Below, in pieces: positions 1 to 64,000 of a stretch of DNA of 64,000 nt. The position numbers and the translations under genes were made by a program. Below the pieces are notes generated by a model. It was given only the letters and a program-made list of their open reading frames with translations. It did not search any database and was not told the DNA's origin. Origin of the DNA: Terasakiella sp. SH-1 (GTDB taxonomy: Bacteria > Pseudomonadota > Alphaproteobacteria > Rhodospirillales > Terasakiellaceae); NCBI RefSeq assembly GCF_004564135.1, contig NZ_CP038255.1, forward strand, positions 1,644,501-1,708,500. Reading direction: 5' to 3'. How positions within the stretch are numbered: position 1 is the first letter of the stretch; each line of letters starts with the position of its first letter.

Positions 1-1
1 G

Positions 2-1120
2 ACACTTCGTGAGTTATACAATGAATACATGAAAAACCCGTCGAAAATTCGCGGAAGCAAAACGAAGCTGACCAACGGCTACAAAGCTGATTCATTGATT
101 GAATTACTTGGTGGCGACAACCGTTTGATCAGCACCATCGAGCGTCATGAATTTGATGAAGTTCGAGATATTTTTCGAGAACTGACCCCATACTTCCATT
201 CAAAATTCCCAAAGATGACCGTCCGGGAAATTCATGCCAAGTTGAAGAAACTACGTAATGAAGGTCGCGATTTCCCAAAACCAGCAGCGAAGACCATCAA
301 TGACTACATGACATTGCTCACATCCATGTTCACGTTTGCAAACAATAAAGATTACGTTGATAAATCATTGGCTGTTGATTTGAAGGTGGCTGTTCCACGT
401 AAAGAGAAAAACAGAACCAAAGAACAATTCACCATGGAGCAAATCAAAACAATATTTGATGCAGAACTATATCATGGATGTATGAATTTAGAATACTGGT
501 GGCGGCCCGGCAACTTCAAAGTGCGTAGCGGAAAATTCTGGGTGCCATTGATTGGCCTGTATCAAGGTGTCAGATTGAATGAATGCTGTCAGCTTTTGGT
601 ATCAGACATCAAAATTATTGATGGTTACCACTGCATCCTGATCCGATACGACGACGATGATGGTGAAGAAGTCAAGAATGTCAAAAATGAAAGCAGTGAA
701 CGCTTCCTCGTCATCCACCCCATGTTGATCAAGCTCGGTTTCATTCATCATTACGAGCAGCAGAAGAAAGCCGGTGAAACACATTTATTCCCGGAACTCC
801 CCATCGGCTCCACAGGCTACTACAGCGATCCATTCAACAAATGGTTCAACCGATCACTACTCAAGAAAAAACTCGACATCAACGGCCCAACCTTCCATTC
901 CCTACGTCACATGTATTGTGATGCGTTACGGGCCGCACAGGTGCCACAAGACATCCAACGCACGTTGGGCGGTTGGTCATCAAAGAATGGTGAAGAAGAC
1001 ACCATCGATTACAAAGTCTACGGTCGCGGCTATCCACCGGATGTCCAACACGAACACATCAGCAAGGTTACATATGATGTGGATTTATCACATTTGATTG
1101 ATAACGAGGAAAATGAATGA
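2..1120 (+). CDS. tyrosine-type site-specific integrase (5' end outside window)
   Basis: DNA strand-exchange enzyme of the tyrosine recombinase family. The reading frame is open to the left edge: codons before the ATG at 29 read TLRELYNEY without a stop, so the first Met is probably internal. Counting from that Met, a core-binding-like helical region is at about 40-125 and the catalytic domain at 135-345. Visible catalytic residues are Arg182 (GVRLNE), the HSLRH box (His290, Arg293), the GGW box (Trp316) and a tyrosine in DYKVYG (Tyr328 or Tyr331). All key positions are present, so it may be active. Its stop overlaps the next ATG (ATGA), suggesting co-translation with the membrane gene behind it. 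It probably mobilises the accessory block. Confidence 0.9.
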   Translation, partial: TLRELYNEYMKNPSKIRGSKTKLTNGYKADSLIELLGGDNRLISTIERHEFDEVRDIFRELTPYFHSKFPKMTVREIHAKLKKLRNEGRDFPKPAAKTINDYMTLLTSMFTFANNKDYVDKSLAVDLKVAVPRKEKNRTKEQFTMEQIKTIFDAELYHGCMNLEYWWRPGNFKVRSGKFWVPLIGLYQGVRLNECCQLLVSDIKIIDGYHCILIRYDDDDGEEVKNVKNESSERFLVIHPMLIKLGFIHHYEQQKKAGETHLFPELPIGSTGYYSDPFNKWFNRSLLKKKLDINGPTFHSLRHMYCDALRAAQVPQDIQRTLGGWSSKNGEEDTIDYKVYGRGYPPDVQHEHISKVTYDVDLSHLIDNEENE

Positions 1121-1632
1121 CGTATCATTTAAGTAATTTCACAAGCATGTTTGAAGTATTGTTTGGTGTGTATGTCGCAATTGCTTTCTGGTCGCCATTT
1201 GAACATGAAGCTACAAAATATGGCATGGCATATTTGAAAAATGTTAGGTGCAAAGAAAACCCAAGTAACAATCTCTTCCTAGCTATCATAAACATATTTT
1301 TTGGTTTAATTTTTACTTCATGGGCATGGCTTTTGGTAGGTATATCCTTAATTATCTATCTTGCTGCACGAATAGCCCCATTCATTGGAGGTGGATATTG
1401 CTTTTACGCTTTATATCAATTTGCCATGAATGGTGAGCAAATTTATTCTTCAATCGAAAAAAACCATATCTTGGCATTCAGCATAGGTCCATTTGCTATG
1501 TGCGTTTTTGCTTTTTTGTTTGCAAGAGCTTTTGATAAAGGGGCAGTTGAAGAATTTAAAAACATGGGTGGTATAACCAAGGTAGATATATCTCACACAC
1601 CCAAAGCATGCCCAACATGTGGAAAACACTGA
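1117..1632 (+). CDS. unknown multi-pass membrane protein with C-terminal CPTCGKH
   Basis: A 171-residue protein I do not recognise. The hydrophobic segments at about 10-28, 52-90 (probably two passes) and 118-138 predict an inner-membrane protein with about four passes. The C-terminal tail is polar and ends CPTCGKH, half of a zinc-ribbon-like CxxC pair that might bind metal or join another subunit. The start codon overlaps the integrase stop by 4 bp (ATGA), which fixes the start and couples the two genes. It lies two genes upstream of an AbiC-like protein, so a role in an anti-phage or stability module is possible but only inferred. Confidence 0.7.
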   Translation: MTYHLSNFTSMFEVLFGVYVAIAFWSPFEHEATKYGMAYLKNVRCKENPSNNLFLAIINIFFGLIFTSWAWLLVGISLIIYLAARIAPFIGGGYCFYALYQFAMNGEQIYSSIEKNHILAFSIGPFAMCVFAFLFARAFDKGAVEEFKNMGGITKVDISHTPKACPTCGKH

Positions 1633-1714
1633 CTATATTTTAATTGAATTAATTACACCAAACACCTACCAATAGATGTTTTTTTTTTCAAATTCAAACA
1701 TTGGAACTCATCGC

Positions 1715-2125
1715 ATGAATGACCAAGCAACAGTCGGTCACCTATTATTTGGCATTGCAATATACGGTGGATTAATATGGCATGTCGGTCACCGTATGCG
1801 TGGCTCAGTATATCCATTTTCACAATCTTCGATACGCAACAAACGTTTCATAGTTGCTGTTTTGCCCATGGTCATGTATTTGATCGGTGGTGAAATAGAG
1901 CGAGATTATATGCTCAGATTATTCATTGGCATACCAGTTTCGGTGTTGATTTTTAGCTTCATCAGTTCTCGGATTTTCAGATGGTGTTTTCAAACGGTTA
2001 CTGGAAACAGCAATGAGCCACTAATAGAATATGTCGTCATCCATGCATACACATTACTTGCATCAATGATTTGCTACACCTCGGTTGAAACAACCGCAAA
2101 ATATTTTAAAGCTCTGTTCGGATAG
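1715..2125 (+). CDS. unknown small membrane protein
   Basis: A 136-residue protein (MNDQATVGHL...) with hydrophobic segments near 8-22, 47-62, 68-88 and 108-130, so probably four transmembrane helices. A longer frame begins at 1676, but its first 13 codons lie in a T-rich run and look non-coding, so the ATG at 1715 is preferred. The following gene starts 5 bp after the stop. I do not recognise the family. Its place between another membrane protein and the AbiC-like gene suggests a shared membrane function. Confidence 0.6.
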   Translation: MNDQATVGHLLFGIAIYGGLIWHVGHRMRGSVYPFSQSSIRNKRFIVAVLPMVMYLIGGEIERDYMLRLFIGIPVSVLIFSFISSRIFRWCFQTVTGNSNEPLIEYVVIHAYTLLASMICYTSVETTAKYFKALFG

Positions 2126-2130
2126 ATACG

Positions 2131-3027
2131 ATGAATTTCCAGCAAATAAAACGTAAACTCAAAGCCTCTGCCTTGATCATTAATCGTCTTATGACAATAA
2201 AACAAGGCCGGTTGGTCAAACGTTATGGTGCCGTTGCATCTTTAGCGTGGGTGGTGATTGGTGTAATCGGTGGTCTGTTTGCGTTTAGTAATGATGGCAA
2301 ACTGAATGAAATGGGTGATTTCTTCGCGGGTTGGTTTTCACCATTGGCATTTACATGGTTTGTCTATGCTGTGTTCTTGCAAATGAAAGAACTCAAAGCG
2401 ACCAACGAAACAATGAATTTGCAGAAGGAAGAACTTGAAGGTTCCAAGCTAGCGTTACGTGAGCAATCCAAAACATTAAACCGTCAAAACATTGAAAACA
2501 CCTTCTTCAAGATGATCGAGTCATTGCAAGACATCATCGGGGGAATGACTATAACTGAAAAAGAATACATCTCAGATTCTGCAAAAAAAGTTTTCCTAAC
2601 CGGGAGAACCGCTTTAGCCTCAATTCACAAAGAATTTGAAAGAATGATTATAGGCTGCACTTCCGAAGAAGATTTCATTAAGAAATATGAATACCTATAT
2701 GAAGAGAACGGTGAAAACCTTGGTCATTACTTTCGGATGCTAAATCGAATTATCGAATTTATCGAACATCATACAGAATTACATGACACAGATAAAATTG
2801 GCCTAATTAAAATATTACGTCCCCACCTGTCAGATGGTGAACTTTTCTTACTTTTCATCAATTCCCATTACAAATACGGGAAGCCCATGACACCTTATAT
2901 CAAAAAACATGAAATGTTGGATAACTTCACCCTTCGCACCAGAACAGAAGATGACATCCTAGTGAACCATGCAAAAAACCTAAATGTTAAATACGAGATT
3001 ATTGATAAATCTACAGGATTTTTCTAA
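2131..3027 (+). CDS. putative phage abortive infection protein (putAbiC-like)
   Basis: A 298-residue membrane-anchored protein. Two hydrophobic helices lie at about 33-52 and 63-84, a coiled coil with KEELEGSKLALREQ follows at about 86-118, and a cytoplasmic domain begins with NTFFKMIESLQ at 122-132. The layout of two N-terminal helices, a coiled coil, an NTFF-type start of the soluble domain and a late FLLFINSHYKYG segment matches my recollection of the putative AbiC family (Pfam putAbiC), which is linked to phage exclusion. It follows the upstream membrane gene by 5 bp. Its 3' end overlaps a convergent recombinase gene by 17 bp. Family assignment is moderate; defence activity is inference. 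Confidence 0.6.
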   Translation: MNFQQIKRKLKASALIINRLMTIKQGRLVKRYGAVASLAWVVIGVIGGLFAFSNDGKLNEMGDFFAGWFSPLAFTWFVYAVFLQMKELKATNETMNLQKEELEGSKLALREQSKTLNRQNIENTFFKMIESLQDIIGGMTITEKEYISDSAKKVFLTGRTALASIHKEFERMIIGCTSEEDFIKKYEYLYEENGENLGHYFRMLNRIIEFIEHHTELHDTDKIGLIKILRPHLSDGELFLLFINSHYKYGKPMTPYIKKHEMLDNFTLRTRTEDDILVNHAKNLNVKYEIIDKSTGFF

Positions 3028-3610
3028 CGGCCCGTTCCAAAATCAATGGATTAGTATCTGCATATTCAGCCGATTGGTTTACCGTAGCGTGCCCCATCAG
3101 GCATGACAGGTTCTTCAAGCCGACACCGTTGTTGATCAGACGAGTGGCGAATGTTCTACGTCCAGAGTGACTGCTAGTGCTGTCTGGTAGACCAGACTTG
3201 ATAAACAAACGCTTCGCCAACTGCTGCATCGTATTCCCGGTAAAACGGCTGCCTTTTTGTGATCGGAACAGGAATGCGTTTGGATGCAGGTCAGGACCTT
3301 CGGTGGCACGGCGGTGATCGATATATGATTTGATGGCACGACGCACACGCGGGTTGCTCAGGAACACTTCTCTGTTTCTGTTCGTCTTGCTGTTGGCAAT
3401 TTTTATCTGAAACTGCTGACGAATTTCACCATCACTATCCGTAACATCACCGAGACGCAATGAACTGCATTCATGGACCCGCAGGCCCAAGCCGAACAAA
3501 CACATCAGGATTGCTGTGTTACGGGCCGCATGAGCTTCTACAGCGGTAATCTTCATCAATCGCTCAAACTCCGCATCTGTCAAAACCTTGGCTTTGCCTT
3601 CCTTGCTCAT
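3011..3610 (-). CDS. short tyrosine recombinase (catalytic domain only)
   Basis: A 199-residue protein containing just the catalytic domain of a tyrosine recombinase: Arg44 (GLRVHE), Lys75, His148 and Arg151 (HSGRR), His174 (MGHA) and nucleophile Tyr183 (AEYAD). All six catalytic positions are visible. No N-terminal arm-binding or core-binding domain is present, as in FimB/FimE-type recombinases of about 200 residues. A GGAGG ribosome site lies just before the ATG at 3610. It may invert or excise a local segment, or be a resolvase left from an element. The 3' end overlaps the AbiC-like gene by 17 bp on the other strand. Confidence 0.85.
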   Translation of the reverse strand: MSKEGKAKVLTDAEFERLMKITAVEAHAARNTAILMCLFGLGLRVHECSSLRLGDVTDSDGEIRQQFQIKIANSKTNRNREVFLSNPRVRRAIKSYIDHRRATEGPDLHPNAFLFRSQKGSRFTGNTMQQLAKRLFIKSGLPDSTSSHSGRRTFATRLINNGVGLKNLSCLMGHATVNQSAEYADTNPLILERAVRKIL

Positions 3611-3637
3611 ATCATCCTCCCATAATGTTTATCTTTG

Positions 3638-3654
3638 AGGTGCAGCATGCACCT
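3638..3654. repeat. perfect 7-bp inverted repeat upstream of the short recombinase
   Basis: AGGTGCA, spacer GCA, TGCACCT. It lies 28 bp upstream of the recombinase ATG on the minus strand, so it could be an operator or a recombination half-site. No second copy was found by eye nearby. Confidence 0.5.
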
Positions 3655-3719
3655 TTCAACATTATCAACCGCGTTGAAATCATCCGTCATCAGCAACGCC
3701 GCAGCAATGATCACAATCT

Positions 3720-4148
3720 TTAACTTTGGACAGAAGTAAACTTTTTCCACCGGGTGCGTTGGTATGCGTCATCCAATGCCGCCAGAACATCTTCATCCTG
3801 CTCGTCCAAAGCCTCAGCAATACGGTTCAAGGTTGCCTGCACATGATCCAACGTCTCACCACATCGGATACTCTCGTAGCCATGGATTTGAACCTTCTGG
3901 GATGAATAACGCAGGACCAGATAATATTCACCACCGTCAGACCAATACCACTTCCGTACCGGCACGGCGACTGTGGTGGGCTTGCCATGACTATAACGAC
4001 GGCGTTGGATCGTGAATGTTTCACCGATGAGTTCATGAGCAACAACCTCCAACTGCTGTTCAAGGGCTGCCCGGAATACTTTGATAGGATCATTTCTCCG
4101 TACCTCGACCAGCGGCTTTTTCTTGTTGCTAAAGTTCATTTCAATCAT
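3720..4148 (-). CDS. hypothetical protein
   Basis: A 142-residue soluble protein I do not recognise. The middle (about 45-90) is rich in beta-type residues with HGKPTTVAVPVRKWYWSDGG and YYLVLRYSSQKVQIHGYE; the C-terminus (about 95-135) is an acidic helix (ALDEQDEDVLAALDDA). The ATG at 4148 is chosen because a GGGGTGG stretch sits about 6 bases upstream; an ATG at 4193 in the same frame has no such site, and 4139 is an alternative. It stands alone in the accessory block. Confidence 0.55.
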   Translation of the reverse strand: MIEMNFSNKKKPLVEVRRNDPIKVFRAALEQQLEVVAHELIGETFTIQRRRYSHGKPTTVAVPVRKWYWSDGGEYYLVLRYSSQKVQIHGYESIRCGETLDHVQATLNRIAEALDEQDEDVLAALDDAYQRTRWKKFTSVQS

Positions 4149-4804
4149 GGTGACCACCCCGTGTAACTGCACTAAATGCAGCAGTTCCATCACCGAAAGT
4201 CAAATTCAGGCCATTGCCATATCACGCTAAAAGCCTTGTGGGTTCCAATTCAGTGAGTCCATTCAAGGACTTCCATCTAAAAAGGTAGCATCGTGTTACC
4301 TCGCTCATTTTATGATTGCTACTCTGTGAATATTGCGATTTTAGCATCGAATCCAAAACAGGAACATCTGTAGGAATTTATTAATTGACGATTCAGCGTG
4401 CCCTGATTTAGAAGGCAAATATTGTGTTCGGGACATCCAACTGATGACCTGTGCTAAATAACCTTGGAAGTTTAAAATACAACGCTGATACCGGGAATAA
4501 GACCGGCAGTTTGAGGCCCGTGATGATTAAGACCATCACCACAACTTCCACTGTGGCCGACTTGAAATCGCGATGTCGCATCTCGAAAGCTGGGGTAAAT
4601 ATACCAGTAATCCAGTGGACCTGTGAAACAAGCGGTGGCGGCAAGACTAAATAAAGAAGCCCTAAACGATGTCGGCCCTGTTTTCTGGTGGATGCAACCG
4701 ACACCATCGCATTAGTAATCGTATCTGCTTTTGCCTTGGCCCGTTGCGTGTGGAGACACAGGGGAAGTAGTCATCAAGCAGGTACAGCGTAACCGCCTGC
4801 GGCA

Positions 4805-4819
4805 ATGAACATGGTTCAT
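4805..4819. repeat. ATGAAC-N3-GTTCAT palindrome, copy 1
   Basis: Perfect 6-bp arms with an ATG spacer. A second copy with a GTA spacer lies at 5021-5035, 216 bp away, and both are preceded by a CGC-rich stretch. This looks like a repeated protein-binding site. Confidence 0.6.
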
Positions 4820-4966
4820 AGCAGTGACTGATACGACTGGTACAAACGGCTCATCGAATAAAACCAATTTCCCTCCTGCTCAGAGATTAACTCATATCTT
4901 ATGATTTCTGGGCAGGGGGGATTTCAGGATTCCGGTCTATCGAATATGAACGATTTAATATTTCTA

Positions 4967-4986
4967 CTTGGACTTAAAAGTCCAAG
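4967..4986. repeat. 9-bp inverted repeat hairpin
   Basis: CTTGGACTT, AA, AAGTCCAAG. The arms are perfect. There is no T-run on either side, so a Rho-independent terminator is unlikely. Confidence 0.5.
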
Positions 4987-5007
4987 AAACAAAAACACAA
5001 AACCACC

Positions 5008-5053
5008 CTCACCCGCAGGAATGAACGTAGTTCATGACGAGGACGAGGGTGAG
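5008..5053. repeat. nested inverted repeat containing ATGAAC-N3-GTTCAT, copy 2
   Basis: Outer arms CTCACCC (5008-5014) and GGGTGAG (5047-5053) enclose the palindrome ATGAAC-GTA-GTTCAT (5021-5035). It lies 28 bp beyond the 3' end of the minus-strand pair at 5082-5662, so it could end their transcript or be a binding site. Confidence 0.55.
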
Positions 5054-5081
5054 TTTACGACGAACGCGAAGCGTTTGGCGG

Positions 5082-5387
5082 TTAAGAGTATTGTGATTTC
5101 ACGAAGTCAATTTTAACACCCAAATGATTCACCAACTGAATCACTTCGACGGCATGGTTTGTCCAAATTTCGATATTCACGTAATCTTTCCATATCGCCA
5201 GCATATCACGGCAGAACTGATCCAGATCACTGGTGTGCAGTAATGTGGATACGGACACGTCGGTCATCCGGGGAACCAATTCCATTAGTTGATCCAGTTG
5301 TGCTGCTGTCAGGTCAATACCAACACAAATTTCGTATTCATCCAGCGTCGGCTTTTCCGGGGAAACATAGTCATCAATAGAAATCAT
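5082..5387 (-). CDS. hypothetical protein, coupled to the upstream HTH-like gene
   Basis: A 101-residue acidic protein (MISIDDYVSPEKP...). No known domain is recognised. It has amphipathic helices, a VPRMTDVSVSTLLHTSDLDQF segment and a C-terminal VIQLVNHLGVKIDF. The start at 5387 is set by an ATGA overlap with the stop of the upstream gene (5384-5387), which implies coupled translation. The pair may act together, in the style of a two-gene accessory module; this is inference. Confidence 0.6.
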   Translation of the reverse strand: MISIDDYVSPEKPTLDEYEICVGIDLTAAQLDQLMELVPRMTDVSVSTLLHTSDLDQFCRDMLAIWKDYVNIEIWTNHAVEVIQLVNHLGVKIDFVKSQYS

Positions 5388-5662
5388 TTCCCGGTCTCCA
5401 TTTCGATCTGTCGGATGTAGTGCAGCAACCAACGCTCAAGCGTTTCATTACGGCAATCCACAGCCAATTCGGATAGGAAGTTCTTCATGGCGTTCCAAAC
5501 TTCACCACTGGGATTACTATTGGTACGCTGTAGCGTAGAAAAATATGTCCGGGATCGCTGAACCTGAGCAGCGAAGTCAGACCAGCTACCGATAAAACCA
5601 TTGGCAGTCAGAAATTTCTGAATTGCCGCATATAACGGCATGTCGGTGTTGTCGATAATCAT
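5384..5662 (-). CDS. small HTH-like protein (DUF6626-like)
   Basis: A 92-residue protein. Residues about 10-45 (LTANGFIGSWSDFAAQVQRS, then RTYFSTLQRTN) look like a short helix-turn-helix of the kind seen in small alphaproteobacterial proteins I recall as DUF6626, where a serine-rich helix is followed by a YFS/YYS motif. The C-terminal half (LSELAVDCRNETLERWLLHY) is helical. It is first in a coupled pair with the gene at 5082-5387. The family name is tentative. Confidence 0.55.
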   Translation of the reverse strand: MIIDNTDMPLYAAIQKFLTANGFIGSWSDFAAQVQRSRTYFSTLQRTNSNPSGEVWNAMKNFLSELAVDCRNETLERWLLHYIRQIEMETGK

Positions 5663-5711
5663 CTCGTTATCTCCATCAAAATTTTACATGAAGATATTTA
5701 TCAACGGCGAT

Positions 5712-6629
5712 CTACATTGATGAATATGAGGATATATGGTGAGCATTAAAAGCTGCACGGATCGATTGCTTTAACTGGTCATCACCACCCCACACAACCA
5801 AACAAGAAGGAAATGGGGCTGAGTTTGGTTGGTTCGAAAATTTCAAGCGTCCTTGAAGAAGAAATACATCTGCGTGCCCGGCAACTTGTCGATGCCACCA
5901 TCCCGTATCTGTACGGGCAGCTAATAACGCGATCACGCACTCTGCATCACCATTTTCAACGGACTCTCTGGCCTTCCTACACCATGGTTCGTTAGCACTG
6001 TACGGCGGGTTTAGAAAAACCTTGCCATTCCACGGCTGCTGCAATCCATCATCTTCAATCGTATAGTATTTGTGGGCCTCAACTGGTTTACAATGAAGCG
6101 GACTGCTGGGGTCCAGATCAAATTCACCATTGATGCAGGTGTACAGTTTTTCTAAAATTGAAGGCGGTGAATACCATTCATCACTTTTATTACTCATGGC
6201 TGCCCCGTTCCAAAAATTCTTGTCAGAATTAATCGGCACGATAATTGGCTTAGTATTCAAGTGAGAAAAAATAGTATTCAATACATCCAACCTACCTGAA
6301 TTCTTTGTCTCCAAGCTCACTATCGTTGGATGCGAGACACCGACCAATTCAGCCAACTTTCGTTGACTGATGTTTTGTGACTTTCGCAAAAGGGCAATGC
6401 GTTTTCCAAGCACACCTGTAGTTGGTAATTTCTTTGCTGAAATATCCAAATCTAGGGTTTGCATGATCTGAATGAAGTTCGCTAAATTACCCTTACCCAG
6501 TTCGATGTTTCGTAATGTTGGTCGGGAAATACCTGTGTTTTTCGATAAAACCACATGGCTCGTTTTCGTGTTCTTACGGAACTGGGCAAGTTGTTGCCCT
6601 AAGCACTTATGGTAAAACTTTTTTTCCAT
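5712..6629 (-). CDS. tandem XRE helix-turn-helix plus phage-type DNA N6-adenine methyltransferase
   Basis: A 305-residue fusion. Two XRE-type HTH domains are visible at about 10-60 (LAQFRKNTKTSHVVLSKNTG, ISRPTLRNIELGKG) and 73-122 (GKRIALLRKSQNISQRKLAE, VSHPTIVSLE). The rest matches phage Dam-like methyltransferases (Pfam Dam): DEWYSPPSILEKL at about 150, DLDPSS, then the catalytic NPPY motif at about 207-210 in KVFLNPPYSANEPW, and a C-terminal LVVWGG. It would methylate adenine, probably while repressing its own or element promoters. The start at 6629 has GAGGA 6 bases upstream; the longer frame to 6653 is less likely. The joining of two HTH domains to Dam is unusual. Confidence 0.85.
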   Translation of the reverse strand: MEKKFYHKCLGQQLAQFRKNTKTSHVVLSKNTGISRPTLRNIELGKGNLANFIQIMQTLDLDISAKKLPTTGVLGKRIALLRKSQNISQRKLAELVGVSHPTIVSLETKNSGRLDVLNTIFSHLNTKPIIVPINSDKNFWNGAAMSNKSDEWYSPPSILEKLYTCINGEFDLDPSSPLHCKPVEAHKYYTIEDDGLQQPWNGKVFLNPPYSANEPWCRKARESVENGDAECVIALLAARTDTGWWHRQVAGHADVFLLQGRLKFSNQPNSAPFPSCLVVWGGDDQLKQSIRAAFNAHHISSYSSM

Positions 6630-6677
6630 CCTGTTCCTCATTCTGTAAAACACCTTTTATCATTTGCTCGGTGAATT

Positions 6678-7058
6678 TCAATATGAGAGTTTCAAGGTAT
6701 CGACGGGAATTGTTTTTGGGACACCCTGTGTAAGATCAATCTCTAAAAGGTCAGCGGTGCCGATACTAACTATGACGTCATCCAGAATTACCGTGATGCC
6801 TGTGTCCGTCAGTTTGCACCACGAAGTGTCTATGATGCTGTAAATGGCCCCCTGTGGCTCTGTAGAAGCTGCAACAACATAACCGGCTGCGTTGATGCGA
6901 TATGGGCCGTCATAGCGTTGCTGGACACTTATATCGAGGAATTCGACATGGTAGTCATTGATGCTCAGGCAGGGCTGTGCGAATTCGTCAGGCATATATC
7001 TTGGTGGAAGTTTCCCGGTGATTAATACCGGGATAATATAAAGCTGCTTGGTTATCAT
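6678..7058 (-). CDS. hypothetical protein, coupled to the gene at 7055
   Basis: A 126-residue mainly beta protein (MITKQLYIIPVLITGKLPP...). No family is recognised and there is no signal peptide or membrane helix. Alternating hydrophobic strands (RINAAGYVVAASTEPQGAIY, TGITVILDDVIVSIG) suggest a small beta fold. The start at 7058 overlaps the stop of the upstream gene by 4 bp (ATGA), so the two are probably made together. Confidence 0.6.
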   Translation of the reverse strand: MITKQLYIIPVLITGKLPPRYMPDEFAQPCLSINDYHVEFLDISVQQRYDGPYRINAAGYVVAASTEPQGAIYSIIDTSWCKLTDTGITVILDDVIVSIGTADLLEIDLTQGVPKTIPVDTLKLSY

Positions 7059-7486
7059 GCGGATAGGTTCCAATCTGTACCATGATCGGTTGATGAAACT
7101 TCGGCGGTCTCCAAATCAACGCCAATGACATTGCCATCCAGCATGATTTCCACATCCAGTAGGATATTATCAAATTCTGTGCAATGAACGGAAACGATTG
7201 GATTGTGACCAAGACGATCCAGTGCATCGGTCAATGTTTTCCCAAAGACGGCAATCACACCACGGCCATGGATAAAGGCCGATTGCATGCCACCATCAAG
7301 GTTCTTGTAGCAATGTTCAAAATCCGCATTGCCCAGCGGATGGCCTTCGACAGTCATCTTCATCCGGTCAATAACCAGATCACCTGCCGTGGGCATTGTA
7401 TTGCCACGCACTGACACCGGCACGGCGTATAAGAAATCGGCACATTGGTATGGGTTAGCAGTAATTTCAAAATCACGTAATCGCAT
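7055..7486 (-). CDS. hypothetical protein
   Basis: A 143-residue soluble protein (MRLRDFEITANPYQCADFLY...), also beta-rich with VSVRGNTMPTAGDLVIDR and a C-terminal VEIMLDGNVIGVDLETAEVS. No family is recognised. The ATG at 7486 is preferred over 7555 because GGAGG lies 5 bases upstream. It is first of a coupled pair with 6678-7058. The pair has the same layout as the pair at 5082-5662 but no visible similarity to it. Confidence 0.6.
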   Translation of the reverse strand: MRLRDFEITANPYQCADFLYAVPVSVRGNTMPTAGDLVIDRMKMTVEGHPLGNADFEHCYKNLDGGMQSAFIHGRGVIAVFGKTLTDALDRLGHNPIVSVHCTEFDNILLDVEIMLDGNVIGVDLETAEVSSTDHGTDWNLSA

Positions 7487-7609
7487 CGGAACCTCCATCA
7501 GTTGATGGCGGTATTTATCCGAATCAACAAACCTCATTAGCCATTGGACTACCACCCTATGAACAATATAAGATTGTTTGGAAGATGTATGTAACGGGGG
7601 AGATGAACA

Positions 7610-8341
7610 TTGTCCGATTTTGTAAAAGTTCTGTTAATCGTGACCTTAACGATACTTGGTGCTTATGGCACTGCGTTGTTAATTTCAGTATCTAATTCTC
7701 CTGAAAATTTTGAACACATTGCGAGCGGAATTGGTGTTTTCCTATTGCCGTTTGCCACACTCACTGCTGCTTTAGTCGGTGTCAAATGGTTCCAAGAGAT
7801 CAAGGGTGCTGTTGATCTTCAAATTGCTTCTGCCCACAAGAAAGATAAAAAGAAAGAGCTTCAATTTGAGTTAGCTAATCAAGTCATTGACGCTGTATAC
7901 GAAGCACAAAATAAACTCCAAGAAATTCGCAGTCCCGCAGTCATGGAAGGTGAAAGAGAGACAATCATCAATCAGATACGAGAGCAAGAAGGCGAACAAG
8001 CAGCTAATGAAATCAATAACAATGGTATGCGTCTTCATGGTGCGGCTGGTTATTTCCGCTGGAATGAAAACCGTGAAACATACTTAGAACTTCAAAGGCT
8101 CAAGAAAAAGTTTGGATTTATATTCGGTTCAGAAGAACCAATCGAAACGATCCTCCATCAATGGCGTTCAGTTCGAGCAGCAGCAATTGTAATCGCACAA
8201 GGAGGCCAAGTTGAAAACCTTGAATGGAGACTATGGGAAGTTGGCAATGATGATGATGAAGTATACCAAACAATGAATGCAGCTATTACCCAAGTCGAAG
8301 AACTCTGCGGACCCGTTCTGAGAGATACAATTTCAAATTAA
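7610..8341 (+). CDS. membrane-anchored coiled-coil protein of unknown function
   Basis: A 243-residue protein with two N-terminal hydrophobic helices (about 5-25 and 38-60) followed by a long charged helical region: KKDKKKELQFELANQVIDAV (about 77-96) and ERETIINQIREQEGEQ (about 114-129). The C-terminal part ends with VEELCGPVLRDTI. The start is TTG at 7610, with GGGGGAG about 6 bases upstream and an in-frame stop at 7604. The layout (two helices, then coiled coil, cytoplasmic domain) resembles the AbiC-like protein at 2131 in outline but the sequence does not. It is the last gene of the accessory block. Confidence 0.65.
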   Translation: MSDFVKVLLIVTLTILGAYGTALLISVSNSPENFEHIASGIGVFLLPFATLTAALVGVKWFQEIKGAVDLQIASAHKKDKKKELQFELANQVIDAVYEAQNKLQEIRSPAVMEGERETIINQIREQEGEQAANEINNNGMRLHGAAGYFRWNENRETYLELQRLKKKFGFIFGSEEPIETILHQWRSVRAAAIVIAQGGQVENLEWRLWEVGNDDDEVYQTMNAAITQVEELCGPVLRDTISN

Positions 8342-8479
8342 AGCCCAATCGATCAGATGATTTAAACCATCCTCCGAATTTAAATACAGCTCACCACCAT
8401 TTGTGCAACCAAATGAGCAACTACACAATTATTAAAATTATATAACACGTTGAATTTAATTAGAATAATCAATTGCAAT

Positions 8480-8511
8480 ACGGAGGTTTTGACTTTCCCT
8501 ATCCCTCCGCC
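8480..8511 (+). other. possible attachment site / tRNA 3'-end remnant
   Basis: TCCCTCCGCCA at 8501-8511 resembles the 3' end of a tRNA (Ser-like) or tmRNA gene, ends in CCA, and is followed at once by a strong terminator as after a stable-RNA gene. CGGAGG (8480-8485) can pair with CCTCCG (8503-8508). No complete tRNA can be drawn upstream, as expected for the distal att repeat left by integration into a tRNA 3' end. Inference; the intact tRNA should lie left of the window. Confidence 0.35.
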
Positions 8512-8513
8512 AT

Positions 8514-8539
8514 TAAAACCCCGCTTCGGCGGGGTTTTT
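8514..8539 (+). terminator. strong Rho-independent terminator
   Basis: AAAACCCCGC, loop TTCG, GCGGGGTTTT plus more T residues. A perfect 10-bp stem with a UUCG tetraloop. Confidence 0.9.
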
Positions 8540-8835
8540 TATTGTCTTTAAAGACTTGTTCAAATTGAGTTGAATTTGGCTAAAATCCTGTAGCCTGAAA
8601 ACCTGCTACCTTCCTCTCAATCCACCTGCGTCTGAACCTGTCTCCCCCCCTTCCGGTTATCACGGGTTTTATGCCTCGCTGGATAAAAATTAGCTTGTAT
8701 TCAAACGTCCCATACGCTATTCCCTCTAAATAGTATGTAATTTTTTTGATGATTTAAGCGGTTATTATTCTTAATCGACTTTATGGGTGGTGCGAAAACG
8801 TGACGTAGAGTTGGAAGCTTAAAGGGGAAAATGTG

Positions 8836-9561
8836 ATGAAAAAGGTCTGTTCTGTAGCTGTCGGCTTGGCGCTTTTAGGTGCAGCGAATGCACATGCAGC
8901 TGATTTGGCAACGCCAGTCTATGTAAAAGCTGGTGTGGGTTATGTAAATTTCACTGACCAGCGGGCAGAAGCCACTCGTGGTATGAATCCAGTTCCAGAC
9001 ATCATGACCACCGATTTCACAGACACACAAGCCGTTGCTTTGGGTGTTGGTTACAGTGTGACAGACTCTATCGACCTGGAAGCGACATACCAATACAACT
9101 TGGCTTCCAAATCAAACGCCATGTCTTGGACGCAAGGTGGCGCCCTTGAGGCAGGCCACTATAATGTGACAGTACAGACATCTTCGTTAATGTTAAATGC
9201 GCTGGTAAAGCTTAATAGCCTAACGAATGAAGCAAAAACGATTCGCCCCTATGTCGGGTTAGGTGTGGGTGTGGCAGCACATAGAATATCTGATCTGGAG
9301 ACCGTGGGTACATATTACGATTATAGGGTTAACGATAAGGCGAACTACTCTCTTGCAGGCAGAGCGACACTGGGTGCGGTGTATGACATCAGTGAAAAAG
9401 TGTCACTCGACTTGTCTTACTCTTTGGCACACTATGGCGTAGCTAAGGGTGATAAAATATGGCATGAGGTAGGCGGTACTTCTCAGGGTCCTGTAGAGAC
9501 ACCAATGGCTTTTGATGTACTCAATCATGAAGCTTTATTTTCACTAAGATATAATTTCTAA
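8836..9561 (+). CDS. outer membrane beta-barrel protein
   Basis: A 241-residue exported protein. It has a classic signal peptide (MKKVCSVAVGLALLGAANA, then HAADLA), alternating strands such as YVKAGVGYVNF, VALGVGYSVTDSIDLEATYQ and RPYVGLGVGVAAH, and a C-terminal aromatic strand ending LFSLRYNF, typical for barrels inserted by the BAM complex. Size and the AtpV-x-GVGVG style fit an OmpA/OmpW-like eight-stranded barrel with no periplasmic domain. GTG at 8833 is an alternative start, but ATG at 8836 is better spaced from AGGGG. Two hairpins follow the gene. Substrate or partner is not evident. Confidence 0.8.
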   Translation: MKKVCSVAVGLALLGAANAHAADLATPVYVKAGVGYVNFTDQRAEATRGMNPVPDIMTTDFTDTQAVALGVGYSVTDSIDLEATYQYNLASKSNAMSWTQGGALEAGHYNVTVQTSSLMLNALVKLNSLTNEAKTIRPYVGLGVGVAAHRISDLETVGTYYDYRVNDKANYSLAGRATLGAVYDISEKVSLDLSYSLAHYGVAKGDKIWHEVGGTSQGPVETPMAFDVLNHEALFSLRYNF

Positions 9562-9591
9562 TTTCATAGTGAAACTGTTCGCTAGGTTTAC

Positions 9592-9623
9592 TTTTCCATC
9601 CTCACTATATTGAGGATGGAAAA
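9592..9623. terminator. 13-bp perfect hairpin after the barrel gene
   Basis: TTTTCCATCCTCA, CTATAT, TGAGGATGGAAAA. The A/T ends allow it to act as a terminator in both directions. Confidence 0.7.
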
Positions 9624-9653
9624 CAGTCTTCAAATGGGACAGAAAACTGACTG

Positions 9654-9685
9654 GCCGCTTCACCGTCAGGGAAGCGGCTTTTTTT
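9654..9685 (+). terminator. second Rho-independent terminator after the barrel gene
   Basis: GCCGCTTC, a 9-base loop, GAAGCGGC, then seven T. With the hairpin at 9592 it makes a tandem stop for the outer membrane protein transcript. Confidence 0.85.
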
Positions 9686-9700
9686 ATAATTTCCCCCACC

Positions 9701-9907
9701 TCAAGCCCGGCTTGGTAAACGGAAGTATTTTTTAAGCTCCCCCATCATCCGTGTTTCAAATTCTGCGCAGAAGCATGTTTCATAGCTTGCACCAGAGTGG
9801 CTGCAAGACGATTGTTCAAAACACGATTTGCATCGTTGCTCGCGAACATAGGCATAACAGCCTTCCACAGATTGGAAATGTTTATTGTTCCTGAATTCGT
9901 AAGTCAT
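9701..9907 (-). CDS. small cysteine-rich protein
   Basis: A 68-residue protein with six cysteines within about 35 residues (GCYAY, RCKSCFEQSSC, ETCFC), a density that suggests metal binding, for instance an Fe-S cluster or zinc. There is no signal peptide. The ATG at 9907 is chosen because GAGG lies 9 bases upstream; the frame could start at 9940. Family not recognised. Confidence 0.6.
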   Translation of the reverse strand: MTYEFRNNKHFQSVEGCYAYVREQRCKSCFEQSSCSHSGASYETCFCAEFETRMMGELKKYFRLPSRA

Positions 9908-9987
9908 GTCAGATACCTCATTAAAATACGGCGGTATCAACTTTATTTATTATCATTCGGTTTCTTACATATTGCCGATATAAACTT

Positions 9988-10785
9988 TTAATTTTGCGCC
10001 TTTTCCTCCCCCTCTCTTTTTATAAATGACGAGAATTCATAGCCAAGCTGTTCAAACAGGCTTTTAATCTGCCCGTTATTTTGCAGCTCTCTTAATGCCT
10101 GATTAAAATCAGCAATGATTGCAGCACCATCCGGGTGCCCAGCCCGGATCATTAAATGTAAAGGCTTACTTTCAATCACTTCCTTATGCAGAACATATAT
10201 TCTTTTCCAGTGGGAGATATTTCTATTGAGATAATGCTGTAGAACCAGTTCATCTTCCAAAATGGCATCGACCCGTCCATGTTCAAGCATTTTAATCCCT
10301 TGAGCCAGATGACTGACATAGACAATGCGCTTTTCAAACCGCTTTAAGGTTGCTGCGTTGTAGCCATAGCCACGGATCAAACCAACGGTGAACCCCTTGG
10401 GCAGAAAGACACTGCGGGTTAAGAGTTTCAAGTTATTGGCCATATAAGGCTTGCTATACAGAAAATATTTTTCCCTGTCTTTTTTATACCAAGCACCAAT
10501 AATACCGTCGGCCTCAGCTTTTTCAGCCATGCTCAGGGCACGTTTCCAAGGGTAATAGTCCGTTTTCAAACGATACCCGGAACGACCAAGGGCCATCCTG
10601 ACAATCCCTGTCCCCAGCCCCTCCTGTGCCATCGTAGGCGAATTGAACGGAGGGTAATCATCATTAACCAGTAATAAACTTGCCCCATTGGCCGCATCAG
10701 CATTTTTAAGGCACAGAAGAAAAGACAGCCCACATACAAGAAATGCCATCTGTATCGCCGTAACTATGCTTAAAAAACGTGCCAT
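9988..10785 (-). CDS. periplasmic solute-binding-like protein (SBP family 3)
   Basis: A 265-residue exported protein: signal peptide in the first ~31 residues ending ADA, then a family-3 bacterial solute-binding fold (LLVNDDYPPFNSP, GIVRMALGRSGY, the two-lobed pattern ADGIIGAWYKK and GRVDAILEDELVLQHYL, and a C-terminal FNQALRELQNNGQIKSLFEQLGY). Members bind amino acids or act as stand-alone sensors. No permease or ATPase gene is next to it, so it may serve a distant transporter or signalling protein. The ligand cannot be read from the sequence. Confidence 0.8.
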   Translation of the reverse strand: MARFLSIVTAIQMAFLVCGLSFLLCLKNADAANGASLLLVNDDYPPFNSPTMAQEGLGTGIVRMALGRSGYRLKTDYYPWKRALSMAEKAEADGIIGAWYKKDREKYFLYSKPYMANNLKLLTRSVFLPKGFTVGLIRGYGYNAATLKRFEKRIVYVSHLAQGIKMLEHGRVDAILEDELVLQHYLNRNISHWKRIYVLHKEVIESKPLHLMIRAGHPDGAAIIADFNQALRELQNNGQIKSLFEQLGYEFSSFIKREGEEKAQN

Positions 10786-10900
10786 ATACCCATAAGTTTC
10801 AAAGGTGATACATATTCGTTACACGATAGTAACGCTATCAACTTGTAATTCTCATCACCCAAATGGGTGTCTTCCAAGTAGATTGTTCACAAAGTGGAAA

Positions 10901-11296
10901 TCAGTCACCCATTTCCCATTCTGCTTCGTGAAGAATACGTCGATAGGATTCACACACAGGAAAACGCACATCATTTTTTAAAATAATTTCATAAGTCCCA
11001 TCGACCTTTTCCACTTTCTTCACCGCACCTTTTAACACCCAGTGCTGTAAATGAACGCAATTGCCATCAAATGCCTTTAAGTCGTGTACCGCATCGCTAA
11101 AACGGTAAAGGATACGATCTTCCCCTTTTTCACCATAAACACGAATGAAGTGTTTTTCCTCACTGACCGCCCAAACCACAGGGCCAATATCTTGTGTTAA
11201 CCTGGCAAAAAACTTTGGCGCAGATGGCTCTTTTTTCACGGGTGCTTCTTTAGGGGCAGTTTTTTTAAAGAAAAACATGTCAAACAATCGTTTCAT
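10901..11296 (-). CDS. LytTR-type DNA-binding domain protein
   Basis: A 131-residue protein. After a Lys/Pro-rich N-terminus (about 10-28) comes a LytTR-like domain at about 35-128: VWAVSEEKHFIRVYGEKGED, RILYRFSDAVHDL, CVHLQHWVLKGAVKKVEKVD and YEIILKNDVRFPVCESYRRI follow the beta pattern of LytTR (strand, strand, helix, HRSYLVN-like strand, final vSRry-like segment). No receiver domain is attached, so activity may be controlled by a partner. The N-terminal stretch MFFFKK is short and might touch the membrane. It is next to a mobile-looking repeat. Confidence 0.65.
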   Translation of the reverse strand: MKRLFDMFFFKKTAPKEAPVKKEPSAPKFFARLTQDIGPVVWAVSEEKHFIRVYGEKGEDRILYRFSDAVHDLKAFDGNCVHLQHWVLKGAVKKVEKVDGTYEIILKNDVRFPVCESYRRILHEAEWEMGD

Positions 11297-11311
11297 ATCA
11301 TGGCTCTAGGT

Positions 11312-11497
11312 CTAGGGTCAGGACCGATTAATTTACTGAGTTTGGTTTGTAAAAAATGCCGAAGGGACGGGCTCAAAATAAAGGTGGCTCGCGTTATAAA
11401 ACTCTTGCAATGGAGGGCACTGCGACGAGTTTCATGCCTAATCCACCTTTATTTTGAGCGCCGCCAAACTTAGTAAATTAATCGGTCCTGACCCTAG
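11312..11497. mobile_element. 186-bp nested inverted-repeat element (MITE-like)
   Basis: The outer arms at 11312-11345 and 11464-11497 match at 33 of 34 positions and begin CTAGGGTCAGG. A second, perfect 17-bp pair lies inside (11371-11387 with 11443-11459), and AAACTC/GAGTTT (11398-11403, 11427-11432) sits within that. No coding capacity. The layout resembles a small non-autonomous element or a REP doublet. Confidence 0.75.
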
Positions 11498-11927
11498 CCA
11501 TATATAATCACTCTTTGCCTCTTTTTCAAAGCCGTACGTTTAAGATTCGGATAAGGAAAGATACCCCGACGCAAGATAAACAACACATAAATCGAAAATA
11601 GGTAGCCAACTAATAAAACCATACAGAGTGTCTATTTTCGAAATAACAACAGACAAAAGAAGAATCTACACCTTAGAAGTGCAAAGCAAGTTCTATTATT
11701 TTAAAGGAATTGCAGTATTAATTAGAGTAATAACAAATACTTATACAATTGAGTAATGTGATTATGTAACCTGTATCTTTCAACAAAGTCAGTATGTTAA
11801 AGCCAAAAAAATGGACCAAAGCCATTCTACACCTTGCTATAGAGTTGAATATAATTAGAATGTGGAGCCACTTGTGAATAAACAAAATTAAAAATCATTC
11901 ACAAAAAGCTAAGCTAGGGAGCCATAG
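11498..11927. other. AT-rich leader of the globin-coupled chemoreceptor
   Basis: About 430 bases with no gene found. Composition is markedly AT-rich towards 11.7-11.9 kb. An AGGGAG ribosome site lies just before the ATG at 11928. I could not assign a -35/-10 pair with confidence. Confidence 0.4.
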
Positions 11928-14084
11928 ATGGTCGGAAACGATAATCGCATTTCATCCGACGCAAACTTTTTTGATTGGACAGGCCATGAAAAAAGTTTGC
12001 TACAACAATTGGGTAAGCTGCTTGAACCAGCCCTGCCCAATGTCTTTAACAAGTTCTACGATTACCTTGAAACGATTGAGCATCTAAAAATACAAATTGA
12101 TCGCGCAGGTGGTGCTGAACGTCTGAAAGAGGCTCAGAAAAAACACTGGGAGCATCTTTTCAACCAGATTGATTCTGAACAATTCAGAAAAGAAACCATC
12201 GCCATTGGTCGGGCTCATGACAAAATCGGCCTAAAACCAGACTGGTACCTTGGTGGATATCACTACCTTCTTGTCGGCACCTTAAATGAGCTGCGCCGTC
12301 TTGAACGCAATGTGGAAAAACGCGGTCAGTTTATTGACGTTTTCCTCAAGGCCATGTTTTACGATATTGAGCTTTCTCTGTCTGCTTATGTGGAAATTGG
12401 GTCTTCCAATATCATCAAATCTGAAATCCTGACAATTTCAGACATGCTGGAACGCGAAGCAACCAACACTATCGGTGAAGTTGCCCATAAGTCAGCCAAA
12501 TTTAACCAAATTTCCAAACAGGTTGCCAAACGTTCCACGGGCCTGCAAGATATCGTTAATGATATGGCAGATTTAACCGCCCAGTTTTCTCAGGATGTAC
12601 AAACGATTGCCAGCCTGAGTGATAACCTCAAGGAACTCAGCAGCAATATCGGCATGCAGGTGAATGAAACCTCTCAAGCCACACAGGCCGTTTCCCAACT
12701 CAGCCAAGAAGCCTCCAGTGCCGTTGAACGGTTGAACCTGGCAACGGACCAGATTGCCGGGGTCGTGACCCTGATTAAGGACATTGCCGCCCAGACAAAA
12801 ATGTTATCGCTGAACGCCACCATCGAAGCCGCACGTGCTGGTTCTTACGGCAAAGGTTTTGCCGTTGTTGCCCAGGAAGTAAAAGGGCTGGCAGGTCAAA
12901 CAGAAAACAGTATTACACAAGTTTCGAGCCATTCTGCCGACATCTCGCAAGAGGCATCGGCAACAACGAAAAACATCAATGATATTGAAGGCTCTATCAC
13001 ACAAATGGCTGAACAGGCTGGCGAAATTTCAAATGCTGTAGGGGATCAATTATCTTCTGCCAACGAAATTTCATCCCGAATGGGTGAAGCTGTTACCAAA
13101 TCGGCCAATGTTGCCGATCAGATGGGTTATATTCGCGAACAGGCTGAAGAAAACCTTCAATCCTCTATGGCTCTATCCTCAATTTCACAAATGTTGACAC
13201 AGGATATGGAGACATTGCGCGCCCGGATTTTAAGCATCGTGGGTAGCTCAACCGTTAAAGATGATCATATCCGTGTTCCTGTTGCCCTTGATGCCAATAT
13301 CATCGACAAAGAAAACTCTTACCCCTGTAAAATCGTCGATCTGTCCTTGGCCGGGGTGATGCTCAGCTTTCAAGGCGATAATCCTCATCATGATATTGCG
13401 ATGGGAACATCCTGCGAGCTTGAATTCGACCTGCTGGGGTCTGCACGCTGTCGCACATTAATGCCGTCAGCCAACCATCTTCATATTCAGTTCATGGACC
13501 TGCGTGATAGAGAAATCACCATTCTGCGTGAATACGCCCAGGAAGTTATGGCAAAAGATTTCCAAATGGGGGCGATTTGTCAGGATGCCGCCGGGCAAAT
13601 TCAACGGGCCTTTAATGAGTCTGTGAAAAACGGCCTGATTGATATTGATGACTTGCTGGATGAAGAATATACCCTGATTGAAGGGACTGATCCCAAGCAG
13701 TTTATGACAAAGTTTGTTAACTTTACCGACCGTGTTCTTCCCCCTATTCAGGAGAAGGTCATGGAAAATAACGATGAAATTTTGCTCTGTTGTGCGGCTG
13801 ATCGTAACGGTTATATTGGCACCCACAACAAGATGTATTCTCACCCGCAAAAACCGGGGGAAACCGTCTGGAATACAGCAAACTGTCGAAACCGGCGTAT
13901 CTTTGATGATAAAGCGGGCCTATTGGCCGCCCATAACAGGGAACCCATGTTTACCCAAACATACGAACGCGATATGGGGGGCGGGAAAGTCGTTTATCTC
14001 AAAGAAGTAGACTGCCCTATCTTTATTGAAGGAGAATATGGCACCGAACATTGGGGTAACTTGCGCGTTGGCTATAAAGCCTAA
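11928..14084 (+). CDS. globin-coupled chemoreceptor with PilZ-like and extra C-terminal sensory domain
   Basis: A 718-residue soluble receptor with no membrane helix. A protoglobin-type heme domain spans about 12-155; His97 in [17 protein letters not shown] is the likely proximal heme ligand, as in HemAT aerotaxis receptors. A methyl-accepting signalling domain covers about 170-435, with the conserved hairpin tip [20 protein letters not shown] at about 285-304. A PilZ-like domain at about 445-540 keeps DLSLAG (471-476) but has only the second arginine of RxxxR. A C-terminal domain (545-718, with [20 protein letters not shown] and RDMGGG) resembles one found in other alphaproteobacterial receptors but I cannot name it. 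Likely role: oxygen (or NO/CO) taxis, perhaps tuned by c-di-GMP. Confidence 0.88.
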
Positions 14085-14097
14085 CAAGATGAATGAC

Positions 14098-14124
14098 AAA
14101 AGGGGAACAGCGTTTCCCCTTTTT
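14098..14124 (+). terminator. Rho-independent terminator after the chemoreceptor
   Basis: AAAAGGGGAA, CAGCG, TTTCCCCTTTT, followed by more T. Confidence 0.85.
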
Positions 14125-14139
14125 ATCTTACAGCTCTTA

Positions 14140-14405
14140 GAGCCTGCCCCAAAAGTATTTGTTACTTTTCATAGCCTTATGTTTGTTCGTCAGTAGAAAA
14201 GATTTGTGAGGTGATGCTGGAGGCATCATAAGCAAATCTTGACGCCCTGACGGGCGAACATAAGGCTACCCTTCGGGTCAACGTCTCAGGGGCAACTGTC
14301 GCGTCAACACGTTTAACCGATGCCCCGCATCGCTTTGCACGTGTTTCCTAACTTTTATCCTTGAGTAAGTTGATGAAAAACAACAAATACTTTCGGGTCA
14401 GGCTC
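14140..14405. mobile_element. 266-bp multi-hairpin inverted-repeat element
   Basis: Outer arms at 14140-14163 and 14382-14405 match at 22 of 24 positions. Inside are two hairpins: one at 14172-14268 (22-nt arms with 3 mismatches, then AAGATTTG/CAAATCTT, then apex GATGC-TGGAG-GCATC) and one at 14306-14345 (AACACGT/ACGTGTT around CGATGC-CCC-GCATCG). Both apices share GATGC/GCATC. The right outer arm ends in GGGTCAGGCTC, echoing the ends of the element at 11312. No coding capacity. Confidence 0.7.
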
Positions 14406-14507
14406 TTAATTCCCGTTGATCTTGCGCATGAGAAAAGCCAGAAGACCAATCACAACCACAACAGTTGTCACAACCCCACCAATGCCAAACATTGCAATAC
14501 TATCCAT
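14406..14507 (-). CDS. 33-residue single-pass membrane peptide
   Basis: A small gene missed by length cut-offs. It starts at ATG 14507 with AAGGAG 9 bases upstream (14517-14522 on the minus strand) and encodes MDSIAMFGIGGVVTTVVVVI followed by GLLAFLMRKINGN. It is one transmembrane helix with a positively charged C-terminal end, in the style of small subunits or regulators of membrane complexes. It lies about 90 bp beyond the 3' end of the FNR-like gene, and its stop codon touches the outer arm of the repeat element at 14140-14405, so the element may have inserted at its end. Function unknown. Confidence 0.65.
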   Translation of the reverse strand: MDSIAMFGIGGVVTTVVVVIGLLAFLMRKINGN

Positions 14508-14598
14508 GACGGATGCTCCTTTTTGACGGCGTTTTCAGATGAAGACCATCATGACAAGGGGGCAGCATTAGAGCATTGCGATTTATCAATAAAATAGA

Positions 14599-15303
14599 TT
14601 AATTTTCGTTGGCGATGGATTGCAAACGATCCAGATCGGCCCAGAAATGGTTTTTGCCCATATCTTTTAAAGACCCCTCCCGCTTGAATTCCGCAATAAT
14701 GCGCGAGGTGGTTTCTGTTGTCACGCCAAGAATAGCCCCAAGGTCTTCCCGGCTGAATAAATGGCAGCTATGATCTTTTTCATCAGACAGGCCAATAACC
14801 AAACGTGCGACACGGGATTTAGAACTTCCTGTTGAAAGTTCTGTCAACCATTCATCTGCCCGCTGCACAGCTGTATGCCAACGTGACAACAACTGTGTAT
14901 GAATACGGGGCGTTTCCTTGTTTAAACGTTCCACAACTTCACGCGGGATTTGACACAGTTCAGCATCACGCAAAATGGTGGCATAATGTTCATACGTCGG
15001 ATTAACCAGTGTTTCCAGCCCGGCGACATCTCCGGTGCGTAACAAGCGAACAATACGTTGGGCACCATCAGGCAAATATTGTGTTAGCTTGATCACCCCA
15101 CTGCGCACAGTATAGAGAAACTCCCCCTCATCGCCTTCACTATAAAGGCTTTCCCCCTGCCGTTTACTGATTTCCGTAATCGGTTTATGGATCAGCTCAA
15201 AATCATCATGTTCGAGATCAGCAAATAATGCGAGGTGACGAATGCCACAATTCTCACATGACGAAATTCCCGTCCAAGCGTTGGCAATGGCTTGTTTTTC
15301 CAA
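14599..15303 (-). CDS. Crp/Fnr family transcription regulator, FNR-like
   Basis: A 234-residue regulator. Cyclic-nucleotide-binding fold at about 22-140 (LYSEGDEGEFLYTVRSG), long dimer helix, then winged HTH at about 185-225 with TTETTSRIIAEF, where the E..SR pattern equals the DNA-contacting Glu-Ser-Arg of E. coli FNR and predicts TTGAT-N4-ATCAA sites. N-terminal CENC (Cys16, Cys19) and Cys117 align with three of the four FNR cluster cysteines; the position of FNR Cys29 has no cysteine. Oxygen sensing by a 4Fe-4S cluster is therefore uncertain. The start is TTG with AAAGG 7 bases upstream. It is divergent from the cyclase gene, whose promoter it may control. Confidence 0.85.
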   Translation of the reverse strand: MEKQAIANAWTGISSCENCGIRHLALFADLEHDDFELIHKPITEISKRQGESLYSEGDEGEFLYTVRSGVIKLTQYLPDGAQRIVRLLRTGDVAGLETLVNPTYEHYATILRDAELCQIPREVVERLNKETPRIHTQLLSRWHTAVQRADEWLTELSTGSSKSRVARLVIGLSDEKDHSCHLFSREDLGAILGVTTETTSRIIAEFKREGSLKDMGKNHFWADLDRLQSIANEN

Positions 15304-15494
15304 GGCGGTGCCTTTCTACTCACAACACTACATATGCATTAACTCCTAAATATTTACCCTATTTTCTAAATTCTTTTCAATGCTATTCTTGAATACGATA
15401 TAATTTTTCGGTTCTCTTTGGCTTCAAAGACTTGCATGATCATCACAAGGCGATAACTTCTGCCCCATAAGGTCTCTGATAAGAAAGGTGAACA

Positions 15495-16682
15495 ATGCTC
15501 CATACCCGTAACTCCATCATTGACTGGCTGATCAACGAAGGCTGGAAATTTTCAGATAAAAAAGCCTTTACACGCGAACTGGCAAACAGCTTCTTGGCAG
15601 CAGGTGTCCAGATTGACCGCATTCGGCTAACCATCCGCCTGTTACACCCTCAGGTCATGGGGTTTAGCTTTACCTGGGACAGCAGCAAAGAGGAGGTTGA
15701 TTTCTTTGCAGCCTCTCACGAAATGAAGGAAACGGACCTTTATAAAAACAGCCCCTTCTCTGCCATTTTTGAAGATAACGCCGGTGCAATCCGTCGCCCC
15801 CTTCATAACCCGAACTGCCTGTTGGATTACCCTGTCCTGACGGATTTAAAGGAAGAAGGCTTCACAGATTATGTCGCCCTTCCCATTATTTTCTCAGATG
15901 GGCGGCGCAGTGCAATCACCCTGTCCAGTAAAGCCCCCAAAGGTTTTACGACACAGGAGCTGACACTTATTTATGACTGTTTGCCTGCCCTTGCCCGCAT
16001 TGTGGAAAACCATGCCTTAAAACATACCGCATCTGTTTTGCTGGAAACCTATCTTGGTAAAGAAACCGGGCAACAAGTCCTTAGCGGTAAAGTGAAAAGA
16101 GGCGATGGACAGCGCATCCGTTCGATCATATGGTTTTCAGATTTACGCCAATCGACCCATTTGGCTGAGACTATGGATAATGAGGATTTCCTCAAGCTTC
16201 TGAACACCTATTTTGAATGTACCGCCGGGGCTGTTCTGGATAACGGTGGCGAAGTACTGCGTTATATTGGTGATGCTGTTCTGGCCATTTTCCCCGTTGG
16301 TGAAACAGAATTTTGCCCCACAACACACAAGGCGGCACAAAATGCGGAAAAAGCGATCCGGGCAACCTTTGACAGATTGGATAAAATGAACAAAGCTCAC
16401 GCAGGGTTAAATCTGCCCGAAGTCAAATGCGGGGTTGGCATTCATGTGGGTGAAGTCATGTACGGTAATATCGGTACCAATGAACGACTTGAATTTTCGG
16501 TTATTGGCTCATCTGCCAATGAAGCTGCCCGACTTGAAAGCATGACTAAAGAACTCAAAGTCCCCGTTGTTGTCTCAAATCAGTTTTGTGAGCTGCATGG
16601 GGGTGATTTCTGGCATTCACTGGGCAAACATAATCTGAAAGGTTTCTCAAACGAACGAGAACTCTATACCCTTGCCCAATAA
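15495..16682 (+). CDS. class III adenylate/guanylate cyclase
   Basis: A 395-residue soluble nucleotide cyclase. Residues 1-190 form an N-terminal region that reads like a GAF-type sensor (VALPIIFSDGRRSAITLSSK near 127-146). The catalytic domain spans about 205-390: Asp216 in IIWFSDLRQST and Asp260 in RYIGDAVLAIF are the two metal ligands, and Asn342 and Arg346 in SANEAARLE are the transition-state residues, so it should be active, most likely making cAMP. AAAGG precedes the ATG. It is divergent from the FNR-like regulator; with a CNB protein at 25.8 kb this hints at local cAMP signalling. Confidence 0.85.
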   Translation: MLHTRNSIIDWLINEGWKFSDKKAFTRELANSFLAAGVQIDRIRLTIRLLHPQVMGFSFTWDSSKEEVDFFAASHEMKETDLYKNSPFSAIFEDNAGAIRRPLHNPNCLLDYPVLTDLKEEGFTDYVALPIIFSDGRRSAITLSSKAPKGFTTQELTLIYDCLPALARIVENHALKHTASVLLETYLGKETGQQVLSGKVKRGDGQRIRSIIWFSDLRQSTHLAETMDNEDFLKLLNTYFECTAGAVLDNGGEVLRYIGDAVLAIFPVGETEFCPTTHKAAQNAEKAIRATFDRLDKMNKAHAGLNLPEVKCGVGIHVGEVMYGNIGTNERLEFSVIGSSANEAARLESMTKELKVPVVVSNQFCELHGGDFWHSLGKHNLKGFSNERELYTLAQ

Positions 16683-16779
16683 ATCAAAAAAGACGGCTAT
16701 TTTTAATTGTTTAAGTGGCAATTCGATTAGAATGGTTTAGTATGCCCGTAAAGAAAAAGAATCATACAGGAGAGTAAGT

Positions 16780-18111
16780 TTGGGTTCGCAGCGTATTGCC
16801 AACATCTTTGTGGCCTCAACCAATACTGAAAACATTGATAGTTTTTCCCAGCGTTTGGAAAAGTATCAATATACCGTGATCAAGAACGACGGAATGGATT
16901 TGCTTGCCCAAGCCGAAGCCGCCCACCCCGACCTGATTGTTCTAGATGTGACCTGTGATGATTTTGATGGGTTCGATGCTGTCACCAGCTTGAAAAACAA
17001 CACAAAGACCCGCCATATCCCTGTTATTGTCATTGCTGATCAAAAGTCAAATGAGCTGTATGAAAAGGCTTATGCCGTCAAGGCTGATGATGTTTTCATC
17101 CATTCTTTTGATATTCAGGAATTCTTCATTCACATCAAGCCCCTGTTGCGCCTGTCTACCATGTTCATGGAATTGGAAAACCGTGTAGAACTGGCCCAAA
17201 CCATGGGGGTCAAAGCCAGTAGCGACATCAACTTTGATGATGACAGTCGCTATCAAATCCTGTTGATTGATCCCAAAGATGGTGATCGTGCGATGATTGA
17301 GACCGTGCTGGACGGCAATTGCCATATTGATGTCTGCACCGATTTCTTTGCCGCAGAAGATCAACTGACCACCGGTCAATATGATGCAGCCATTTGTTCG
17401 ATTGATGAAAATACAAAGGAAAATGTCCTGAGCCTTAGCTCACGTGCGCGCAATAACCCACGCCTGTTTAACTTGCCCATGCTGGTTATTAGCGAAGGCA
17501 ACATTCAAGACCGCATGGATGCTTATCGCCGGGGCGTCACCCGTATTGTCAGACGTCCTATCAATCAGTCTTCTTTGCGCACCAAGCTCAAAATGCTGAT
17601 CCGGCGCCAACGCCTGCGTTGGAATGTCCGCAAAGCAATGGACACGACATGTGAAAGTGAAACCACACACGAAGTCACCCATGCCTATTCCAAAGACTTC
17701 TTTGTAAAAAATCTCTCGCGTCAAATTGAAAATGCTCATAAATGGCAAAAGAATATGACGGCTGTGTTTATGTCCGTCCCCAATATCCCCAATATTCGCG
17801 ACCAGTTTGGCGATGAAGCTGCCGACCACCTGTTGCAGCAAGTCTATCAATGGATCACCAGCCTGACCCGTGTGGAAGATACCGTTGCTCTTTATGGAGA
17901 TAATGAATTTTGTATCGCCCTGCCCGATACCCCGCAGGAAGAAGCTCAAATCGTTATGCATCGCATTGCAGGTATCCTCAGCTACACGGACTTTGCCGTT
18001 GTTGATGTATTCCAACCCATCAGTGTCTGGGTTGAAACAGGGATCACTGCCGTTGAACTGGGTGATGACGCGGACATTCTGATTAAACGGGCACGCAAGA
18101 ACATCGACTAG
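16780..18111 (+). CDS. PleD-like REC-REC-GGDEF protein with degenerate active sites
   Basis: A 443-residue protein. The first receiver domain (about 5-130) keeps an Asp in LIVLDVTCDDFDG; the second (about 170-285) reads YDAAICSIDENT, where the phospho-acceptor is replaced by Ser. The C-terminal domain (about 310-443) has the diguanylate cyclase fold but YGDNEF in place of GGDEF, so synthesis of c-di-GMP is unlikely. It may act as a phospho-dependent scaffold or a c-di-GMP/GTP sensor. The start is TTG with AGGAGA upstream. A DsbA-like gene follows 16 bp later and probably shares its transcript. Confidence 0.8.
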   Translation: MGSQRIANIFVASTNTENIDSFSQRLEKYQYTVIKNDGMDLLAQAEAAHPDLIVLDVTCDDFDGFDAVTSLKNNTKTRHIPVIVIADQKSNELYEKAYAVKADDVFIHSFDIQEFFIHIKPLLRLSTMFMELENRVELAQTMGVKASSDINFDDDSRYQILLIDPKDGDRAMIETVLDGNCHIDVCTDFFAAEDQLTTGQYDAAICSIDENTKENVLSLSSRARNNPRLFNLPMLVISEGNIQDRMDAYRRGVTRIVRRPINQSSLRTKLKMLIRRQRLRWNVRKAMDTTCESETTHEVTHAYSKDFFVKNLSRQIENAHKWQKNMTAVFMSVPNIPNIRDQFGDEAADHLLQQVYQWITSLTRVEDTVALYGDNEFCIALPDTPQEEAQIVMHRIAGILSYTDFAVVDVFQPISVWVETGITAVELGDDADILIKRARKNID

Positions 18112-18127
18112 GGCCAAAACCATAAAC

Positions 18128-18754
18128 ATGTATATCGACATTTATTATGATACGATTTGCCCTTGGTGCCTGATTGGTAAAAAACGCTTGGAAAGCGCCC
18201 TGGAAAGCCGAGGACATATTTCCCTGAAAGTCAGATGGCGCCCCTTTTTGCTCAACCCTTCCATGGGGCCGCAAGGGATGGAGCGCCAAACTTATCTGGA
18301 TCAAAAATTTGGTGGCCCACAACGGGCCAAACGGGTTTACGATGTCATTGCCCAAACCGGACATGACAACGGTATTGATTTTCAATTTGATAAAATAGAA
18401 TACACCCCCAATTCCATTGATTCCCATCGCATGGTCTATCTTGCCGAACGCTACGGTCTTGAATCCAAGATGGTTGAGCGCCTCTTTCAAGCCTTTTTCA
18501 TGGAAGGGGCCAATATTGGTGAACGGGATGTGCTCATTACCCTTGGTGAAGAAATCGGGCTGGCGCGTGAAGAAAGCACCCTCTTTTTAGAGGGAAGCGT
18601 GCGTTATGATGATGTCATCCAGTCTGACCGTGAAGCCCGCCAATTGGGTGTTCATGGCGTCCCCGCTTTTGTCGCACGTGATCGCTATGTGATCTCTGGT
18701 GCTCAGGAAAGCAAAATTCTGGGTAAATTCATTGATACGGCTTGGCACGGCTAA
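18128..18754 (+). CDS. DsbA-family thiol oxidoreductase (FrnE-like)
   Basis: A 208-residue cytoplasmic protein with a thioredoxin-like fold. The CPWC active site is at about 12-15 (YYDTICPWCLIGKKRL), followed by the all-helical insert typical of the FrnE/DsbA-like and HCCA-isomerase group, and the cis-Pro region GVHGVPAFVARDRYVISGAQ near the C-terminus. No signal peptide is present, so it probably acts on cytosolic thiols. It follows the PleD-like gene closely and its 3' end overlaps mfd by 4 bp, convergently. Confidence 0.85.
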   Translation: MYIDIYYDTICPWCLIGKKRLESALESRGHISLKVRWRPFLLNPSMGPQGMERQTYLDQKFGGPQRAKRVYDVIAQTGHDNGIDFQFDKIEYTPNSIDSHRMVYLAERYGLESKMVERLFQAFFMEGANIGERDVLITLGEEIGLAREESTLFLEGSVRYDDVIQSDREARQLGVHGVPAFVARDRYVISGAQESKILGKFIDTAWHG

Positions 18755-21700
18755 GAAGGCTTTGCCATTTCACCTAAGTCTTTCAACAATTGCTTTACCC
18801 CGCCAAGGCGTTTGGACATATCGTCCCAACGGCGCATGAAAACCAAACAATGGTCCGGGCGCATTTTAGCCGTGCCGGCCTGATCCATTAGGAAACGAAC
18901 CAAGCCATCAGGATTGGCAAATTCGTTATTGCGGAATTTAATCACCGCCCCTTTTGGCCCGGCATCAATTTTTTCAATAGATGCCTCACGGCACAGGCGC
19001 TTCATTGTCACCGTATCCAGCAGGTTTTCCACTTCACCCGGCAATGGCCCAAAACGATCAACCATCTCAGCTGCAAATGCATCCAGCTCTTGGGAACTTT
19101 TCAGCGTCGACACCCGACGATACAGCTCCATACGCACATTCAAATCAGCAATATAACTTTCCGGGATCAAAACGGGCAGGCCAATACCAATCTGCGGGCT
19201 CCATTCATGATCCTCGACACTCAGATCACCGCCACCTTTGGCTTCGGCAACTGCTTCTTCCAGCATTTGCTGATAAAGTTCAATCCCAACCTCTTTGATA
19301 TGACCGGATTGTTCATCCCCCAACAGGTTCCCTGCCCCACGGATATCCAGATCGTGACTTGCCAGCGTAAATCCAGCCCCAAGGCTATCCAGTGTCTGCA
19401 TGACTTCAAGACGTTTTTGCGCAGTCTTGGAGATTTTCTGGCCCGGTGGCAAAGTGAGATAGGCATAAGCCCGTGTTTTGGAACGCCCGACCCGGCCACG
19501 CAACTGATAAAGCTGAGCCAAGCCAAACATATCTGCACGATGAATAAAGATCGTATTGACAGAAGGCAGATCAAGACCTGATTCGACAATGTTGGTTGCC
19601 AGCAAGATATCATAAGATTTCTCAGAAAAAGCCGTCATGACATCTTCCAGCTCCTTAGGCTTCATCCGGCCATGAGCGACAGCAATTTTGGCATCTGGCA
19701 CCAGTTCATGCAGGTCTTCGGCAACCTTATCCAAATCCGCCAAACGGGGGCACACATAGAAACATTGCCCACCACGAAAACGCTCGCGCTGAATAGCCTC
19801 ACGAACCACGACCGGATCAAAAGGCGTCACAAAAGTGCGCACGGCCAAACGATCCACAGGTGGTGTGGCAATCAGGCTCATTTCCTTCACGCCCGTCAAG
19901 GCCATTTGCAGGGTACGTGGGATCGGCGTTGCTGTCAGGGTTAAGACATGGACATCGGATTTAAGTTTTTTCAGCTGTTCCTTGTGAGTCACACCAAAAT
20001 GCTGCTCTTCATCAATAATCAACAGACCAAGGCGTTTAAATTTCACGGTTTTCGCCAGCAAGGCGTGGGTCCCCACCACAATATCGACCGTGCCATCCAC
20101 CATTTCTTCTTTCACCCGTTTGGCTTCTGTGGTGGTGACAAGACGCGATAGCTGCTGGATGCGAACCGGGAAATCCTTAAAGCGTTCGACAAAATTATTG
20201 TAATGCTGGCGTGCCAACAGGGTTGTCGGCACCACAACGGCAACCTGCATGCCACTCATGGCCGCAACGAAAGCTGCGCGCAAGGCCACTTCGGTTTTGC
20301 CGAAACCCACATCACCACAAACAAGGCGATCCATGGGACGGCCACTTTTCAAGTCACTAATGGCATCGCCAATAGCACGCAACTGGTCATCGGTTTCAAC
20401 GAACTTGAACTGCGTACAGAATTCTTCATATACCCCATCAGGTGCGGCAATGGCTTCACCTTTGCGCAATTCACGTGCAGCGGCAACCTTGATCAGGTCT
20501 TGGGCAATATCGCGCACACGTTCTTTCAGGCGGGCTTTTCGGGCCTGCCATGCCACACCACCCAGTTTATCCAGATGGGCAGCGCCTTGGTCTGAGCCAA
20601 AACGTGATAGCAATTCGATATTTTCAACCGGCAGAAACAACTTATCCCCACCATCATAGACAAGGATCAGGCAATCATGCGGTGCCCCGCCCACATCAAT
20701 GGTTTCCAGCCCTTCATATCGGCCAATGCCATGATCCATATGAACGACAAGATCGCCCTCGCTAATACTAGAAGCTTCGGCAATAAAATTTTCTGCCCGC
20801 ATGCGACGGCGCGCCGGGCGCACCATCCGGTCACCAAGAATATCCTGTTCTGCCAGAACGGTCAGCCCGTCACAGACAAAACCATGTTCCAACCCCAAAA
20901 CAACAACGGCCACCGCCTCTTGAGGCAGACGTTCCACATCGCCAAAGGAACCGACAGCGGCCAAACCGGCAACCCCATGTTCTTTCAAAACATTGATTAA
21001 TCGATCGCGTGATCCATCGGAATAAGCAGCCACAAGCACACGTTGATTATTGCTTTGTTCAGCCACGATATATTGACGAACTGCGTCATAAACATTCATG
21101 TTTGGATTAGCGCGTGCCTCGGCAAAATCAAGGCAACGTCGCCCTTGGGCATCAATGACTGTATCTGCCTCAGGTACGTCATAAGCATTGATCTGTCCAA
21201 GCCCATAACCATCCAGTGCCTGATCCCAACCTTCCTGATTTAAGTAAAGAAGGTTTGGTTCAATCGGATTATAAGGGGCTTCCCCACTGAGGGCTGCATC
21301 AGCGACCTCTGCACGGGCATCATAATAATCCTGCACCATTTCAAAACGACTATCACGGGCTTGTTCAGCCTCATGGTCCAGCACAATCTTCGCCGCTTTA
21401 GGCATATAATCGAGCAAACATTCCATCGTTTCATGAAACAATGGCAACCAATGTTCAACCCCAATGGGACGGCGCCCGGCAGATACCGCTTCATACAGTG
21501 GATCTTTTGATGCCTTGCCGCCAAAGATTTTACGAAATTCGGTGCGAAAACGTGAAACAGCCTCTTCCCCCATCGGCAGTTCACTGACGGGTTTAAGAAC
21601 AAATGTTTTGATCGTGTCAATGGTGCGCTGACTGACGGGATCAAAGGTACGCACGCCAGAAACTTCATCCCATTCCAGATCAAGGCGCAACGGCTCGTTT

Positions 21701-22230
21701 CGCCCCGGTGGGAAGACATCGACAATATCACCACGCACCGCATATTCGCCAGGTTCCATCACCGTTTCACTACGTTGGTAGCCATTGCGTTCCAGAAATT
21801 CCACCAGTGTTTCACGGCGGACTTCATCGCCAATCTCAGCCTTAAAGACCACATCTTTAAAACTTGCACGTGGCGGTATCTTTTGCACAAAGGCTGAAAC
21901 CGTTGTCAGAACAATTCGGGATTTCTTGTGACTTTCGGCAATACGGGTTAAGGCATCAACCCGTTGCCCAACGATTTCAGCATGGGGCGATACCCGGTCA
22001 TAAGGTAAACAGTCCCATGCAGGAAACTGAATGACTTCTAAATCAGGATAGAAAAAAGAAACCGCCTGCGCTGTGCGCACCATTTTGGCTTCATCAGTCG
22101 TGATGAACAACAGATCGCCATGTTGTTTGGCCAAATAACCAAGCAACACACTATCAAAACCTTCGGGCACTGCACTATAAGTTTGCAGTCCCGCTGTCGG
22201 AAGCGCACGGAGGGAAAGTTTCATTTTCAA
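18751..22230 (-). CDS. mfd: transcription-repair coupling factor
   Basis: A 1159-residue translocase that removes RNA polymerase stalled at DNA damage and recruits UvrA. The order is the normal one: UvrB-like N-terminal modules (1-340), RNA-polymerase interaction domain with DLVVHMDHGIGRYEGL (about 480-500), RecG-like SF2 motor with Walker A GDVGFGKTEVALR, DEEQ box in IIDEEQHFGVTHKEQL, TATPIPRTLQMAL and QLRGRVGRSKTRAYAYL, and the C-terminal TRCF domain. Length is as expected. It is followed downstream on the other strand by frnE and preceded by sdhE with only 6 bp between, so sdhE-mfd are probably one operon. Confidence 0.97.
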   Translation of the reverse strand: MKMKLSLRALPTAGLQTYSAVPEGFDSVLLGYLAKQHGDLLFITTDEAKMVRTAQAVSFFYPDLEVIQFPAWDCLPYDRVSPHAEIVGQRVDALTRIAESHKKSRIVLTTVSAFVQKIPPRASFKDVVFKAEIGDEVRRETLVEFLERNGYQRSETVMEPGEYAVRGDIVDVFPPGRNEPLRLDLEWDEVSGVRTFDPVSQRTIDTIKTFVLKPVSELPMGEEAVSRFRTEFRKIFGGKASKDPLYEAVSAGRRPIGVEHWLPLFHETMECLLDYMPKAAKIVLDHEAEQARDSRFEMVQDYYDARAEVADAALSGEAPYNPIEPNLLYLNQEGWDQALDGYGLGQINAYDVPEADTVIDAQGRRCLDFAEARANPNMNVYDAVRQYIVAEQSNNQRVLVAAYSDGSRDRLINVLKEHGVAGLAAVGSFGDVERLPQEAVAVVVLGLEHGFVCDGLTVLAEQDILGDRMVRPARRRMRAENFIAEASSISEGDLVVHMDHGIGRYEGLETIDVGGAPHDCLILVYDGGDKLFLPVENIELLSRFGSDQGAAHLDKLGGVAWQARKARLKERVRDIAQDLIKVAAARELRKGEAIAAPDGVYEEFCTQFKFVETDDQLRAIGDAISDLKSGRPMDRLVCGDVGFGKTEVALRAAFVAAMSGMQVAVVVPTTLLARQHYNNFVERFKDFPVRIQQLSRLVTTTEAKRVKEEMVDGTVDIVVGTHALLAKTVKFKRLGLLIIDEEQHFGVTHKEQLKKLKSDVHVLTLTATPIPRTLQMALTGVKEMSLIATPPVDRLAVRTFVTPFDPVVVREAIQRERFRGGQCFYVCPRLADLDKVAEDLHELVPDAKIAVAHGRMKPKELEDVMTAFSEKSYDILLATNIVESGLDLPSVNTIFIHRADMFGLAQLYQLRGRVGRSKTRAYAYLTLPPGQKISKTAQKRLEVMQTLDSLGAGFTLASHDLDIRGAGNLLGDEQSGHIKEVGIELYQQMLEEAVAEAKGGGDLSVEDHEWSPQIGIGLPVLIPESYIADLNVRMELYRRVSTLKSSQELDAFAAEMVDRFGPLPGEVENLLDTVTMKRLCREASIEKIDAGPKGAVIKFRNNEFANPDGLVRFLMDQAGTAKMRPDHCLVFMRRWDDMSKRLGGVKQLLKDLGEMAKPS

Positions 22231-22236
22231 TCGCCT

Positions 22237-22518
22237 TTAAGAGAGGTTGGGCATATAGCCTTCAACCATGGCGTATTCCTGACATTGACGCAGTTTTTGC
22301 ATCACTTCATTTTCAAATCCAGCCGGAACGGGCTGTTTTTCCGTGATCCATTTGAAAATATCAACGTCATTTTGTTCCAGAAGAGTTTCAAACTGAACAA
22401 TTTCTTCTTCTGGCAGGTCATCCAGATAACGTTTGGCAAAACGGGCAAAAATCACGTCATTTTCATGCATGCCCATATATTTGCATTTATGATGTAAGCG
22501 TTTAAGTCGTCCATCCAT
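22237..22518 (-). CDS. sdhE: succinate dehydrogenase assembly factor SdhE-like
   Basis: A 93-residue protein of the SdhE (YgfY/Sdh5, DUF339) family that helps attach FAD to SdhA. Helical pattern and the FARFAKRYLDDLPEEEIVQF and LEQNDVDIFKWI segments are characteristic. The signature RGxxE near the N-terminus reads MGMHE (about 15-19), so the conserved Arg is Met while Gly and Glu remain. It sits directly before mfd, a gene order often seen in Alphaproteobacteria, and divergent from recG. Confidence 0.85.
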   Translation of the reverse strand: MDGRLKRLHHKCKYMGMHENDVIFARFAKRYLDDLPEEEIVQFETLLEQNDVDIFKWITEKQPVPAGFENEVMQKLRQCQEYAMVEGYMPNLS

Positions 22519-22593
22519 GATATCACCAATTGCCAGATCAAAAAAATTCCTTAGGATATAGCGAGCTTTTCATTCCTTGTCATTTCCAAATCC

Positions 22594-24675
22594 ATGCGCC
22601 CTGAAATTCTTTTCCCCCTTTTTCGCCCGATCACCGCCCTTACTGGCGTGGGGCCGCGTATATCCAAATTTATGGAAAAAATCACCGGAGAACATATTGT
22701 TGATGTCCTGTGGCATTTACCCAGTGCCTTCATCGACAGACGCTTTTCCCCCAAAATTGCCGAAGCCCCGGATAATACGGTTGTCACGCTGGAAGTGAGC
22801 ATTGCCAAACATTTCCCATCACGCAATCGACGCGCCCCTTACAAGGTCTCCTGCTTTGATGAAACCGGGCCGATGGATTTGGTCTTTTTCAATGCCCGTG
22901 GGGACTATTTAAAAAAACAACTCCCCGAAGGCGAAGTCCGTATCATCAGCGGTACAGTTGAGCGTTTTCAAGGCGTGTTACAGATGACTCACCCTGATCG
23001 CATCGGCAAACCAGATGAACTAGCAGACATCCAAACCGTTGATCCGGTTTATCCCCTTACAGCCGGTGTGACCAACAAAGTCATGGGCAAGGCCATCCGG
23101 GGCGCCTTGGAAAAAACAACTGAATTGCCCGAATGGCTCGACCCCGCTTTTAAACAAAAAAAGAAATGGCCCCACTGGCAAGAAGCCTTGGAAGCCGCCC
23201 ATCACCCACAGGAAGAAGAAGACCTCTTTGCAGACTCCCTGCCCCGTGAACGGCTGGCTTATGATGAACTGCTGGCAAATCAACTGGCTTTGGCCCTGGT
23301 TCGACGTACCGTGCGCCGCGCAGCAGGGCGTTCAGTCACAGGAAACGGTAATTTGCGCCAACAGATCAGAGATAGCCTACCCTTTACCCTGACCAATTCA
23401 CAGGAAGAGGCCCTGAAAGAAATTGAAGCCGATCTGAGCGAACCGTTACGCATGTTACGCCTGCTCCAAGGGGACGTAGGCAGCGGTAAAACAGTCGTGG
23501 CCTTGCTGACAGCCTTGATTGCCATTGAGGCAGGCATGCAAGCCGTTATCATGGCCCCAACGGAAATTCTCGCACGCCAGCATATGGAAACCATCGAACC
23601 GCTTTTATCTGGCACTCCCATCACCCCTGTGATTTTAACCGGGCGTGACAAGGGCAAAAAACGCACAGAAATTCTGGAACGGATTGCCACAGGCGAAGCC
23701 CAGTTGGCGATTGGTACACACGCGCTTTTCCAGGAAGATGTGGATTTTGCCAATCTGGGCTTGGCCGTCATTGATGAACAACACCGCTTTGGTGTGCACC
23801 AACGCCTTGCTTTGGCCGGAAAAGGCCAACATGTTGATGTGCTGGTCATGACCGCAACCCCTATCCCGCGCACCCTTATGCTCACAGCCTATGGCGATAT
23901 GGATGTGTCGCGCCTGCTGGAAAAACCTGCGGGACGAAAACCGATTGACACACGGGTTATGGCTCTTTCAAAACTGGAAGACGTCGCCCACAGCATTGGC
24001 CGGATGATTGCCAAAGGGGCACGCATTTACTGGGTCTGCCCACTGGTGGAAGAATCTGACAAGATTGAAATTGCCGCTGCCCAAGAACGGTTTGACCATC
24101 TGCAAAGCCTTTATGGCGAGCGTGTCGGCCTTGTTCACGGCAAAATGAAAGGGGCTGAAAAAGATGCCGTTATGACGGCCTTTGCCACAGGTGAGATTGA
24201 TGTGCTGGTTGCCACAACCGTGATTGAAGTTGGCGTCAATGTACCCGAAGCCACCGTCATGATTATCGAACATGCAGAACGGTTTGGCCTTGCCCAGCTC
24301 CACCAATTGCGCGGCCGTATTGGCCGGGGGATGGACGCCTCAACATGCTTATTACTGTATGGGGCACCTTTATCTGAAAACGGTCAGGCTCGACTAAAAA
24401 TCATGCGTGACACAGAAGATGGCTTTGTCATTGCAGAAGAAGACTTGCGCCTGCGCGGTGCAGGTGAAGTGTTGGGCACCCGGCAAAGTGGCCTGCCGGA
24501 ATTTAAACTGGCACAATTGCCCGCCCATGAAGAACTGCTGGCTGCGGCGCGTGATGATGTGAAACTTATTCTAGAACAGGACCCCGAACTTGCCAGCGAG
24601 CGCGGACAAGCCCTCCGCACCCTGCTCTATCTTTTCGAAGAAGATGCCACGGTTGGCTATTTAAGGTCAGGCTGA
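22594..24675 (+). CDS. recG: ATP-dependent DNA helicase RecG
   Basis: A 693-residue branched-DNA helicase that remodels stalled forks and Holliday junctions. A wedge/OB domain is at about 50-150 (PYKVSCFDETGPMDLVFFNA), then the SF2 motor: Walker A GDVGSGKTVVALL, APTEILARQH, DEQHRFGVHQR, TATPIPRTLMLTAYGD, and motif VI HQLRGRIGRG, ending with the RecG-specific RLRGAGEVLGTRQSG box. Length is standard. It is divergent from sdhE-mfd with 75 bp between start codons, and convergent with the DUF502 gene, 3 bp apart. Confidence 0.96.
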   Translation: MRPEILFPLFRPITALTGVGPRISKFMEKITGEHIVDVLWHLPSAFIDRRFSPKIAEAPDNTVVTLEVSIAKHFPSRNRRAPYKVSCFDETGPMDLVFFNARGDYLKKQLPEGEVRIISGTVERFQGVLQMTHPDRIGKPDELADIQTVDPVYPLTAGVTNKVMGKAIRGALEKTTELPEWLDPAFKQKKKWPHWQEALEAAHHPQEEEDLFADSLPRERLAYDELLANQLALALVRRTVRRAAGRSVTGNGNLRQQIRDSLPFTLTNSQEEALKEIEADLSEPLRMLRLLQGDVGSGKTVVALLTALIAIEAGMQAVIMAPTEILARQHMETIEPLLSGTPITPVILTGRDKGKKRTEILERIATGEAQLAIGTHALFQEDVDFANLGLAVIDEQHRFGVHQRLALAGKGQHVDVLVMTATPIPRTLMLTAYGDMDVSRLLEKPAGRKPIDTRVMALSKLEDVAHSIGRMIAKGARIYWVCPLVEESDKIEIAAAQERFDHLQSLYGERVGLVHGKMKGAEKDAVMTAFATGEIDVLVATTVIEVGVNVPEATVMIIEHAERFGLAQLHQLRGRIGRGMDASTCLLLYGAPLSENGQARLKIMRDTEDGFVIAEEDLRLRGAGEVLGTRQSGLPEFKLAQLPAHEELLAAARDDVKLILEQDPELASERGQALRTLLYLFEEDATVGYLRSG

Positions 24676-24678
24676 AGA

Positions 24679-25458
24679 TTATTCAGCCTCTTTCCCCTGT
24701 TTGGAAAGCAACACAGGTGCGCCTTCTTTTTCACGCAAGACATCCACATCCTCATACGTTTTAGCCGAAGTTTGCGGTTTTTCTTGTAATTCTTTGGAAC
24801 GTGTATCTGGTGGGGTGACAATCCCGCCGGAGATCACCATCTTAACAGCTTGTTCCACAGACATGTTTAAGTGGATCAAATCCTTTTTTGGAACAAACAA
24901 CAAGAAACCAGAGGTCGGGTTTGGTGTGGTCGGCAGAAAGATATTAACGCAATCTTCTTCTGTCAGGTTCTGTACTTCCCCTTTTGTCGTACCCGTAATG
25001 AAACCGATTGCCCAAATGCCCCGGCGGGGGTATTCGATCATAACGGCTTCACGGAAAGCTTGTGATTTTTGTGCCAAAACCGTTTCAAAGATTTGCTTGG
25101 TTGCACTGTAAATCCCACTGATCACAGGCATACGTGCCATGATCCCTTCACTGATACGCACCAGCAGCTTGCCGATAAAACCAGCAGTCAGCATACCAAC
25201 AACGGTCAGCACGATCACAACGATAACAAGACCAAGGCCAGGTAAACTAAAGGGAAGATAAGTTTCCGGGTTATAGTCTTGCGGAATTAACGGCGTGACT
25301 TTTTCATCCACAAAGTCAATAAACAACCATGCCAGTAAAATTGTAATCGAAATCGGTGCTGTCACCAAAATCCCGGTCAGAAAATACGCGCGCAGACGTG
25401 CAGCGACGGTCAACCCTTTTACAGGTTTACTTTCTTCGTGCATATTCTCATCAGTCAT
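24679..25458 (-). CDS. DUF502 family membrane protein
   Basis: A 259-residue inner-membrane protein with two helices at about 28-52 (FLTGILVTAPISITILLAWL) and 72-98 (GLGLVIVVIVLTVVGMLTAG), followed by a soluble domain with LVRISEGIMARMPVISGIYS, ATKQIFETVL and FLLFVPKKDL, the signature of the DUF502 family common in Alphaproteobacteria. The C-terminal tail is charged. Role unknown. The ATG at 25458 is chosen over a TTG at 25464. It is divergent from the small protein at 25542 and convergent with recG. Confidence 0.9.
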   Translation of the reverse strand: MTDENMHEESKPVKGLTVAARLRAYFLTGILVTAPISITILLAWLFIDFVDEKVTPLIPQDYNPETYLPFSLPGLGLVIVVIVLTVVGMLTAGFIGKLLVRISEGIMARMPVISGIYSATKQIFETVLAQKSQAFREAVMIEYPRRGIWAIGFITGTTKGEVQNLTEEDCVNIFLPTTPNPTSGFLLFVPKKDLIHLNMSVEQAVKMVISGGIVTPPDTRSKELQEKPQTSAKTYEDVDVLREKEGAPVLLSKQGKEAE

Positions 25459-25541
25459 GGACAACCGTTCCTATTTTTTGTAGCGTTGCACCGCATGTTA
25501 TAGTCTTTACCCTCAAGAAAAAAGAACGAATTGTTACCGTT

Positions 25542-25781
25542 ATGAAAAATTGGGTCATTCAGTACGTTTACGCCACCGAAAAAAATGAGCAAGGCGTATC
25601 AATTTTAGAAGTTCAGGCCGAAACACTGGAAGAGGCCAAAGAAATCGCTGTGCAAAAAGCTGCGGCTGAAGAATATATTTTCAATGTTTATCCGCAATCT
25701 GATGAACAGTTCCTCGGCACCGTCAAACATCAGGCCAGCATGCTGGTTGGTAAAGGTGAAACGGCAGAAAGCGAAGAATAA
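25542..25781 (+). CDS. small acidic hypothetical protein
   Basis: A 79-residue acidic protein beginning MKNWVIQYVYATEKNEQGVS, with a strand-helix layout (VIQYVYAT, then AETLEEAKEIAVQKAA) and an acidic tail AESEE. The ATG at 25542 is preferred to an upstream in-frame start at 25356 that would run through the promoter of the divergent DUF502 gene. Its 3' end faces the CNB gene 8 bp away. Family not recognised. Confidence 0.7.
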   Translation: MKNWVIQYVYATEKNEQGVSILEVQAETLEEAKEIAVQKAAAEEYIFNVYPQSDEQFLGTVKHQASMLVGKGETAESEE

Positions 25782-25789
25782 TAAAGGCG

Positions 25790-26170
25790 TCAGCTTTTAT
25801 ATTTCGCCAGTTCCTGCCCCATCCGGCGGATATTTTTCACGAAGATATTGATCAAACCGCGCATAAACGGGTCTGCCTTTGCCAGTTTCGTCATGAACGT
25901 GTCACGGGTTACGACAACAAGCGTGGTTTGTTGCACTGAACGAGCCGCCGCCATACGGGGCTGGTTGTCGATCAGGGCCATTTCCCCAAAAATGCCGCCC
26001 TTGCCAATTGTTCCCAGCACGACTTCCTTGCCATCAATCATCTTAAAGATTTCAATCATACCTCGTTCAACAATATAGGCACGATCGCCGGGATCACCTT
26101 CTTTAAAAATTTTATCGCCTGCGTAAAAAACCTTACGTTCAACAAAGCGTTTTGAAGCTTGACCAGCCAT
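25790..26170 (-). CDS. stand-alone cyclic nucleotide-binding domain protein
   Basis: A 126-residue protein made of one cNMP-binding domain: FYAGDKIFKEGDPGDRAYIV, ERGMIEIFKMIDGKEVVL and the phosphate-binding cassette GGIFGEMALIDNQPRMAAAR, where Glu and Arg in the last segment are the ribose and phosphate contacts of a functional site. A short helix follows (FVKNIRRMGQELAKYK). No output domain is attached, so it may regulate by protein contact. The cyclase at 15.5 kb could supply its ligand; this link is inference. Confidence 0.9.
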   Translation of the reverse strand: MAGQASKRFVERKVFYAGDKIFKEGDPGDRAYIVERGMIEIFKMIDGKEVVLGTIGKGGIFGEMALIDNQPRMAAARSVQQTTLVVVTRDTFMTKLAKADPFMRGLINIFVKNIRRMGQELAKYKS

Positions 26171-26289
26171 TTATGAAACCTTTCAGAATCATCTATCCCT
26201 TTTTTAATACTACCCATTTATATATTTATTGCAATCACGTCAAATGACATACTGATAAAAAAGGCATAGGAATAATCAAAAGGTTGTAA

Positions 26290-26733
26290 ATGCGCACATA
26301 CCCCCAAAGACCATGGGTTGCCATTGGCGTTGTTGTCCATAAAGGTGACAATATTTTGCTTATCAAACGGGCAAAAGAACCCAACAAAGGACGTTGGAGC
26401 CTTCCCGGCGGGGCACAAGACCTTGGTGAAACTGTTTTTGCTGGGGCTGCACGTGAAGTTTTTGAAGAAACCGCAATCCAGACCACAGATCATTGCCTGA
26501 TTGACGTGGTGGATTCCATTCATCGTGATGATGAGAACCGTGTGCTCTATCACTACACCTTAATAGAAATATCCTGCCTGTACCAAGATGGCACGCTTAA
26601 GGCCAGCGACGATGCCTTAGAGGCCATCTGGGCACCCTACCACAAGATCAGCAGCTATGATTTACGCGAAGACACCTTGCGGATCATCACACAGTCTTAT
26701 CTTTCGCGAAAAGCTTCGTTAACCGAGGTATAA
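26290..26733 (+). CDS. NUDIX hydrolase
   Basis: A 147-residue pyrophosphohydrolase. The Nudix box is complete at about 40-62: GGAQDLGETVFAGAAREVFE followed by ETAI, matching G-x5-E-x7-REUxEExGU with the metal-binding glutamates. Flanking strands VAIGVVVHKGDNILLIKR and the GRWSLPGG lead-in are typical of small ADP-ribose/NADH or mutT-like enzymes. The substrate cannot be assigned. Its 3' end overlaps the convergent hlyD-like gene by 37 bp. Confidence 0.9.
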   Translation: MRTYPQRPWVAIGVVVHKGDNILLIKRAKEPNKGRWSLPGGAQDLGETVFAGAAREVFEETAIQTTDHCLIDVVDSIHRDDENRVLYHYTLIEISCLYQDGTLKASDDALEAIWAPYHKISSYDLREDTLRIITQSYLSRKASLTEV

Positions 26734-28079
26734 ACCGGCTTGAGAAGATATTGCAGCAATGTCTTCTTGCCTGTTGTGACATCGGCCTGCACCGTCATCC
26801 CCGGCATAATGCGGTTGTTTTCAGGGTCATATCCCACGTAACTGCGATCCAGCACAATTTGCCCTTTATAATAAGGTTCTTCTTTCTCATTCATAAAGGT
26901 CGTGGCCGAAATTGACGAGAGTTCCCCGGTAATCCCGCCATAACGGGCAAAATCAAAACTGGTAATTTTAACCGTTACGGGCTGCCCCACACGCATATGC
27001 CCCACATCACGGGTTGTGATCTTTGTTTCCACAACCAGCTCTTTATCCAAGGGGACAATTTCTGTAATGGTTGCCCCTGGTGCAAGAACCCCACCAACTG
27101 TGGTTGCTTGCATCCCTTTGACAATTCCCCGCACAGGTGCGCGTGATTCCAAACGTTCCACCCGGTCTTCCAGTTTTGCCAAAGCTTCGCGAACTTGCGC
27201 CAGTTCAGAAGTGACAGTCCCCATTTCCTGCAACGCCTGTTCTTTTGACTTGGCAACATCCTGTGCCAACCTGTTTTTAGCCTCTTCATGAGCTTCCAGT
27301 GCTTTGAGGCGTTCCTGAACAACCTTGTTCACATCCCCGCGTGATTGGTTGGCTTCCCGTTTTAAGTCCAGATAAACGACCTTTGATGTCAGCCCTTGCT
27401 TATAAAGGTTTTCGCGCATCTTCAATTCATCTTCCACAATGGTCAGATGTTGGCGCAACGTTTGTTCCTGTTCATCCAAAACATCCAGTTCCGTACTTGT
27501 TTGTTCAATCTGATTGATCAAAACCTGACGGCTACTGGCTTGGGAGCCTGTCTGAACCTGATAAATAGTTTCCTGATCCTTGACCATATCGGCATATTCC
27601 TGACTCACAATCGAAAAGTCAGGTTCCCGGTCCAAACCAACAGCGCGCAAACGTTCAGCCTTCAACAACAGGGAAGCACGGCGTGCCTTCATCTGGGCAC
27701 GTTCTGAATAGGCTGCTGCCGGGTCCAGACGAATCAAGATATCGCCTGCTTCCACAATCTGGCCCTCTTCAGCCAAAATTTCAGAGACGATCCCCCCTTC
27801 AAGGTGCTGAACCGTTTGAATTTGGCCTGAGGGGATCACCTCCCCAAACGAAATGGAAACTTCATCCACCTCAGTAAAATAGGACCAGACGACAAAAGCA
27901 ACAATCACCAGCCCCACCGTTATCATGCCAGCACGGATCAGCGATGATGTCCCGGCTTCTTCCAAAACAACAGACTGGGCAAGATAGCGGGTTTGGCGCG
28001 AACCAAGCTTGAACGGGACAGGCTTTGGTTCCTCTTTCCCTTTCTTTTTTGTCTTTACAAGGTCGCGACCAGTACTCAT
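26697..28079 (-). CDS. HlyD-family type I secretion periplasmic adaptor
   Basis: A 460-residue membrane fusion protein linking an inner-membrane ABC exporter to a TolC-like channel. One transmembrane helix at about 48-68 (AGMITVGLVIVAFVVWSYFT), a lipoyl half-motif (IQTVQHLEGGIVSEILAEEG), two long coiled-coil helices (about 125-300, with EQTSTELDVLDEQEQTLRQH), the second lipoyl half (RAPVRGIVKGMQATTVGGVL) and a beta-barrel with the C-terminal IMPGMTVQADVTTGKKTLLQ. The start at 28079 overlaps the stop of the ABC gene (ATGA). It is the last gene of a three-gene exporter operon. Confidence 0.93.
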   Translation of the reverse strand: MSTGRDLVKTKKKGKEEPKPVPFKLGSRQTRYLAQSVVLEEAGTSSLIRAGMITVGLVIVAFVVWSYFTEVDEVSISFGEVIPSGQIQTVQHLEGGIVSEILAEEGQIVEAGDILIRLDPAAAYSERAQMKARRASLLLKAERLRAVGLDREPDFSIVSQEYADMVKDQETIYQVQTGSQASSRQVLINQIEQTSTELDVLDEQEQTLRQHLTIVEDELKMRENLYKQGLTSKVVYLDLKREANQSRGDVNKVVQERLKALEAHEEAKNRLAQDVAKSKEQALQEMGTVTSELAQVREALAKLEDRVERLESRAPVRGIVKGMQATTVGGVLAPGATITEIVPLDKELVVETKITTRDVGHMRVGQPVTVKITSFDFARYGGITGELSSISATTFMNEKEEPYYKGQIVLDRSYVGYDPENNRIMPGMTVQADVTTGKKTLLQYLLKPVYTSVNEAFRER

Positions 28080-30268
28080 AGGAAGTCTTTCGGCAAGTGG
28101 GGTTTTACTTCTTCTGTTGGACCATACATTTTCATATGGCCATTTTCCAGCCAAAGAATTTTATCCGTAATTTTCAAATGGCTGGGACGGTGGGTGACGA
28201 TAAAGCTGACGACTCCTTCCTGTTTTAAACGGTCCACTGCTTTCATAAAGGCTTGATCATCTTCAAAGTCAAGACCATTGCCCGGTTCATCAAACAACAT
28301 AATGCGTGGTTGTTTAATAAAACAGCGGGCCAAATTCAAACGTTGCTGGAAACTGGTTGGCAATTGCCCCCCTGTCCCTTCCCCAATGCGTGTCCAAAAC
28401 CCTTTGGGCAAATCTTCAATATCTTTCAAAACATTTGCCATCTCACACGCCATCGCCAATTCTTCATCGGTTGCTGCCGGATTTGCAAGACGCAGGTTTT
28501 GCGAAATCGTACCATAAAAGAATTGTGTCGTTTGCGGTGCATAACCAATCATCTGGCGCAGTTCAACTGGATCAAGCTGTCGAATATCGGTCTGATCCAC
28601 ACGAATACTGCCTGCCTGAGGGACATACATGCCCAACAGAAGCTTCAGGATTGTTGATTTACCACACCCATTCCCCCCAACAAGTGCAAGGACTTCCCCC
28701 GGTTTAATATCAAAATTAACCCCAACAAGTGCCGGGTCTGCCTCAGGTGAATAGCGCAGGGAAACACGACCAAAAGAAATATAGCCATCAATCTTGCGAT
28801 TTGAATTTATGGCCTCGTCCTTATGTTCTGAATTAATATTCATCAGGTTGTTGATCTGCCCAATGGATGAACGGACCTGTTCAACACGGGTCAAGGTCAC
28901 AAAACCTGACTGTAACGGACCAAGCACCCGCCAGACCAAGATCATAGAAGCCACAAGGCCACCGATGGTCATCAGCCCGTCAAACACACGAAAGACACCA
29001 AAAGCAATGGTGATGACCCCGGCTAGAATCATCAAGACATGGGATATGGTCGTCAGATAATTTGTCACTTGTGAAGATTTAAAACTTGCCAGTGATGCCT
29101 TGGCGGAAAGTTCACGATAACGTGCAAGCCATGTTTCTTCGGAATTGCTGTATTTAATAGCCCGCATGGATGAAATGGTTTCAATCAGCAATTCCTGTCG
29201 CTGGGACCCATAACGCGCTGTTTCACTAATAGCATGGCGAATCATGGGGCCAAATGCCAAGGCAACCAGCCAATAAACCACCAGCATAAAGATGGGAATA
29301 AAAGCAACAGGCCCACCAAGGATGGCAATCACAATAATAAAAATAAATGAGAACGGAACTTCAAATAACACCACAGCCATCGGCCCGGTGAAGAAATCCC
29401 GGATAGATTCAAAATCCTTAATCCGTGCAACCTGTGCACCGATTGTTGCGCGTTCTGTAAAAGCGGGGGGCAAAAACAAGATGCGCCTGAAAACTTCATT
29501 ACCAACAATATGGTCAATCCTTGCCCCAACAAAGGCAAAGATGCGCGTTCTGATTTGCCGAAGAACATAATCACAAATCAGGGCAATCGCCACACCAACA
29601 CCGAAATACCCCAATGTTGTCATGGATCCTGTTGCCACCACCTTGTCATAAACAGCCATGACAAATAACGGGGTAGCAAGAGCCAAGAGATTCAATAACA
29701 GCGTCAGTGTCAAAATTTGATAAACCAGCCCCCGGAAACGTTCCATCACCATCCAGAACCAACCAATTTTGGCCTGAACCAGCTTTTCTTCTTCCAGATC
29801 AACTGGGGAGAAAAAATAAGCGGTGCCCTTTTGGGTCATATCCTTACCGCTTAGGGTTTCATAATCACCTGTTCCCCCATTAAAAATACGAACACCGAAA
29901 TCACTACGCGCCATAGGAATGAAGGCCGGCATATCATCAGAAACGAACAGACAAGGCATCAAACGGGGATCAATATCAGACAAGCGCACCCGTTCAGGCC
30001 GACTTGAATATTGCAGGTTAGCCATAACATTGCGAAACCCTGTAATATCCAGCTCATCAGCAAAGTGCGGCATGGCTTCTGCAATATTGCGCTGTTGCCC
30101 ACGCCAACTCAAGGACATCAACAAGACCTCAAGGCATGCCGCAAAATCTGAAATTTCCCGCAAATTGGCTAGCAAGGGCGACTTCTTGATAGACTGCGCC
30201 ATTGGCGAAAGGTCTTCTGTCGGTGCAGGAACCTGCGTCACTTCTATTTTTCCCAAAGCTTCAGACAT
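28076..30268 (-). CDS. type I secretion ABC transporter subunit, second of a pair
   Basis: A 730-residue ABC half-transporter. The N-terminal 150 residues resemble a C39-like domain without a visible catalytic Cys/His pair, so substrate is probably docked rather than cleaved. Membrane helices occupy about 175-470. The ATPase domain has Walker A GGNGCGKST, a poor signature (LPTSFQQRLNLAR in place of LSGGQ), Walker B IMLFDEPG with the catalytic Glu, and H-loop VTHRPS. The gene overlaps the upstream ABC gene by 8 bp and the HlyD gene by 4 bp. Substrate not identified in the window. Confidence 0.9.
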   Translation of the reverse strand: MSEALGKIEVTQVPAPTEDLSPMAQSIKKSPLLANLREISDFAACLEVLLMSLSWRGQQRNIAEAMPHFADELDITGFRNVMANLQYSSRPERVRLSDIDPRLMPCLFVSDDMPAFIPMARSDFGVRIFNGGTGDYETLSGKDMTQKGTAYFFSPVDLEEEKLVQAKIGWFWMVMERFRGLVYQILTLTLLLNLLALATPLFVMAVYDKVVATGSMTTLGYFGVGVAIALICDYVLRQIRTRIFAFVGARIDHIVGNEVFRRILFLPPAFTERATIGAQVARIKDFESIRDFFTGPMAVVLFEVPFSFIFIIVIAILGGPVAFIPIFMLVVYWLVALAFGPMIRHAISETARYGSQRQELLIETISSMRAIKYSNSEETWLARYRELSAKASLASFKSSQVTNYLTTISHVLMILAGVITIAFGVFRVFDGLMTIGGLVASMILVWRVLGPLQSGFVTLTRVEQVRSSIGQINNLMNINSEHKDEAINSNRKIDGYISFGRVSLRYSPEADPALVGVNFDIKPGEVLALVGGNGCGKSTILKLLLGMYVPQAGSIRVDQTDIRQLDPVELRQMIGYAPQTTQFFYGTISQNLRLANPAATDEELAMACEMANVLKDIEDLPKGFWTRIGEGTGGQLPTSFQQRLNLARCFIKQPRIMLFDEPGNGLDFEDDQAFMKAVDRLKQEGVVSFIVTHRPSHLKITDKILWLENGHMKMYGPTEEVKPHLPKDFL

Positions 30269-32297
30269 TCTTCACATCCGTTTCAGGTTTAGTCCGTTTT
30301 TTCAAAACAAACTTTGGCTTGGCGGCCGGATCAAAAGATTGCCCTTCCGGGGGAATAACCGTCACCTTTGAAGGATGGTCTTCTTTCCCCCCCTTATCAT
30401 CAGAAACTACTTTGGGCTTAAAGATCGCCTGAGGAGTCGTCTGGATTTTTGCCTTGGTATGGATACGTTGGGAAGCAGATTTTTTATCTGTCTCCAGCTC
30501 TGTTTTCTCGACCTTTTGTTCCTGAGGTTCAATTGTTGCCATATTTAACTCAGGTGATGGCGGGGCTGGCGGCGGGGCAAATGGTTTGAACCCAAAGCTA
30601 TCTCCATCACGTTTGGTAAACTTACCGTCATCAAGGTCATATACCTCGTCCGCCATCCGTAAAAGAGAGGGACGGTGTGTCACCAAAATCAAGGTTCGCT
30701 GACCATGGGCCTGTTCCAAAAATTCGGTCAAGACCTTATCGCCTGCACTATCCATGGCAGCGTTGGCCTCATCAAACAAAAGAACGACCGGATCAGTCAT
30801 CAAGGCGCGTGCGATAGCAACACGTTGCTTAATCCCACGAGGCAAGGAATCATAAGCCCCATTACCCACGGCGGTATCGTAGCCCAATGGCATGCGTGAA
30901 ACCACATCATCCAGTCCCAGCAGGCGTGCAATACGCAACGCTTTATCTTCCAGTTCCGGCTTAAACATGGTGAGATTTTCCAGAATGGTCCCATTAAACA
31001 GAACGCCATGCTGGGGGAGATAGGCAATTTTACGCCTGACACTTGAGGGTTCCAGCTCGTTAATATCCTGACCATTAATCAAGATTTGGCCTTCCGTCGC
31101 CCGCATGGCCCCCATCATCAAATAAAGCAATGAGCTTTTCCCACTGGCATTGCCACCGGAAATCCCGATGATCTGACCGGGTTCCACTTTCAAATTTACC
31201 CCTGAAAACAAGGGAGCTTGCTCTTCCTCAAATGATAATCCGACATTACGCAGTTCAATGTGGCCCCGATAGCTGGCATCAATAACAGGAAGAACACCTT
31301 CGGTTTCCGGCTTCATCTCAAAAATTTCTTCCAATTTGCCGCGTGCCAGCTGGATTGACTGAAAACGTGCCCAAATTCCCACAGCCCGTTGCAAGGGCTG
31401 CATGGAACGCCCCGACAACATGGTGCAAGCGGCCAGACCACCAACGGTCAATTGTCCATCAATAACAAACGTGCTTCCCGCCCCAACAACAGCAAACATG
31501 GTGAGCTGCGAATAAAGGGAGCCCAGGTTCATTGCGGCAGAGCTAAAACGCGTCACATCATAGTCAGAGCGGGCACAAGATTCCTGCAGACGCTCATAAC
31601 GGCGCAGCATCTGGGTTTCCATCGCCATGGATTTTAAGGTGTGAATGCCGCTTAAGACCTCAATAATAAAATTAAAACGACGTTCATCAGCAACCATGCG
31701 CTCAGCCAGTGAACCACGTAATTTCGTCCCCAAGCGCCAGGCATTCAGGGCAAAAACAGCAATCAAGACAATAGGAACAAAAACAAGCCCGCCCGCAAGG
31801 TAGCTGATCAACGCAAGGAAAATAAAAGCAAAAGGCAGATCAAACAGGGTCATCAGGGCCTGACCGGCATAAAACTCTTTCAAGGTTCCCAACGAGGACA
31901 TCCGTTCAAGGTGCACACCGGAACCATCTTTTTCAAATTCATTTACACTGCTTGACAGAACACGTTCAACGGCTGCACATCCAGCCATATGTTCAAAACG
32001 CGCCCCGACCCAACCGCTTAAGTAACTGCGCCCAACGCGTAAGATTGCTTCCAGAAACAAAGCGATGGCAATACCGGCAACCAGCATGGCCAGTGTATTC
32101 ATCGTATTATTGGGTAAAATCCGGTCATAGATTTGCAGCAATGCCAAAGGCATCACCAAGGACAAGACATTGATGAAGAAAGAGGCAAAAAGAATATCAA
32201 ACATCCCGAAAGATGTTTTAGATTGCTTCCCCAGCCGGGAAACCCAATCCACTTTTTTATTTGCGCGATTCTTAAACATCTCTGCGTTAAAGCTCAC
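30261..32297 (-). CDS. type I secretion ABC transporter subunit with long C-terminal extension
   Basis: A 678-residue ABC half-transporter, first gene of the exporter operon. Membrane helices are at about 25-310. Walker A is GGNASGKSS, the signature is LPRGIKQRVAIARAL (not LSGGQ), Walker B VVLLFDEAN keeps the Glu, and H-loop is VTHRPS. Residues about 575-678 form a Pro/Lys-rich tail (FAPPPAPPSPELN, PKFVLKKRTKPET) not usual in the family, perhaps binding a partner. There is no N-terminal C39-like domain, unlike its neighbour, so the two probably form a heterodimer. The upstream 190 bp separate it from the divergent ACT-protein gene. Confidence 0.9.
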   Translation of the reverse strand: MSFNAEMFKNRANKKVDWVSRLGKQSKTSFGMFDILFASFFINVLSLVMPLALLQIYDRILPNNTMNTLAMLVAGIAIALFLEAILRVGRSYLSGWVGARFEHMAGCAAVERVLSSSVNEFEKDGSGVHLERMSSLGTLKEFYAGQALMTLFDLPFAFIFLALISYLAGGLVFVPIVLIAVFALNAWRLGTKLRGSLAERMVADERRFNFIIEVLSGIHTLKSMAMETQMLRRYERLQESCARSDYDVTRFSSAAMNLGSLYSQLTMFAVVGAGSTFVIDGQLTVGGLAACTMLSGRSMQPLQRAVGIWARFQSIQLARGKLEEIFEMKPETEGVLPVIDASYRGHIELRNVGLSFEEEQAPLFSGVNLKVEPGQIIGISGGNASGKSSLLYLMMGAMRATEGQILINGQDINELEPSSVRRKIAYLPQHGVLFNGTILENLTMFKPELEDKALRIARLLGLDDVVSRMPLGYDTAVGNGAYDSLPRGIKQRVAIARALMTDPVVLLFDEANAAMDSAGDKVLTEFLEQAHGQRTLILVTHRPSLLRMADEVYDLDDGKFTKRDGDSFGFKPFAPPPAPPSPELNMATIEPQEQKVEKTELETDKKSASQRIHTKAKIQTTPQAIFKPKVVSDDKGGKEDHPSKVTVIPPEGQSFDPAAKPKFVLKKRTKPETDVKNV

Positions 32298-32486
32298 TTG
32301 TCAAAATACACGGTCGCCAAGTTGAACATGCATATCATTTATATTAACAAATGAAATACATAAGGTTTCATCGAAACAACTTCGATACATTTATGAAATT
32401 CATACATATATTCTTGCATTAGACATAAACGTACTCTTTAATCTATATAAGAAACAACGAACAAATTATTAAGATATGGAAGAATC

Positions 32487-33011
32487 ATGACCTCTACTGT
32501 CCTCGTTTCCGTTTTTTGCCCTGATCAGACAGGCTTGGTCGCTTCAATTACCGGCAATTTATTCGACCTTGGTGCAAATCTGGCGGCGACCACATTCACC
32601 GCCCTTGGAACTGGCGCTGAATTCACCGCTGTTGCCGAACTACCTGAAGACGTCAGCATTGATGATATCCAAAATGATTTAGAAAAAATTGACGTATTGA
32701 ATGGGGCGCAAATTTCCATCACACCATTTACGCTGGAACCGAATCAAGGCCCACACGGGCGTATTACTCACCGAATCACCGTATCTGGTGGTGATCGCCC
32801 CGGCCTGATTGCCCGTCTGTGTGAAGTTTTTGTCCAGTTCAAAGCCAACATCGTTCGCATGAATGCTGAAAGGCTAGTCAGCGGCACTCAGGATCAATAT
32901 ATCATTCGCTTTTCCGTCTGCCTTGATGACGACAAAGCGGATAAATGTTTGGCAACAATTGGCAATACAGCAGGCGAGCTTAAACTCGATTACCATTGGG
33001 AAGGTGCATGA
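32487..33011 (+). CDS. double-ACT-domain protein (GcvR-like)
   Basis: A 174-residue cytoplasmic protein built of two ACT domains: residues about 4-75 (LVSVFCPDQTGLVASITGNL) and 92-170 (HRITVSGGDRPGLIARLCEV). This layout matches the glycine-cleavage repressor GcvR group, whose members bind amino acids and act on other regulators. No DNA-binding domain is present. A weak GGAAG lies before the ATG. It is divergent from the exporter operon and followed by lptD, 100 bp later. Confidence 0.8.
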   Translation: MTSTVLVSVFCPDQTGLVASITGNLFDLGANLAATTFTALGTGAEFTAVAELPEDVSIDDIQNDLEKIDVLNGAQISITPFTLEPNQGPHGRITHRITVSGGDRPGLIARLCEVFVQFKANIVRMNAERLVSGTQDQYIIRFSVCLDDDKADKCLATIGNTAGELKLDYHWEGA

Positions 33012-33111
33012 AACACCTTTCTTGTTAACGAAAAAGAAACGCCTCCCTTGCCACAATGCTTGAGACTTGCGTGGACTGTACATTTTTTCTACTATCCGCG
33101 GCGTTTTATCT

Positions 33112-35493
33112 ATGCTCAAGCAGAAGATCACGGGAATGCTGGACAGACGACTTTTACATAAGAACCGGAAACGGTCTTACAAAACAATTATTGCAGCCTG
33201 CACAGCTTTGGCGGCTTTGTCTCCCATTGAAAGTCATGCCAAACTTTCAATTCTTGGTGTTTTGGACACACGTCCCTCTTTTGCCCAAACGCCCGTTGCC
33301 CCGATCTCACCAACGACAGCCACAAGCCCCGTTATTCCAACGCAGGCTCTCACACCGACCCAGCATATCCCGCATCAGACACAAACAGTGCCTGAAAATG
33401 CCACAGATTTCAATGCGTCAGGCTTTTCCGCAGAAGAAGTTGGCTTTCACAAAGAACTTGGGGTTATTACCGCACGGGGCAATGTCGAGATCATTCATGA
33501 GGATCGGGTTCTTATTGCCGATACAGTTTCCTATAATCAAAATAAAAACCTCGTAACAGCCTCAGGTAATGTTCAGCTTATTGAACCAAATGGCGATGTG
33601 CTTTTTACCGAATTTCTTGAAATTACCTCAGACCTGAAATCCGGCATTGCCCAACAGCTCCGCATGAGCCTGTCTGATAATTCACATCTGGTTGCCAGCA
33701 AAGCCAAACGGACGGAAGGCCGCTTTTTAATTGCAAAAGACGCCGAATACTCCCCTTGTCAAAAATGTCAAGACAACCCTGAGCGCCCACTTGCCTGGAA
33801 ACTTTCTGCAAAAGAAGTTACCCATGATGCAGAGCAAAAACGCATGGAATATAGCGATGTCTTTTTAGAACTTTACGACATCCCCGTTCTTTACTTCCCC
33901 TACTTCACCCACCCAGACCCGACACAACGGCGTGAAACCGGCTTCCTAACACCAAGTTTTGGTTCCCGTGGAACATTGGAAGGCTTTGTAAGCGCACCTT
34001 TCTTCTGGAATATTTCACCATCCAAGGACCTGACACTGGAGCCGACCTACTATTACAACCTGGAACAAGGCCACCTCAATGCTGAATACAGGCAACATAC
34101 CCAGACAGGCCAGTTACGTCTGGGAGGAAGTTTGACCTATGCAGATGGTGGTGCCGGTGCCACAGACAGTAATAAAAGTGAAGTTCGCGGACATATCGAC
34201 AGCGAGGGGCTTTTCCATATCAACGACACATGGCGTTGGGGATTTGAAGCCAACCATGCCACAGATGAAACCTATGTCAGACGTTACGGAGTAACCAACA
34301 GAACGGAAAATGCGCATTTAACCTCCAACCTCTTCACCGAAGGCTTTCGCAAACGCAATTATATGAAAGCCCAGTTGAGCAGCTACCAAGAACAGCGCGA
34401 CGGCAACGACAACGACCTTCAAGACGGCAAGTTTGAATATCTTTTCAATCATATCAGCCAACCTCAAAAAAGCGGTGCTTACTGGAAAACGAACGCAAGC
34501 CTTTACAGCATTAATAGCAGAAATGATTCTTCGGCATCCCGACTTGCTGCAGATACCTCCTGGGTTATTCCTTATACCTCTCCCACAGGGGACCTGATTA
34601 CGCTGGATACCAACATCATTGCTAGCCTCCATTACGCAAATAACCTGAATAATAGTGGCTTGTCTGAAGAATATTCCGGTGCCCAGGCTCGCTTTACGCC
34701 CAGTATGTCACTGGAATGGCGCAAACCGTTAAGCCGCACCCAGATGGGTGGCCGCGTCAATGAAATCTTTGAACCTATTATCAAGTTAAAGGCAGCTCCA
34801 AACATTGGAGAAAACCATAAGATTGCCAACGAAGACAGTCAGGACTTTGAATTTGACGATACGAACCTGTTTAAAACAAACCGTTTTGCAGGTCTGGATA
34901 AAGTCGATGGTGGTCAACGTCTTGATTTTGGCTTTAACTGGGGACTGTTTGGTGAAGAAGGTGGCTACAGCCAAATGTTTATCGGCCAAAGCTATCGCCT
35001 ACGTGATGATAGCACCTATGACAGCAACTCAGGCCACCAGGATAACATGTCAGACATTGTTGGCCGTGTGATCGTCGAACCATCAAATTTCTTAAGCGTC
35101 CTTTATCGCTATCGTCTGGACAAAGCAAATATGTCCTTAAACCGAAGCGAGACCCAACTCGCCATTGGCCCAGCCTCCAGTCGCTTTAGCATGGGGCACC
35201 TCTTTGTCGAAGGAACAGGCCAAAGCTCAGAATATGCAACACGTGAAGAAATTCATGGAACGTTGTCCAACCAGATCAGTAAAAACTGGTATTCTACCAT
35301 TGATGGACGCTACCGGATGAGTGATCCCGAAGGCAGTGTCTCTTACGGTGGTCGTCTTGGCTATAAAGATGAATGCACGACTATTTATTTCGATTTCCGC
35401 AGGAACTTCTCTGATGACCGTGATATTGATCCCACAGATGTCATGACACTGCGCTTTGAACTGAAAAACCTTGGTGGTTTCGGCACCCTTTAA
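33112..35493 (+). CDS. lptD: LPS assembly outer membrane protein LptD
   Basis: A 793-residue outer-membrane translocon that inserts lipopolysaccharide with LptE. Signal-like N-terminus (TIIAACTALAALSPIESHA at about 25-43), a Pro/Thr-rich linker, then an OstA-type beta-jellyroll at about 105-220 (GVITARGNVEIIHEDRVLIA, NKNLVTASGNVQLIEPNGDV), a CQKC pair near 205-210, the family box PVLYFPYFTHPDPTQRRETG and the C-terminal 26-strand barrel ending FELKNLGGFGTL. The ATG at 33112 is chosen; a TTG at 33067 would add 15 unlikely residues. A bidirectional terminator separates it from phaC. Confidence 0.93.
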   Translation: MLKQKITGMLDRRLLHKNRKRSYKTIIAACTALAALSPIESHAKLSILGVLDTRPSFAQTPVAPISPTTATSPVIPTQALTPTQHIPHQTQTVPENATDFNASGFSAEEVGFHKELGVITARGNVEIIHEDRVLIADTVSYNQNKNLVTASGNVQLIEPNGDVLFTEFLEITSDLKSGIAQQLRMSLSDNSHLVASKAKRTEGRFLIAKDAEYSPCQKCQDNPERPLAWKLSAKEVTHDAEQKRMEYSDVFLELYDIPVLYFPYFTHPDPTQRRETGFLTPSFGSRGTLEGFVSAPFFWNISPSKDLTLEPTYYYNLEQGHLNAEYRQHTQTGQLRLGGSLTYADGGAGATDSNKSEVRGHIDSEGLFHINDTWRWGFEANHATDETYVRRYGVTNRTENAHLTSNLFTEGFRKRNYMKAQLSSYQEQRDGNDNDLQDGKFEYLFNHISQPQKSGAYWKTNASLYSINSRNDSSASRLAADTSWVIPYTSPTGDLITLDTNIIASLHYANNLNNSGLSEEYSGAQARFTPSMSLEWRKPLSRTQMGGRVNEIFEPIIKLKAAPNIGENHKIANEDSQDFEFDDTNLFKTNRFAGLDKVDGGQRLDFGFNWGLFGEEGGYSQMFIGQSYRLRDDSTYDSNSGHQDNMSDIVGRVIVEPSNFLSVLYRYRLDKANMSLNRSETQLAIGPASSRFSMGHLFVEGTGQSSEYATREEIHGTLSNQISKNWYSTIDGRYRMSDPEGSVSYGGRLGYKDECTTIYFDFRRNFSDDRDIDPTDVMTLRFELKNLGGFGTL

Positions 35494-35504
35494 GAAAACA
35501 ATAA

Positions 35505-35543
35505 AAAAAGAGGCTGGATTAATTCATAACCCAGCCTCTTTTT
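35505..35543. terminator. bidirectional terminator between lptD and phaC
   Basis: AAAAAGAGGCTGG, 13-base loop, CCAGCCTCTTTTT. Perfect 13-bp stem with an A-run on one side and a T-run on the other, serving both convergent genes. Confidence 0.92.
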
Positions 35544-35561
35544 ACTTATCTTTTAAACACC

Positions 35562-37364
35562 TTAGTCCATAGAACGAATTTTAACATAAGACCCAGGCGC
35601 ATCTTCAAACGGCTTATGTGTTTTGCTGCCTGGCTTGCGGGCATTCACTTTGCCACCGCTATGACGTGAAATCCATTTCTTCCAGTCCTGCCACCAAGAC
35701 CCCTCATGTTGAGTTGCCCCAGCCAACCACTTATCGGCCTCAGCAGGTTTGTTCGTGTTGGTCCAATAGCCATATTTGCCGGATTTTTCCGGATTGATAA
35801 TCCCTGCAATATGACCAGAGCCGCCCAGAACAAACTTCACGGAACCACCAACATTCTGGGTCAATTTATAAGTGGATTTCCAGGGTGCAATATGATCATC
35901 GTGCGTAGAGATCATATAAAGAGGTGTCTCAATTTTGCCTAAATCAATGGGTTCACCATTGAGTTCGATCCCCCCTGGTTCAACCAACCTGTTTTCCAAA
36001 TACATTTTGCGCAAATAGAATTTATGCATCATCGCAGGCATACGCGTTGAATCTGAATTCCAGTACAACAGATCAAACGGGAATGGCTCTTTCCCCATCA
36101 AATAGTTATTCACAAAGAACGACCAAACAAGGTCATTGGCCCGCAGCAAGTTAAACACCTGCGACATTTCAGACCCTTCAAGATAGCCCAAACGCTCCAT
36201 ATGTGCATCAAGCAGGTCCATTTGCTCTTCATCAATGAAGACACTGATTTCACCGGCATCAGTGAAATCTGTCAGGGTTGTAAAGAGGGTCGCAGACTTA
36301 ACTTTATCTGCCTGCCCCGTTGCTGCCAAATAAGCCAGCGTACAGGTTGTTAACGTACCACCAATACAATATGCCGCAACGTTTACCTGATCTTCGCCCG
36401 TGATTTCCTGAATCGTATCAATGGCTGCCAGCGGACCTTCCTGCATGTAGCAAGAGAAATCTTTATGTGCGAGTTTATCATCCGGGTTCACCCAAGAGAT
36501 GACAAAGACGGTATGGCCCTGATCCACCGCCCATTTGATTAAAGAGTTTTTCGGCTGCAAGTCCAATACATAGAATTTGTTGATCCATGGCGGCACAATC
36601 AAAAGTGGATTTTTATTCACTTTTTCTGTTGTTGGCTCATACTGAATCAACTGAATAAGGCTATTTTGATAAACGACCTTACCCGGTGTTGAGGCAACGT
36701 TTTTACCAAGTTCAAATGCTTCCAAATTCGTCATGGAAACTTTCAGCTTGCCCTTCCCTTCTTCAAGGTCATCGAGGAAATGCTGAAAACCTTTCAACAA
36801 GCTTTTCCCTTGGGTTTCCACCGCTTCTTTCAAAACAGTCGGGTTTGTTGCCACAAAGTTGCTCGGGGCCATAGATTGCACAAAGTTACGGGTATAAAAA
36901 TCGACCTTGGCTTGCGTGCTTTCATCAATCCCTTTGACATCTGCCATGGTGTTTTTAATCCAGCGGGCTGTCAGCAGGTAATATTGTTTAATCGCATCAA
37001 AATAAACCTCTTCCTCCCAGGCTTCGTCCTTAAAGCGACGATCACCGGGAACAGGTTTCGCCACAGGTTCGCTTGCCTGGCCCATCATGCGTTGTGTTAC
37101 ATGCTGCCATAAAGAGGTATATTCCTGCCACAGGTCAGCCTGAGCCTGAGCCAGTTTTTGCGGGTCCTGCATCAATTGGGCAGAAGCACGCATGAACGCC
37201 TTGCCAACCACATAGGGGTCTGGAATTTGGAAACCATCATCTTCGGCCTGACGTTCCAAAAATTTTGTCATAATACGTTGTGAACGATCTGCAAAGTCCT
37301 GCATGTTTTCCATCAGTTCCTGCTGGTCAACGTTCAGCATTTTCAGTTCTTGATCTTGTGACAA
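35562..37364 (-). CDS. phaC: class I poly(3-hydroxyalkanoate) synthase
   Basis: A 600-residue enzyme that polymerises (R)-3-hydroxyacyl-CoA into PHA granules. The lipase-like box AAYCIGGTLT gives nucleophile Cys333; Asp in STHDDHIAPW and His in GGSGHIAGIINP complete the triad. N-terminal PhaC_N and alpha/beta hydrolase core are in the expected order and the length fits class I (PhaC acting alone). The start is TTG at 37364 with GGAG about 9 bases upstream; ATG at 37340 is an alternative. PHA biosynthesis partners (phaA, phaB) are not in the window. Confidence 0.95.
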   Translation of the reverse strand: MSQDQELKMLNVDQQELMENMQDFADRSQRIMTKFLERQAEDDGFQIPDPYVVGKAFMRASAQLMQDPQKLAQAQADLWQEYTSLWQHVTQRMMGQASEPVAKPVPGDRRFKDEAWEEEVYFDAIKQYYLLTARWIKNTMADVKGIDESTQAKVDFYTRNFVQSMAPSNFVATNPTVLKEAVETQGKSLLKGFQHFLDDLEEGKGKLKVSMTNLEAFELGKNVASTPGKVVYQNSLIQLIQYEPTTEKVNKNPLLIVPPWINKFYVLDLQPKNSLIKWAVDQGHTVFVISWVNPDDKLAHKDFSCYMQEGPLAAIDTIQEITGEDQVNVAAYCIGGTLTTCTLAYLAATGQADKVKSATLFTTLTDFTDAGEISVFIDEEQMDLLDAHMERLGYLEGSEMSQVFNLLRANDLVWSFFVNNYLMGKEPFPFDLLYWNSDSTRMPAMMHKFYLRKMYLENRLVEPGGIELNGEPIDLGKIETPLYMISTHDDHIAPWKSTYKLTQNVGGSVKFVLGGSGHIAGIINPEKSGKYGYWTNTNKPAEADKWLAGATQHEGSWWQDWKKWISRHSGGKVNARKPGSKTHKPFEDAPGSYVKIRSMD

Positions 37365-37554
37365 ATTATTGTCTCCCCGTTAATGGATTTATCTATGCCG
37401 TGTCAGTTCAGTCGAAAAAAGAAGCAATGTCAATTTCGATTATTAAGACTCATACTCAAGTTATACGAGAATAACACGATCAAATTTCTCAATGGAGCTA
37501 TGATTTAGGCACAACCCTTTGATTTTTCTAATTTCAGCAAGATCGCGCCCTGCT

Positions 37555-38322
37555 TTATGAGCCTGCTAATTCCTGTAAAGCTTTTTCATGCAATTCAATT
37601 GTTGCGGAAGCTAACAATCTCCCATCCCAATCCATTGTGACTTCTTCCCCCTTCCATCCTGTGACGATTCCACCAGCCCCTTTAATCACAGGAACCAGTG
37701 CCATAACGTCATAAGGCTTCAATCCAGCCTCAATCACCAGATCAATATGGCCCGATGCCAAAAGCGCATATGCATAACAATCGGCCCCATAGCGCACTGT
37801 CTTGACTTTACCTTTAACCCGTTCAAAAGACACCCGTTGCTCAACATCAAATAATTCAGGGTCTGTTGTAAACAGGCTTGCTTCTTCAAAACCAATGCCT
37901 GTGCGTACCTGACACGCCTGCCCATTATATGTTGTCCCGGCAGATGTCCCTACCCATTGTTCCCCCATCATCGGGATGTTAAGAACACCGGTTTGCGGTA
38001 CCCCTTGTTCAAGATAAGCCACCAAAGTTCCAAACCAGGGTGCGCCACAAATGAAAGAACGAGTGCCATCAATCGGGTCTAAAACCCACATGGATGTCCC
38101 CTCACCTTCTTTCACCCCATGTTCTTCCCCAAAAATCGCATGGGTTGGGTATTTTTCTTCAATCGCCTTGCGCATGACTTCTTCGGCATTCCGGTCAGCA
38201 ACGGTTACAGGACTGTCATCAGCCTTATCAATCACCCCGACATTACTACGAAAATAAGGGCGGATCACTTCACATGAAATATCGGCAAGATGTTTGGCGA
38301 AATCAGTAATTTCCTGCGTCAT
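37555..38322 (-). CDS. hisN: inositol monophosphatase-family phosphatase, histidinol-phosphatase type
   Basis: A 255-residue Mg-dependent phosphatase of the IMPase fold. Metal-site motifs are FGEEHG (about 64-69), WVLDPIDGTRSF (about 79-90) and IEAGLKPYDVMALVPVIKGA (about 196-215). The PVTVADRNAEE and IDGTRSF variants are those of HisN-type histidinol-phosphate phosphatases of Alphaproteobacteria, the second-last step of histidine synthesis. It starts 2 bp after the stop of the aldehyde dehydrogenase gene, so the two are co-transcribed. The substrate is by family resemblance. Confidence 0.8.
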   Translation of the reverse strand: MTQEITDFAKHLADISCEVIRPYFRSNVGVIDKADDSPVTVADRNAEEVMRKAIEEKYPTHAIFGEEHGVKEGEGTSMWVLDPIDGTRSFICGAPWFGTLVAYLEQGVPQTGVLNIPMMGEQWVGTSAGTTYNGQACQVRTGIGFEEASLFTTDPELFDVEQRVSFERVKGKVKTVRYGADCYAYALLASGHIDLVIEAGLKPYDVMALVPVIKGAGGIVTGWKGEEVTMDWDGRLLASATIELHEKALQELAGS

Positions 38323-38324
38323 GA

Positions 38325-39791
38325 TTATTTATCTACCCCACCCATACAAAGGTATTTCACCTCGACAAAATCTTCGACACCATATTTGGAGCCTTCCCGG
38401 CCAATGCCGGACTCTTTCACCCCGCCAAAGGGTGCAGCCTCGCTTGAAATAATCCCCTCATTGATGCCAACGATGCCATATTCCAGCCCTTCTGAGACAC
38501 GCCAGACACGCCCCATATCCCGTGCATAGAAATAAGCTGCCAGACCAAAAGGCGTATTGTTGGCTTCTGTAATGACCTCTTCCTCACCTTCAAATTTATA
38601 AAGCGGGGCAACAGGGCCGAAAATCTCTTCACTGGCCACACGCATATCCGTTGTCACATTTGTCAAAATAGTTGGCTGATAAAACGTCCCGCCAATTTCA
38701 TGGGGGGCCCCACCACAGACAACAGTTGCCCCTTTTTCTTTGGCATCATCGACCAAAGCCTGCACTTTATCCAATGCCGCCTGATTGATCAGCGGGCCTT
38801 GTGTCACGCCCTCTTCTGTCCCCACACCGACTTTAAAGCCAGAAACAGCTGCTGCCAGTTTTTCAGCAAATGCGTCATAGACCCCAGCCTGTACAAAAAT
38901 CCGATTGGCACAGACACAAGTCTGTCCTGCATTACGGTATTTAGAAGCAATAGCACCGGTCACAGCGGCATCCAGGTCTGCATCATCAAACACAATAAAA
39001 GGCGCATTACCACCGAGTTCCAATGAAACTTTCTTGACCTGGTCTGCACATTGCTTCATCAGCAATTTGCCAACAGGGGTCGATCCGGTAAAGCTGATTT
39101 TACGTACTGTCGGATTGCCTGTCAGTTCCCCACCAACTGCCGGGGCATTGCCTTTATGGCAAGGCACAATATTAAGCACCCCTTTAGGGATACCGGCACG
39201 TTCAGCCAGTTCAGCCAAGGCAAGGGCTGTCAGCGGCGTATCTTCAGCAGGTTTCACAACTGCCGTACAGCCGACTGCCAGTGCGGGTGCAACCTTGCGG
39301 GTAATCATTGCAAGCGGGAAGTTCCACGGCGTAATCGCCCCAATCACCCCGATGGGCTGTTTTAACACGACAACCCGCTTATCTGGGCCATGAGCAGGAA
39401 TAACATCGCCATAGACACGTTTGCCTTCTTCGGCAAACCATTCAACAAATGATGCCCCATACAGCACCTCCCCACGGGCTTCAGCCAATGGTTTACCCTG
39501 CTCCAAGGTCATCATCAGGGCTAAGTCTTCCTGATGTTCTAAAATCAGCTTAAACCAATTTTGCAAAATATTTGCCCGTTCCTTGGCTGTCTTTGCCCGC
39601 CACGCAGGCATGGCCGCATCCGCAGCCTCAATTGCCCGTCTAGTCTCAGCCGCACCGACATCTGCAACAGACGCAATCAGCTCGTCATTCGCCGGATTCA
39701 GCACCTCAAAAGTCGACTGATTATCAGCATCAACCCATGCCCCATCAATATAAGCCTGAGTATGCAATAATTTAGCATCTGAAAGATTCAT
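38325..39791 (-). CDS. gabD: NAD(P)-dependent succinate-semialdehyde dehydrogenase family
   Basis: A 488-residue aldehyde dehydrogenase. The cofactor site (ITPWNFPLAMITRKVAPALA, GSTPVGKLL), general base Glu in SLELGGNAPFIVFDDADLD and nucleophile Cys in NAGQTCVCANR are intact. Overall sequence, including HTQAYIDGAWV at the start and PFGGVKESGIGREGSKYG near the end, is closest to SSADH (GabD), which oxidises succinate semialdehyde from GABA breakdown. GGAGAG lies before the ATG at 39791. No GABA transaminase is in the window; other aldehydes remain possible. Confidence 0.85.
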   Translation of the reverse strand: MNLSDAKLLHTQAYIDGAWVDADNQSTFEVLNPANDELIASVADVGAAETRRAIEAADAAMPAWRAKTAKERANILQNWFKLILEHQEDLALMMTLEQGKPLAEARGEVLYGASFVEWFAEEGKRVYGDVIPAHGPDKRVVVLKQPIGVIGAITPWNFPLAMITRKVAPALAVGCTAVVKPAEDTPLTALALAELAERAGIPKGVLNIVPCHKGNAPAVGGELTGNPTVRKISFTGSTPVGKLLMKQCADQVKKVSLELGGNAPFIVFDDADLDAAVTGAIASKYRNAGQTCVCANRIFVQAGVYDAFAEKLAAAVSGFKVGVGTEEGVTQGPLINQAALDKVQALVDDAKEKGATVVCGGAPHEIGGTFYQPTILTNVTTDMRVASEEIFGPVAPLYKFEGEEEVITEANNTPFGLAAYFYARDMGRVWRVSEGLEYGIVGINEGIISSEAAPFGGVKESGIGREGSKYGVEDFVEVKYLCMGGVDK

Positions 39792-39839
39792 GTTTCTCTC
39801 CATTGAATGTCATTTGTCCTGACCCTACCTGAACAGCGA

Positions 39840-40178
39840 TTATTGGACAAGTTCCGCATCAAGTTCATATTGCATTTTCGGATCTTCAATTTCCAACACC
39901 CACATATCATCATCACGTTGGGTTTGACGGGTGATATAGTCATCGCATGCACGTTCATCCACATAACCGTCTTTTAAGCCATGCATCCAGCCGCGTGCGC
40001 CCTCAATCGTCGTAATCGGCACAAAGACAGCACACCCGTCTTTAAAACGGTTGATTTTCAACAAGACAGAACCTGAATCCGGATCCCCTTTTCGCACAAC
40101 CATGGCCGAGATAAAATTGATATCGCAAATACGCAATTGCGCCTGCACCCATATTCCTGCTTTAATCCGCTCCGACAC
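39840..40178 (-). CDS. DUF1491 family protein
   Basis: A 112-residue protein: IKAGIWVQAQLRICDINFIS, VVRKGDPDSGSVLLKINRF and WVLEIEDPKMQYELDAELV match the DUF1491 family, small conserved Alphaproteobacterial proteins of unknown role. The start is GTG at 40178 with GAGG 8 bases upstream. It is divergent from the HIT gene, 33 bp apart. Confidence 0.85.
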   Translation of the reverse strand: MSERIKAGIWVQAQLRICDINFISAMVVRKGDPDSGSVLLKINRFKDGCAVFVPITTIEGARGWMHGLKDGYVDERACDDYITRQTQRDDDMWVLEIEDPKMQYELDAELVQ

Positions 40179-40211
40179 GCCAGATACCTCATGATTAGTA
40201 AAGAGAGCCTC

Positions 40212-40622
40212 ATGTTTAAACTAAATGAAAGAATTGACAACGATACGTTTGAAATCTGCGACCTCCCTTTATGTACAGTACGCTTGATGAATGATGAACA
40301 GTATCCCTGGCTTATTCTCGTGCCTAAAATTGCCAACGTAAGCGAGCTTCATCAGTTAGAAATGACAGACCAGCAACAACTGCTTCTGGAAATCAATCAG
40401 GCTTCACAGGTTATCGAAGACCTATTTACCCCCACAAAAATCAACATTGCCTCCCTTGGCAATATGGTCAGCCAGCTTCATATTCATGTCATTGGGCGCT
40501 TTGATTCTGATATTGCCTGGCCCGGCCCCGTCTGGGGGCAACACCCACCATGCCCCTATGCAGATGAAGAAATCATCCATAAATTGAAAGTTGCATTCAA
40601 ACATTTGCAATCACGGGCCTAA
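40212..40622 (+). CDS. HIT-domain protein with QLHIHV triad variant
   Basis: A 136-residue histidine-triad family hydrolase. The active-site segment reads SQLHIHVIGRF (about 91-101): the first His of the usual HxHxH is Gln, while the other two remain. This Gln form, followed by AWPGPVWG, is the norm in a proteobacterial HIT subgroup and so is likely functional or binding nucleotides. ATG at 40212 has GAGAG upstream. A RutR-like regulator gene follows 17 bp later. Confidence 0.85.
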   Translation: MFKLNERIDNDTFEICDLPLCTVRLMNDEQYPWLILVPKIANVSELHQLEMTDQQQLLLEINQASQVIEDLFTPTKINIASLGNMVSQLHIHVIGRFDSDIAWPGPVWGQHPPCPYADEEIIHKLKVAFKHLQSRA

Positions 40623-40639
40623 AGTACTACAACAAGACC

Positions 40640-41269
40640 ATGAGTAATATGCCGGAAAAAAGAAAATCACGTATTCGCGAACGCAATGAGGAAGCAATCC
40701 TTAAGGCGGCTGAACGTATTTTCGCGCAACAAGGATTTGGCGCTGCCACAACCGCAGAAATCGCCAAGGAAGCAGACATTCCCAAAGCAAACCTGCATTA
40801 TTATTTCAGCACCAAAGAAGACCTTTACCTGTGTGTGTTGGAAAACATCCTCAAAACATGGTTAACAGCGGCAGAAGATTTTACAGCCGACCACGCCCCC
40901 AAAGAGGCTTTGGAAAATTACATTCGAACCAAAGTTGAACTTTCCCGTACCCGCCCGGAATCTTCTAAAATTTTTGCCAAAGAAATCATCAGCGGTGCAC
41001 CTTTCCTGTCGACCCACCTGAATAATGACATCAATCCATGGATCGAAGAGAAAGTTCGCATTTTTGATCACTGGATTGAACAAGGTAAAATGGCCCCCGT
41101 GGATGTGCGCCATCTTTTTTTCCTGATTTGGTCCATGACACAAACCTATGCCGACTTTTCCACACAGATCGGTATTGTTCTGCAAAAAGATGAATTGGAA
41201 GAACAAGACTTCCAGACAGCGGCCGATATGATCGTTGCGATGGTCCTTTCTTTGTGCAAGCTGCATTAA
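40640..41269 (+). CDS. TetR-family regulator, RutR-like
   Basis: A 209-residue repressor. The HTH is at about 14-60 (EEAILKAAERIFAQQGFGAA, TTAEIAKEADIPKANLHYYF), and the ligand/dimer domain (FAKEIISGAPFL, DHWIEQGKMAPVDVRHLFFL) fits the TetR_C_3 group that includes RutR, the uracil/thymine-responsive regulator of pyrimidine use. No rut genes are next to it, so its targets are elsewhere. It is 17 bp behind the HIT gene. Confidence 0.85.
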   Translation: MSNMPEKRKSRIRERNEEAILKAAERIFAQQGFGAATTAEIAKEADIPKANLHYYFSTKEDLYLCVLENILKTWLTAAEDFTADHAPKEALENYIRTKVELSRTRPESSKIFAKEIISGAPFLSTHLNNDINPWIEEKVRIFDHWIEQGKMAPVDVRHLFFLIWSMTQTYADFSTQIGIVLQKDELEEQDFQTAADMIVAMVLSLCKLH

Positions 41270-41402
41270 AATATCATTTGTGTGATCCGCGTCACATCTG
41301 TATGAAAAAGCATCTATTAAAAAGAGAATGTCACCAAAACAGGGGACGACATAAAAAACAAAGCCGCGTATGAACGCGAAAAAGCTTATACAGGGGACTA
41401 AA

Positions 41403-41567
41403 ATGTTATCGAAAAAATGGGCGCAAAGCGGAATTGAACCCAGCCTGAAAGAAATGATGAAAGATCCAATTATTGAATTGATCATGGCGCGTGATAATCT
41501 GAAAACAGATGATGTCTGGCAAGTCGTCCAGAACGCAAAACAACAAATCGAACAGCGTGCGGCCTAA
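41403..41567 (+). CDS. 54-residue hypothetical protein
   Basis: A small helical, soluble protein starting MLSKKWAQSGIEPSLKEMMK. AGGGGA lies 6 bases before the ATG at 41403, better than the in-frame ATG at 41370. A terminator follows 46 bp later, so it has its own short transcript. Family not recognised. Confidence 0.6.
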   Translation: MLSKKWAQSGIEPSLKEMMKDPIIELIMARDNLKTDDVWQVVQNAKQQIEQRAA

Positions 41568-41612
41568 TCTTTCCTTCCCTTTTATCAAAGAGGGTTGTAG
41601 ATTGCCTGTCAA

Positions 41613-41636
41613 AAGCGTCCTGACATCAGGGCGCTT
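41613..41636 (+). terminator. Rho-independent terminator
   Basis: AAGCGTCCTGA, then CA, then TCAGGGCGCTT, with the inner pairs probably open as a loop, followed by CTTATTTAT. It ends the small gene at 41403. Confidence 0.7.
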
Positions 41637-41665
41637 CTTATTTATCTAAACTATGGAGATTTACA

Positions 41666-41986
41666 ATGGCTGATCAAGTCGGCGCGGCACACATCCTTCT
41701 CATGTACGCAGGTTCTGCACGTTCTACAGCAACACGCAGCAAAGAAGAAGCACTGGACCAAATCAAACAGATGAAAACCGACATTGACGGTGGTGCTGAT
41801 TTCGGTGAACTGGCGCAGAAAAACTCTGACTGCCCCTCTGGTGCAAATGGTGGCGATTTGGGTATGTTTGGTCGCGGTCAAATGGTGCCGGAATTTGAAC
41901 AGGCTGCTTTCTCCATGGAAGTGGGTGCAACAAGTGACGTTGTGGAAACTGATTTCGGTTACCACCTCATCCAACGCACATCCTAA
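41666..41986 (+). CDS. small parvulin-type peptidyl-prolyl isomerase
   Basis: A 106-residue single-domain parvulin. Motifs AAHILLMYAGS, FGELAQKNSDCPSGANGGDL, GMFGRGQMVPEFEQAAFSM and DFGYHLIQ cover the whole catalytic fold, in the style of PpiC of E. coli. There is no signal peptide or SurA extension, so it acts in the cytosol. GGAG lies before the ATG. The four-way-junction element starts 11 bp after the stop. Confidence 0.92.
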   Translation: MADQVGAAHILLMYAGSARSTATRSKEEALDQIKQMKTDIDGGADFGELAQKNSDCPSGANGGDLGMFGRGQMVPEFEQAAFSMEVGATSDVVETDFGYHLIQRTS

Positions 41987-41996
41987 AATACATTTT

Positions 41997-42099
41997 AAAA
42001 GAAAACGCCATCGCGCAAAGCTTGCGTGATAATTGATAAAAGCGATAGAGTGTCTTTTGTTGATTAGCCTGTTGTTTCAGGCTGGCGTTTTCTTTTTTT
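41997..42099 (+). other. structured element: perfect four-way junction ending in a T-run
   Basis: Five segments pair without a single unpaired base at the junction. P1: 41997-42010 with 42083-42096 (14 bp, perfect). P2: 42011-42017 with 42023-42029 (7 bp, one G-T). P3: 42030-42042 with 42054-42066 (13 bp, three G-T). P4: 42067-42071 with 42078-42082 (5 bp). The G-T pairs point to RNA. T residues continue past P1, so it can work as a terminator of the parvulin transcript, but the internal cloverleaf is far more than a terminator needs. It could be a small RNA, an RNA stability or regulatory element of the downstream gene, or a mobile repeat. Confidence 0.6.
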
Positions 42100-42114
42100 G
42101 TGGAGCTGTGAAAC

Positions 42115-42786
42115 ATGGCGGGCATTGACCTGGATTTCCCGGAAATCATCTTCATCAAGCGATTAGACGGTACCGGCTATGGTTTTTTCTATTCAACCCC
42201 TGCCCAGTTTGACAACGCCGCCCACGGCTTTATCGGCCCAATAAAAGAACGCATCAAAGAAGAATCAAAAGGCAAGGAAGAACTTCCTGTCAAAGCCGAA
42301 GAATTCTGTCTGAAGGCATCCTTAACCTCCATTCAAAAAGTATTTGAACCCAACTGGGAAGATAGCGAAGGTATTGACGGTGCCCGTTGCGTTGCCGCCT
42401 CCTGCGTTGCTGAATATAAATGGGATGATGTGGTTCCCCAGTGCGTGGTCATCGAACAGGCAGGTGATGATATTACCTTGCGCGAAGGTTTTGAATTCCT
42501 TGAACACCCCGGTTATCCCCTCTGCGTCGTCATTGGCTCCAAGGGTGATGGCGGGGGCCTGAGCACCTTTTTTGACAGCGCAGATGAATTTCGCCAGGTT
42601 GCCACAAAACCACCAAGTGAGCATACATGGTTGCCACAGCTGATCTATCGCCTCTATGCCAAAACACCTTCAATCATGACAGGGTTCCCCACCCCCAGCA
42701 GCGATGGCAATGGCGTCAGCGTTGAATGCCATGCCTACACATTAAACCGGCAGGGACAGCTGATTGAAAGGCACCGTAAAACGTGA
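42115..42786 (+). CDS. hypothetical protein
   Basis: A 223-residue soluble protein (MAGIDLDFPEIIFIKRLDGT...) I do not recognise. It contains Cys residues at RCVAASCVAEYKW and QCVVIEQ, and a strand-rich middle (GYPLCVVIGSKGDGGGLSTF). GGAG precedes the ATG. It lies between the four-way-junction element and a response regulator gene, 63 bp downstream, and may be co-transcribed with the latter. Confidence 0.6.
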   Translation: MAGIDLDFPEIIFIKRLDGTGYGFFYSTPAQFDNAAHGFIGPIKERIKEESKGKEELPVKAEEFCLKASLTSIQKVFEPNWEDSEGIDGARCVAASCVAEYKWDDVVPQCVVIEQAGDDITLREGFEFLEHPGYPLCVVIGSKGDGGGLSTFFDSADEFRQVATKPPSEHTWLPQLIYRLYAKTPSIMTGFPTPSSDGNGVSVECHAYTLNRQGQLIERHRKT

Positions 42787-42849
42787 TTTTCATCGACGAA
42801 CAATCCAACTTAAGGTATAGTGCCTCATCTTTTGAAAAGGGTTTGTAAT

Positions 42850-43227
42850 ATGACTTCCGTGCTTTTTGTCGATGATGAAGAAAACATCCTCAATGGTATT
42901 AGAAGAACACTTCACCAAATGGGGGGAACGTGGGAATTCCTCTATGCCACAAATGGTGAAGAAGCACGCGATATCCTTGAAGGCCCGGAACATGTTGATT
43001 TTGTCGTCACCGACATCATGATGCCCGGCATGAATGGCTACGAACTCATCGAAACGATTATGGATAAATACCCGGACATCAAACCGATTGTCATTTCCGG
43101 CAAGTGCGATGCAACAGACCGCCTTGAATTCGAACGCATGAACATCCCTTTCTTCAAGAAACCCTTTTCTACCATGGAACTGGCGCTCTTCATCAGCAAA
43201 CAGATGGTGGACCAGATTGACGGGTAA
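42850..43227 (+). CDS. single-domain response regulator
   Basis: A 125-residue CheY-like receiver. The acidic pair FVDDEE at 7-11, phospho-acceptor Asp55 in FVVTDIMMPGMNG, Ser in IVISGK and Lys in FFKKPF are all present. No output domain. The ATG at 42850 with AAAGGG upstream is preferred to a start at 42820. A terminator follows. The partner kinase is not in the window. Confidence 0.9.
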   Translation: MTSVLFVDDEENILNGIRRTLHQMGGTWEFLYATNGEEARDILEGPEHVDFVVTDIMMPGMNGYELIETIMDKYPDIKPIVISGKCDATDRLEFERMNIPFFKKPFSTMELALFISKQMVDQIDG

Positions 43228-43269
43228 AAACACCCCTGTATCAGCTAGAATCTGAAAGACAGCCCTAAC

Positions 43270-43297
43270 AAAACGCCAGCCCTTTTGGTGTTTTTTT
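43270..43297 (+). terminator. Rho-independent terminator after the response regulator
   Basis: AAAACGCC, 9-base loop, GGTGTTTT plus further T; one G-T pair. Confidence 0.75.
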
Positions 43298-43323
43298 GTA
43301 ACCTTATCACTAATCTCGCAAAG

Positions 43324-43357
43324 AAAAAGCGCTACCAAACTGTATGGTAGCGCTTTT
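43324..43357 (-). terminator. terminator of the tRNA-Glu pair (bidirectional stem)
   Basis: AAAAGCGCTACCA, 7-base loop, TGGTAGCGCTTTT. Read on the minus strand it ends in a T-run 5 bp beyond the tRNA CCA end. Confidence 0.9.
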
Positions 43358-43362
43358 CTAAT

Positions 43363-43438
43363 TGGCATCTCCAAGGGGACTCGAACCCCTGTTGCCGCCG
43401 TGAAAGGGCGGAGTCCTAGGCCACTAGACGATGGAGAC
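43363..43438 (-). tRNA. tRNA-Glu (UUC), copy 2 in transcript order
   Basis: Acceptor GTCTCCA/TGGAGAT, anticodon stem CCGCC/GGCGG with loop CTTTCAC giving anticodon UUC, T-loop GGTTCGAGTCC, discriminator G and an encoded CCA. All four arms fold. Sequence is identical to the copy at 43465-43540. Confidence 0.97.
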
Positions 43439-43464
43439 ATAGGATATATATTCATAAGGAAAGG

Positions 43465-43540
43465 TGGCATCTCCAAGGGGACTCGAACCCCTGTTGCCGC
43501 CGTGAAAGGGCGGAGTCCTAGGCCACTAGACGATGGAGAC
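43465..43540 (-). tRNA. tRNA-Glu (UUC), copy 1 in transcript order
   Basis: Same 76 bases as the copy at 43363-43438, including the encoded CCA. The two are 26 bp apart and share one promoter and one terminator. Confidence 0.97.
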
Positions 43541-43607
43541 CTAAACCTTATGTACCGAAAGCTTCACTTGAGTGCTGTGCACCGCGTTTCCGCCGTTGGT
43601 GAGCGGG

Positions 43608-43636
43608 TTTATAGAGGAAGCTTTCAAAGGCTGCAA
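43608..43636 (-). promoter_or_regulatory. sigma-70-like promoter of the tRNA-Glu pair
   Basis: On the minus strand: -35 TTGCAG (43631-43636), 17-bp spacer, -10 TATAAA (43608-43613). It lies about 70 bp upstream of the first tRNA. Confidence 0.7.
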
Positions 43637-43692
43637 GACTAAAATTGCACTTTTTTTATTTTTTTTCGAAAAAATCAAAAAAATCAGTGAAA

Positions 43693-45447
43693 TCAGCCTA
43701 TTGCAGCATCATCAATGAGCAACTGAACAGAGGTTCCGCCTCCCCATGTGTCCAGTTTAAGTCGTCCAGCAATATGCATTTTACGACCATTGTGCTGTAA
43801 CAGGGCCTGACCCAATTCAGAATCTAATGCCCGAAAGGCAATCGCTTTAAGGCGCACACCAAATTGATCCCCTAAGAAACAACGCACATGGTCTTTACCA
43901 ACCACATCAGCGCGCTGTACGAAGACATCATTCAACACAAAACGCGGCTGTGCGTTACCTGAGCCGAATGGACCGACCTGTTCCAGCTCTTCCACCAAGG
44001 CAGGTGTCACAGCACTGGGTGAAATTGCCCCATCATATTTATAGGTCGGTTGGATATTTTGCTCTTTAATCTGCGTGCCAATGCGCTCACTTAAAAAGGC
44101 TTTAAATTCATCCAGCTTGCTTTCTTCAACCGTAAAGCCTGCTGCCATGGCATGACCGCCGCCTTTTTGCAGTAAACCAGACTGTCGCGCGGCAATAATC
44201 GTTGTACCCAGGTCCACCCCACTAACAGAACGGCCAGAACCATGCCCCACCCCATCAGACAGGGCAATAACACAAGCTGGCAGACTGTAGCGTTCTTTTA
44301 AGCGCGAGGCCACGATCCCAATCACACCGGGATGCCAATCTTGCCCGACAGCGACCACAACACTGCTGTGTTCCTCTCCATCGACTTGGGCAATGGCTTC
44401 ATCCAAAACCGTCTGCTCCAGCTCTTTGCGGTCTTTGTTATAGCCATCAAGCTGGGCTGCAATTTCTGCGGCCAAAGACGGGTTATCAGAAGAGAGTAAA
44501 TTTGCGCCTAAATAGGATTCCCCAACACGCCCACCAGCATTCACACGGGGACCTAACACAAAACCTGCATGATAGGCTTCCGGTGTTTCATTAACGCCTG
44601 CCACATCGGCCAAAGCTGCCAGCCCTGCATTGCCACGACGCGCCATAACCTTAAGCCCCTGAATAACGAAAGCCCGGTTTAACCCTGTTAGCGGCACCAC
44701 ATCGCACACGGTTCCCAAGGCAACCAGATCAAGGAGCTGGCGCAGGTCCGGTTCTTTTCTTTCCTCTCCAAACCAATCCGCCTCACGCAACGCCCGGTTC
44801 ACCCCAACAGCAAAGATGAAAGTCATTCCCACCGCTGCTAAATGAGCGTAACGGCCATCTTCATCAAGACGTTTGGGGTTAATCACAGACACACTGTCAG
44901 GCAGCTTCACTTCGGCTTCGTGGTGATCCACGACAACCACATCTAAGCCGATGGACTGGGCATGGGCCAAAGGTTCAAAGGATGTCGTACCGCAATCCAC
45001 GGTAATGACGACCTCAACTCCTTGCTTCTTCAACAGGTCCATGGCATCCACATTAGGGCCATAGCCTTCTTCAAGGCGGTCCGGAATATAGATGGTTGAT
45101 TGTGCCCCTACCCCATTTAGGAAACGACGCAACAAGGCAGATGACGTCGCCCCATCCACATCGTAATCCCCAAAGATTGCAATCAGCTTACCTTCTTGAA
45201 TAGCCTTTGCAACGCAGCCTACCCCTTCGGCCATACCTTTAAAATGATTGGGATCAGGCAACAGGTCGCGCAACGTCGGACTTAAGAAAGTCGGGGCTTC
45301 ATCCAGTGTCACCCCACGCGCTGCCATGACACGGGCTGTGAGTTCACTGACGTTTAAACGTTGAGATAAAGCCATGGCTGTACGTTCATCGAACTCGCGT
45401 ACAAGCCATTGTTTAGCGGAAACTGATTTTTCAATGTGAAATGACAA
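43693..45447 (-). CDS. recJ: single-stranded-DNA-specific exonuclease RecJ
   Basis: A 584-residue 5'-3' exonuclease for recombination and repair. DHH-family metal motifs: IFGDYDVDGATSSALL (about 92-107), TVDCGTTSFE, VVVVDHHEAEVKLP (about 170-183), then DHHA1-type GVIGIVASRLKERY and GHGSGRSVSGVDLG. The OB-like C-terminal domain follows. Length is typical. The start is TTG with GAGG upstream. A terminator separates it from glpX, so it has its own promoter or relies on read-through. Confidence 0.96.
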   Translation of the reverse strand: MSFHIEKSVSAKQWLVREFDERTAMALSQRLNVSELTARVMAARGVTLDEAPTFLSPTLRDLLPDPNHFKGMAEGVGCVAKAIQEGKLIAIFGDYDVDGATSSALLRRFLNGVGAQSTIYIPDRLEEGYGPNVDAMDLLKKQGVEVVITVDCGTTSFEPLAHAQSIGLDVVVVDHHEAEVKLPDSVSVINPKRLDEDGRYAHLAAVGMTFIFAVGVNRALREADWFGEERKEPDLRQLLDLVALGTVCDVVPLTGLNRAFVIQGLKVMARRGNAGLAALADVAGVNETPEAYHAGFVLGPRVNAGGRVGESYLGANLLSSDNPSLAAEIAAQLDGYNKDRKELEQTVLDEAIAQVDGEEHSSVVVAVGQDWHPGVIGIVASRLKERYSLPACVIALSDGVGHGSGRSVSGVDLGTTIIAARQSGLLQKGGGHAMAAGFTVEESKLDEFKAFLSERIGTQIKEQNIQPTYKYDGAISPSAVTPALVEELEQVGPFGSGNAQPRFVLNDVFVQRADVVGKDHVRCFLGDQFGVRLKAIAFRALDSELGQALLQHNGRKMHIAGRLKLDTWGGGTSVQLLIDDAAIG

Positions 45448-45470
45448 GGGAAACCATCCTCTTTATAGAA

Positions 45471-45497
45471 AAAAGTAACCCCGCAACAAGTGCGGGG
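45471..45497 (-). terminator. terminator between glpX and recJ
   Basis: On the minus strand CCCCGCA, CTTGT, TGCGGGG, then TTACTTTTTT. It ends the hom-glpX transcript. Confidence 0.85.
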
Positions 45498-45519
45498 TGA
45501 CGGTTAATCATATGACGTT

Positions 45520-46500
45520 CTATTCTTCCAAAAGACCAGCACGTTCCAGGTCGTGATGGGCTTCCACAAAACGGATTGTTCCGCTGCGTGAATTCATAAC
45601 GAGTGAATGGGTCTTGGCATTTGCCCCGACACGTTTAACACCTTCCAACAAGGCACCATCCGTGACCCCTGTAGCTGCAAACATCACTTGCCCCTTCACC
45701 AGATCATCAAGGGAATATTTTTTGTCCAAGTCTTCAACCCCCATAGAGGCTGCAAGCCTACGCTCTTCCGGTTTTCTGAAGACCAGACGGCCCTGGAATT
45801 GCCCACCAATGCAACGAAGGGCAACGGCACCCAGCACCCCCTCAAGAGCACCCCCGATCCCAATGTAAACATCAATACCGCTAGAAGGCTGACTGGTTGC
45901 GATCACCGCAGAAACATCCCCATCCGGGATCAGCTTAATGCGTGCGCCAGTTTCGCGAATGGCTGCAATAATACCGTCATGACGTGGGCGTTCCAACACA
46001 CAGACAACCAGGTCCTGAACCTCACACCCCTTGGCGTCGGCAATAGCACGCAGATTTTCTTCCGGTGTGGCATCCAGATCAATAATATCAGCAGGCAAGC
46101 CACCACCAACAGCGATTTTATTCATATAAACAGGTGGAGCCTGAAACAGGTTACCCCGTTCTGCCATGGCCACGATGGACAAGGCATTCGGCCCCCCCTT
46201 AGCCGCAGAGGTGATACATTCCAGCGGCTCAAGTGCAAAATCAATCTGCGGGCCTTCACCCAGACCGACTTTCTCACCCGTAAACAAAATTGGGTTATGC
46301 TCTTCATCACCTTCACCAATGACCACACGACCATCCAGTGACATAGCATTCAAGGCATCGCGCAAGGCAATCGCTGCTGTACGATCAGCTTCTTCCTCAT
46401 CACCACGCCCCATATAAGAAGAGGCAGCAATAGCTGCGGCTTCGGTCGCACGAACAGCTTCAAGGGCAAGATTACGGTTAATTCCGGCTAATTGAGACAT
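45520..46500 (-). CDS. glpX: class II fructose-1,6-bisphosphatase
   Basis: A 326-residue GlpX enzyme of gluconeogenesis. Motifs GRGDEEEADRTAAIALRDAL (32-51), VIGEGDEEHNPILFTGEKVG, the EPLECITSAAKGGPNALSI loop and IGIGGALEGVLGAVALRCIG are diagnostic. Length fits. It lies 15 bp behind hom in the same direction, and a terminator follows. Gene order aminotransferase-hom-glpX-recJ is common in Alphaproteobacteria. Confidence 0.96.
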   Translation of the reverse strand: MSQLAGINRNLALEAVRATEAAAIAASSYMGRGDEEEADRTAAIALRDALNAMSLDGRVVIGEGDEEHNPILFTGEKVGLGEGPQIDFALEPLECITSAAKGGPNALSIVAMAERGNLFQAPPVYMNKIAVGGGLPADIIDLDATPEENLRAIADAKGCEVQDLVVCVLERPRHDGIIAAIRETGARIKLIPDGDVSAVIATSQPSSGIDVYIGIGGALEGVLGAVALRCIGGQFQGRLVFRKPEERRLAASMGVEDLDKKYSLDDLVKGQVMFAATGVTDGALLEGVKRVGANAKTHSLVMNSRSGTIRFVEAHHDLERAGLLEE

Positions 46501-46515
46501 GGCTCAATGCCTCCA

Positions 46516-47808
46516 TTAAAAGTCTTCGATACGGATCATACGCGGTGTTTCAACAACACTGTCAAGCGCACCAATCCCGTCCAATGCCTTCAACATAGCG
46601 TCTTCGCTTGTCTCATGCAGGGTCAAAACCAATGGTACAGCTTCACCCGGTGCGCGGTTGCGTTGAACGATTGTTTCCATGGAAACATTATGTTCTTTTA
46701 ACACACCTGCGATATCGGCAAAGACGCCCGGCTTATCCACCACCATCAGGCGGACATAATAAGAGCCCTTGTGCCCTGCCAAGGAGGCAGAAGACAGTTT
46801 TTCAAGCTTATCTGCGGGAACGGAGAATGTCGGCACAGACAGGCCACGGGCCACATCAACCAGATCACCCACAACAGCAGAGGCTGTCGGGCCTTCACCA
46901 GCACCACGGCCTTGCAAGACAACCTTATCAACAAAGTTACCTTCCACCACAACGGCGTTAAAAACATCTTCCACCTGAGAAATCGGTGTGGATTTTGACA
47001 CCATGCAGGGGTGAACGCGCTGTTCAACAGTCCCGTTTTGACGAGACGTAATACCCAGAAGCTTGATGCGATAGCCCAGTTCTTCAGCAAATTCGATATC
47101 GATTGGCGAGACATGGCGGATGCCTTCTGTCTGCACACCGTCGAAATCAACTTCACAGCCAAAGGCCACGCTGGTCAGGATTGCAAGCTTATGGGCAGCA
47201 TCAATGCCATCCACATCAAAGGTCGGGTCGGCTTCGGCATAACCGAGGTCTTGAGCTTCTGACAGGATCACATCAAAATCACGGCCTGTTTCACGCATAT
47301 TGGTCAGCATATAGTTACAAGTACCGTTCAAGATACCGTAAACACGGCTGAAACCGTTGCCTGCCAAACCTTCGCGCAGGGTCTTGATGATCGGAATACC
47401 GCCAGCAACGGCGGCTTCATATAAAACAGAAACGCCTTTTTCTTCGGCTGCTTTCGCCAAGGCAGTGCCATGATGGGCGATCAAGGCTTTGTTCGCTGTA
47501 ATCACATGCTTGCCATTTTCAATGGCTTTTTCACACAGTGCTTTGGCAATGCCGTCAGACCCGCCGATGAGTTCGACAACCGCATCGACATTATCATCGG
47601 TTGCCATATCAACCGGGTTATCATACCAGGTCATCGCGTCAAGGGAGACACCACGATCGCGGTTACGATCACGGGCACTGACGGCCACAACTTCGATCAT
47701 ACGGCCACTGCGTGCAGCAATCGCCCCTTTATTATCATTGAGAACTTTAATTACACCGGCACCAACAGTGCCAAGGCCAGCAATGGCAATTTTTAATGGC
47801 TTGTCCAT
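46516..47808 (-). CDS. hom: homoserine dehydrogenase
   Basis: A 430-residue enzyme reducing aspartate semialdehyde to homoserine (Thr/Met branch). Rossmann motif IAIAGLGTVGAGVIKVL at the N-terminus, catalytic region YEAAVAGGIPIIKTLREGLA, GILNGTCNYMLTNMRETG and AEADPTFDVDGIDAAHKLAI, and a C-terminal ACT domain (YYVRLMVVDKPGVFADIAGV, about 352-371) for threonine feedback. It follows the aminotransferase gene by 48 bp and precedes glpX by 15 bp. Confidence 0.97.
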   Translation of the reverse strand: MDKPLKIAIAGLGTVGAGVIKVLNDNKGAIAARSGRMIEVVAVSARDRNRDRGVSLDAMTWYDNPVDMATDDNVDAVVELIGGSDGIAKALCEKAIENGKHVITANKALIAHHGTALAKAAEEKGVSVLYEAAVAGGIPIIKTLREGLAGNGFSRVYGILNGTCNYMLTNMRETGRDFDVILSEAQDLGYAEADPTFDVDGIDAAHKLAILTSVAFGCEVDFDGVQTEGIRHVSPIDIEFAEELGYRIKLLGITSRQNGTVEQRVHPCMVSKSTPISQVEDVFNAVVVEGNFVDKVVLQGRGAGEGPTASAVVGDLVDVARGLSVPTFSVPADKLEKLSSASLAGHKGSYYVRLMVVDKPGVFADIAGVLKEHNVSMETIVQRNRAPGEAVPLVLTLHETSEDAMLKALDGIGALDSVVETPRMIRIEDF

Positions 47809-47856
47809 GGTTCACTTAACCTGAAAAACAAGAGAAAAGAAAAAGGTTCAAATAAC

Positions 47857-49053
47857 TTACAGTGCTTCGCCTGCATTATGCGTTCGCATGAACTGCTTGA
47901 TGTTACGCACGGCTTGGCGAATACGGTGAACGTTTTCCACCAGACCGATCCGCACGTAACCTTCGCCATGTTCACCAAAGCCAACACCTGGGGCAACAGC
48001 AACTTGGGCTTCTTTCAACAACAGCTTGGAAAATTCAAGCGAGCCGAGATGTGCAAATTTTTCCGGAATTGGTGCCCAAGCAAACATGGTTGCTGGTGGG
48101 CTTGGAATATCCCAACCTGCCGCAGCCAACCCTTCAATCAACACATCACGGCGTTGTTTATAAAGGGCACGAATTTCATCCACACAATCTTGCGGACCGT
48201 TCAATGCAGCCGCAGCCGCCACCTGTACAGGTGTGAATGCACCATAATCCAGATAGGATTTAATACGCGTCAGTGCCCCAATCAGCTGTTTATTACCTGT
48301 GGCATAACCAATACGCCAACCTGCCATGGAATATGTTTTCGACATGGAGGTAAATTCAACAGCGATATCCCAAGCGCCTTTCACCTGCAGAATGCTCGGC
48401 GGTGGGTTATCATCAAAATAGATTTCTGCATAAGCCAGATCAGACAGGATCCAGATGTTATTTGCCTTACAAAAATCAACAATTTCCTGATAGAACGCCA
48501 GATCACAAACACAAGCCGTCGGGTTGCTCGGATAGTTAATCACAACAGCAGACGGTTTTGGCAAGCTGTGTTGAACGGCACGTTTCAACGCTTCCAACAT
48601 ATCTTCGCCCGGATAGGCCGGGATGTTGCGCACAGACGCACCTGCGATCATAAAACCGAAATGGTGGATCGGATAAGACGGGTTTGGCACCAAAATCACA
48701 TCACCGGGCGTGGTGATGGCGGATGCCAGATTTGCCAAGCCTTCTTTAGAGCCCAGCGTCACAACAGTTTCGCTTTCCGGATCAACCTTCACCCCAAAAC
48801 GACGTTCGTAATATTCAGCATTGGCTCTGCGCAAGCCCTTGATACCACGCGAAACAGAATAGCCATGTGTTTTCGGGTTTTGGACCGTTTCCACCAGCTT
48901 ATCAACGATATGTTTGGGCGTTGCGGAATCTGGATTACCCATCCCGAAGTCAATGATGTCTTCCCCCGCCGCTCGCGCCGCTGCCTTCATTGCATTTACT
49001 TCAGCAAAGACATACGGGGGCAAACGTTTAATGCGGTGAAAATCTTGTTCCAT
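47857..49053 (-). CDS. class I/II aminotransferase, LL-diaminopimelate / alanine type
   Basis: A 398-residue PLP enzyme. Lys in SMSKTYSMAGWRIGY binds the cofactor; NYPSNPTACVCDL and SDLAYAEIYFDDNPPPSI are the usual PLP and substrate loops. Sequence is of the AlaC/LL-DAP-aminotransferase-like group placed before hom in Alphaproteobacteria; the usual database name is LL-diaminopimelate aminotransferase, while the E. coli relative AlaC makes alanine. The exact amino donor is not certain. Confidence 0.85.
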   Translation of the reverse strand: MEQDFHRIKRLPPYVFAEVNAMKAAARAAGEDIIDFGMGNPDSATPKHIVDKLVETVQNPKTHGYSVSRGIKGLRRANAEYYERRFGVKVDPESETVVTLGSKEGLANLASAITTPGDVILVPNPSYPIHHFGFMIAGASVRNIPAYPGEDMLEALKRAVQHSLPKPSAVVINYPSNPTACVCDLAFYQEIVDFCKANNIWILSDLAYAEIYFDDNPPPSILQVKGAWDIAVEFTSMSKTYSMAGWRIGYATGNKQLIGALTRIKSYLDYGAFTPVQVAAAAALNGPQDCVDEIRALYKQRRDVLIEGLAAAGWDIPSPPATMFAWAPIPEKFAHLGSLEFSKLLLKEAQVAVAPGVGFGEHGEGYVRIGLVENVHRIRQAVRNIKQFMRTHNAGEAL

Positions 49054-49094
49054 GACCTCAAAAGACCTTCCAGATTTAGGGATTAAAATAAAAG

Positions 49095-49156
49095 AGGCTT
49101 TCCGAATAGAAAGCGCATAGTGCTTTAGACCACAGGTGCGCCCAAACGGAAAGCCT
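49095..49156 (-). terminator. terminator with extended, branched loop
   Basis: Outer stem AGGCTTTCCG/CGGAAAGCCT (10 bp, perfect), on the minus strand followed by CTTTTATTTT. The 42-base loop can form a second stem with AAAGCGC/GTGCTTT. It follows the OmpA-like gene; CCTAA-AA-TTAGG at 49154-49165 adds a small hairpin before it. Confidence 0.65.
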
Positions 49157-49191
49157 AAAATTAGGTTTCAGCGTGTTTTTTTTCGTGGAAA

Positions 49192-50412
49192 TTAATAATC
49201 CACAAAAATTTCCGTACGGCGATTTCCTGCTTCACCAGAAGGCATAACTTCTTGATACAACGGCTGCGTATCAGAAACCCCACCAACGAAGAGGCGATTA
49301 CCCGGCACACCAAGATTCAGCAATTCGCGTGCGACCATATCGGCACGACCAACGGAAAGCTTCAAATTCACCGCCTGATGGCGTTCTGGTGCCATATTAC
49401 GTGTACGCGAACTTGCATGCCCAACCACACGGATCACCCCGCCCTGCTGGCGATGAATGCTTGTCACTTCACGCAAAATACGCAAATCTTCGGCCGTCAA
49501 ATGTGCAGAACCATTGCCAAACTGAATGGTCGCCACCTGAAACGAGCCTGTAAACATAGACGGATTAAACCGCGTCATGGACAAAGCTTGCCCCTGTTGC
49601 ACCACATTGGGCTCTGTCATCATTGCAGAAGACACCGGGCGACGAACATCTGTCTGTACGGTTTGAGACAAAGATGCATATTGCGGCTGATACTGCTGCT
49701 GACCATAATTCACAGCTTGACGCGCCACACCACCACTGGAAACCACAACGGTTTCAAATGGATGCCCACCAATGGACAGGGTATCGCGCATTTGCACCGC
49801 CATCATGTCACCGCTTGGACGGGTTTGCGCAATATTTGCCGCATAAATTTCGCTCACACTGCGATTATCAGCTGGCTGCTCTGCCATTTGCGGCGCGGCC
49901 ACAGGCTGTTGCTGTGGTTGCGGCGGCGTTAAGGTCAACTGTTGCTGCGACTTTTGAACAGGTTTAGCAACGACCATAGGCTTAGGCGGAATTGCCGGGG
50001 CTGCAGCCATTTCGATTTCAGATTTGCGCACCGGGGCAACAGGTGCCGCCTTCGGAGCTGGTGCTTTTTCGACCACAACTTTTTTGGCATCACCCAACGG
50101 GTTAACCACGTCACCTTGACGCATCACTTGCTGCGCATACTGACGAGAGGGCTTTTTCGCAGCCACAAAACCGGAGGCAATCTCTTGTTTTTCAGGTTGC
50201 ACAGCAGGAGCCGCAGCAGCCGCGTCTTGTGTTTGCGGTTGAGGGGTATTGGCAGCTTGTGCTTCACCATCATTGAAATATTCAACAGAAGAACGGTACC
50301 ATTCCACCGGGTTAACGGCATCTGGCACAGATGAACACCCGACCAACAGCAACGGTGCAGCCATAACGGTTGCCTGCAAAACCAGCTTTTTCTTCAGCGC
50401 TTTGGTGAACAT
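49192..50412 (-). CDS. OmpA-family lipoprotein with long Pro/Gln-rich linker
   Basis: A 406-residue lipoprotein. The signal peptide ends in a lipobox LLVGC (Cys about 26), so the protein is lipid-anchored. A low-complexity Pro/Gln/Ala stretch spans about 55-190, then a C-terminal OmpA peptidoglycan-binding domain at about 290-406 (QFGNGSAHLTAEDLRILREV, IRVVGHASSRTRNMAPE, NRRTEIFVDY). ATG at 50412 is chosen over 50415. It probably ties the outer membrane to the cell wall. The tail is followed by the branched terminator. Confidence 0.85.
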   Translation of the reverse strand: MFTKALKKKLVLQATVMAAPLLLVGCSSVPDAVNPVEWYRSSVEYFNDGEAQAANTPQPQTQDAAAAAPAVQPEKQEIASGFVAAKKPSRQYAQQVMRQGDVVNPLGDAKKVVVEKAPAPKAAPVAPVRKSEIEMAAAPAIPPKPMVVAKPVQKSQQQLTLTPPQPQQQPVAAPQMAEQPADNRSVSEIYAANIAQTRPSGDMMAVQMRDTLSIGGHPFETVVVSSGGVARQAVNYGQQQYQPQYASLSQTVQTDVRRPVSSAMMTEPNVVQQGQALSMTRFNPSMFTGSFQVATIQFGNGSAHLTAEDLRILREVTSIHRQQGGVIRVVGHASSRTRNMAPERHQAVNLKLSVGRADMVARELLNLGVPGNRLFVGGVSDTQPLYQEVMPSGEAGNRRTEIFVDY

Positions 50413-50538
50413 CATTTACCCCTCGTATATTAGCCCCGAAACGACGCGTAGTATCTTTATTTCGTTATTGCTTGTGCATAACGGTTAATCGCAATCTAAA
50501 CCATTAGCAGCATAAGGTTAATATAAAATTGAATTTTT

Positions 50539-51066
50539 TTATGATTTTTCTTCACTCATATACTGGGCCGCGACATCAACGTAATGATCTGTGCCATGCT
50601 TTAAGCCGATAATTTGCTCGTCTGTCAGGTCGCGCATCTTCTTGGCCGGGTTTCCGCCCCACAACTCTCCTGACTTCACAATTTTCCCTGGTGTCACCAA
50701 GGCACCGGCGGCCACCATAGCCCCGCTTTCAACAACAGCCCCGTCCAAAACAATTGCGCCCATACCCACAAAAGCACCATCTTCCAGGGTGCAACCGTGG
50801 ATTACAGCATTATGACCGACCAGCACATCATCACCGATATAAGTGCCAAATTTATCCGCCGTCACATGGACAATCGTCCCATCTTGGATATTGGAACGTT
50901 CGCCAATGCGAATTTTTTCAACATCACCGCGCAAAACACAGCCATACCAGATACTGGACTGCGCCCCGATTTCAACATCCCCAATGATCACGGCATTTTC
51001 TGCCACAAACACATCATCGGCAATTTTGGGTTCAGTCCCCTTATAGGTACGAATAAGCGGTTTCAT
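50539..51066 (-). CDS. gamma-carbonic anhydrase-like hexapeptide protein
   Basis: A 175-residue left-handed beta-helix of the gamma-CA group (YrdA/PaaY-like). Hexapeptide turns run from about 12 to 140; His in IVHVTAD and the pair in VGHNAVIHG are the three Zn ligands. C-terminal LWGGNPAKKMRDLTDEQI is the usual cap. Carbonic anhydrase activity is possible but not certain in this group. It lies 9 bp behind the alpha/beta hydrolase gene in the same direction. Confidence 0.9.
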   Translation of the reverse strand: MKPLIRTYKGTEPKIADDVFVAENAVIIGDVEIGAQSSIWYGCVLRGDVEKIRIGERSNIQDGTIVHVTADKFGTYIGDDVLVGHNAVIHGCTLEDGAFVGMGAIVLDGAVVESGAMVAAGALVTPGKIVKSGELWGGNPAKKMRDLTDEQIIGLKHGTDHYVDVAAQYMSEEKS

Positions 51067-51075
51067 ATTTTCTTC

Positions 51076-51771
51076 CTAGTTCTGTAGCCAATAACGCAAA
51101 AGGGCGGTGACGGCTTCGGGTTGTTCCATGGTGGATAGATGCCCACAATTTTCAATTTCCACAAGAGAAGAGTTCAAAATTTCTTCTGCCATTTGTCGGG
51201 CAACCTTAACAGGCGTCATTCCGTCTTGTCGCCCCACAACGATTAACACGGGGCAATCAATCCCCTTTAAATCAGCAAAACTATCCGGCCTGTTTAACAG
51301 GGCTGTTTGCTGGCATAAAAAACCGTCTATCCCAACCCTATGCGCCATCGCATCAATGGCTTTAACCAGCTCTTCATCTTCATAACGCTGGGGGTGGATC
51401 AAACGGCCAAGCAAAAGATTCATCACCTCTTCCAGCCCATGATCCTTTGCCATCTCCATCGTTGAAAGACGAAACTCACGATGTTCTGGCGCATCTGCAA
51501 AAGGCGATGTATCGAGCAAAGCCACCCGATTAATCCGATCAGGGGCCCTGCGCAGCAATTCAAAAGCGACATAACCGCCCATTGACAGTCCGGCGACTGA
51601 AAAACGCGGCGGTGCAGCCTCTAAAATATGGTCCGCGAAAGCAGAAATACTGTCTCCATGTGAAAAGTCTGCGACCCGGATGTCATAATCTTGGGACAAG
51701 GTTTCAATTTGGTGACGCCACAGACCGCGATCACATAATAAACCGGGCAAAAGGAAAAGAGTTTCTTTCAT
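51076..51771 (-). CDS. alpha/beta-fold hydrolase
   Basis: A 231-residue cytoplasmic hydrolase. Nucleophile Ser63 in GLSMGGYVAFEL, acid Asp183 in VVGRQDGMTPV, and His211 in ENCGHLSTMEQPE form the triad; oxyanion segment LLPGLLCDRGLW is at the N-terminus. Substrate not predictable. It is the middle of three co-directed genes: isochorismatase-like (4 bp upstream), this gene, gamma-CA (9 bp downstream). Confidence 0.88.
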   Translation of the reverse strand: MKETLFLLPGLLCDRGLWRHQIETLSQDYDIRVADFSHGDSISAFADHILEAAPPRFSVAGLSMGGYVAFELLRRAPDRINRVALLDTSPFADAPEHREFRLSTMEMAKDHGLEEVMNLLLGRLIHPQRYEDEELVKAIDAMAHRVGIDGFLCQQTALLNRPDSFADLKGIDCPVLIVVGRQDGMTPVKVARQMAEEILNSSLVEIENCGHLSTMEQPEAVTALLRYWLQN

Positions 51772-51775
51772 GGGG

Positions 51776-52324
51776 CTACTTAATCAACGGCAAAATAGAT
51801 TTAAAATCGTCTGTCCCGGCTTGTTGCAGCCATTCAAACATCACCATTTCAGAACTCACAATCTGCGCACCGGCATGGCGCATCCGATCCAGCCCGAGCA
51901 TTTTATTCTCGACCGTGCGAGACGCCACCGCATCTTCCACCACATAGACCTGATAACCTTCATCCAACATATCCAACACAGTTTGGCAGACGCACACGTG
52001 GGTTTCCATGCCACTCACCACAATCTGATTGCGCCCTTTTTCCTTAAGCTCCGCTGCAATCACATCATCGCCCAAACAAGAGAATGTCATTTTTTCAAAC
52101 AGGTAAGCCGAATTAATCAAAGGGGCCAGCACATCAACGGTTTGACCAATCCCGGCGGGGTATTGCTCACTCACCATATGGGGAACACCAAGATGCTGAG
52201 CAGCCTGTAAAAGTTTGTAGTTCACCTCAATGGCGGCTTCCCCGTTCCACATGGCGGGGGCCAGTTTTTGCTGGATATCAACAACAAGAAAGAGGCTTTC
52301 CTGCGGATCAATTTTTAAGGCCAT
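51776..52324 (-). CDS. isochorismatase-family cysteine hydrolase
   Basis: A 182-residue hydrolase with the Asp-Lys-Cys triad: Asp16 in FLVVDIQQKL, Lys78 in LFEKMTFSC and Cys111 in SGMETHVCVCQT. The short size and MVSEQYPAGIG segment fit the YcaC/ISOC1-like subgroup of unknown substrate rather than nicotinamidase. ATG at 52324 is chosen because GGGG is 8 bases upstream; 52330 is too close. First of a three-gene unit, divergent from the helicase. Confidence 0.88.
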   Translation of the reverse strand: MALKIDPQESLFLVVDIQQKLAPAMWNGEAAIEVNYKLLQAAQHLGVPHMVSEQYPAGIGQTVDVLAPLINSAYLFEKMTFSCLGDDVIAAELKEKGRNQIVVSGMETHVCVCQTVLDMLDEGYQVYVVEDAVASRTVENKMLGLDRMRHAGAQIVSSEMVMFEWLQQAGTDDFKSILPLIK

Positions 52325-52463
52325 ATGCATTTCCCCATCGTTTCACACCATCTTTTTTCATGACCCTACCCTATATTGGCGTGATACGAAAGCGCCATGA
52401 TCATTGACTTTGGTGCCCAAATGCATAATATCGCGCGAATTATCTATGATGAAAGACCAGTCA

Positions 52464-53993
52464 ATGAAATTTGCGGACCTCGGGCTTAGTGAAGAGCTTT
52501 TAAATGCGGTGTCAGATACAGGGTATGAAACACCTACCCCCATTCAGGCACAAGCCATTCCACAAGTCCTGATGGGACGCGACATTCTGGGTGTTGCCCA
52601 AACAGGTACAGGGAAAACAGCCTCCTTTACCCTGCCAATGATTGATATTCTGGCCGAAGGTCGGGCACGGGCACGGATGCCGCGCTCCCTCATTTTAGCC
52701 CCCACCCGCGAACTGGCCGCACAGGTTGCTGAAAATTTTGAAACCTATGGCAAAAACCACAAGCTCACCATGGCGCTGTTGATTGGCGGAACTTCCATGG
52801 GAGATCAAATGAAAATCATTGATCGCGGCGTGGATGTGTTGATTGCCACACCGGGGCGTCTGCTGGACCTGTTTGAACGTGGTAGCCTGATTTTGCGGGA
52901 TGTGAAAATTCTGGTGATTGACGAAGCTGACCGCATGATGGACATGGGATTCATCCCGGACGTAGAAAAAATCGTCACCTTGCTCCCACAAATCCGCCAG
53001 ACTTTATTCTTTTCCGCCACCATGGCCCCGGAAATTAAAAAGCTGGCTGACAAGTTCCTGATGAACCCCAAGGAAATCAAGGTCGCCAAGCCGGCAACAA
53101 CGGCAGATACTGTACGCCAAGGCTTGTTAATGGTGAATTGCAAGCCAGCCGATAGCAAAAGCAAACGCAATGCCCTTCGCGCCCTGATTGACAGCGAAGA
53201 GGTGAAAAACGCCATCGTCTTTTGTAACCGTAAAAGAGACGTCAATATCGTTTGCAAATCCCTGAACAAACATGGCTATAACGCAGGCCAGATGCATGGG
53301 GATATGGTGCAATCTGCGCGTATGGAAACGCTGGATAGATTTAAGAACGATGAAATCACCTTCCTCGTTTGTAGTGATGTGGCTGCACGCGGGCTGGATA
53401 TCCCAGCACTGAGCCATGTGTTTAACTACGATTTGCCGCCCAATGCCGATGATTATGTCCACCGGATTGGCCGCACAGGCCGTGCTGGTAAGGAAGGCAC
53501 AGCCTTAAGCCTGTCCATCCCGGCAGATAAAAAACAGCTATCAGCCATTGTAAAGTTAATCGGCAAGAAAATCCCGCCTGTGGAATTGAAAATTTCCCCA
53601 CCAAAGGAAGAGAAAAAAGAACCGCGCCATAAACGCGGGCGCGGCAGATATCAGGACCGCGATGTATCTGATACGGTTCAAGTGCAGGAAGAACCAGAAA
53701 ACGGGGTTGTCATCGGTTTTGGTGCATTTATGCCTGCCTTTATGGAAGAACCTGTACAGCTGGAAGAAAAAGAAGTCAAAACAACGAAAAAAGCTGTAAC
53801 CAAGAAGAAAACGACAACAGCGAAAAAGTCGACTTCAACAGCAAAGAAAAAAACAACCACACGCAAGCCACGCACAACCAAGAAAAAGGAAGAAAAGCCT
53901 GAAGAGGTTGTCGAAGCGACTGAAGTTGTTGAGCCTGTTGAGGCTGCGGTTGAAGTTGTTGAAATCGTTGATGGGGACCAAGCGGAAGCCTAG
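52464..53993 (+). CDS. rhlE: DEAD-box RNA helicase, RhlE type, with Lys-rich tail
   Basis: A 509-residue RNA helicase. All motifs are present: GYETPTPIQAQAIP (Q motif), AQTGTGKT, PTRELAAQV, DEADRMMDMGF, FFSATM, IVFCNRKRDV, SDVAARGLDIP and HRIGRTGRAG. The C-terminal ~100 residues are repetitive Lys/Thr then Glu/Val-rich (KAVTKKKTTTAKKSTSTAKK, then EVVEATEVVEPVEAAVEVV), an RNA-binding and interaction tail seen in RhlE-like proteins. The start is uncertain (52446, 52449 or 52464); 52464 gives MKFADLGL, the usual beginning. Confidence 0.9.
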   Translation: MKFADLGLSEELLNAVSDTGYETPTPIQAQAIPQVLMGRDILGVAQTGTGKTASFTLPMIDILAEGRARARMPRSLILAPTRELAAQVAENFETYGKNHKLTMALLIGGTSMGDQMKIIDRGVDVLIATPGRLLDLFERGSLILRDVKILVIDEADRMMDMGFIPDVEKIVTLLPQIRQTLFFSATMAPEIKKLADKFLMNPKEIKVAKPATTADTVRQGLLMVNCKPADSKSKRNALRALIDSEEVKNAIVFCNRKRDVNIVCKSLNKHGYNAGQMHGDMVQSARMETLDRFKNDEITFLVCSDVAARGLDIPALSHVFNYDLPPNADDYVHRIGRTGRAGKEGTALSLSIPADKKQLSAIVKLIGKKIPPVELKISPPKEEKKEPRHKRGRGRYQDRDVSDTVQVQEEPENGVVIGFGAFMPAFMEEPVQLEEKEVKTTKKAVTKKKTTTAKKSTSTAKKKTTTRKPRTTKKKEEKPEEVVEATEVVEPVEAAVEVVEIVDGDQAEA

Positions 53994-54016
53994 AGCGTGT
54001 CGTCTATAGGGTCAGG

Positions 54017-55153
54017 TTATACAAAAAATTCTTTTGGCGGGGCAAAGCCATTAAAGCCTTGGGAGGCATACATCGTTGTATAGGCCCCGGCAGAGAGAAT
54101 ATGTACCGTATCACCTGTTTTTAAATCCAACGGCAATTGGTAATAGGTCTTTTCATAAAGCGTATCACAGCTATCGCACGTTGGTCCGGCGATAATAACA
54201 GGCCCCATTTCCCTATCATCATATTCGGTTGCGATTCTGTAAATGATGGATTCATCAATCGTTTCAGCCAAGCCGCCAAACTTGCCAACATCCAAATAGA
54301 CCCAGCGGACTTCCTCTGCAAAGTCCTTGATGGACACGCAAACGATTTCACTTTGCAACACACCCGCTTCGGCCACAATAAAGCGACCTGGCTCCAAAAT
54401 AATTTCCGGCCACTTATCACCAAATGATGTCTTCATATGCTCTTTGATAAAGCTGACAAACTCTTCCAGTTTGGGAATCTCATCTTGATAATGTGCAGGA
54501 AAGCCACCCCCCATATTGATCATTTCAAGCTGAATGCCACATTCACGTAACGCATCAAACAAGACCGCCACATCTGCAATGGCCTTGCCCCAATGGGCCG
54601 GGTCCAACTGCTGTGAGCCCACGTGGAAAGAAATCCCATAAGGGATCAGCCCCAAGGATTTCGCCTGCACCATCAGCTCATGCGCCATGGACGAGGAACA
54701 ACCAAATTTTCGCGACAACGGCCAGCTGGCCCCTGCCCCATGACGGTTGACCAAAATACGGCAATACACGCGGGCTCCCGGTGCAACTTCCGCAATCTTA
54801 TGTAACTCGTCAATACAATCAAAGACAAACAAGTCCACACCCAAATCATAAGCTGCCTTAATGTCTTTTTTCTTTTTTAACGTATTGCCAAAAGAAATAC
54901 GTTCCACATCCACCCCAGCATCCAGACATTGCTGAATTTCAGCAAGACTTGCTGCATCAAAGGAAGAACCGAGTTTATTCAGGCGCTCAAGGATCGGCTG
55001 TGCCGGATTTGCCTTCATCGCATAATAAATATTGGCCTGTGGAAACTGGGTATGAAGCTGGGTATAGCGATTCTCTACGACATCAAGATCGACGACCAAA
55101 AATGGACTATCGTTTTGAGCTTCTTTCAAGAAGGCGTCTATTTTAGGTGTCAT
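54017..55153 (-). CDS. ornithine/lysine-type decarboxylase, fold type III
   Basis: A 378-residue PLP decarboxylase with the alanine-racemase-like barrel. Lys in YYAMKANPAQP binds PLP; NMGGGFPAHY and EPGRFIVAEAG hold the phosphate; Cys in GPTCDSCDTLYE is the catalytic Cys of ODC. This is the ornithine/lysine decarboxylase type of Alphaproteobacteria, making putrescine or cadaverine. ATG at 55153 is preferred to the TTG at 55177. It stands alone, divergent from the barrel protein. Confidence 0.9.
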   Translation of the reverse strand: MTPKIDAFLKEAQNDSPFLVVDLDVVENRYTQLHTQFPQANIYYAMKANPAQPILERLNKLGSSFDAASLAEIQQCLDAGVDVERISFGNTLKKKKDIKAAYDLGVDLFVFDCIDELHKIAEVAPGARVYCRILVNRHGAGASWPLSRKFGCSSSMAHELMVQAKSLGLIPYGISFHVGSQQLDPAHWGKAIADVAVLFDALRECGIQLEMINMGGGFPAHYQDEIPKLEEFVSFIKEHMKTSFGDKWPEIILEPGRFIVAEAGVLQSEIVCVSIKDFAEEVRWVYLDVGKFGGLAETIDESIIYRIATEYDDREMGPVIIAGPTCDSCDTLYEKTYYQLPLDLKTGDTVHILSAGAYTTMYASQGFNGFAPPKEFFV

Positions 55154-55397
55154 CACCCCAATCCTTAACCTAGACAAAAAGTGAGCGCTATATAAGACTA
55201 TTTTCAGAAAATGGAAGCAGTTTTTATACTTCGATCAGCATTTTGCATAAATATCGAAATGATATATTTTCAAGTCACATATAAACAAGTCATTAACAGG
55301 GCGCAAAAAAATATACTTTCAAAAAGAGAGTTATTTCCTTTCTGCCAACTTTTATGCTACGCAATTCAAACTATCTGAATAATCAAGGTATCCAACA

Positions 55398-56840
55398 ATG
55401 TTTTTACGCCAATGGTTGTACAGTAACCTATTTTTTCTCACACTCATTAGTTTGAGTAGCACAGCGTTTGCAGCAACCGAAATTGGTAGTACCGGCATTT
55501 TCTTTAACAACGCCAGTGACGGTACCGTTTATTTTTATTCAGATTCTGGAGAAACAAACTCTCTGGGAAATGCGGATCCCGATGACATCACTGGTAGTGT
55601 CCGCCCTTGTGATGGTGATAATGGCGCTGATGGGCTTTCAACAGCAAACACCCTTCCTGTCACCCTTGGTTCAGCAATTTATAATGGACTCGGGTCTAGT
55701 ACATTTGCACCTAGCAATAGCTCAGGACATTGTTTTTATAAACTATCCAATGGTTCCTATGTAGGCATTGAAAACATGTCAGACTCTGGCGAGACCTCAA
55801 CAATTGCCGCATCCCGTATTTATGCATGTCCGAGTAGTGCGACGGTAACAGCATCCGGCTTTAACATGGCCAGCCAGTGTATCTCTTCCTCCTCATCCTC
55901 ACTGTCAAATTTGACAAGAACACTGGCACAGGGCCGGGCACAGGCACAAGCACGCAGCACACGTAAGTCGGCTTCTGATGCCCGAGGTCGCTTTATCAAT
56001 AACACGCAAGTTCAAAAAACTGCAAAACTGTCTGTAAACGGTTCTAGCGATCAGGGGTCATTGTTGTCAAAAGGTCAACTTGACCGTATCGTTGGTGAAC
56101 TCAATGGCTGGGTCGGCTACTGGCAAGCGAACTTCGACTACAACTACCGTGAAGAACAAGGCAGCAGTGGAACTCTTACCGGTAAACTAGGTGTGGAAAA
56201 AAAGTATGATGACTATGTCACAGGCTTTTATATCGGAACATCATTGGGACGTGCTGAGGTTACAGGCTTTTTTGAAGGTAACGAAGACACAGCAGGCATA
56301 TCACTGGGAGGATATGTGGTCAAACAGCTAACGCCCGACCTTTATTTTGATGGCTATGGGTCACTTGGTTTTTCCAATAGTACTCTTGCGATAAACAGTG
56401 GTTCCATTGATTATGATGGCAGCTATGGCAGTCGCACAATTGTTTTTGGCTCCAGCTTGACTGGCCTGAGTAACTTTTATGGTTACGACCTTCGCCATGT
56501 CGGAAATGCTGAATATATCAACATGTATACGGGCAAATACTTTCTCGTCAGTGAAGGCATACGTCAGAAAAATGAAGATGCAACAACACGACAGACAAAC
56601 CTACGCTACACTCCTGAAGTACGGGTAGAATTGGGAGAAGGAAAGATGCTCTACAGCCCGAGTATTACCTGCGAACACCATAAAGCAGACACCACAACAA
56701 CCAACTGTGGTGGTGGTATCGGTGCTCATTACATTCACGAAGATGAACTCGGTTCCTACGTAAAATTTGGCGGAAATGTCGCAAGTATTAGCGGACAACG
56801 CCGTATGGGAATTTCTCTACTATTGGAACAGAAATTCTAA
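55398..56840 (+). CDS. autotransporter-like outer membrane protein
   Basis: A 480-residue exported protein: signal peptide ending AFA/A at about 26, a Ser/Gly/Asn-rich region (about 30-190) with four cysteines and a poly-Ser run (CISSSSSSLSN), a basic RAQAQARSTRKSASDARGRF helix, then an autotransporter-type beta domain (about 215-480) with GWVGYWQANFDYNYRE, TGFYIGTSLGRAEVTG and a final MGISLLLEQKF. The passenger is very short for an autotransporter, so it may instead be a plain barrel with an N-terminal surface part. Its upstream region is AT-rich. Confidence 0.65.
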   Translation: MFLRQWLYSNLFFLTLISLSSTAFAATEIGSTGIFFNNASDGTVYFYSDSGETNSLGNADPDDITGSVRPCDGDNGADGLSTANTLPVTLGSAIYNGLGSSTFAPSNSSGHCFYKLSNGSYVGIENMSDSGETSTIAASRIYACPSSATVTASGFNMASQCISSSSSSLSNLTRTLAQGRAQAQARSTRKSASDARGRFINNTQVQKTAKLSVNGSSDQGSLLSKGQLDRIVGELNGWVGYWQANFDYNYREEQGSSGTLTGKLGVEKKYDDYVTGFYIGTSLGRAEVTGFFEGNEDTAGISLGGYVVKQLTPDLYFDGYGSLGFSNSTLAINSGSIDYDGSYGSRTIVFGSSLTGLSNFYGYDLRHVGNAEYINMYTGKYFLVSEGIRQKNEDATTRQTNLRYTPEVRVELGEGKMLYSPSITCEHHKADTTTTNCGGGIGAHYIHEDELGSYVKFGGNVASISGQRRMGISLLLEQKF

Positions 56841-56871
56841 TTCAATAGCCTAATAAAAAAGACCTTACTGC

Positions 56872-56908
56872 ACAGGCCCATCTCATCACTTTGGCGAGGT
56901 GGGCCTGT
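56872..56908. terminator. hairpin between the barrel gene and mocR-like gene
   Basis: ACAGGCCCATCTC, 11-base loop, GAGGTGGGCCTGT; 13 bp with one G-T. It is followed by CGTTTATTTA on the plus strand and by a T-rich run on the minus strand, so it could end both convergent genes. Confidence 0.75.
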
Positions 56909-56911
56909 CGT

Positions 56912-58375
56912 TTATTTATACCAATATTTTTGCATAATTGAGAAAGCTACATCCATTTTTTGCTGGTTATACCCCGCAAAGCCCATAATCATCCCTTGCT
57001 GTGGTTTGCCTCGGCGGTAAAAAGGGCTTAGAGGTACAACACTTACCCCAGATTCTGACAATTTCTGACACAGCTGGACATCACACACAGATTGTTTAAA
57101 CACCGTACACACATGCAATCCCCCATCTGCAGGCAATACGTTTAAAACAGAAGAAAAATCTTGTTCCAGCCTCTCAATCAAATAGCGGCGACGTTCCTGA
57201 TACAATTTCTTCATACGCCGAAGGTGGCTGGAAAAATAACCTTCCTGAAAAAAGTCCGCCAATGCAGCCTGATGCAGAATAGACGTATGCCCGTCACTAT
57301 ATGATTTAGCCGCTAAAAAGGGCTCAAGCAAGTTTGGCGGAACAACAAGATAGCCCAGCCTGAGGGCTGGAAAAATAATGCGGCTAAATGTGCCCACATA
57401 CAGCACCCGCCCCTCCCGGTCCAAGCCTTGAAGGGATGATAAAGGTGGGCCATCAAAACGAAACTCACCATCAAAATCATCTTCAATAACCCAGGCGTTA
57501 CAGCGACGTGCTTCTTCCAATAACCCCAAACGCCGTGCCAAAGACATGGTTGTCCCCAAAGGGTAATTCCGCGATGGTGTCACCATAAAGCTTTTCACAT
57601 CTGCACAGCGCACCTTATCTAAACACAGCCCCTCATCATCAACTTCTGTGGGCACTGCTATGGCACCAATGCCACGGATCACCCCGTCCATACCGGGATA
57701 AGCCGGGTCCTCCACAACAATCCGATCGCCTTTCTCCCACAAAACACGTGCAATTAAGTCAAGCCCCTGCTGTGCACCAGACAAGATGATAACCTGATCA
57801 GGGGTACAGTTCAGCCCCCGTGTCGTCTGCAAATACTCACAAACATGTTCACGCAAGGGCTGATAACCCGCAACGGTTTCTGATATGGCAAGCGTTTCCC
57901 CGCAAAGCCGCCAACGACGTGACAATAGACGCGCCCATTGATCAAAGGGAAAGTCATCCAAAGCAGGTCGGCCAGACGAAAACGCCCTGTCCTTATCACC
58001 TTGTTGATGTCGCTTATGGACATGCAACCATTCTTCTGCCCGCCTCGCAAGTGCGGGTAAATCCTCCCCATAATTTTGTGATACAGCCTTATTGCTCCAG
58101 CCCTTTTGCGGCAGATCATGAGTAACATAAACACCTGCCCCCGCTCGGGTTTCAACAAACCCTTCACTATGTAGCAGCTCATAAGCCTGATTGACCGTAT
58201 TGCGCGATAGGGCCAATACAGCAGCCAATCGACGTGAAGGCAACAAAACGGTTCCCGGCGCTAACCCTCCCGATAAAATATAATCACGCAAGATCATATA
58301 AAGACGGCGAAACTTTGGACCATGAAAGCCTTCTTTCCAGCGGGTTTGCACCGTCGCAAGCTGTAAATCATTCAA
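56912..58375 (-). CDS. MocR/PdxR-type GntR-aminotransferase regulator
   Basis: A 487-residue regulator. Winged HTH of GntR type at about 20-90 (RDYILSGGLAPGTVLLPSRR, ALSRNTVNQAYELLHSEGFV), then an aminotransferase-I-like domain at about 125-487 with SGAQQGLDLIARVLW, EDPAYPGMDG, VIEDDFDGEFRF and a PLP-Lys region YVGTFSRIIFPALRLGY. Here the residue after FS is Arg, with no clear Lys in SK form, so aldimine formation is uncertain. It is divergent from a PNPOx-like gene, a common pairing in which MocR proteins sense PLP. Start is TTG. Confidence 0.88.
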   Translation of the reverse strand: MNDLQLATVQTRWKEGFHGPKFRRLYMILRDYILSGGLAPGTVLLPSRRLAAVLALSRNTVNQAYELLHSEGFVETRAGAGVYVTHDLPQKGWSNKAVSQNYGEDLPALARRAEEWLHVHKRHQQGDKDRAFSSGRPALDDFPFDQWARLLSRRWRLCGETLAISETVAGYQPLREHVCEYLQTTRGLNCTPDQVIILSGAQQGLDLIARVLWEKGDRIVVEDPAYPGMDGVIRGIGAIAVPTEVDDEGLCLDKVRCADVKSFMVTPSRNYPLGTTMSLARRLGLLEEARRCNAWVIEDDFDGEFRFDGPPLSSLQGLDREGRVLYVGTFSRIIFPALRLGYLVVPPNLLEPFLAAKSYSDGHTSILHQAALADFFQEGYFSSHLRRMKKLYQERRRYLIERLEQDFSSVLNVLPADGGLHVCTVFKQSVCDVQLCQKLSESGVSVVPLSPFYRRGKPQQGMIMGFAGYNQQKMDVAFSIMQKYWYK

Positions 58376-58459
58376 ATTGGCACCATAAAATTAAATAAAT
58401 TGGAACTTATAATAAGACCAATATTAAGCCACATTCCTTTTCAACAAAAGGAGACAATT

Positions 58460-59101
58460 ATGACCAGCTATCCCATTACAGAACGCACACGGGTTAAAAG
58501 AGGCCATGAACGGGCAAATTACGACCAAGAAATTGTTCATGCTATCATTGACGAAGCCTACCTTTGTCACGTTGGTGCCCAAATGAAAGACCGCCCAATG
58601 GTTCAACCCACCTTTCATTGGCGGGAAGGCAACAAACTCTATATTCATGGATCAAGTAAAAACGCCCTGTTCAAAAGCTTGCTAGACGGTGTGGAAGCCT
58701 GCATTACCATTACACACCTTGATGGTTTGGTTATGGCACGGTCCAGTTTTCACCACAGTGCCAATTACAGGTCTGTCATGATCTTTTCCAAGGCCAAACA
58801 GATTGCCCCCCCGGAAGAAAAAAGCCGCCTGCTGGATTTAATGATGAAAAAAATCACGCCAGACCGTTTTGACGACATCAGAAGCGCAAACGAACAAGAA
58901 CTCAAGGCAACAACTGTTCTTGAATTTAGCCTTCAAGACGTTTCCGCCAAAATTCGCACAGGCCCGCCGGTGGATGACGAAGAAGATTATAGCCTGCCCG
59001 TTTGGGCCGGTGTCATCCCGACCACATTAGAAAAAGGTAAACCACTTGACGATCCCCGCTGGTTAGACGATCATGGGGACAAATCACAGGAGATAAAATA
59101 A
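58460..59101 (+). CDS. pyridoxamine-5'-phosphate-oxidase-like FMN-binding protein
   Basis: A 213-residue protein with the split-barrel flavin fold: TERTRVKRGHERANYDQEIV, VGAQMKDRPMVQPTFHWREG, KLYIHGSSKNALFKSLLDG, and SFHHSANYRSVMIFSKAKQI. These are typical of the PNPOx-like group placed beside MocR regulators; binding of FMN, F420 or heme is not set. AAGGAG precedes the ATG at 58460 (an earlier in-frame start at 58400 is not needed). The next gene overlaps its stop (TAATG). Confidence 0.9.
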   Translation: MTSYPITERTRVKRGHERANYDQEIVHAIIDEAYLCHVGAQMKDRPMVQPTFHWREGNKLYIHGSSKNALFKSLLDGVEACITITHLDGLVMARSSFHHSANYRSVMIFSKAKQIAPPEEKSRLLDLMMKKITPDRFDDIRSANEQELKATTVLEFSLQDVSAKIRTGPPVDDEEDYSLPVWAGVIPTTLEKGKPLDDPRWLDDHGDKSQEIK

Positions 59102-59313
59102 TGAGCGGCTGGAGCTGTCCAAACGAAGTTAAGGGCCAATGCGAACATGTAGCGGGGCAAAAATGCGACCCCGGTATGAAAGGCTGTGTCCTGTTTGGAA
59201 AGTTCCGCTTTGCCAATACCGAAAAAAACAGCCCCCGACGGGAGCGAGAACGCCAAGAAGCAATGGCCAGTGACAGCGAACAATTAATGAAAACGCGCTC
59301 TACTCAGAAATGA
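59101..59313 (+). CDS. small four-cysteine protein
   Basis: A 70-residue protein with Cys6, Cys14, Cys22 and Cys29 (CPNEVKGQCEHVAGQKCDPG, then MKGCVLFG), followed by a charged tail RRERERQEAM. The Cys spacing suggests a metal or Fe-S site. The start overlaps the stop of the PNPOx-like gene (TAATG), so the pair is co-translated. Family not recognised. The 3' end overlaps the convergent diguanylate cyclase gene by 14 bp. Confidence 0.7.
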   Translation: MSGWSCPNEVKGQCEHVAGQKCDPGMKGCVLFGKFRFANTEKNSPRRERERQEAMASDSEQLMKTRSTQK

Positions 59314-60580
59314 TCTGATTACGACCATTTCTTTTTGCTCGATAAAGGCGCTCATCAACGATTTTTAAGGCTTCCTCATAACTGGTGTCTTGATCCCATT
59401 CCAGCAAGCCGCCACTAATCGTCATTTTCATCGCACCACCACAAGGCAAATCCATCACATTGTTTTCAATGCGCTCACGGATACGCTCCGCCAAAATTTG
59501 CGCGCCTTCAAAATGGGTTTCGGGTAAAAGAAGGACGAACTCTTCCCCACCAATTCGCCCCAGGGCATCACTGGTGCGCAAATCATGACCAATCAACTCA
59601 ACAAGAAGCTTCAGGGCCTCATCTCCAATATCATGACCATAGGTGTCATTGATCTTTTTAAAATAATCAATATCAATCATCAGCACGCATAAAGGGTGCT
59701 CGTTACGGTTTGCGCGATAACGTTCAGCCATTGCCGTTTCACTAAAGGCCCTGCGGTTTAAAATCCCTGTCAGGTAATCCGTACGTGCCGCAACTTCCAG
59801 GGCTTTTTCCATCTCTTTGCGCTTGGTTATATCATTAAACGCCACAAAAAAGACGTCCTCATTACCAATTTTCAATGGTGTGGCATTGTAAAGCGTCGTC
59901 AGCGTCTTCCCCTTGGTTGTGACAAAATCCACTTCCTGATTTGTCACCAACCCATTTTCCCGCACATCCTGTAAAAGGCGTTCCCGGTCTTGCGGATTTT
60001 TATAAAGATCCAGAGCAAGCGTTTGGCTGACCTCTTCTTCCTGAAGGTGTACAGCATTACGCGCCTTCTCATTCATCTCAATCAACATGCCGGTTTCAAC
60101 AGACGAGATCGCATAAGGAATGGGAAGGGCCGCCAGAATTTTCTGCAAACGTTCCTTTTCTTCTTCAGCATGGCGATAATACTGCTGGGCAATCAACTGG
60201 TTTTGCACACGGGCCAAAACTTCGGGCATTTGCAAGGGACGTGGAATATAGTCTGCGGCGCCAACCTCAAACCCTTTAATCTTGCTTTCCACCGTATCAG
60301 AAGCTGTAATAAAAATAATCGGAATTTCACTGGTCGCTGGTGCCGCCTTTAGACGACTGCAAACTTCAAAACCATCAATCCCCGGCATGACGACATCAAG
60401 CAAGATCAAGTCAGGTTTTTGTTGGGCAACGGATTCCAACGCCTGCTCCCCATCACAAGCAGCACGTGTATGGTAGCCATTATTCTCCAGCACTTTACAC
60501 AGCACTTTCAAGTTGACGATATTATCATCAACAACAAGAATATCATTATCCATAACGCTTTTTTGCAGATTCCAGCTCAT
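59300..60580 (-). CDS. REC-PAS-GGDEF diguanylate cyclase
   Basis: A 426-residue c-di-GMP synthase. Receiver at about 12-130 with Asp62 in LILLDVVMPGIDG; a PAS-type domain at about 148-255; GGDEF domain at about 262-426 with intact active site GRIGGEEFVLLLP and inhibitory site RTSD five residues before it, so the enzyme should be active and product-inhibited. DYLTGILNRRAF begins the cyclase domain. GAGG lies before the ATG at 60580. It stands alone in its direction. Confidence 0.92.
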   Translation of the reverse strand: MSWNLQKSVMDNDILVVDDNIVNLKVLCKVLENNGYHTRAACDGEQALESVAQQKPDLILLDVVMPGIDGFEVCSRLKAAPATSEIPIIFITASDTVESKIKGFEVGAADYIPRPLQMPEVLARVQNQLIAQQYYRHAEEEKERLQKILAALPIPYAISSVETGMLIEMNEKARNAVHLQEEEVSQTLALDLYKNPQDRERLLQDVRENGLVTNQEVDFVTTKGKTLTTLYNATPLKIGNEDVFFVAFNDITKRKEMEKALEVAARTDYLTGILNRRAFSETAMAERYRANRNEHPLCVLMIDIDYFKKINDTYGHDIGDEALKLLVELIGHDLRTSDALGRIGGEEFVLLLPETHFEGAQILAERIRERIENNVMDLPCGGAMKMTISGGLLEWDQDTSYEEALKIVDERLYRAKRNGRNQIISE

Positions 60581-60866
60581 ACGACCTCGCCAAACCTATC
60601 TTTTCGCAGCATAGGAGCAAAAAATTAAATATCAATTTAAATCATAAAAAAAAGATAAAATTGTACATATGTATATATACCTATGCGATCATTCTAAGAT
60701 GGATCAAGACCGATAACCTTGACCTTGAACAAGCCCTATGAGCCTGTTAAAACAACATACTATAGGCAAATATTACCTATTTTTTTCGTATGAAATTAAC
60801 GTTAGAATAACTCAAGCATGACATATTGAACCGCCTGTTATTTTCTTACTTATTAAAGTGTCGATC

Positions 60867-61205
60867 ATGAAACGTCGAATTTTTCATATTGCTACTGCCT
60901 GTTACCTGGCCCTTTCCCTCTCAGCCTGTGAGGCGCTTGTTATGGGAGAAGGCATTTCCACAATGATTACCGACAAGACACTTTCTGATCATGTCATCTC
61001 CACCACAAGCGGGAAAGACTGTTCTACAGTGCGCAAAGAGCTTGGCCTGACATATTGCAAAGAAGACGACCCCCAACTGCTGCGCCAGAAGAAACTGCAT
61101 TGTTACAATGAATTGGGTAAAGTCACCTGTTATGAAGAAGCAGACCTGAACAGCACTCGCCCCAGTATCGAAGACAAAAAAGTCCCTTATAAAAAGTGGC
61201 AATAA
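60867..61205 (+). CDS. small lipoprotein
   Basis: A 112-residue lipoprotein: signal MKRRIFHIATACYLALSLSA then Cys in the lipobox LSAC, and a polar body with cysteines in KDCSTVRKELGLTYCKEDDP and LHCYNELGKVTCYEE that may form disulfides. ATG at 60867 is preferred to a GTG at 60858. The next gene starts at its stop (TAATG). Confidence 0.7.
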   Translation: MKRRIFHIATACYLALSLSACEALVMGEGISTMITDKTLSDHVISTTSGKDCSTVRKELGLTYCKEDDPQLLRQKKLHCYNELGKVTCYEEADLNSTRPSIEDKKVPYKKWQ

Positions 61206-62074
61206 TGACCTTCCCATCATGGCGTGTCCTTTGGCTTGGTATCCGGCCCAAGACCTTGTCGCTGTCTTTTATGCCTGTGCTGTGTGCTTACATGTTTGCC
61301 CACCATGAAGCCTTTGATGTTTCAAACCTGAATTTTGCCCTGATCCTCATGGCAGCATTGTCCATTCAAATGGCGACAAATCTTTTTAATGATGCCCATG
61401 ATTTTCTGAATGGAACAGATCAGACAAGCCGGATCGGGCCAACACGCATTACTCAAAGCGGCCTTGCCAGCGCACAACAAACAAAAAATGCGGCCATATT
61501 CTTCATGGGACTTGCCACTCTCTGCGGAGGGGCTTTGTTGTACTCAGGTGGATGGATCGTAGCCCTTCTGGGCACATTGGCCTTAATTTGCGCTTATAGC
61601 TATTCTGCAGGCCCCTGGCCCATTGCACGCAGCCCCTTTGGTGAAGTCTTTGTTCTTGGCTTTTTTGGGCTTGCCGCTTTTTCAGTCAGTTTTTTCCTCA
61701 TCACAGGCCAATGGGCAACAAACGGCCTGTTATACGGCATAGCCATCGGCTTACCAGCCTGCGCCATTTTATTGCTGAATAACTATCGCGATCTTGAAAA
61801 TGATGTACAAGCAGGCAGACGCACCCTTGCCATTTGCTTAGGAGATCAAGGGACTAAAATTCTTTTTCCCTTACTTGTTATCACGCCTTACCCGATCCTT
61901 GGCTATATTGCCCCTAGCCCCTTTTTTCTAGCTGGCCTGCCTTTAAGCCTTTTGGTTATTTTCAAATTCCTGAACATCACAGACAAACGGCAACTTAACC
62001 CGGCTTTAGGTCTCTGCGCTCTAAGCCAGATTGTCATGTGTCTTGGCCTGATCATTGGTTTTATACAGGCATAA
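61205..62074 (+). CDS. menA: UbiA-family prenyltransferase, MenA-like
   Basis: A 289-residue membrane enzyme. The aspartate-rich site NLFNDAHDFLNGTD (about 59-72) and second site NNYRDLENDVQAGRRTLA (about 198-215), with RPKTLSLSFMPVL at the start and YSAGPWPIARSPFGEVFVLG, match 1,4-dihydroxy-2-naphthoate polyprenyltransferase (MenA). Eight to nine helices are visible. It would prenylate the quinone ring of menaquinone; other men genes are not in the window, so another UbiA activity is possible. It is co-translated with the lipoprotein gene. Confidence 0.85.
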   Translation: MTFPSWRVLWLGIRPKTLSLSFMPVLCAYMFAHHEAFDVSNLNFALILMAALSIQMATNLFNDAHDFLNGTDQTSRIGPTRITQSGLASAQQTKNAAIFFMGLATLCGGALLYSGGWIVALLGTLALICAYSYSAGPWPIARSPFGEVFVLGFFGLAAFSVSFFLITGQWATNGLLYGIAIGLPACAILLLNNYRDLENDVQAGRRTLAICLGDQGTKILFPLLVITPYPILGYIAPSPFFLAGLPLSLLVIFKFLNITDKRQLNPALGLCALSQIVMCLGLIIGFIQA

Positions 62075-62106
62075 AAAAAGGCCCGCCGATGTGGCAGACC
62101 TTTTTT
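62074..62106. terminator. bidirectional terminator between menA-like gene and cold-shock gene
   Basis: AAAAAAGG ... CCTTTTTT (62074-62081 and 62099-62106) around a short GCC-GGC stem. It overlaps the stop codon of the upstream gene. Confidence 0.8.
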
Positions 62107-62123
62107 CAAAACTGTGTGCGTTT

Positions 62124-62330
62124 TTACTCGACCAGTTTAATCTCAGAAGCAGCTTCTTTGCCACGGCTTACCGCAACTTCGAAAGACACTTTCTGACCGT
62201 CATCCAATTTCTGGATACCGGATGCATGCAATGCTGTAATGTGAACAAACACGTCTTTGCCGCCATCTTCTGGTTCGATAAAGCCGTAGCCCTTAGTTGA
62301 GTTAAACCATTTAACTGTACCGTTAGCCAT
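62124..62330 (-). CDS. cspA: cold-shock domain protein, CspA family
   Basis: A 68-residue OB-fold RNA/DNA chaperone: [20 protein letters not shown] (RNP1) and DVFVHITAL (RNP2) are intact. AAGGA precedes the ATG. The 283 bp upstream contain no other gene and could include a long 5' leader, as is common for cold-shock genes, but no cold-box was identified by eye. Confidence 0.95.
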
Positions 62331-62613
62331 TGGTATTCAATCCTTAAATTCTGTTTTAGTCTGATTCCCTTTCAGGAACATCAAGAGTTCGATATCTACG
62401 ATCTGTAGGCATAAGGAGAACATAAGGACAGATTTAAGTGCTTCATTTCACAAAAGAAAATACACACCTTAAGGCTGTTTCAGGTTCTTTTTCTAACCAA
62501 CAACGAGTAAAAACGTAACTCACGTACGTAACACTATGTCTATTTCAAACCAAAAGCAAACCTATTTATGTGACAAAATTTTAGCAGGCGGCTCTCAGAA
62601 TGCGAAAACAGAC

Positions 62614-62934
62614 CTATAATTCCATATCCCCAGGGGCAACTTGCTCTCGTCGTCCCTCATCCAGCGCCACAACTTTGATCTTGCCATTTCCAACCTTGAA
62701 CGCATCATAGCCGAAGTCATAAGCTAGGCGCAGCAAGGTGTTTAAGACCTCTTTATCACTGTTACGAAACTTATCATTTTGCATCCAATGATTGGCAATG
62801 GACTGCACGACCATCTGTTCAACGGTCATCTCGTTTTGCTTGGCCTTTTCCACCAGCGCCTTAAGCGCCCATTCGCTGACCACATCTTCCTGAATGATGA
62901 ATTTCTTTTTGTTAACCCGGATAAAATTCGTCAT
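62614..62934 (-). CDS. hypothetical protein upstream of the cold-shock gene
   Basis: A 106-residue soluble protein with a basic start (MTNFIRVNKKKFIIQEDVVS), a helical middle and a short strand pair at the C-terminus (KVGNGKIKVVALDEG). It lies 40 bp behind the CofD-like gene, same direction, so may be co-transcribed. Family not recognised. Confidence 0.65.
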   Translation of the reverse strand: MTNFIRVNKKKFIIQEDVVSEWALKALVEKAKQNEMTVEQMVVQSIANHWMQNDKFRNSDKEVLNTLLRLAYDFGYDAFKVGNGKIKVVALDEGRREQVAPGDMEL

Positions 62935-62974
62935 GACCTATACCTGTTATGAATTACACGACGACCCTACAACA

Positions 62975-64000
62975 TCATGCCAAAGACAACAACGCCATAA
63001 CCAACAATTGCGGGTCATAATAAGGCGTGGTTTGCGGGGTGATCAAACGTCTATCAATCACATCAATCCCTTCGCTACGCAATTTCGCCTTGGTTGCAGG
63101 TTTCAAACTTTCCCCATTTTCACTATCAATAAAAACATGGGTTAGCAGGCTGCTGGAAGGACACTCACGCCCTGTATCCTGCTTTAACAAATCCAACAAC
63201 CTGAAAATAGACTGGTCCACCGGCAGGCCAATTCGCTCAGGATCATTCCCCAAACTGGGCACATAAACCTTGGGGCACTGCTTTTCAGAAATAGCCTGCC
63301 CAACCCCCTTAGGCAGCAGGTTCGCCATAATGCTTGAATAAAAGCTACCGGGGGGATAACAGATCAGGTCTGCTTTCGAGATCATCTTTTTCTTTTTTTT
63401 CTGTAAAATGGCCTGTGCCTTAACTGGCTTTTTCAGGTTATCCACCAGAAAAAATTCTTTAATCGGGCTGGCAAGCTCCTCGACCTCTTTCCCCGTAATC
63501 ATATGCTGGCCGCAAACCGTATCGCCATTTTCCAGTTTCACCGCTAAATGCAGATTGTCATTCACAATCGGCGTGACCTGCCCCAAGACGTTTACCAGCT
63601 TGGTAAACATAAAGACCACCGGGTCGAGCTTATGATTATGATGAAGATATCCTGCCGCCAAAATCAAGTTCCCGATGCTGGCCCCTTTGAGGTCAAAGTC
63701 ATCGGGCATATGCTCCACAAACATGGATAAATGATTGGTAATCAGCTTGCGCATAGGATTTTTGATTGCCGCAACACGTGCATCCTTACCATCGGCCATC
63801 GCCTTGAGCTGAACAAACAGCTCTTTCTTTTTGGCCTCTTTAGGCAGGCGGTGGGAAAAAAGCTGAAAAATTTCAGGGTTTCCACTGATACTTTCATCCG
63901 CCAGCGCCATCATACGCGAACGCATGTCCCCAATTGCAGGCATATGAAACGCCTTGCGCAAAATCGCTGAACTGCCGCCACTATCAAAAGGCGTCACCAG
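62975..64000 (-). CDS. CofD-like protein (5' end outside window)
   Basis: A partial protein, 340 residues from the first possible start, open to the right edge (the codon before GTG at 63997 is CTG with no stop). TPFDSGGSSAILRKAFHMPA is the nucleotide-binding N-terminal loop of the CofD/YvcK superfamily, and GNLILAAGYLH, ICYPPGSFYSSIMANLLPKG and PQTTPYYDPQLLVMALLSLA are also family-like. The sequence is closest in memory to the CofD-like member of the so-called GAK gene set, not to the F420 enzyme. About 30 N-terminal residues are probably missing. Confidence 0.85.
   Translation of the reverse strand: MVTPFDSGGSSAILRKAFHMPAIGDMRSRMMALADESISGNPEIFQLFSHRLPKEAKKKELFVQLKAMADGKDARVAAIKNPMRKLITNHLSMFVEHMPDDFDLKGASIGNLILAAGYLHHNHKLDPVVFMFTKLVNVLGQVTPIVNDNLHLAVKLENGDTVCGQHMITGKEVEELASPIKEFFLVDNLKKPVKAQAILQKKKKKMISKADLICYPPGSFYSSIMANLLPKGVGQAISEKQCPKVYVPSLGNDPERIGLPVDQSIFRLLDLLKQDTGRECPSSSLLTHVFIDSENGESLKPATKAKLRSEGIDVIDRRLITPQTTPYYDPQLLVMALLSLA

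Follow-up and report, generated by a model that had tools for sequence, protein, structure and literature searches.

A terminator-like element with a four-way-junction fold downstream of the parvulin gene of Terasakiella sp. SH-1

Directly downstream of a parvulin-type gene in Terasakiella sp. SH-1 lies an element that by its predicted layout is terminator-like, not a canonical member of the class. We consider it likely to be a lineage-specific intrinsic terminator that ends the parvulin message, in which three hairpins cap the stem instead of a short loop. A terminator shape immediately ahead of the downstream Shine-Dalgarno sequence, not the four-way fold, persists across part of the genus, and the junction is probably an accidental solution, one of several in the genus, rather than a selected fold. 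Positions are those of the window, the 64,000-nt stretch of contig NZ_CP038255.1 that we analyzed, and the downstream gene is named by its start, 42115.

Predicted fold of the element

Folded as plus-strand RNA, 41997-42096 adopts a minimum-energy structure of four helices around a junction with zero unpaired bases (42 pairs, -44.3 kcal/mol; Table 1), bearing out the initial annotation, which had described about 100 nt in this arrangement. The same annotation had called the closing stem P1 a perfect 14-bp helix; this is correct for the inverted repeat, whose arms (41997-42010 and 42083-42096) match over 14 bp with 72 nt between them, but not for the minimum-energy fold, where P1 has 13 bp and 42010 pairs in P2 and 42083 in P4 instead of forming the fourteenth pair. 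The T-run that it placed after P1 is there too, as seven T at 42093-42099, the first four paired within P1. P1 starts 10 nt past the parvulin stop codon, and 15 nt separate the T run from the 42115 start codon.

Table 1. Features of the element and its surroundings, in window positions
Feature	Position	Strand	Basis
Terminator-like hairpin, separate, ahead of the parvulin gene	41613-41636	+	6/6 family genomes
Upstream gene, parvulin-type PPIase, 106 aa	41666-41986	+	Pfam PF13616/PF00639
P1 5' arm, A-rich, AAAAGAAAACGCC	41997-42009	+	Inverted repeat and fold
P2 hairpin, 9 bp, 3-nt loop, one G-U pair	42010-42030	+	Fold
P3 hairpin, 12+2 bp, 1-nt bulge, four G-U pairs	42031-42065	+	Fold
P4 hairpin, 6 bp, 6-nt loop	42066-42083	+	Fold
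P1 3' arm, GGCGTTTTCTTTT	42084-42096	+	Inverted repeat and fold
U-rich tract TTTTCTTTTTTT, overlapping the P1 foot; likely RNA release site (predicted)	42088-42099	+	Sequence
GTGGAG, likely Shine-Dalgarno of the 42115 gene, abutting the T run	42100-42105	+	Read by eye
Downstream gene, 223 aa	42115-42786	+	No Pfam or NCBIfam match; in 6/6 family genomes

None of 5000 dinucleotide shuffles of 41997-42096 reached the energy of the element (shuffle mean -21.9 kcal/mol, sd 3.1), and none of 200 equaled that of the wider context 41980-42115 (-47.7, z -5.4). Closure of P1 shifts the energy from -25.6 to -44.3, and the mean pair probability of P1 was 0.94-0.99 across six sequence contexts. The inner cap without P1 has a z of -3.9, with 7 of 5000 shuffles equally stable; it is stabler than a terminator requires, which is a point against our reading. 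When the interior was shuffled around an unchanged 14-bp P1, at least three branches arose in 484 of 5000 sequences, and at least three branches with no unpaired junction base in 8 of 5000. This control is approximate, since P1 has 13 bp in the real fold, which itself fails the 14-bp test.

The strand of action was read from the G-U pairs. The initial annotation had taken G-T pairs in P2 and P3 to favor an RNA role, and the five such pairs are indeed valid on the plus strand only; the stability of P1 agrees, and an RNA role on the plus strand is supported by these predictions. The minus strand as RNA reaches -33.3 and loses most of P3. Because P1 is retained, its fold nevertheless outdoes its own shuffles by a wide margin (z -6.4, none of 200 as good), so the strand argument depends on the G-U pairs and not on the z-score.

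Folds of the growing chain from 41960 formed the final P2, P3, and P4, after which P1 closed from its GC core outwards; other pairing with upstream sequence was favored at three of 12 lengths (42045, 42060, and 42078). In a cell, P2, P3, and P4 would accordingly be modeled as folding successively during transcription, the distant P1 arms may be brought together at the stacked junction, and P1 could then zip up, starting at its CGCC/GGCG core, during synthesis of the U-rich tract, a layout that would free the RNA.

Terminator layout and its background in the genome

The element shares with intrinsic (Rho-independent) terminators a stable GC-cored stem (13-14 bp) directly before a U-rich tract (TTTTCTTTTTTT), an A-tract before the stem, and a position at a gene end. 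It differs in having three stacked hairpins, 72 nt in all, as its loop, whereas TransTermHP is described as permitting loops of 3-13 nt (PMC1852404), so this program would not report the site as one hairpin; that range belongs to the search procedure and is not demonstrated to be necessary for termination. The objection in the initial annotation that no terminator needs such a structure is correct as it stands, but given the P1/U-tract layout and the hairpins found in two relatives (see below) it is no argument against a terminator. A search of titles and abstract openings in the open-licence PMC literature found no branched-cap intrinsic terminator under the terms used. The HRC-28-1 3'-UTR motif is comparable in that, as described, it is a structured RNA that follows a gene and closes with a terminator (PMC8632094); it is reported from 33 unique examples, and our element is a single example.

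Terminator scores were calculated with the d'Aubenton Carafa formula. The element scored 23.6 with the tail taken from 42088 and 27.1 with the tail from 42093, -3.5 with the whole of P1 as the stem, and -34.4 for P4 alone; the hairpins at the same place in the related genomes G001 and G003 scored 34.7 and 39.1, and the hairpin at 41613 scored 2.3. A simple terminator scan of this region picked P4, not P1, and returned six sites against 4.7 in shuffles. The same scan called the G001 hairpin and missed that of G003, so the terminator shape in G003 rests on folds.

As background we used a 464-kb sample, about 12% of the genome, made up of the window and a further 20 segments of 20 kb. Under a strict rule, stems of at least 11 perfect pairs before a T tract numbered 22 with short, five with intermediate, and four with long loops, and among the four only this element has three branches. 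A density-limited scan of 3475 T tracts, with one shuffle per site, gave 59 dense simple hairpins against 11 in shuffles, and the genome therefore seems to use intrinsic terminators. Dense shapes with two branches occurred four times (three in shuffles) and those with three or more twice (none in shuffles), this element being one of the two; with two or more branches and a P1 of at least 10 the count was two against two, or two against one at stricter density. Dense branched caps being not clearly above shuffles, no class backs the element: branched caps are rare in this sample and are not shown to form a class. A looser scan of the same 3475 tracts (simple shapes, 116 real and 55 shuffled; those with two branches, 125 and 147; those with at least three, 170 and 106) if anything favors branched shapes, and we distrust it because it admitted long, loosely paired folds and did not separate coding sequence.

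The 42115 gene would most likely be reached by read-through, since the T run abuts its Shine-Dalgarno sequence, leaving no room for a promoter, and a scan of the plus strand from 41092 to 42792 found no promoter-like site. Inspection by eye adds only a TAAAAT (41984-41989), whose -35, spaced at 19 nt, is poor. If the gene is supplied in this way, the element would lower its level relative to parvulin.

The same place in related genomes

We compared six family genomes placed in one genus, G000 (this genome) to G005. The parvulin and 42115 genes are adjacent in all six, and a terminator-shaped structure stands between them in three (G000, G001, and G003), each built differently. Spacers, measured between the last parvulin codon and the first downstream-gene codon that could be matched, are 131 nt in G000, where they hold the four-way junction; 90 nt in G001, the nearest to it of the genomes compared, with two separate hairpins and TTTATTT after the second; and 102 nt in G003, with one long simple hairpin followed by TTTTTTTT. 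A T-rich tail leads into the Shine-Dalgarno sequence in each of these three (TTTTTTTGTGGAG, TTTATTTGTGGAG, and TTTTTTTTGGAG, respectively). The spacers of G002, G004, and G005 measure 19, 19, and 25 nt, with a true length by eye of 10-16 nt, which is insufficient for a terminator. The two genes give an unrooted tree that divides {G000, G001, G003} from {G002, G004, G005} (ultrafast bootstrap 95 for protein, 90 for DNA), and the terminator shape at this place tracks one side of the genus while its build differs per genome. An AAATATC/GATATTT outer stem imposed on G001 gave -24.2; left as two separate hairpins, the structure reaches -30.7, and so no four-way junction is favored there.

The separate hairpin ahead of the parvulin gene serves as a reference. 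Seven of its eight inspected pairs are standard in all six genomes, and one position varies among C-G, T-G, and T-A. Because this hairpin is conserved in all six, these genomes can reveal conserved structure at the locus, and the four-way junction shows none. The sequence TTGTAGATT was seen by eye just 5' of this hairpin in five of the six. Outside the six, the 42115 family had one match among 40 genomes searched (G026, 38% identity). A scan of a named genome collection placed the family at four loci, which we equate with members of the six: Terasakiella brassicae (G003), T. pusilla (G002), and two Methylocystaceae-titled MAGs (G004 and G005).

We searched 199 genomes of the order with a covariance model (R1) built from the single sequence, using filters under which some weak matches are missed. 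The model matched in four genomes, namely this one, where the element was found on both strands, G005, and two at about 19 bits, and within the limits of those filters it found no syntenic relative of the element among the 199. The two weak matches were judged unrelated: in G085 (19.5 bits) the best own fold is not four-way, and that in G074 (19.3 bits) aligns mainly through a P4-like terminator hairpin, with P2 missing; the own fold of the G074 sequence sets this hairpin within a multi-branched loop. The strongest match outside this genome, at C52:17539-17646 of G005 (L094 1501-1608; 32.9 bits, E 5.5e-7), is non-syntenic, lying in opposite orientation between two minus-strand open frames, and ends in a T run. 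It is one copy of a dispersed repeat, which has 20 matches in G005, three in this genome, two in G004, and one in G002. Its own best fold is a single rod (-52.8), and it can be forced into the four-way layout at -39.2. We read it as a REP-doublet-like repeat of similar general layout and not as a homolog, yet it stands as the one strong result to the contrary. A unit related to this repeat, followed by a T run, is also present in this genome (L099).

The element itself is single copy. Searched as DNA against this genome (E up to 10), the whole element has no second copy; the 19 matches were the element and 18 pieces of 14-24 bp, among them its two P1 arms on the opposite strand. Recurrence of the P1 arms genome-wide had been raised with the initial annotation: exact 8-base arm cores with a 60-90 nt gap do recur, at one site (808091) besides the element, while the element as a whole does not. 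The P2 sequence has three further sites in this genome, each with three mismatches, two of them (L047 and L048) within long open frames, and a 20-bp DNA match in G004 spans P2 only and was judged chance. The proposal that the element is a repeat of the family at 11312 and 14140 is not supported; those are separate multi-copy palindromic families. The repeat at 11307-11502 is MITE-like, with 39-nt ends 92% complementary, and has 36 matching pieces in this genome, 28 in G001, and none in G002, G003, and G004; that at 14139-14406 has 23 matching pieces in this genome and four in G001, and its 57-bp inner part also stands alone at seven places.

No Rfam family matches the element at curated scores, and the sole match at a loose threshold (15 bits, 41595-41641) lies outside it. 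ARAGORN found no tRNA-like cloverleaf at the element; it returned only two tRNA genes in the window, tandem tRNA-Glu (ttc) genes on the minus strand at 43363-43540. Collections of phage (50,697 records) and plasmid (72,556 records) sequences gave no match at E up to 0.1.

Alternative readings and meaning

The terminator shape stands directly ahead of a Shine-Dalgarno sequence, and with P1 so close to the parvulin stop codon a terminating ribosome could touch its foot, an arrangement that would suit a regulated attenuator of the 42115 gene in which a ligand, a protein, or that ribosome opens P1 and allows read-through. In all four folds beginning at 42011 or later, which lack the 5' arm of P1, P4 moreover pairs around the start of the 42115 gene. 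We rejected this pairing as evidence for a switch, since its energy (-19.4) was equaled by 232 of 1000 and 323 of 1000 shuffles and is thus ordinary. Among the competitors tried, none approaches the pairing of the P1 arms with each other (-16.6): the 5' arm with the parvulin gene gives -11.3, the 3' arm with the same gene -8.8, and the arms with the cap -6.0 and -5.9, and the P1 probability held steady in all six contexts. A riboswitch or leader would be expected to be conserved along with its downstream gene, and here the gene is found in all six genomes and the fold in one, so that the earlier suggestion of a conserved leader RNA for the 42115 gene is not supported. We regard an attenuator as unlikely, and these predictions do not point to a regulatory switch at the element. 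Less probable again is the more elaborate version, a lineage-specific four-way-junction RNA that is both the 3' end of the parvulin message and a switchable attenuator, formation of P1 halting transcription and P4 becoming free for the 42115 start when P1 opens. If it were true, it would be a compact junction-gated switch overlooked by loop-limited terminator finders.

The compact and very stable fold also invites comparison with a small RNA of about 100 nt, derived from the parvulin 3' UTR or from its own promoter, with the P1/U-tract as its terminator, and the seven terminal T fit a feature reported for the terminators of Hfq-binding small RNAs (PMC5558911). This, too, is improbable: the same source ties functional small RNAs to hairpins of moderate strength, whereas the element is very strong and has its first four T paired. 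The absence of a plus-strand promoter-like site in the scan, of an Rfam match, and of a syntenic relative in the lossy-filter covariance search of 199 genomes likewise speaks against it, and the sequence leaves few unpaired stretches usable as a seed. The G005 match, a dispersed repeat that can be forced into the four-way layout, would suit an origin as a decayed palindromic element, which we take to be of the REP-doublet or REPIN-like kind, domesticated as a terminator. REP doublets and REPINs are likewise palindromic and intergenic; the element differs in being single copy, in having unrelated halves (P2 and P4 are not mutual inverted copies), and in its strand-specific G-U pairs. With the best fold of the G005 repeat a rod and not a junction, and P2 recurring only with three mismatches, we give this origin little credence. 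A DNA-level role, as a cruciform or protein site, could draw on the junction formed by single-stranded DNA (-25.7, z -6.5) and on the minus strand, which keeps P1 and outdoes its shuffles. It is the least probable of these readings, as the five G-U pairs are valid on the plus strand only, the minus strand loses most of P3, and the terminator layout and position suffice as an explanation.

We suggest that an intrinsic terminator ending the parvulin message is the best account of the element, and that the layout of such terminators may accommodate a fully branched cap, which short-loop tools would not report as one hairpin. If capped terminators are functional, surveys with a 13-nt loop limit would undercount them. 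The comparison across the genus further suggests that a stop signal between neighboring genes can be rebuilt among sister species while its place is kept.
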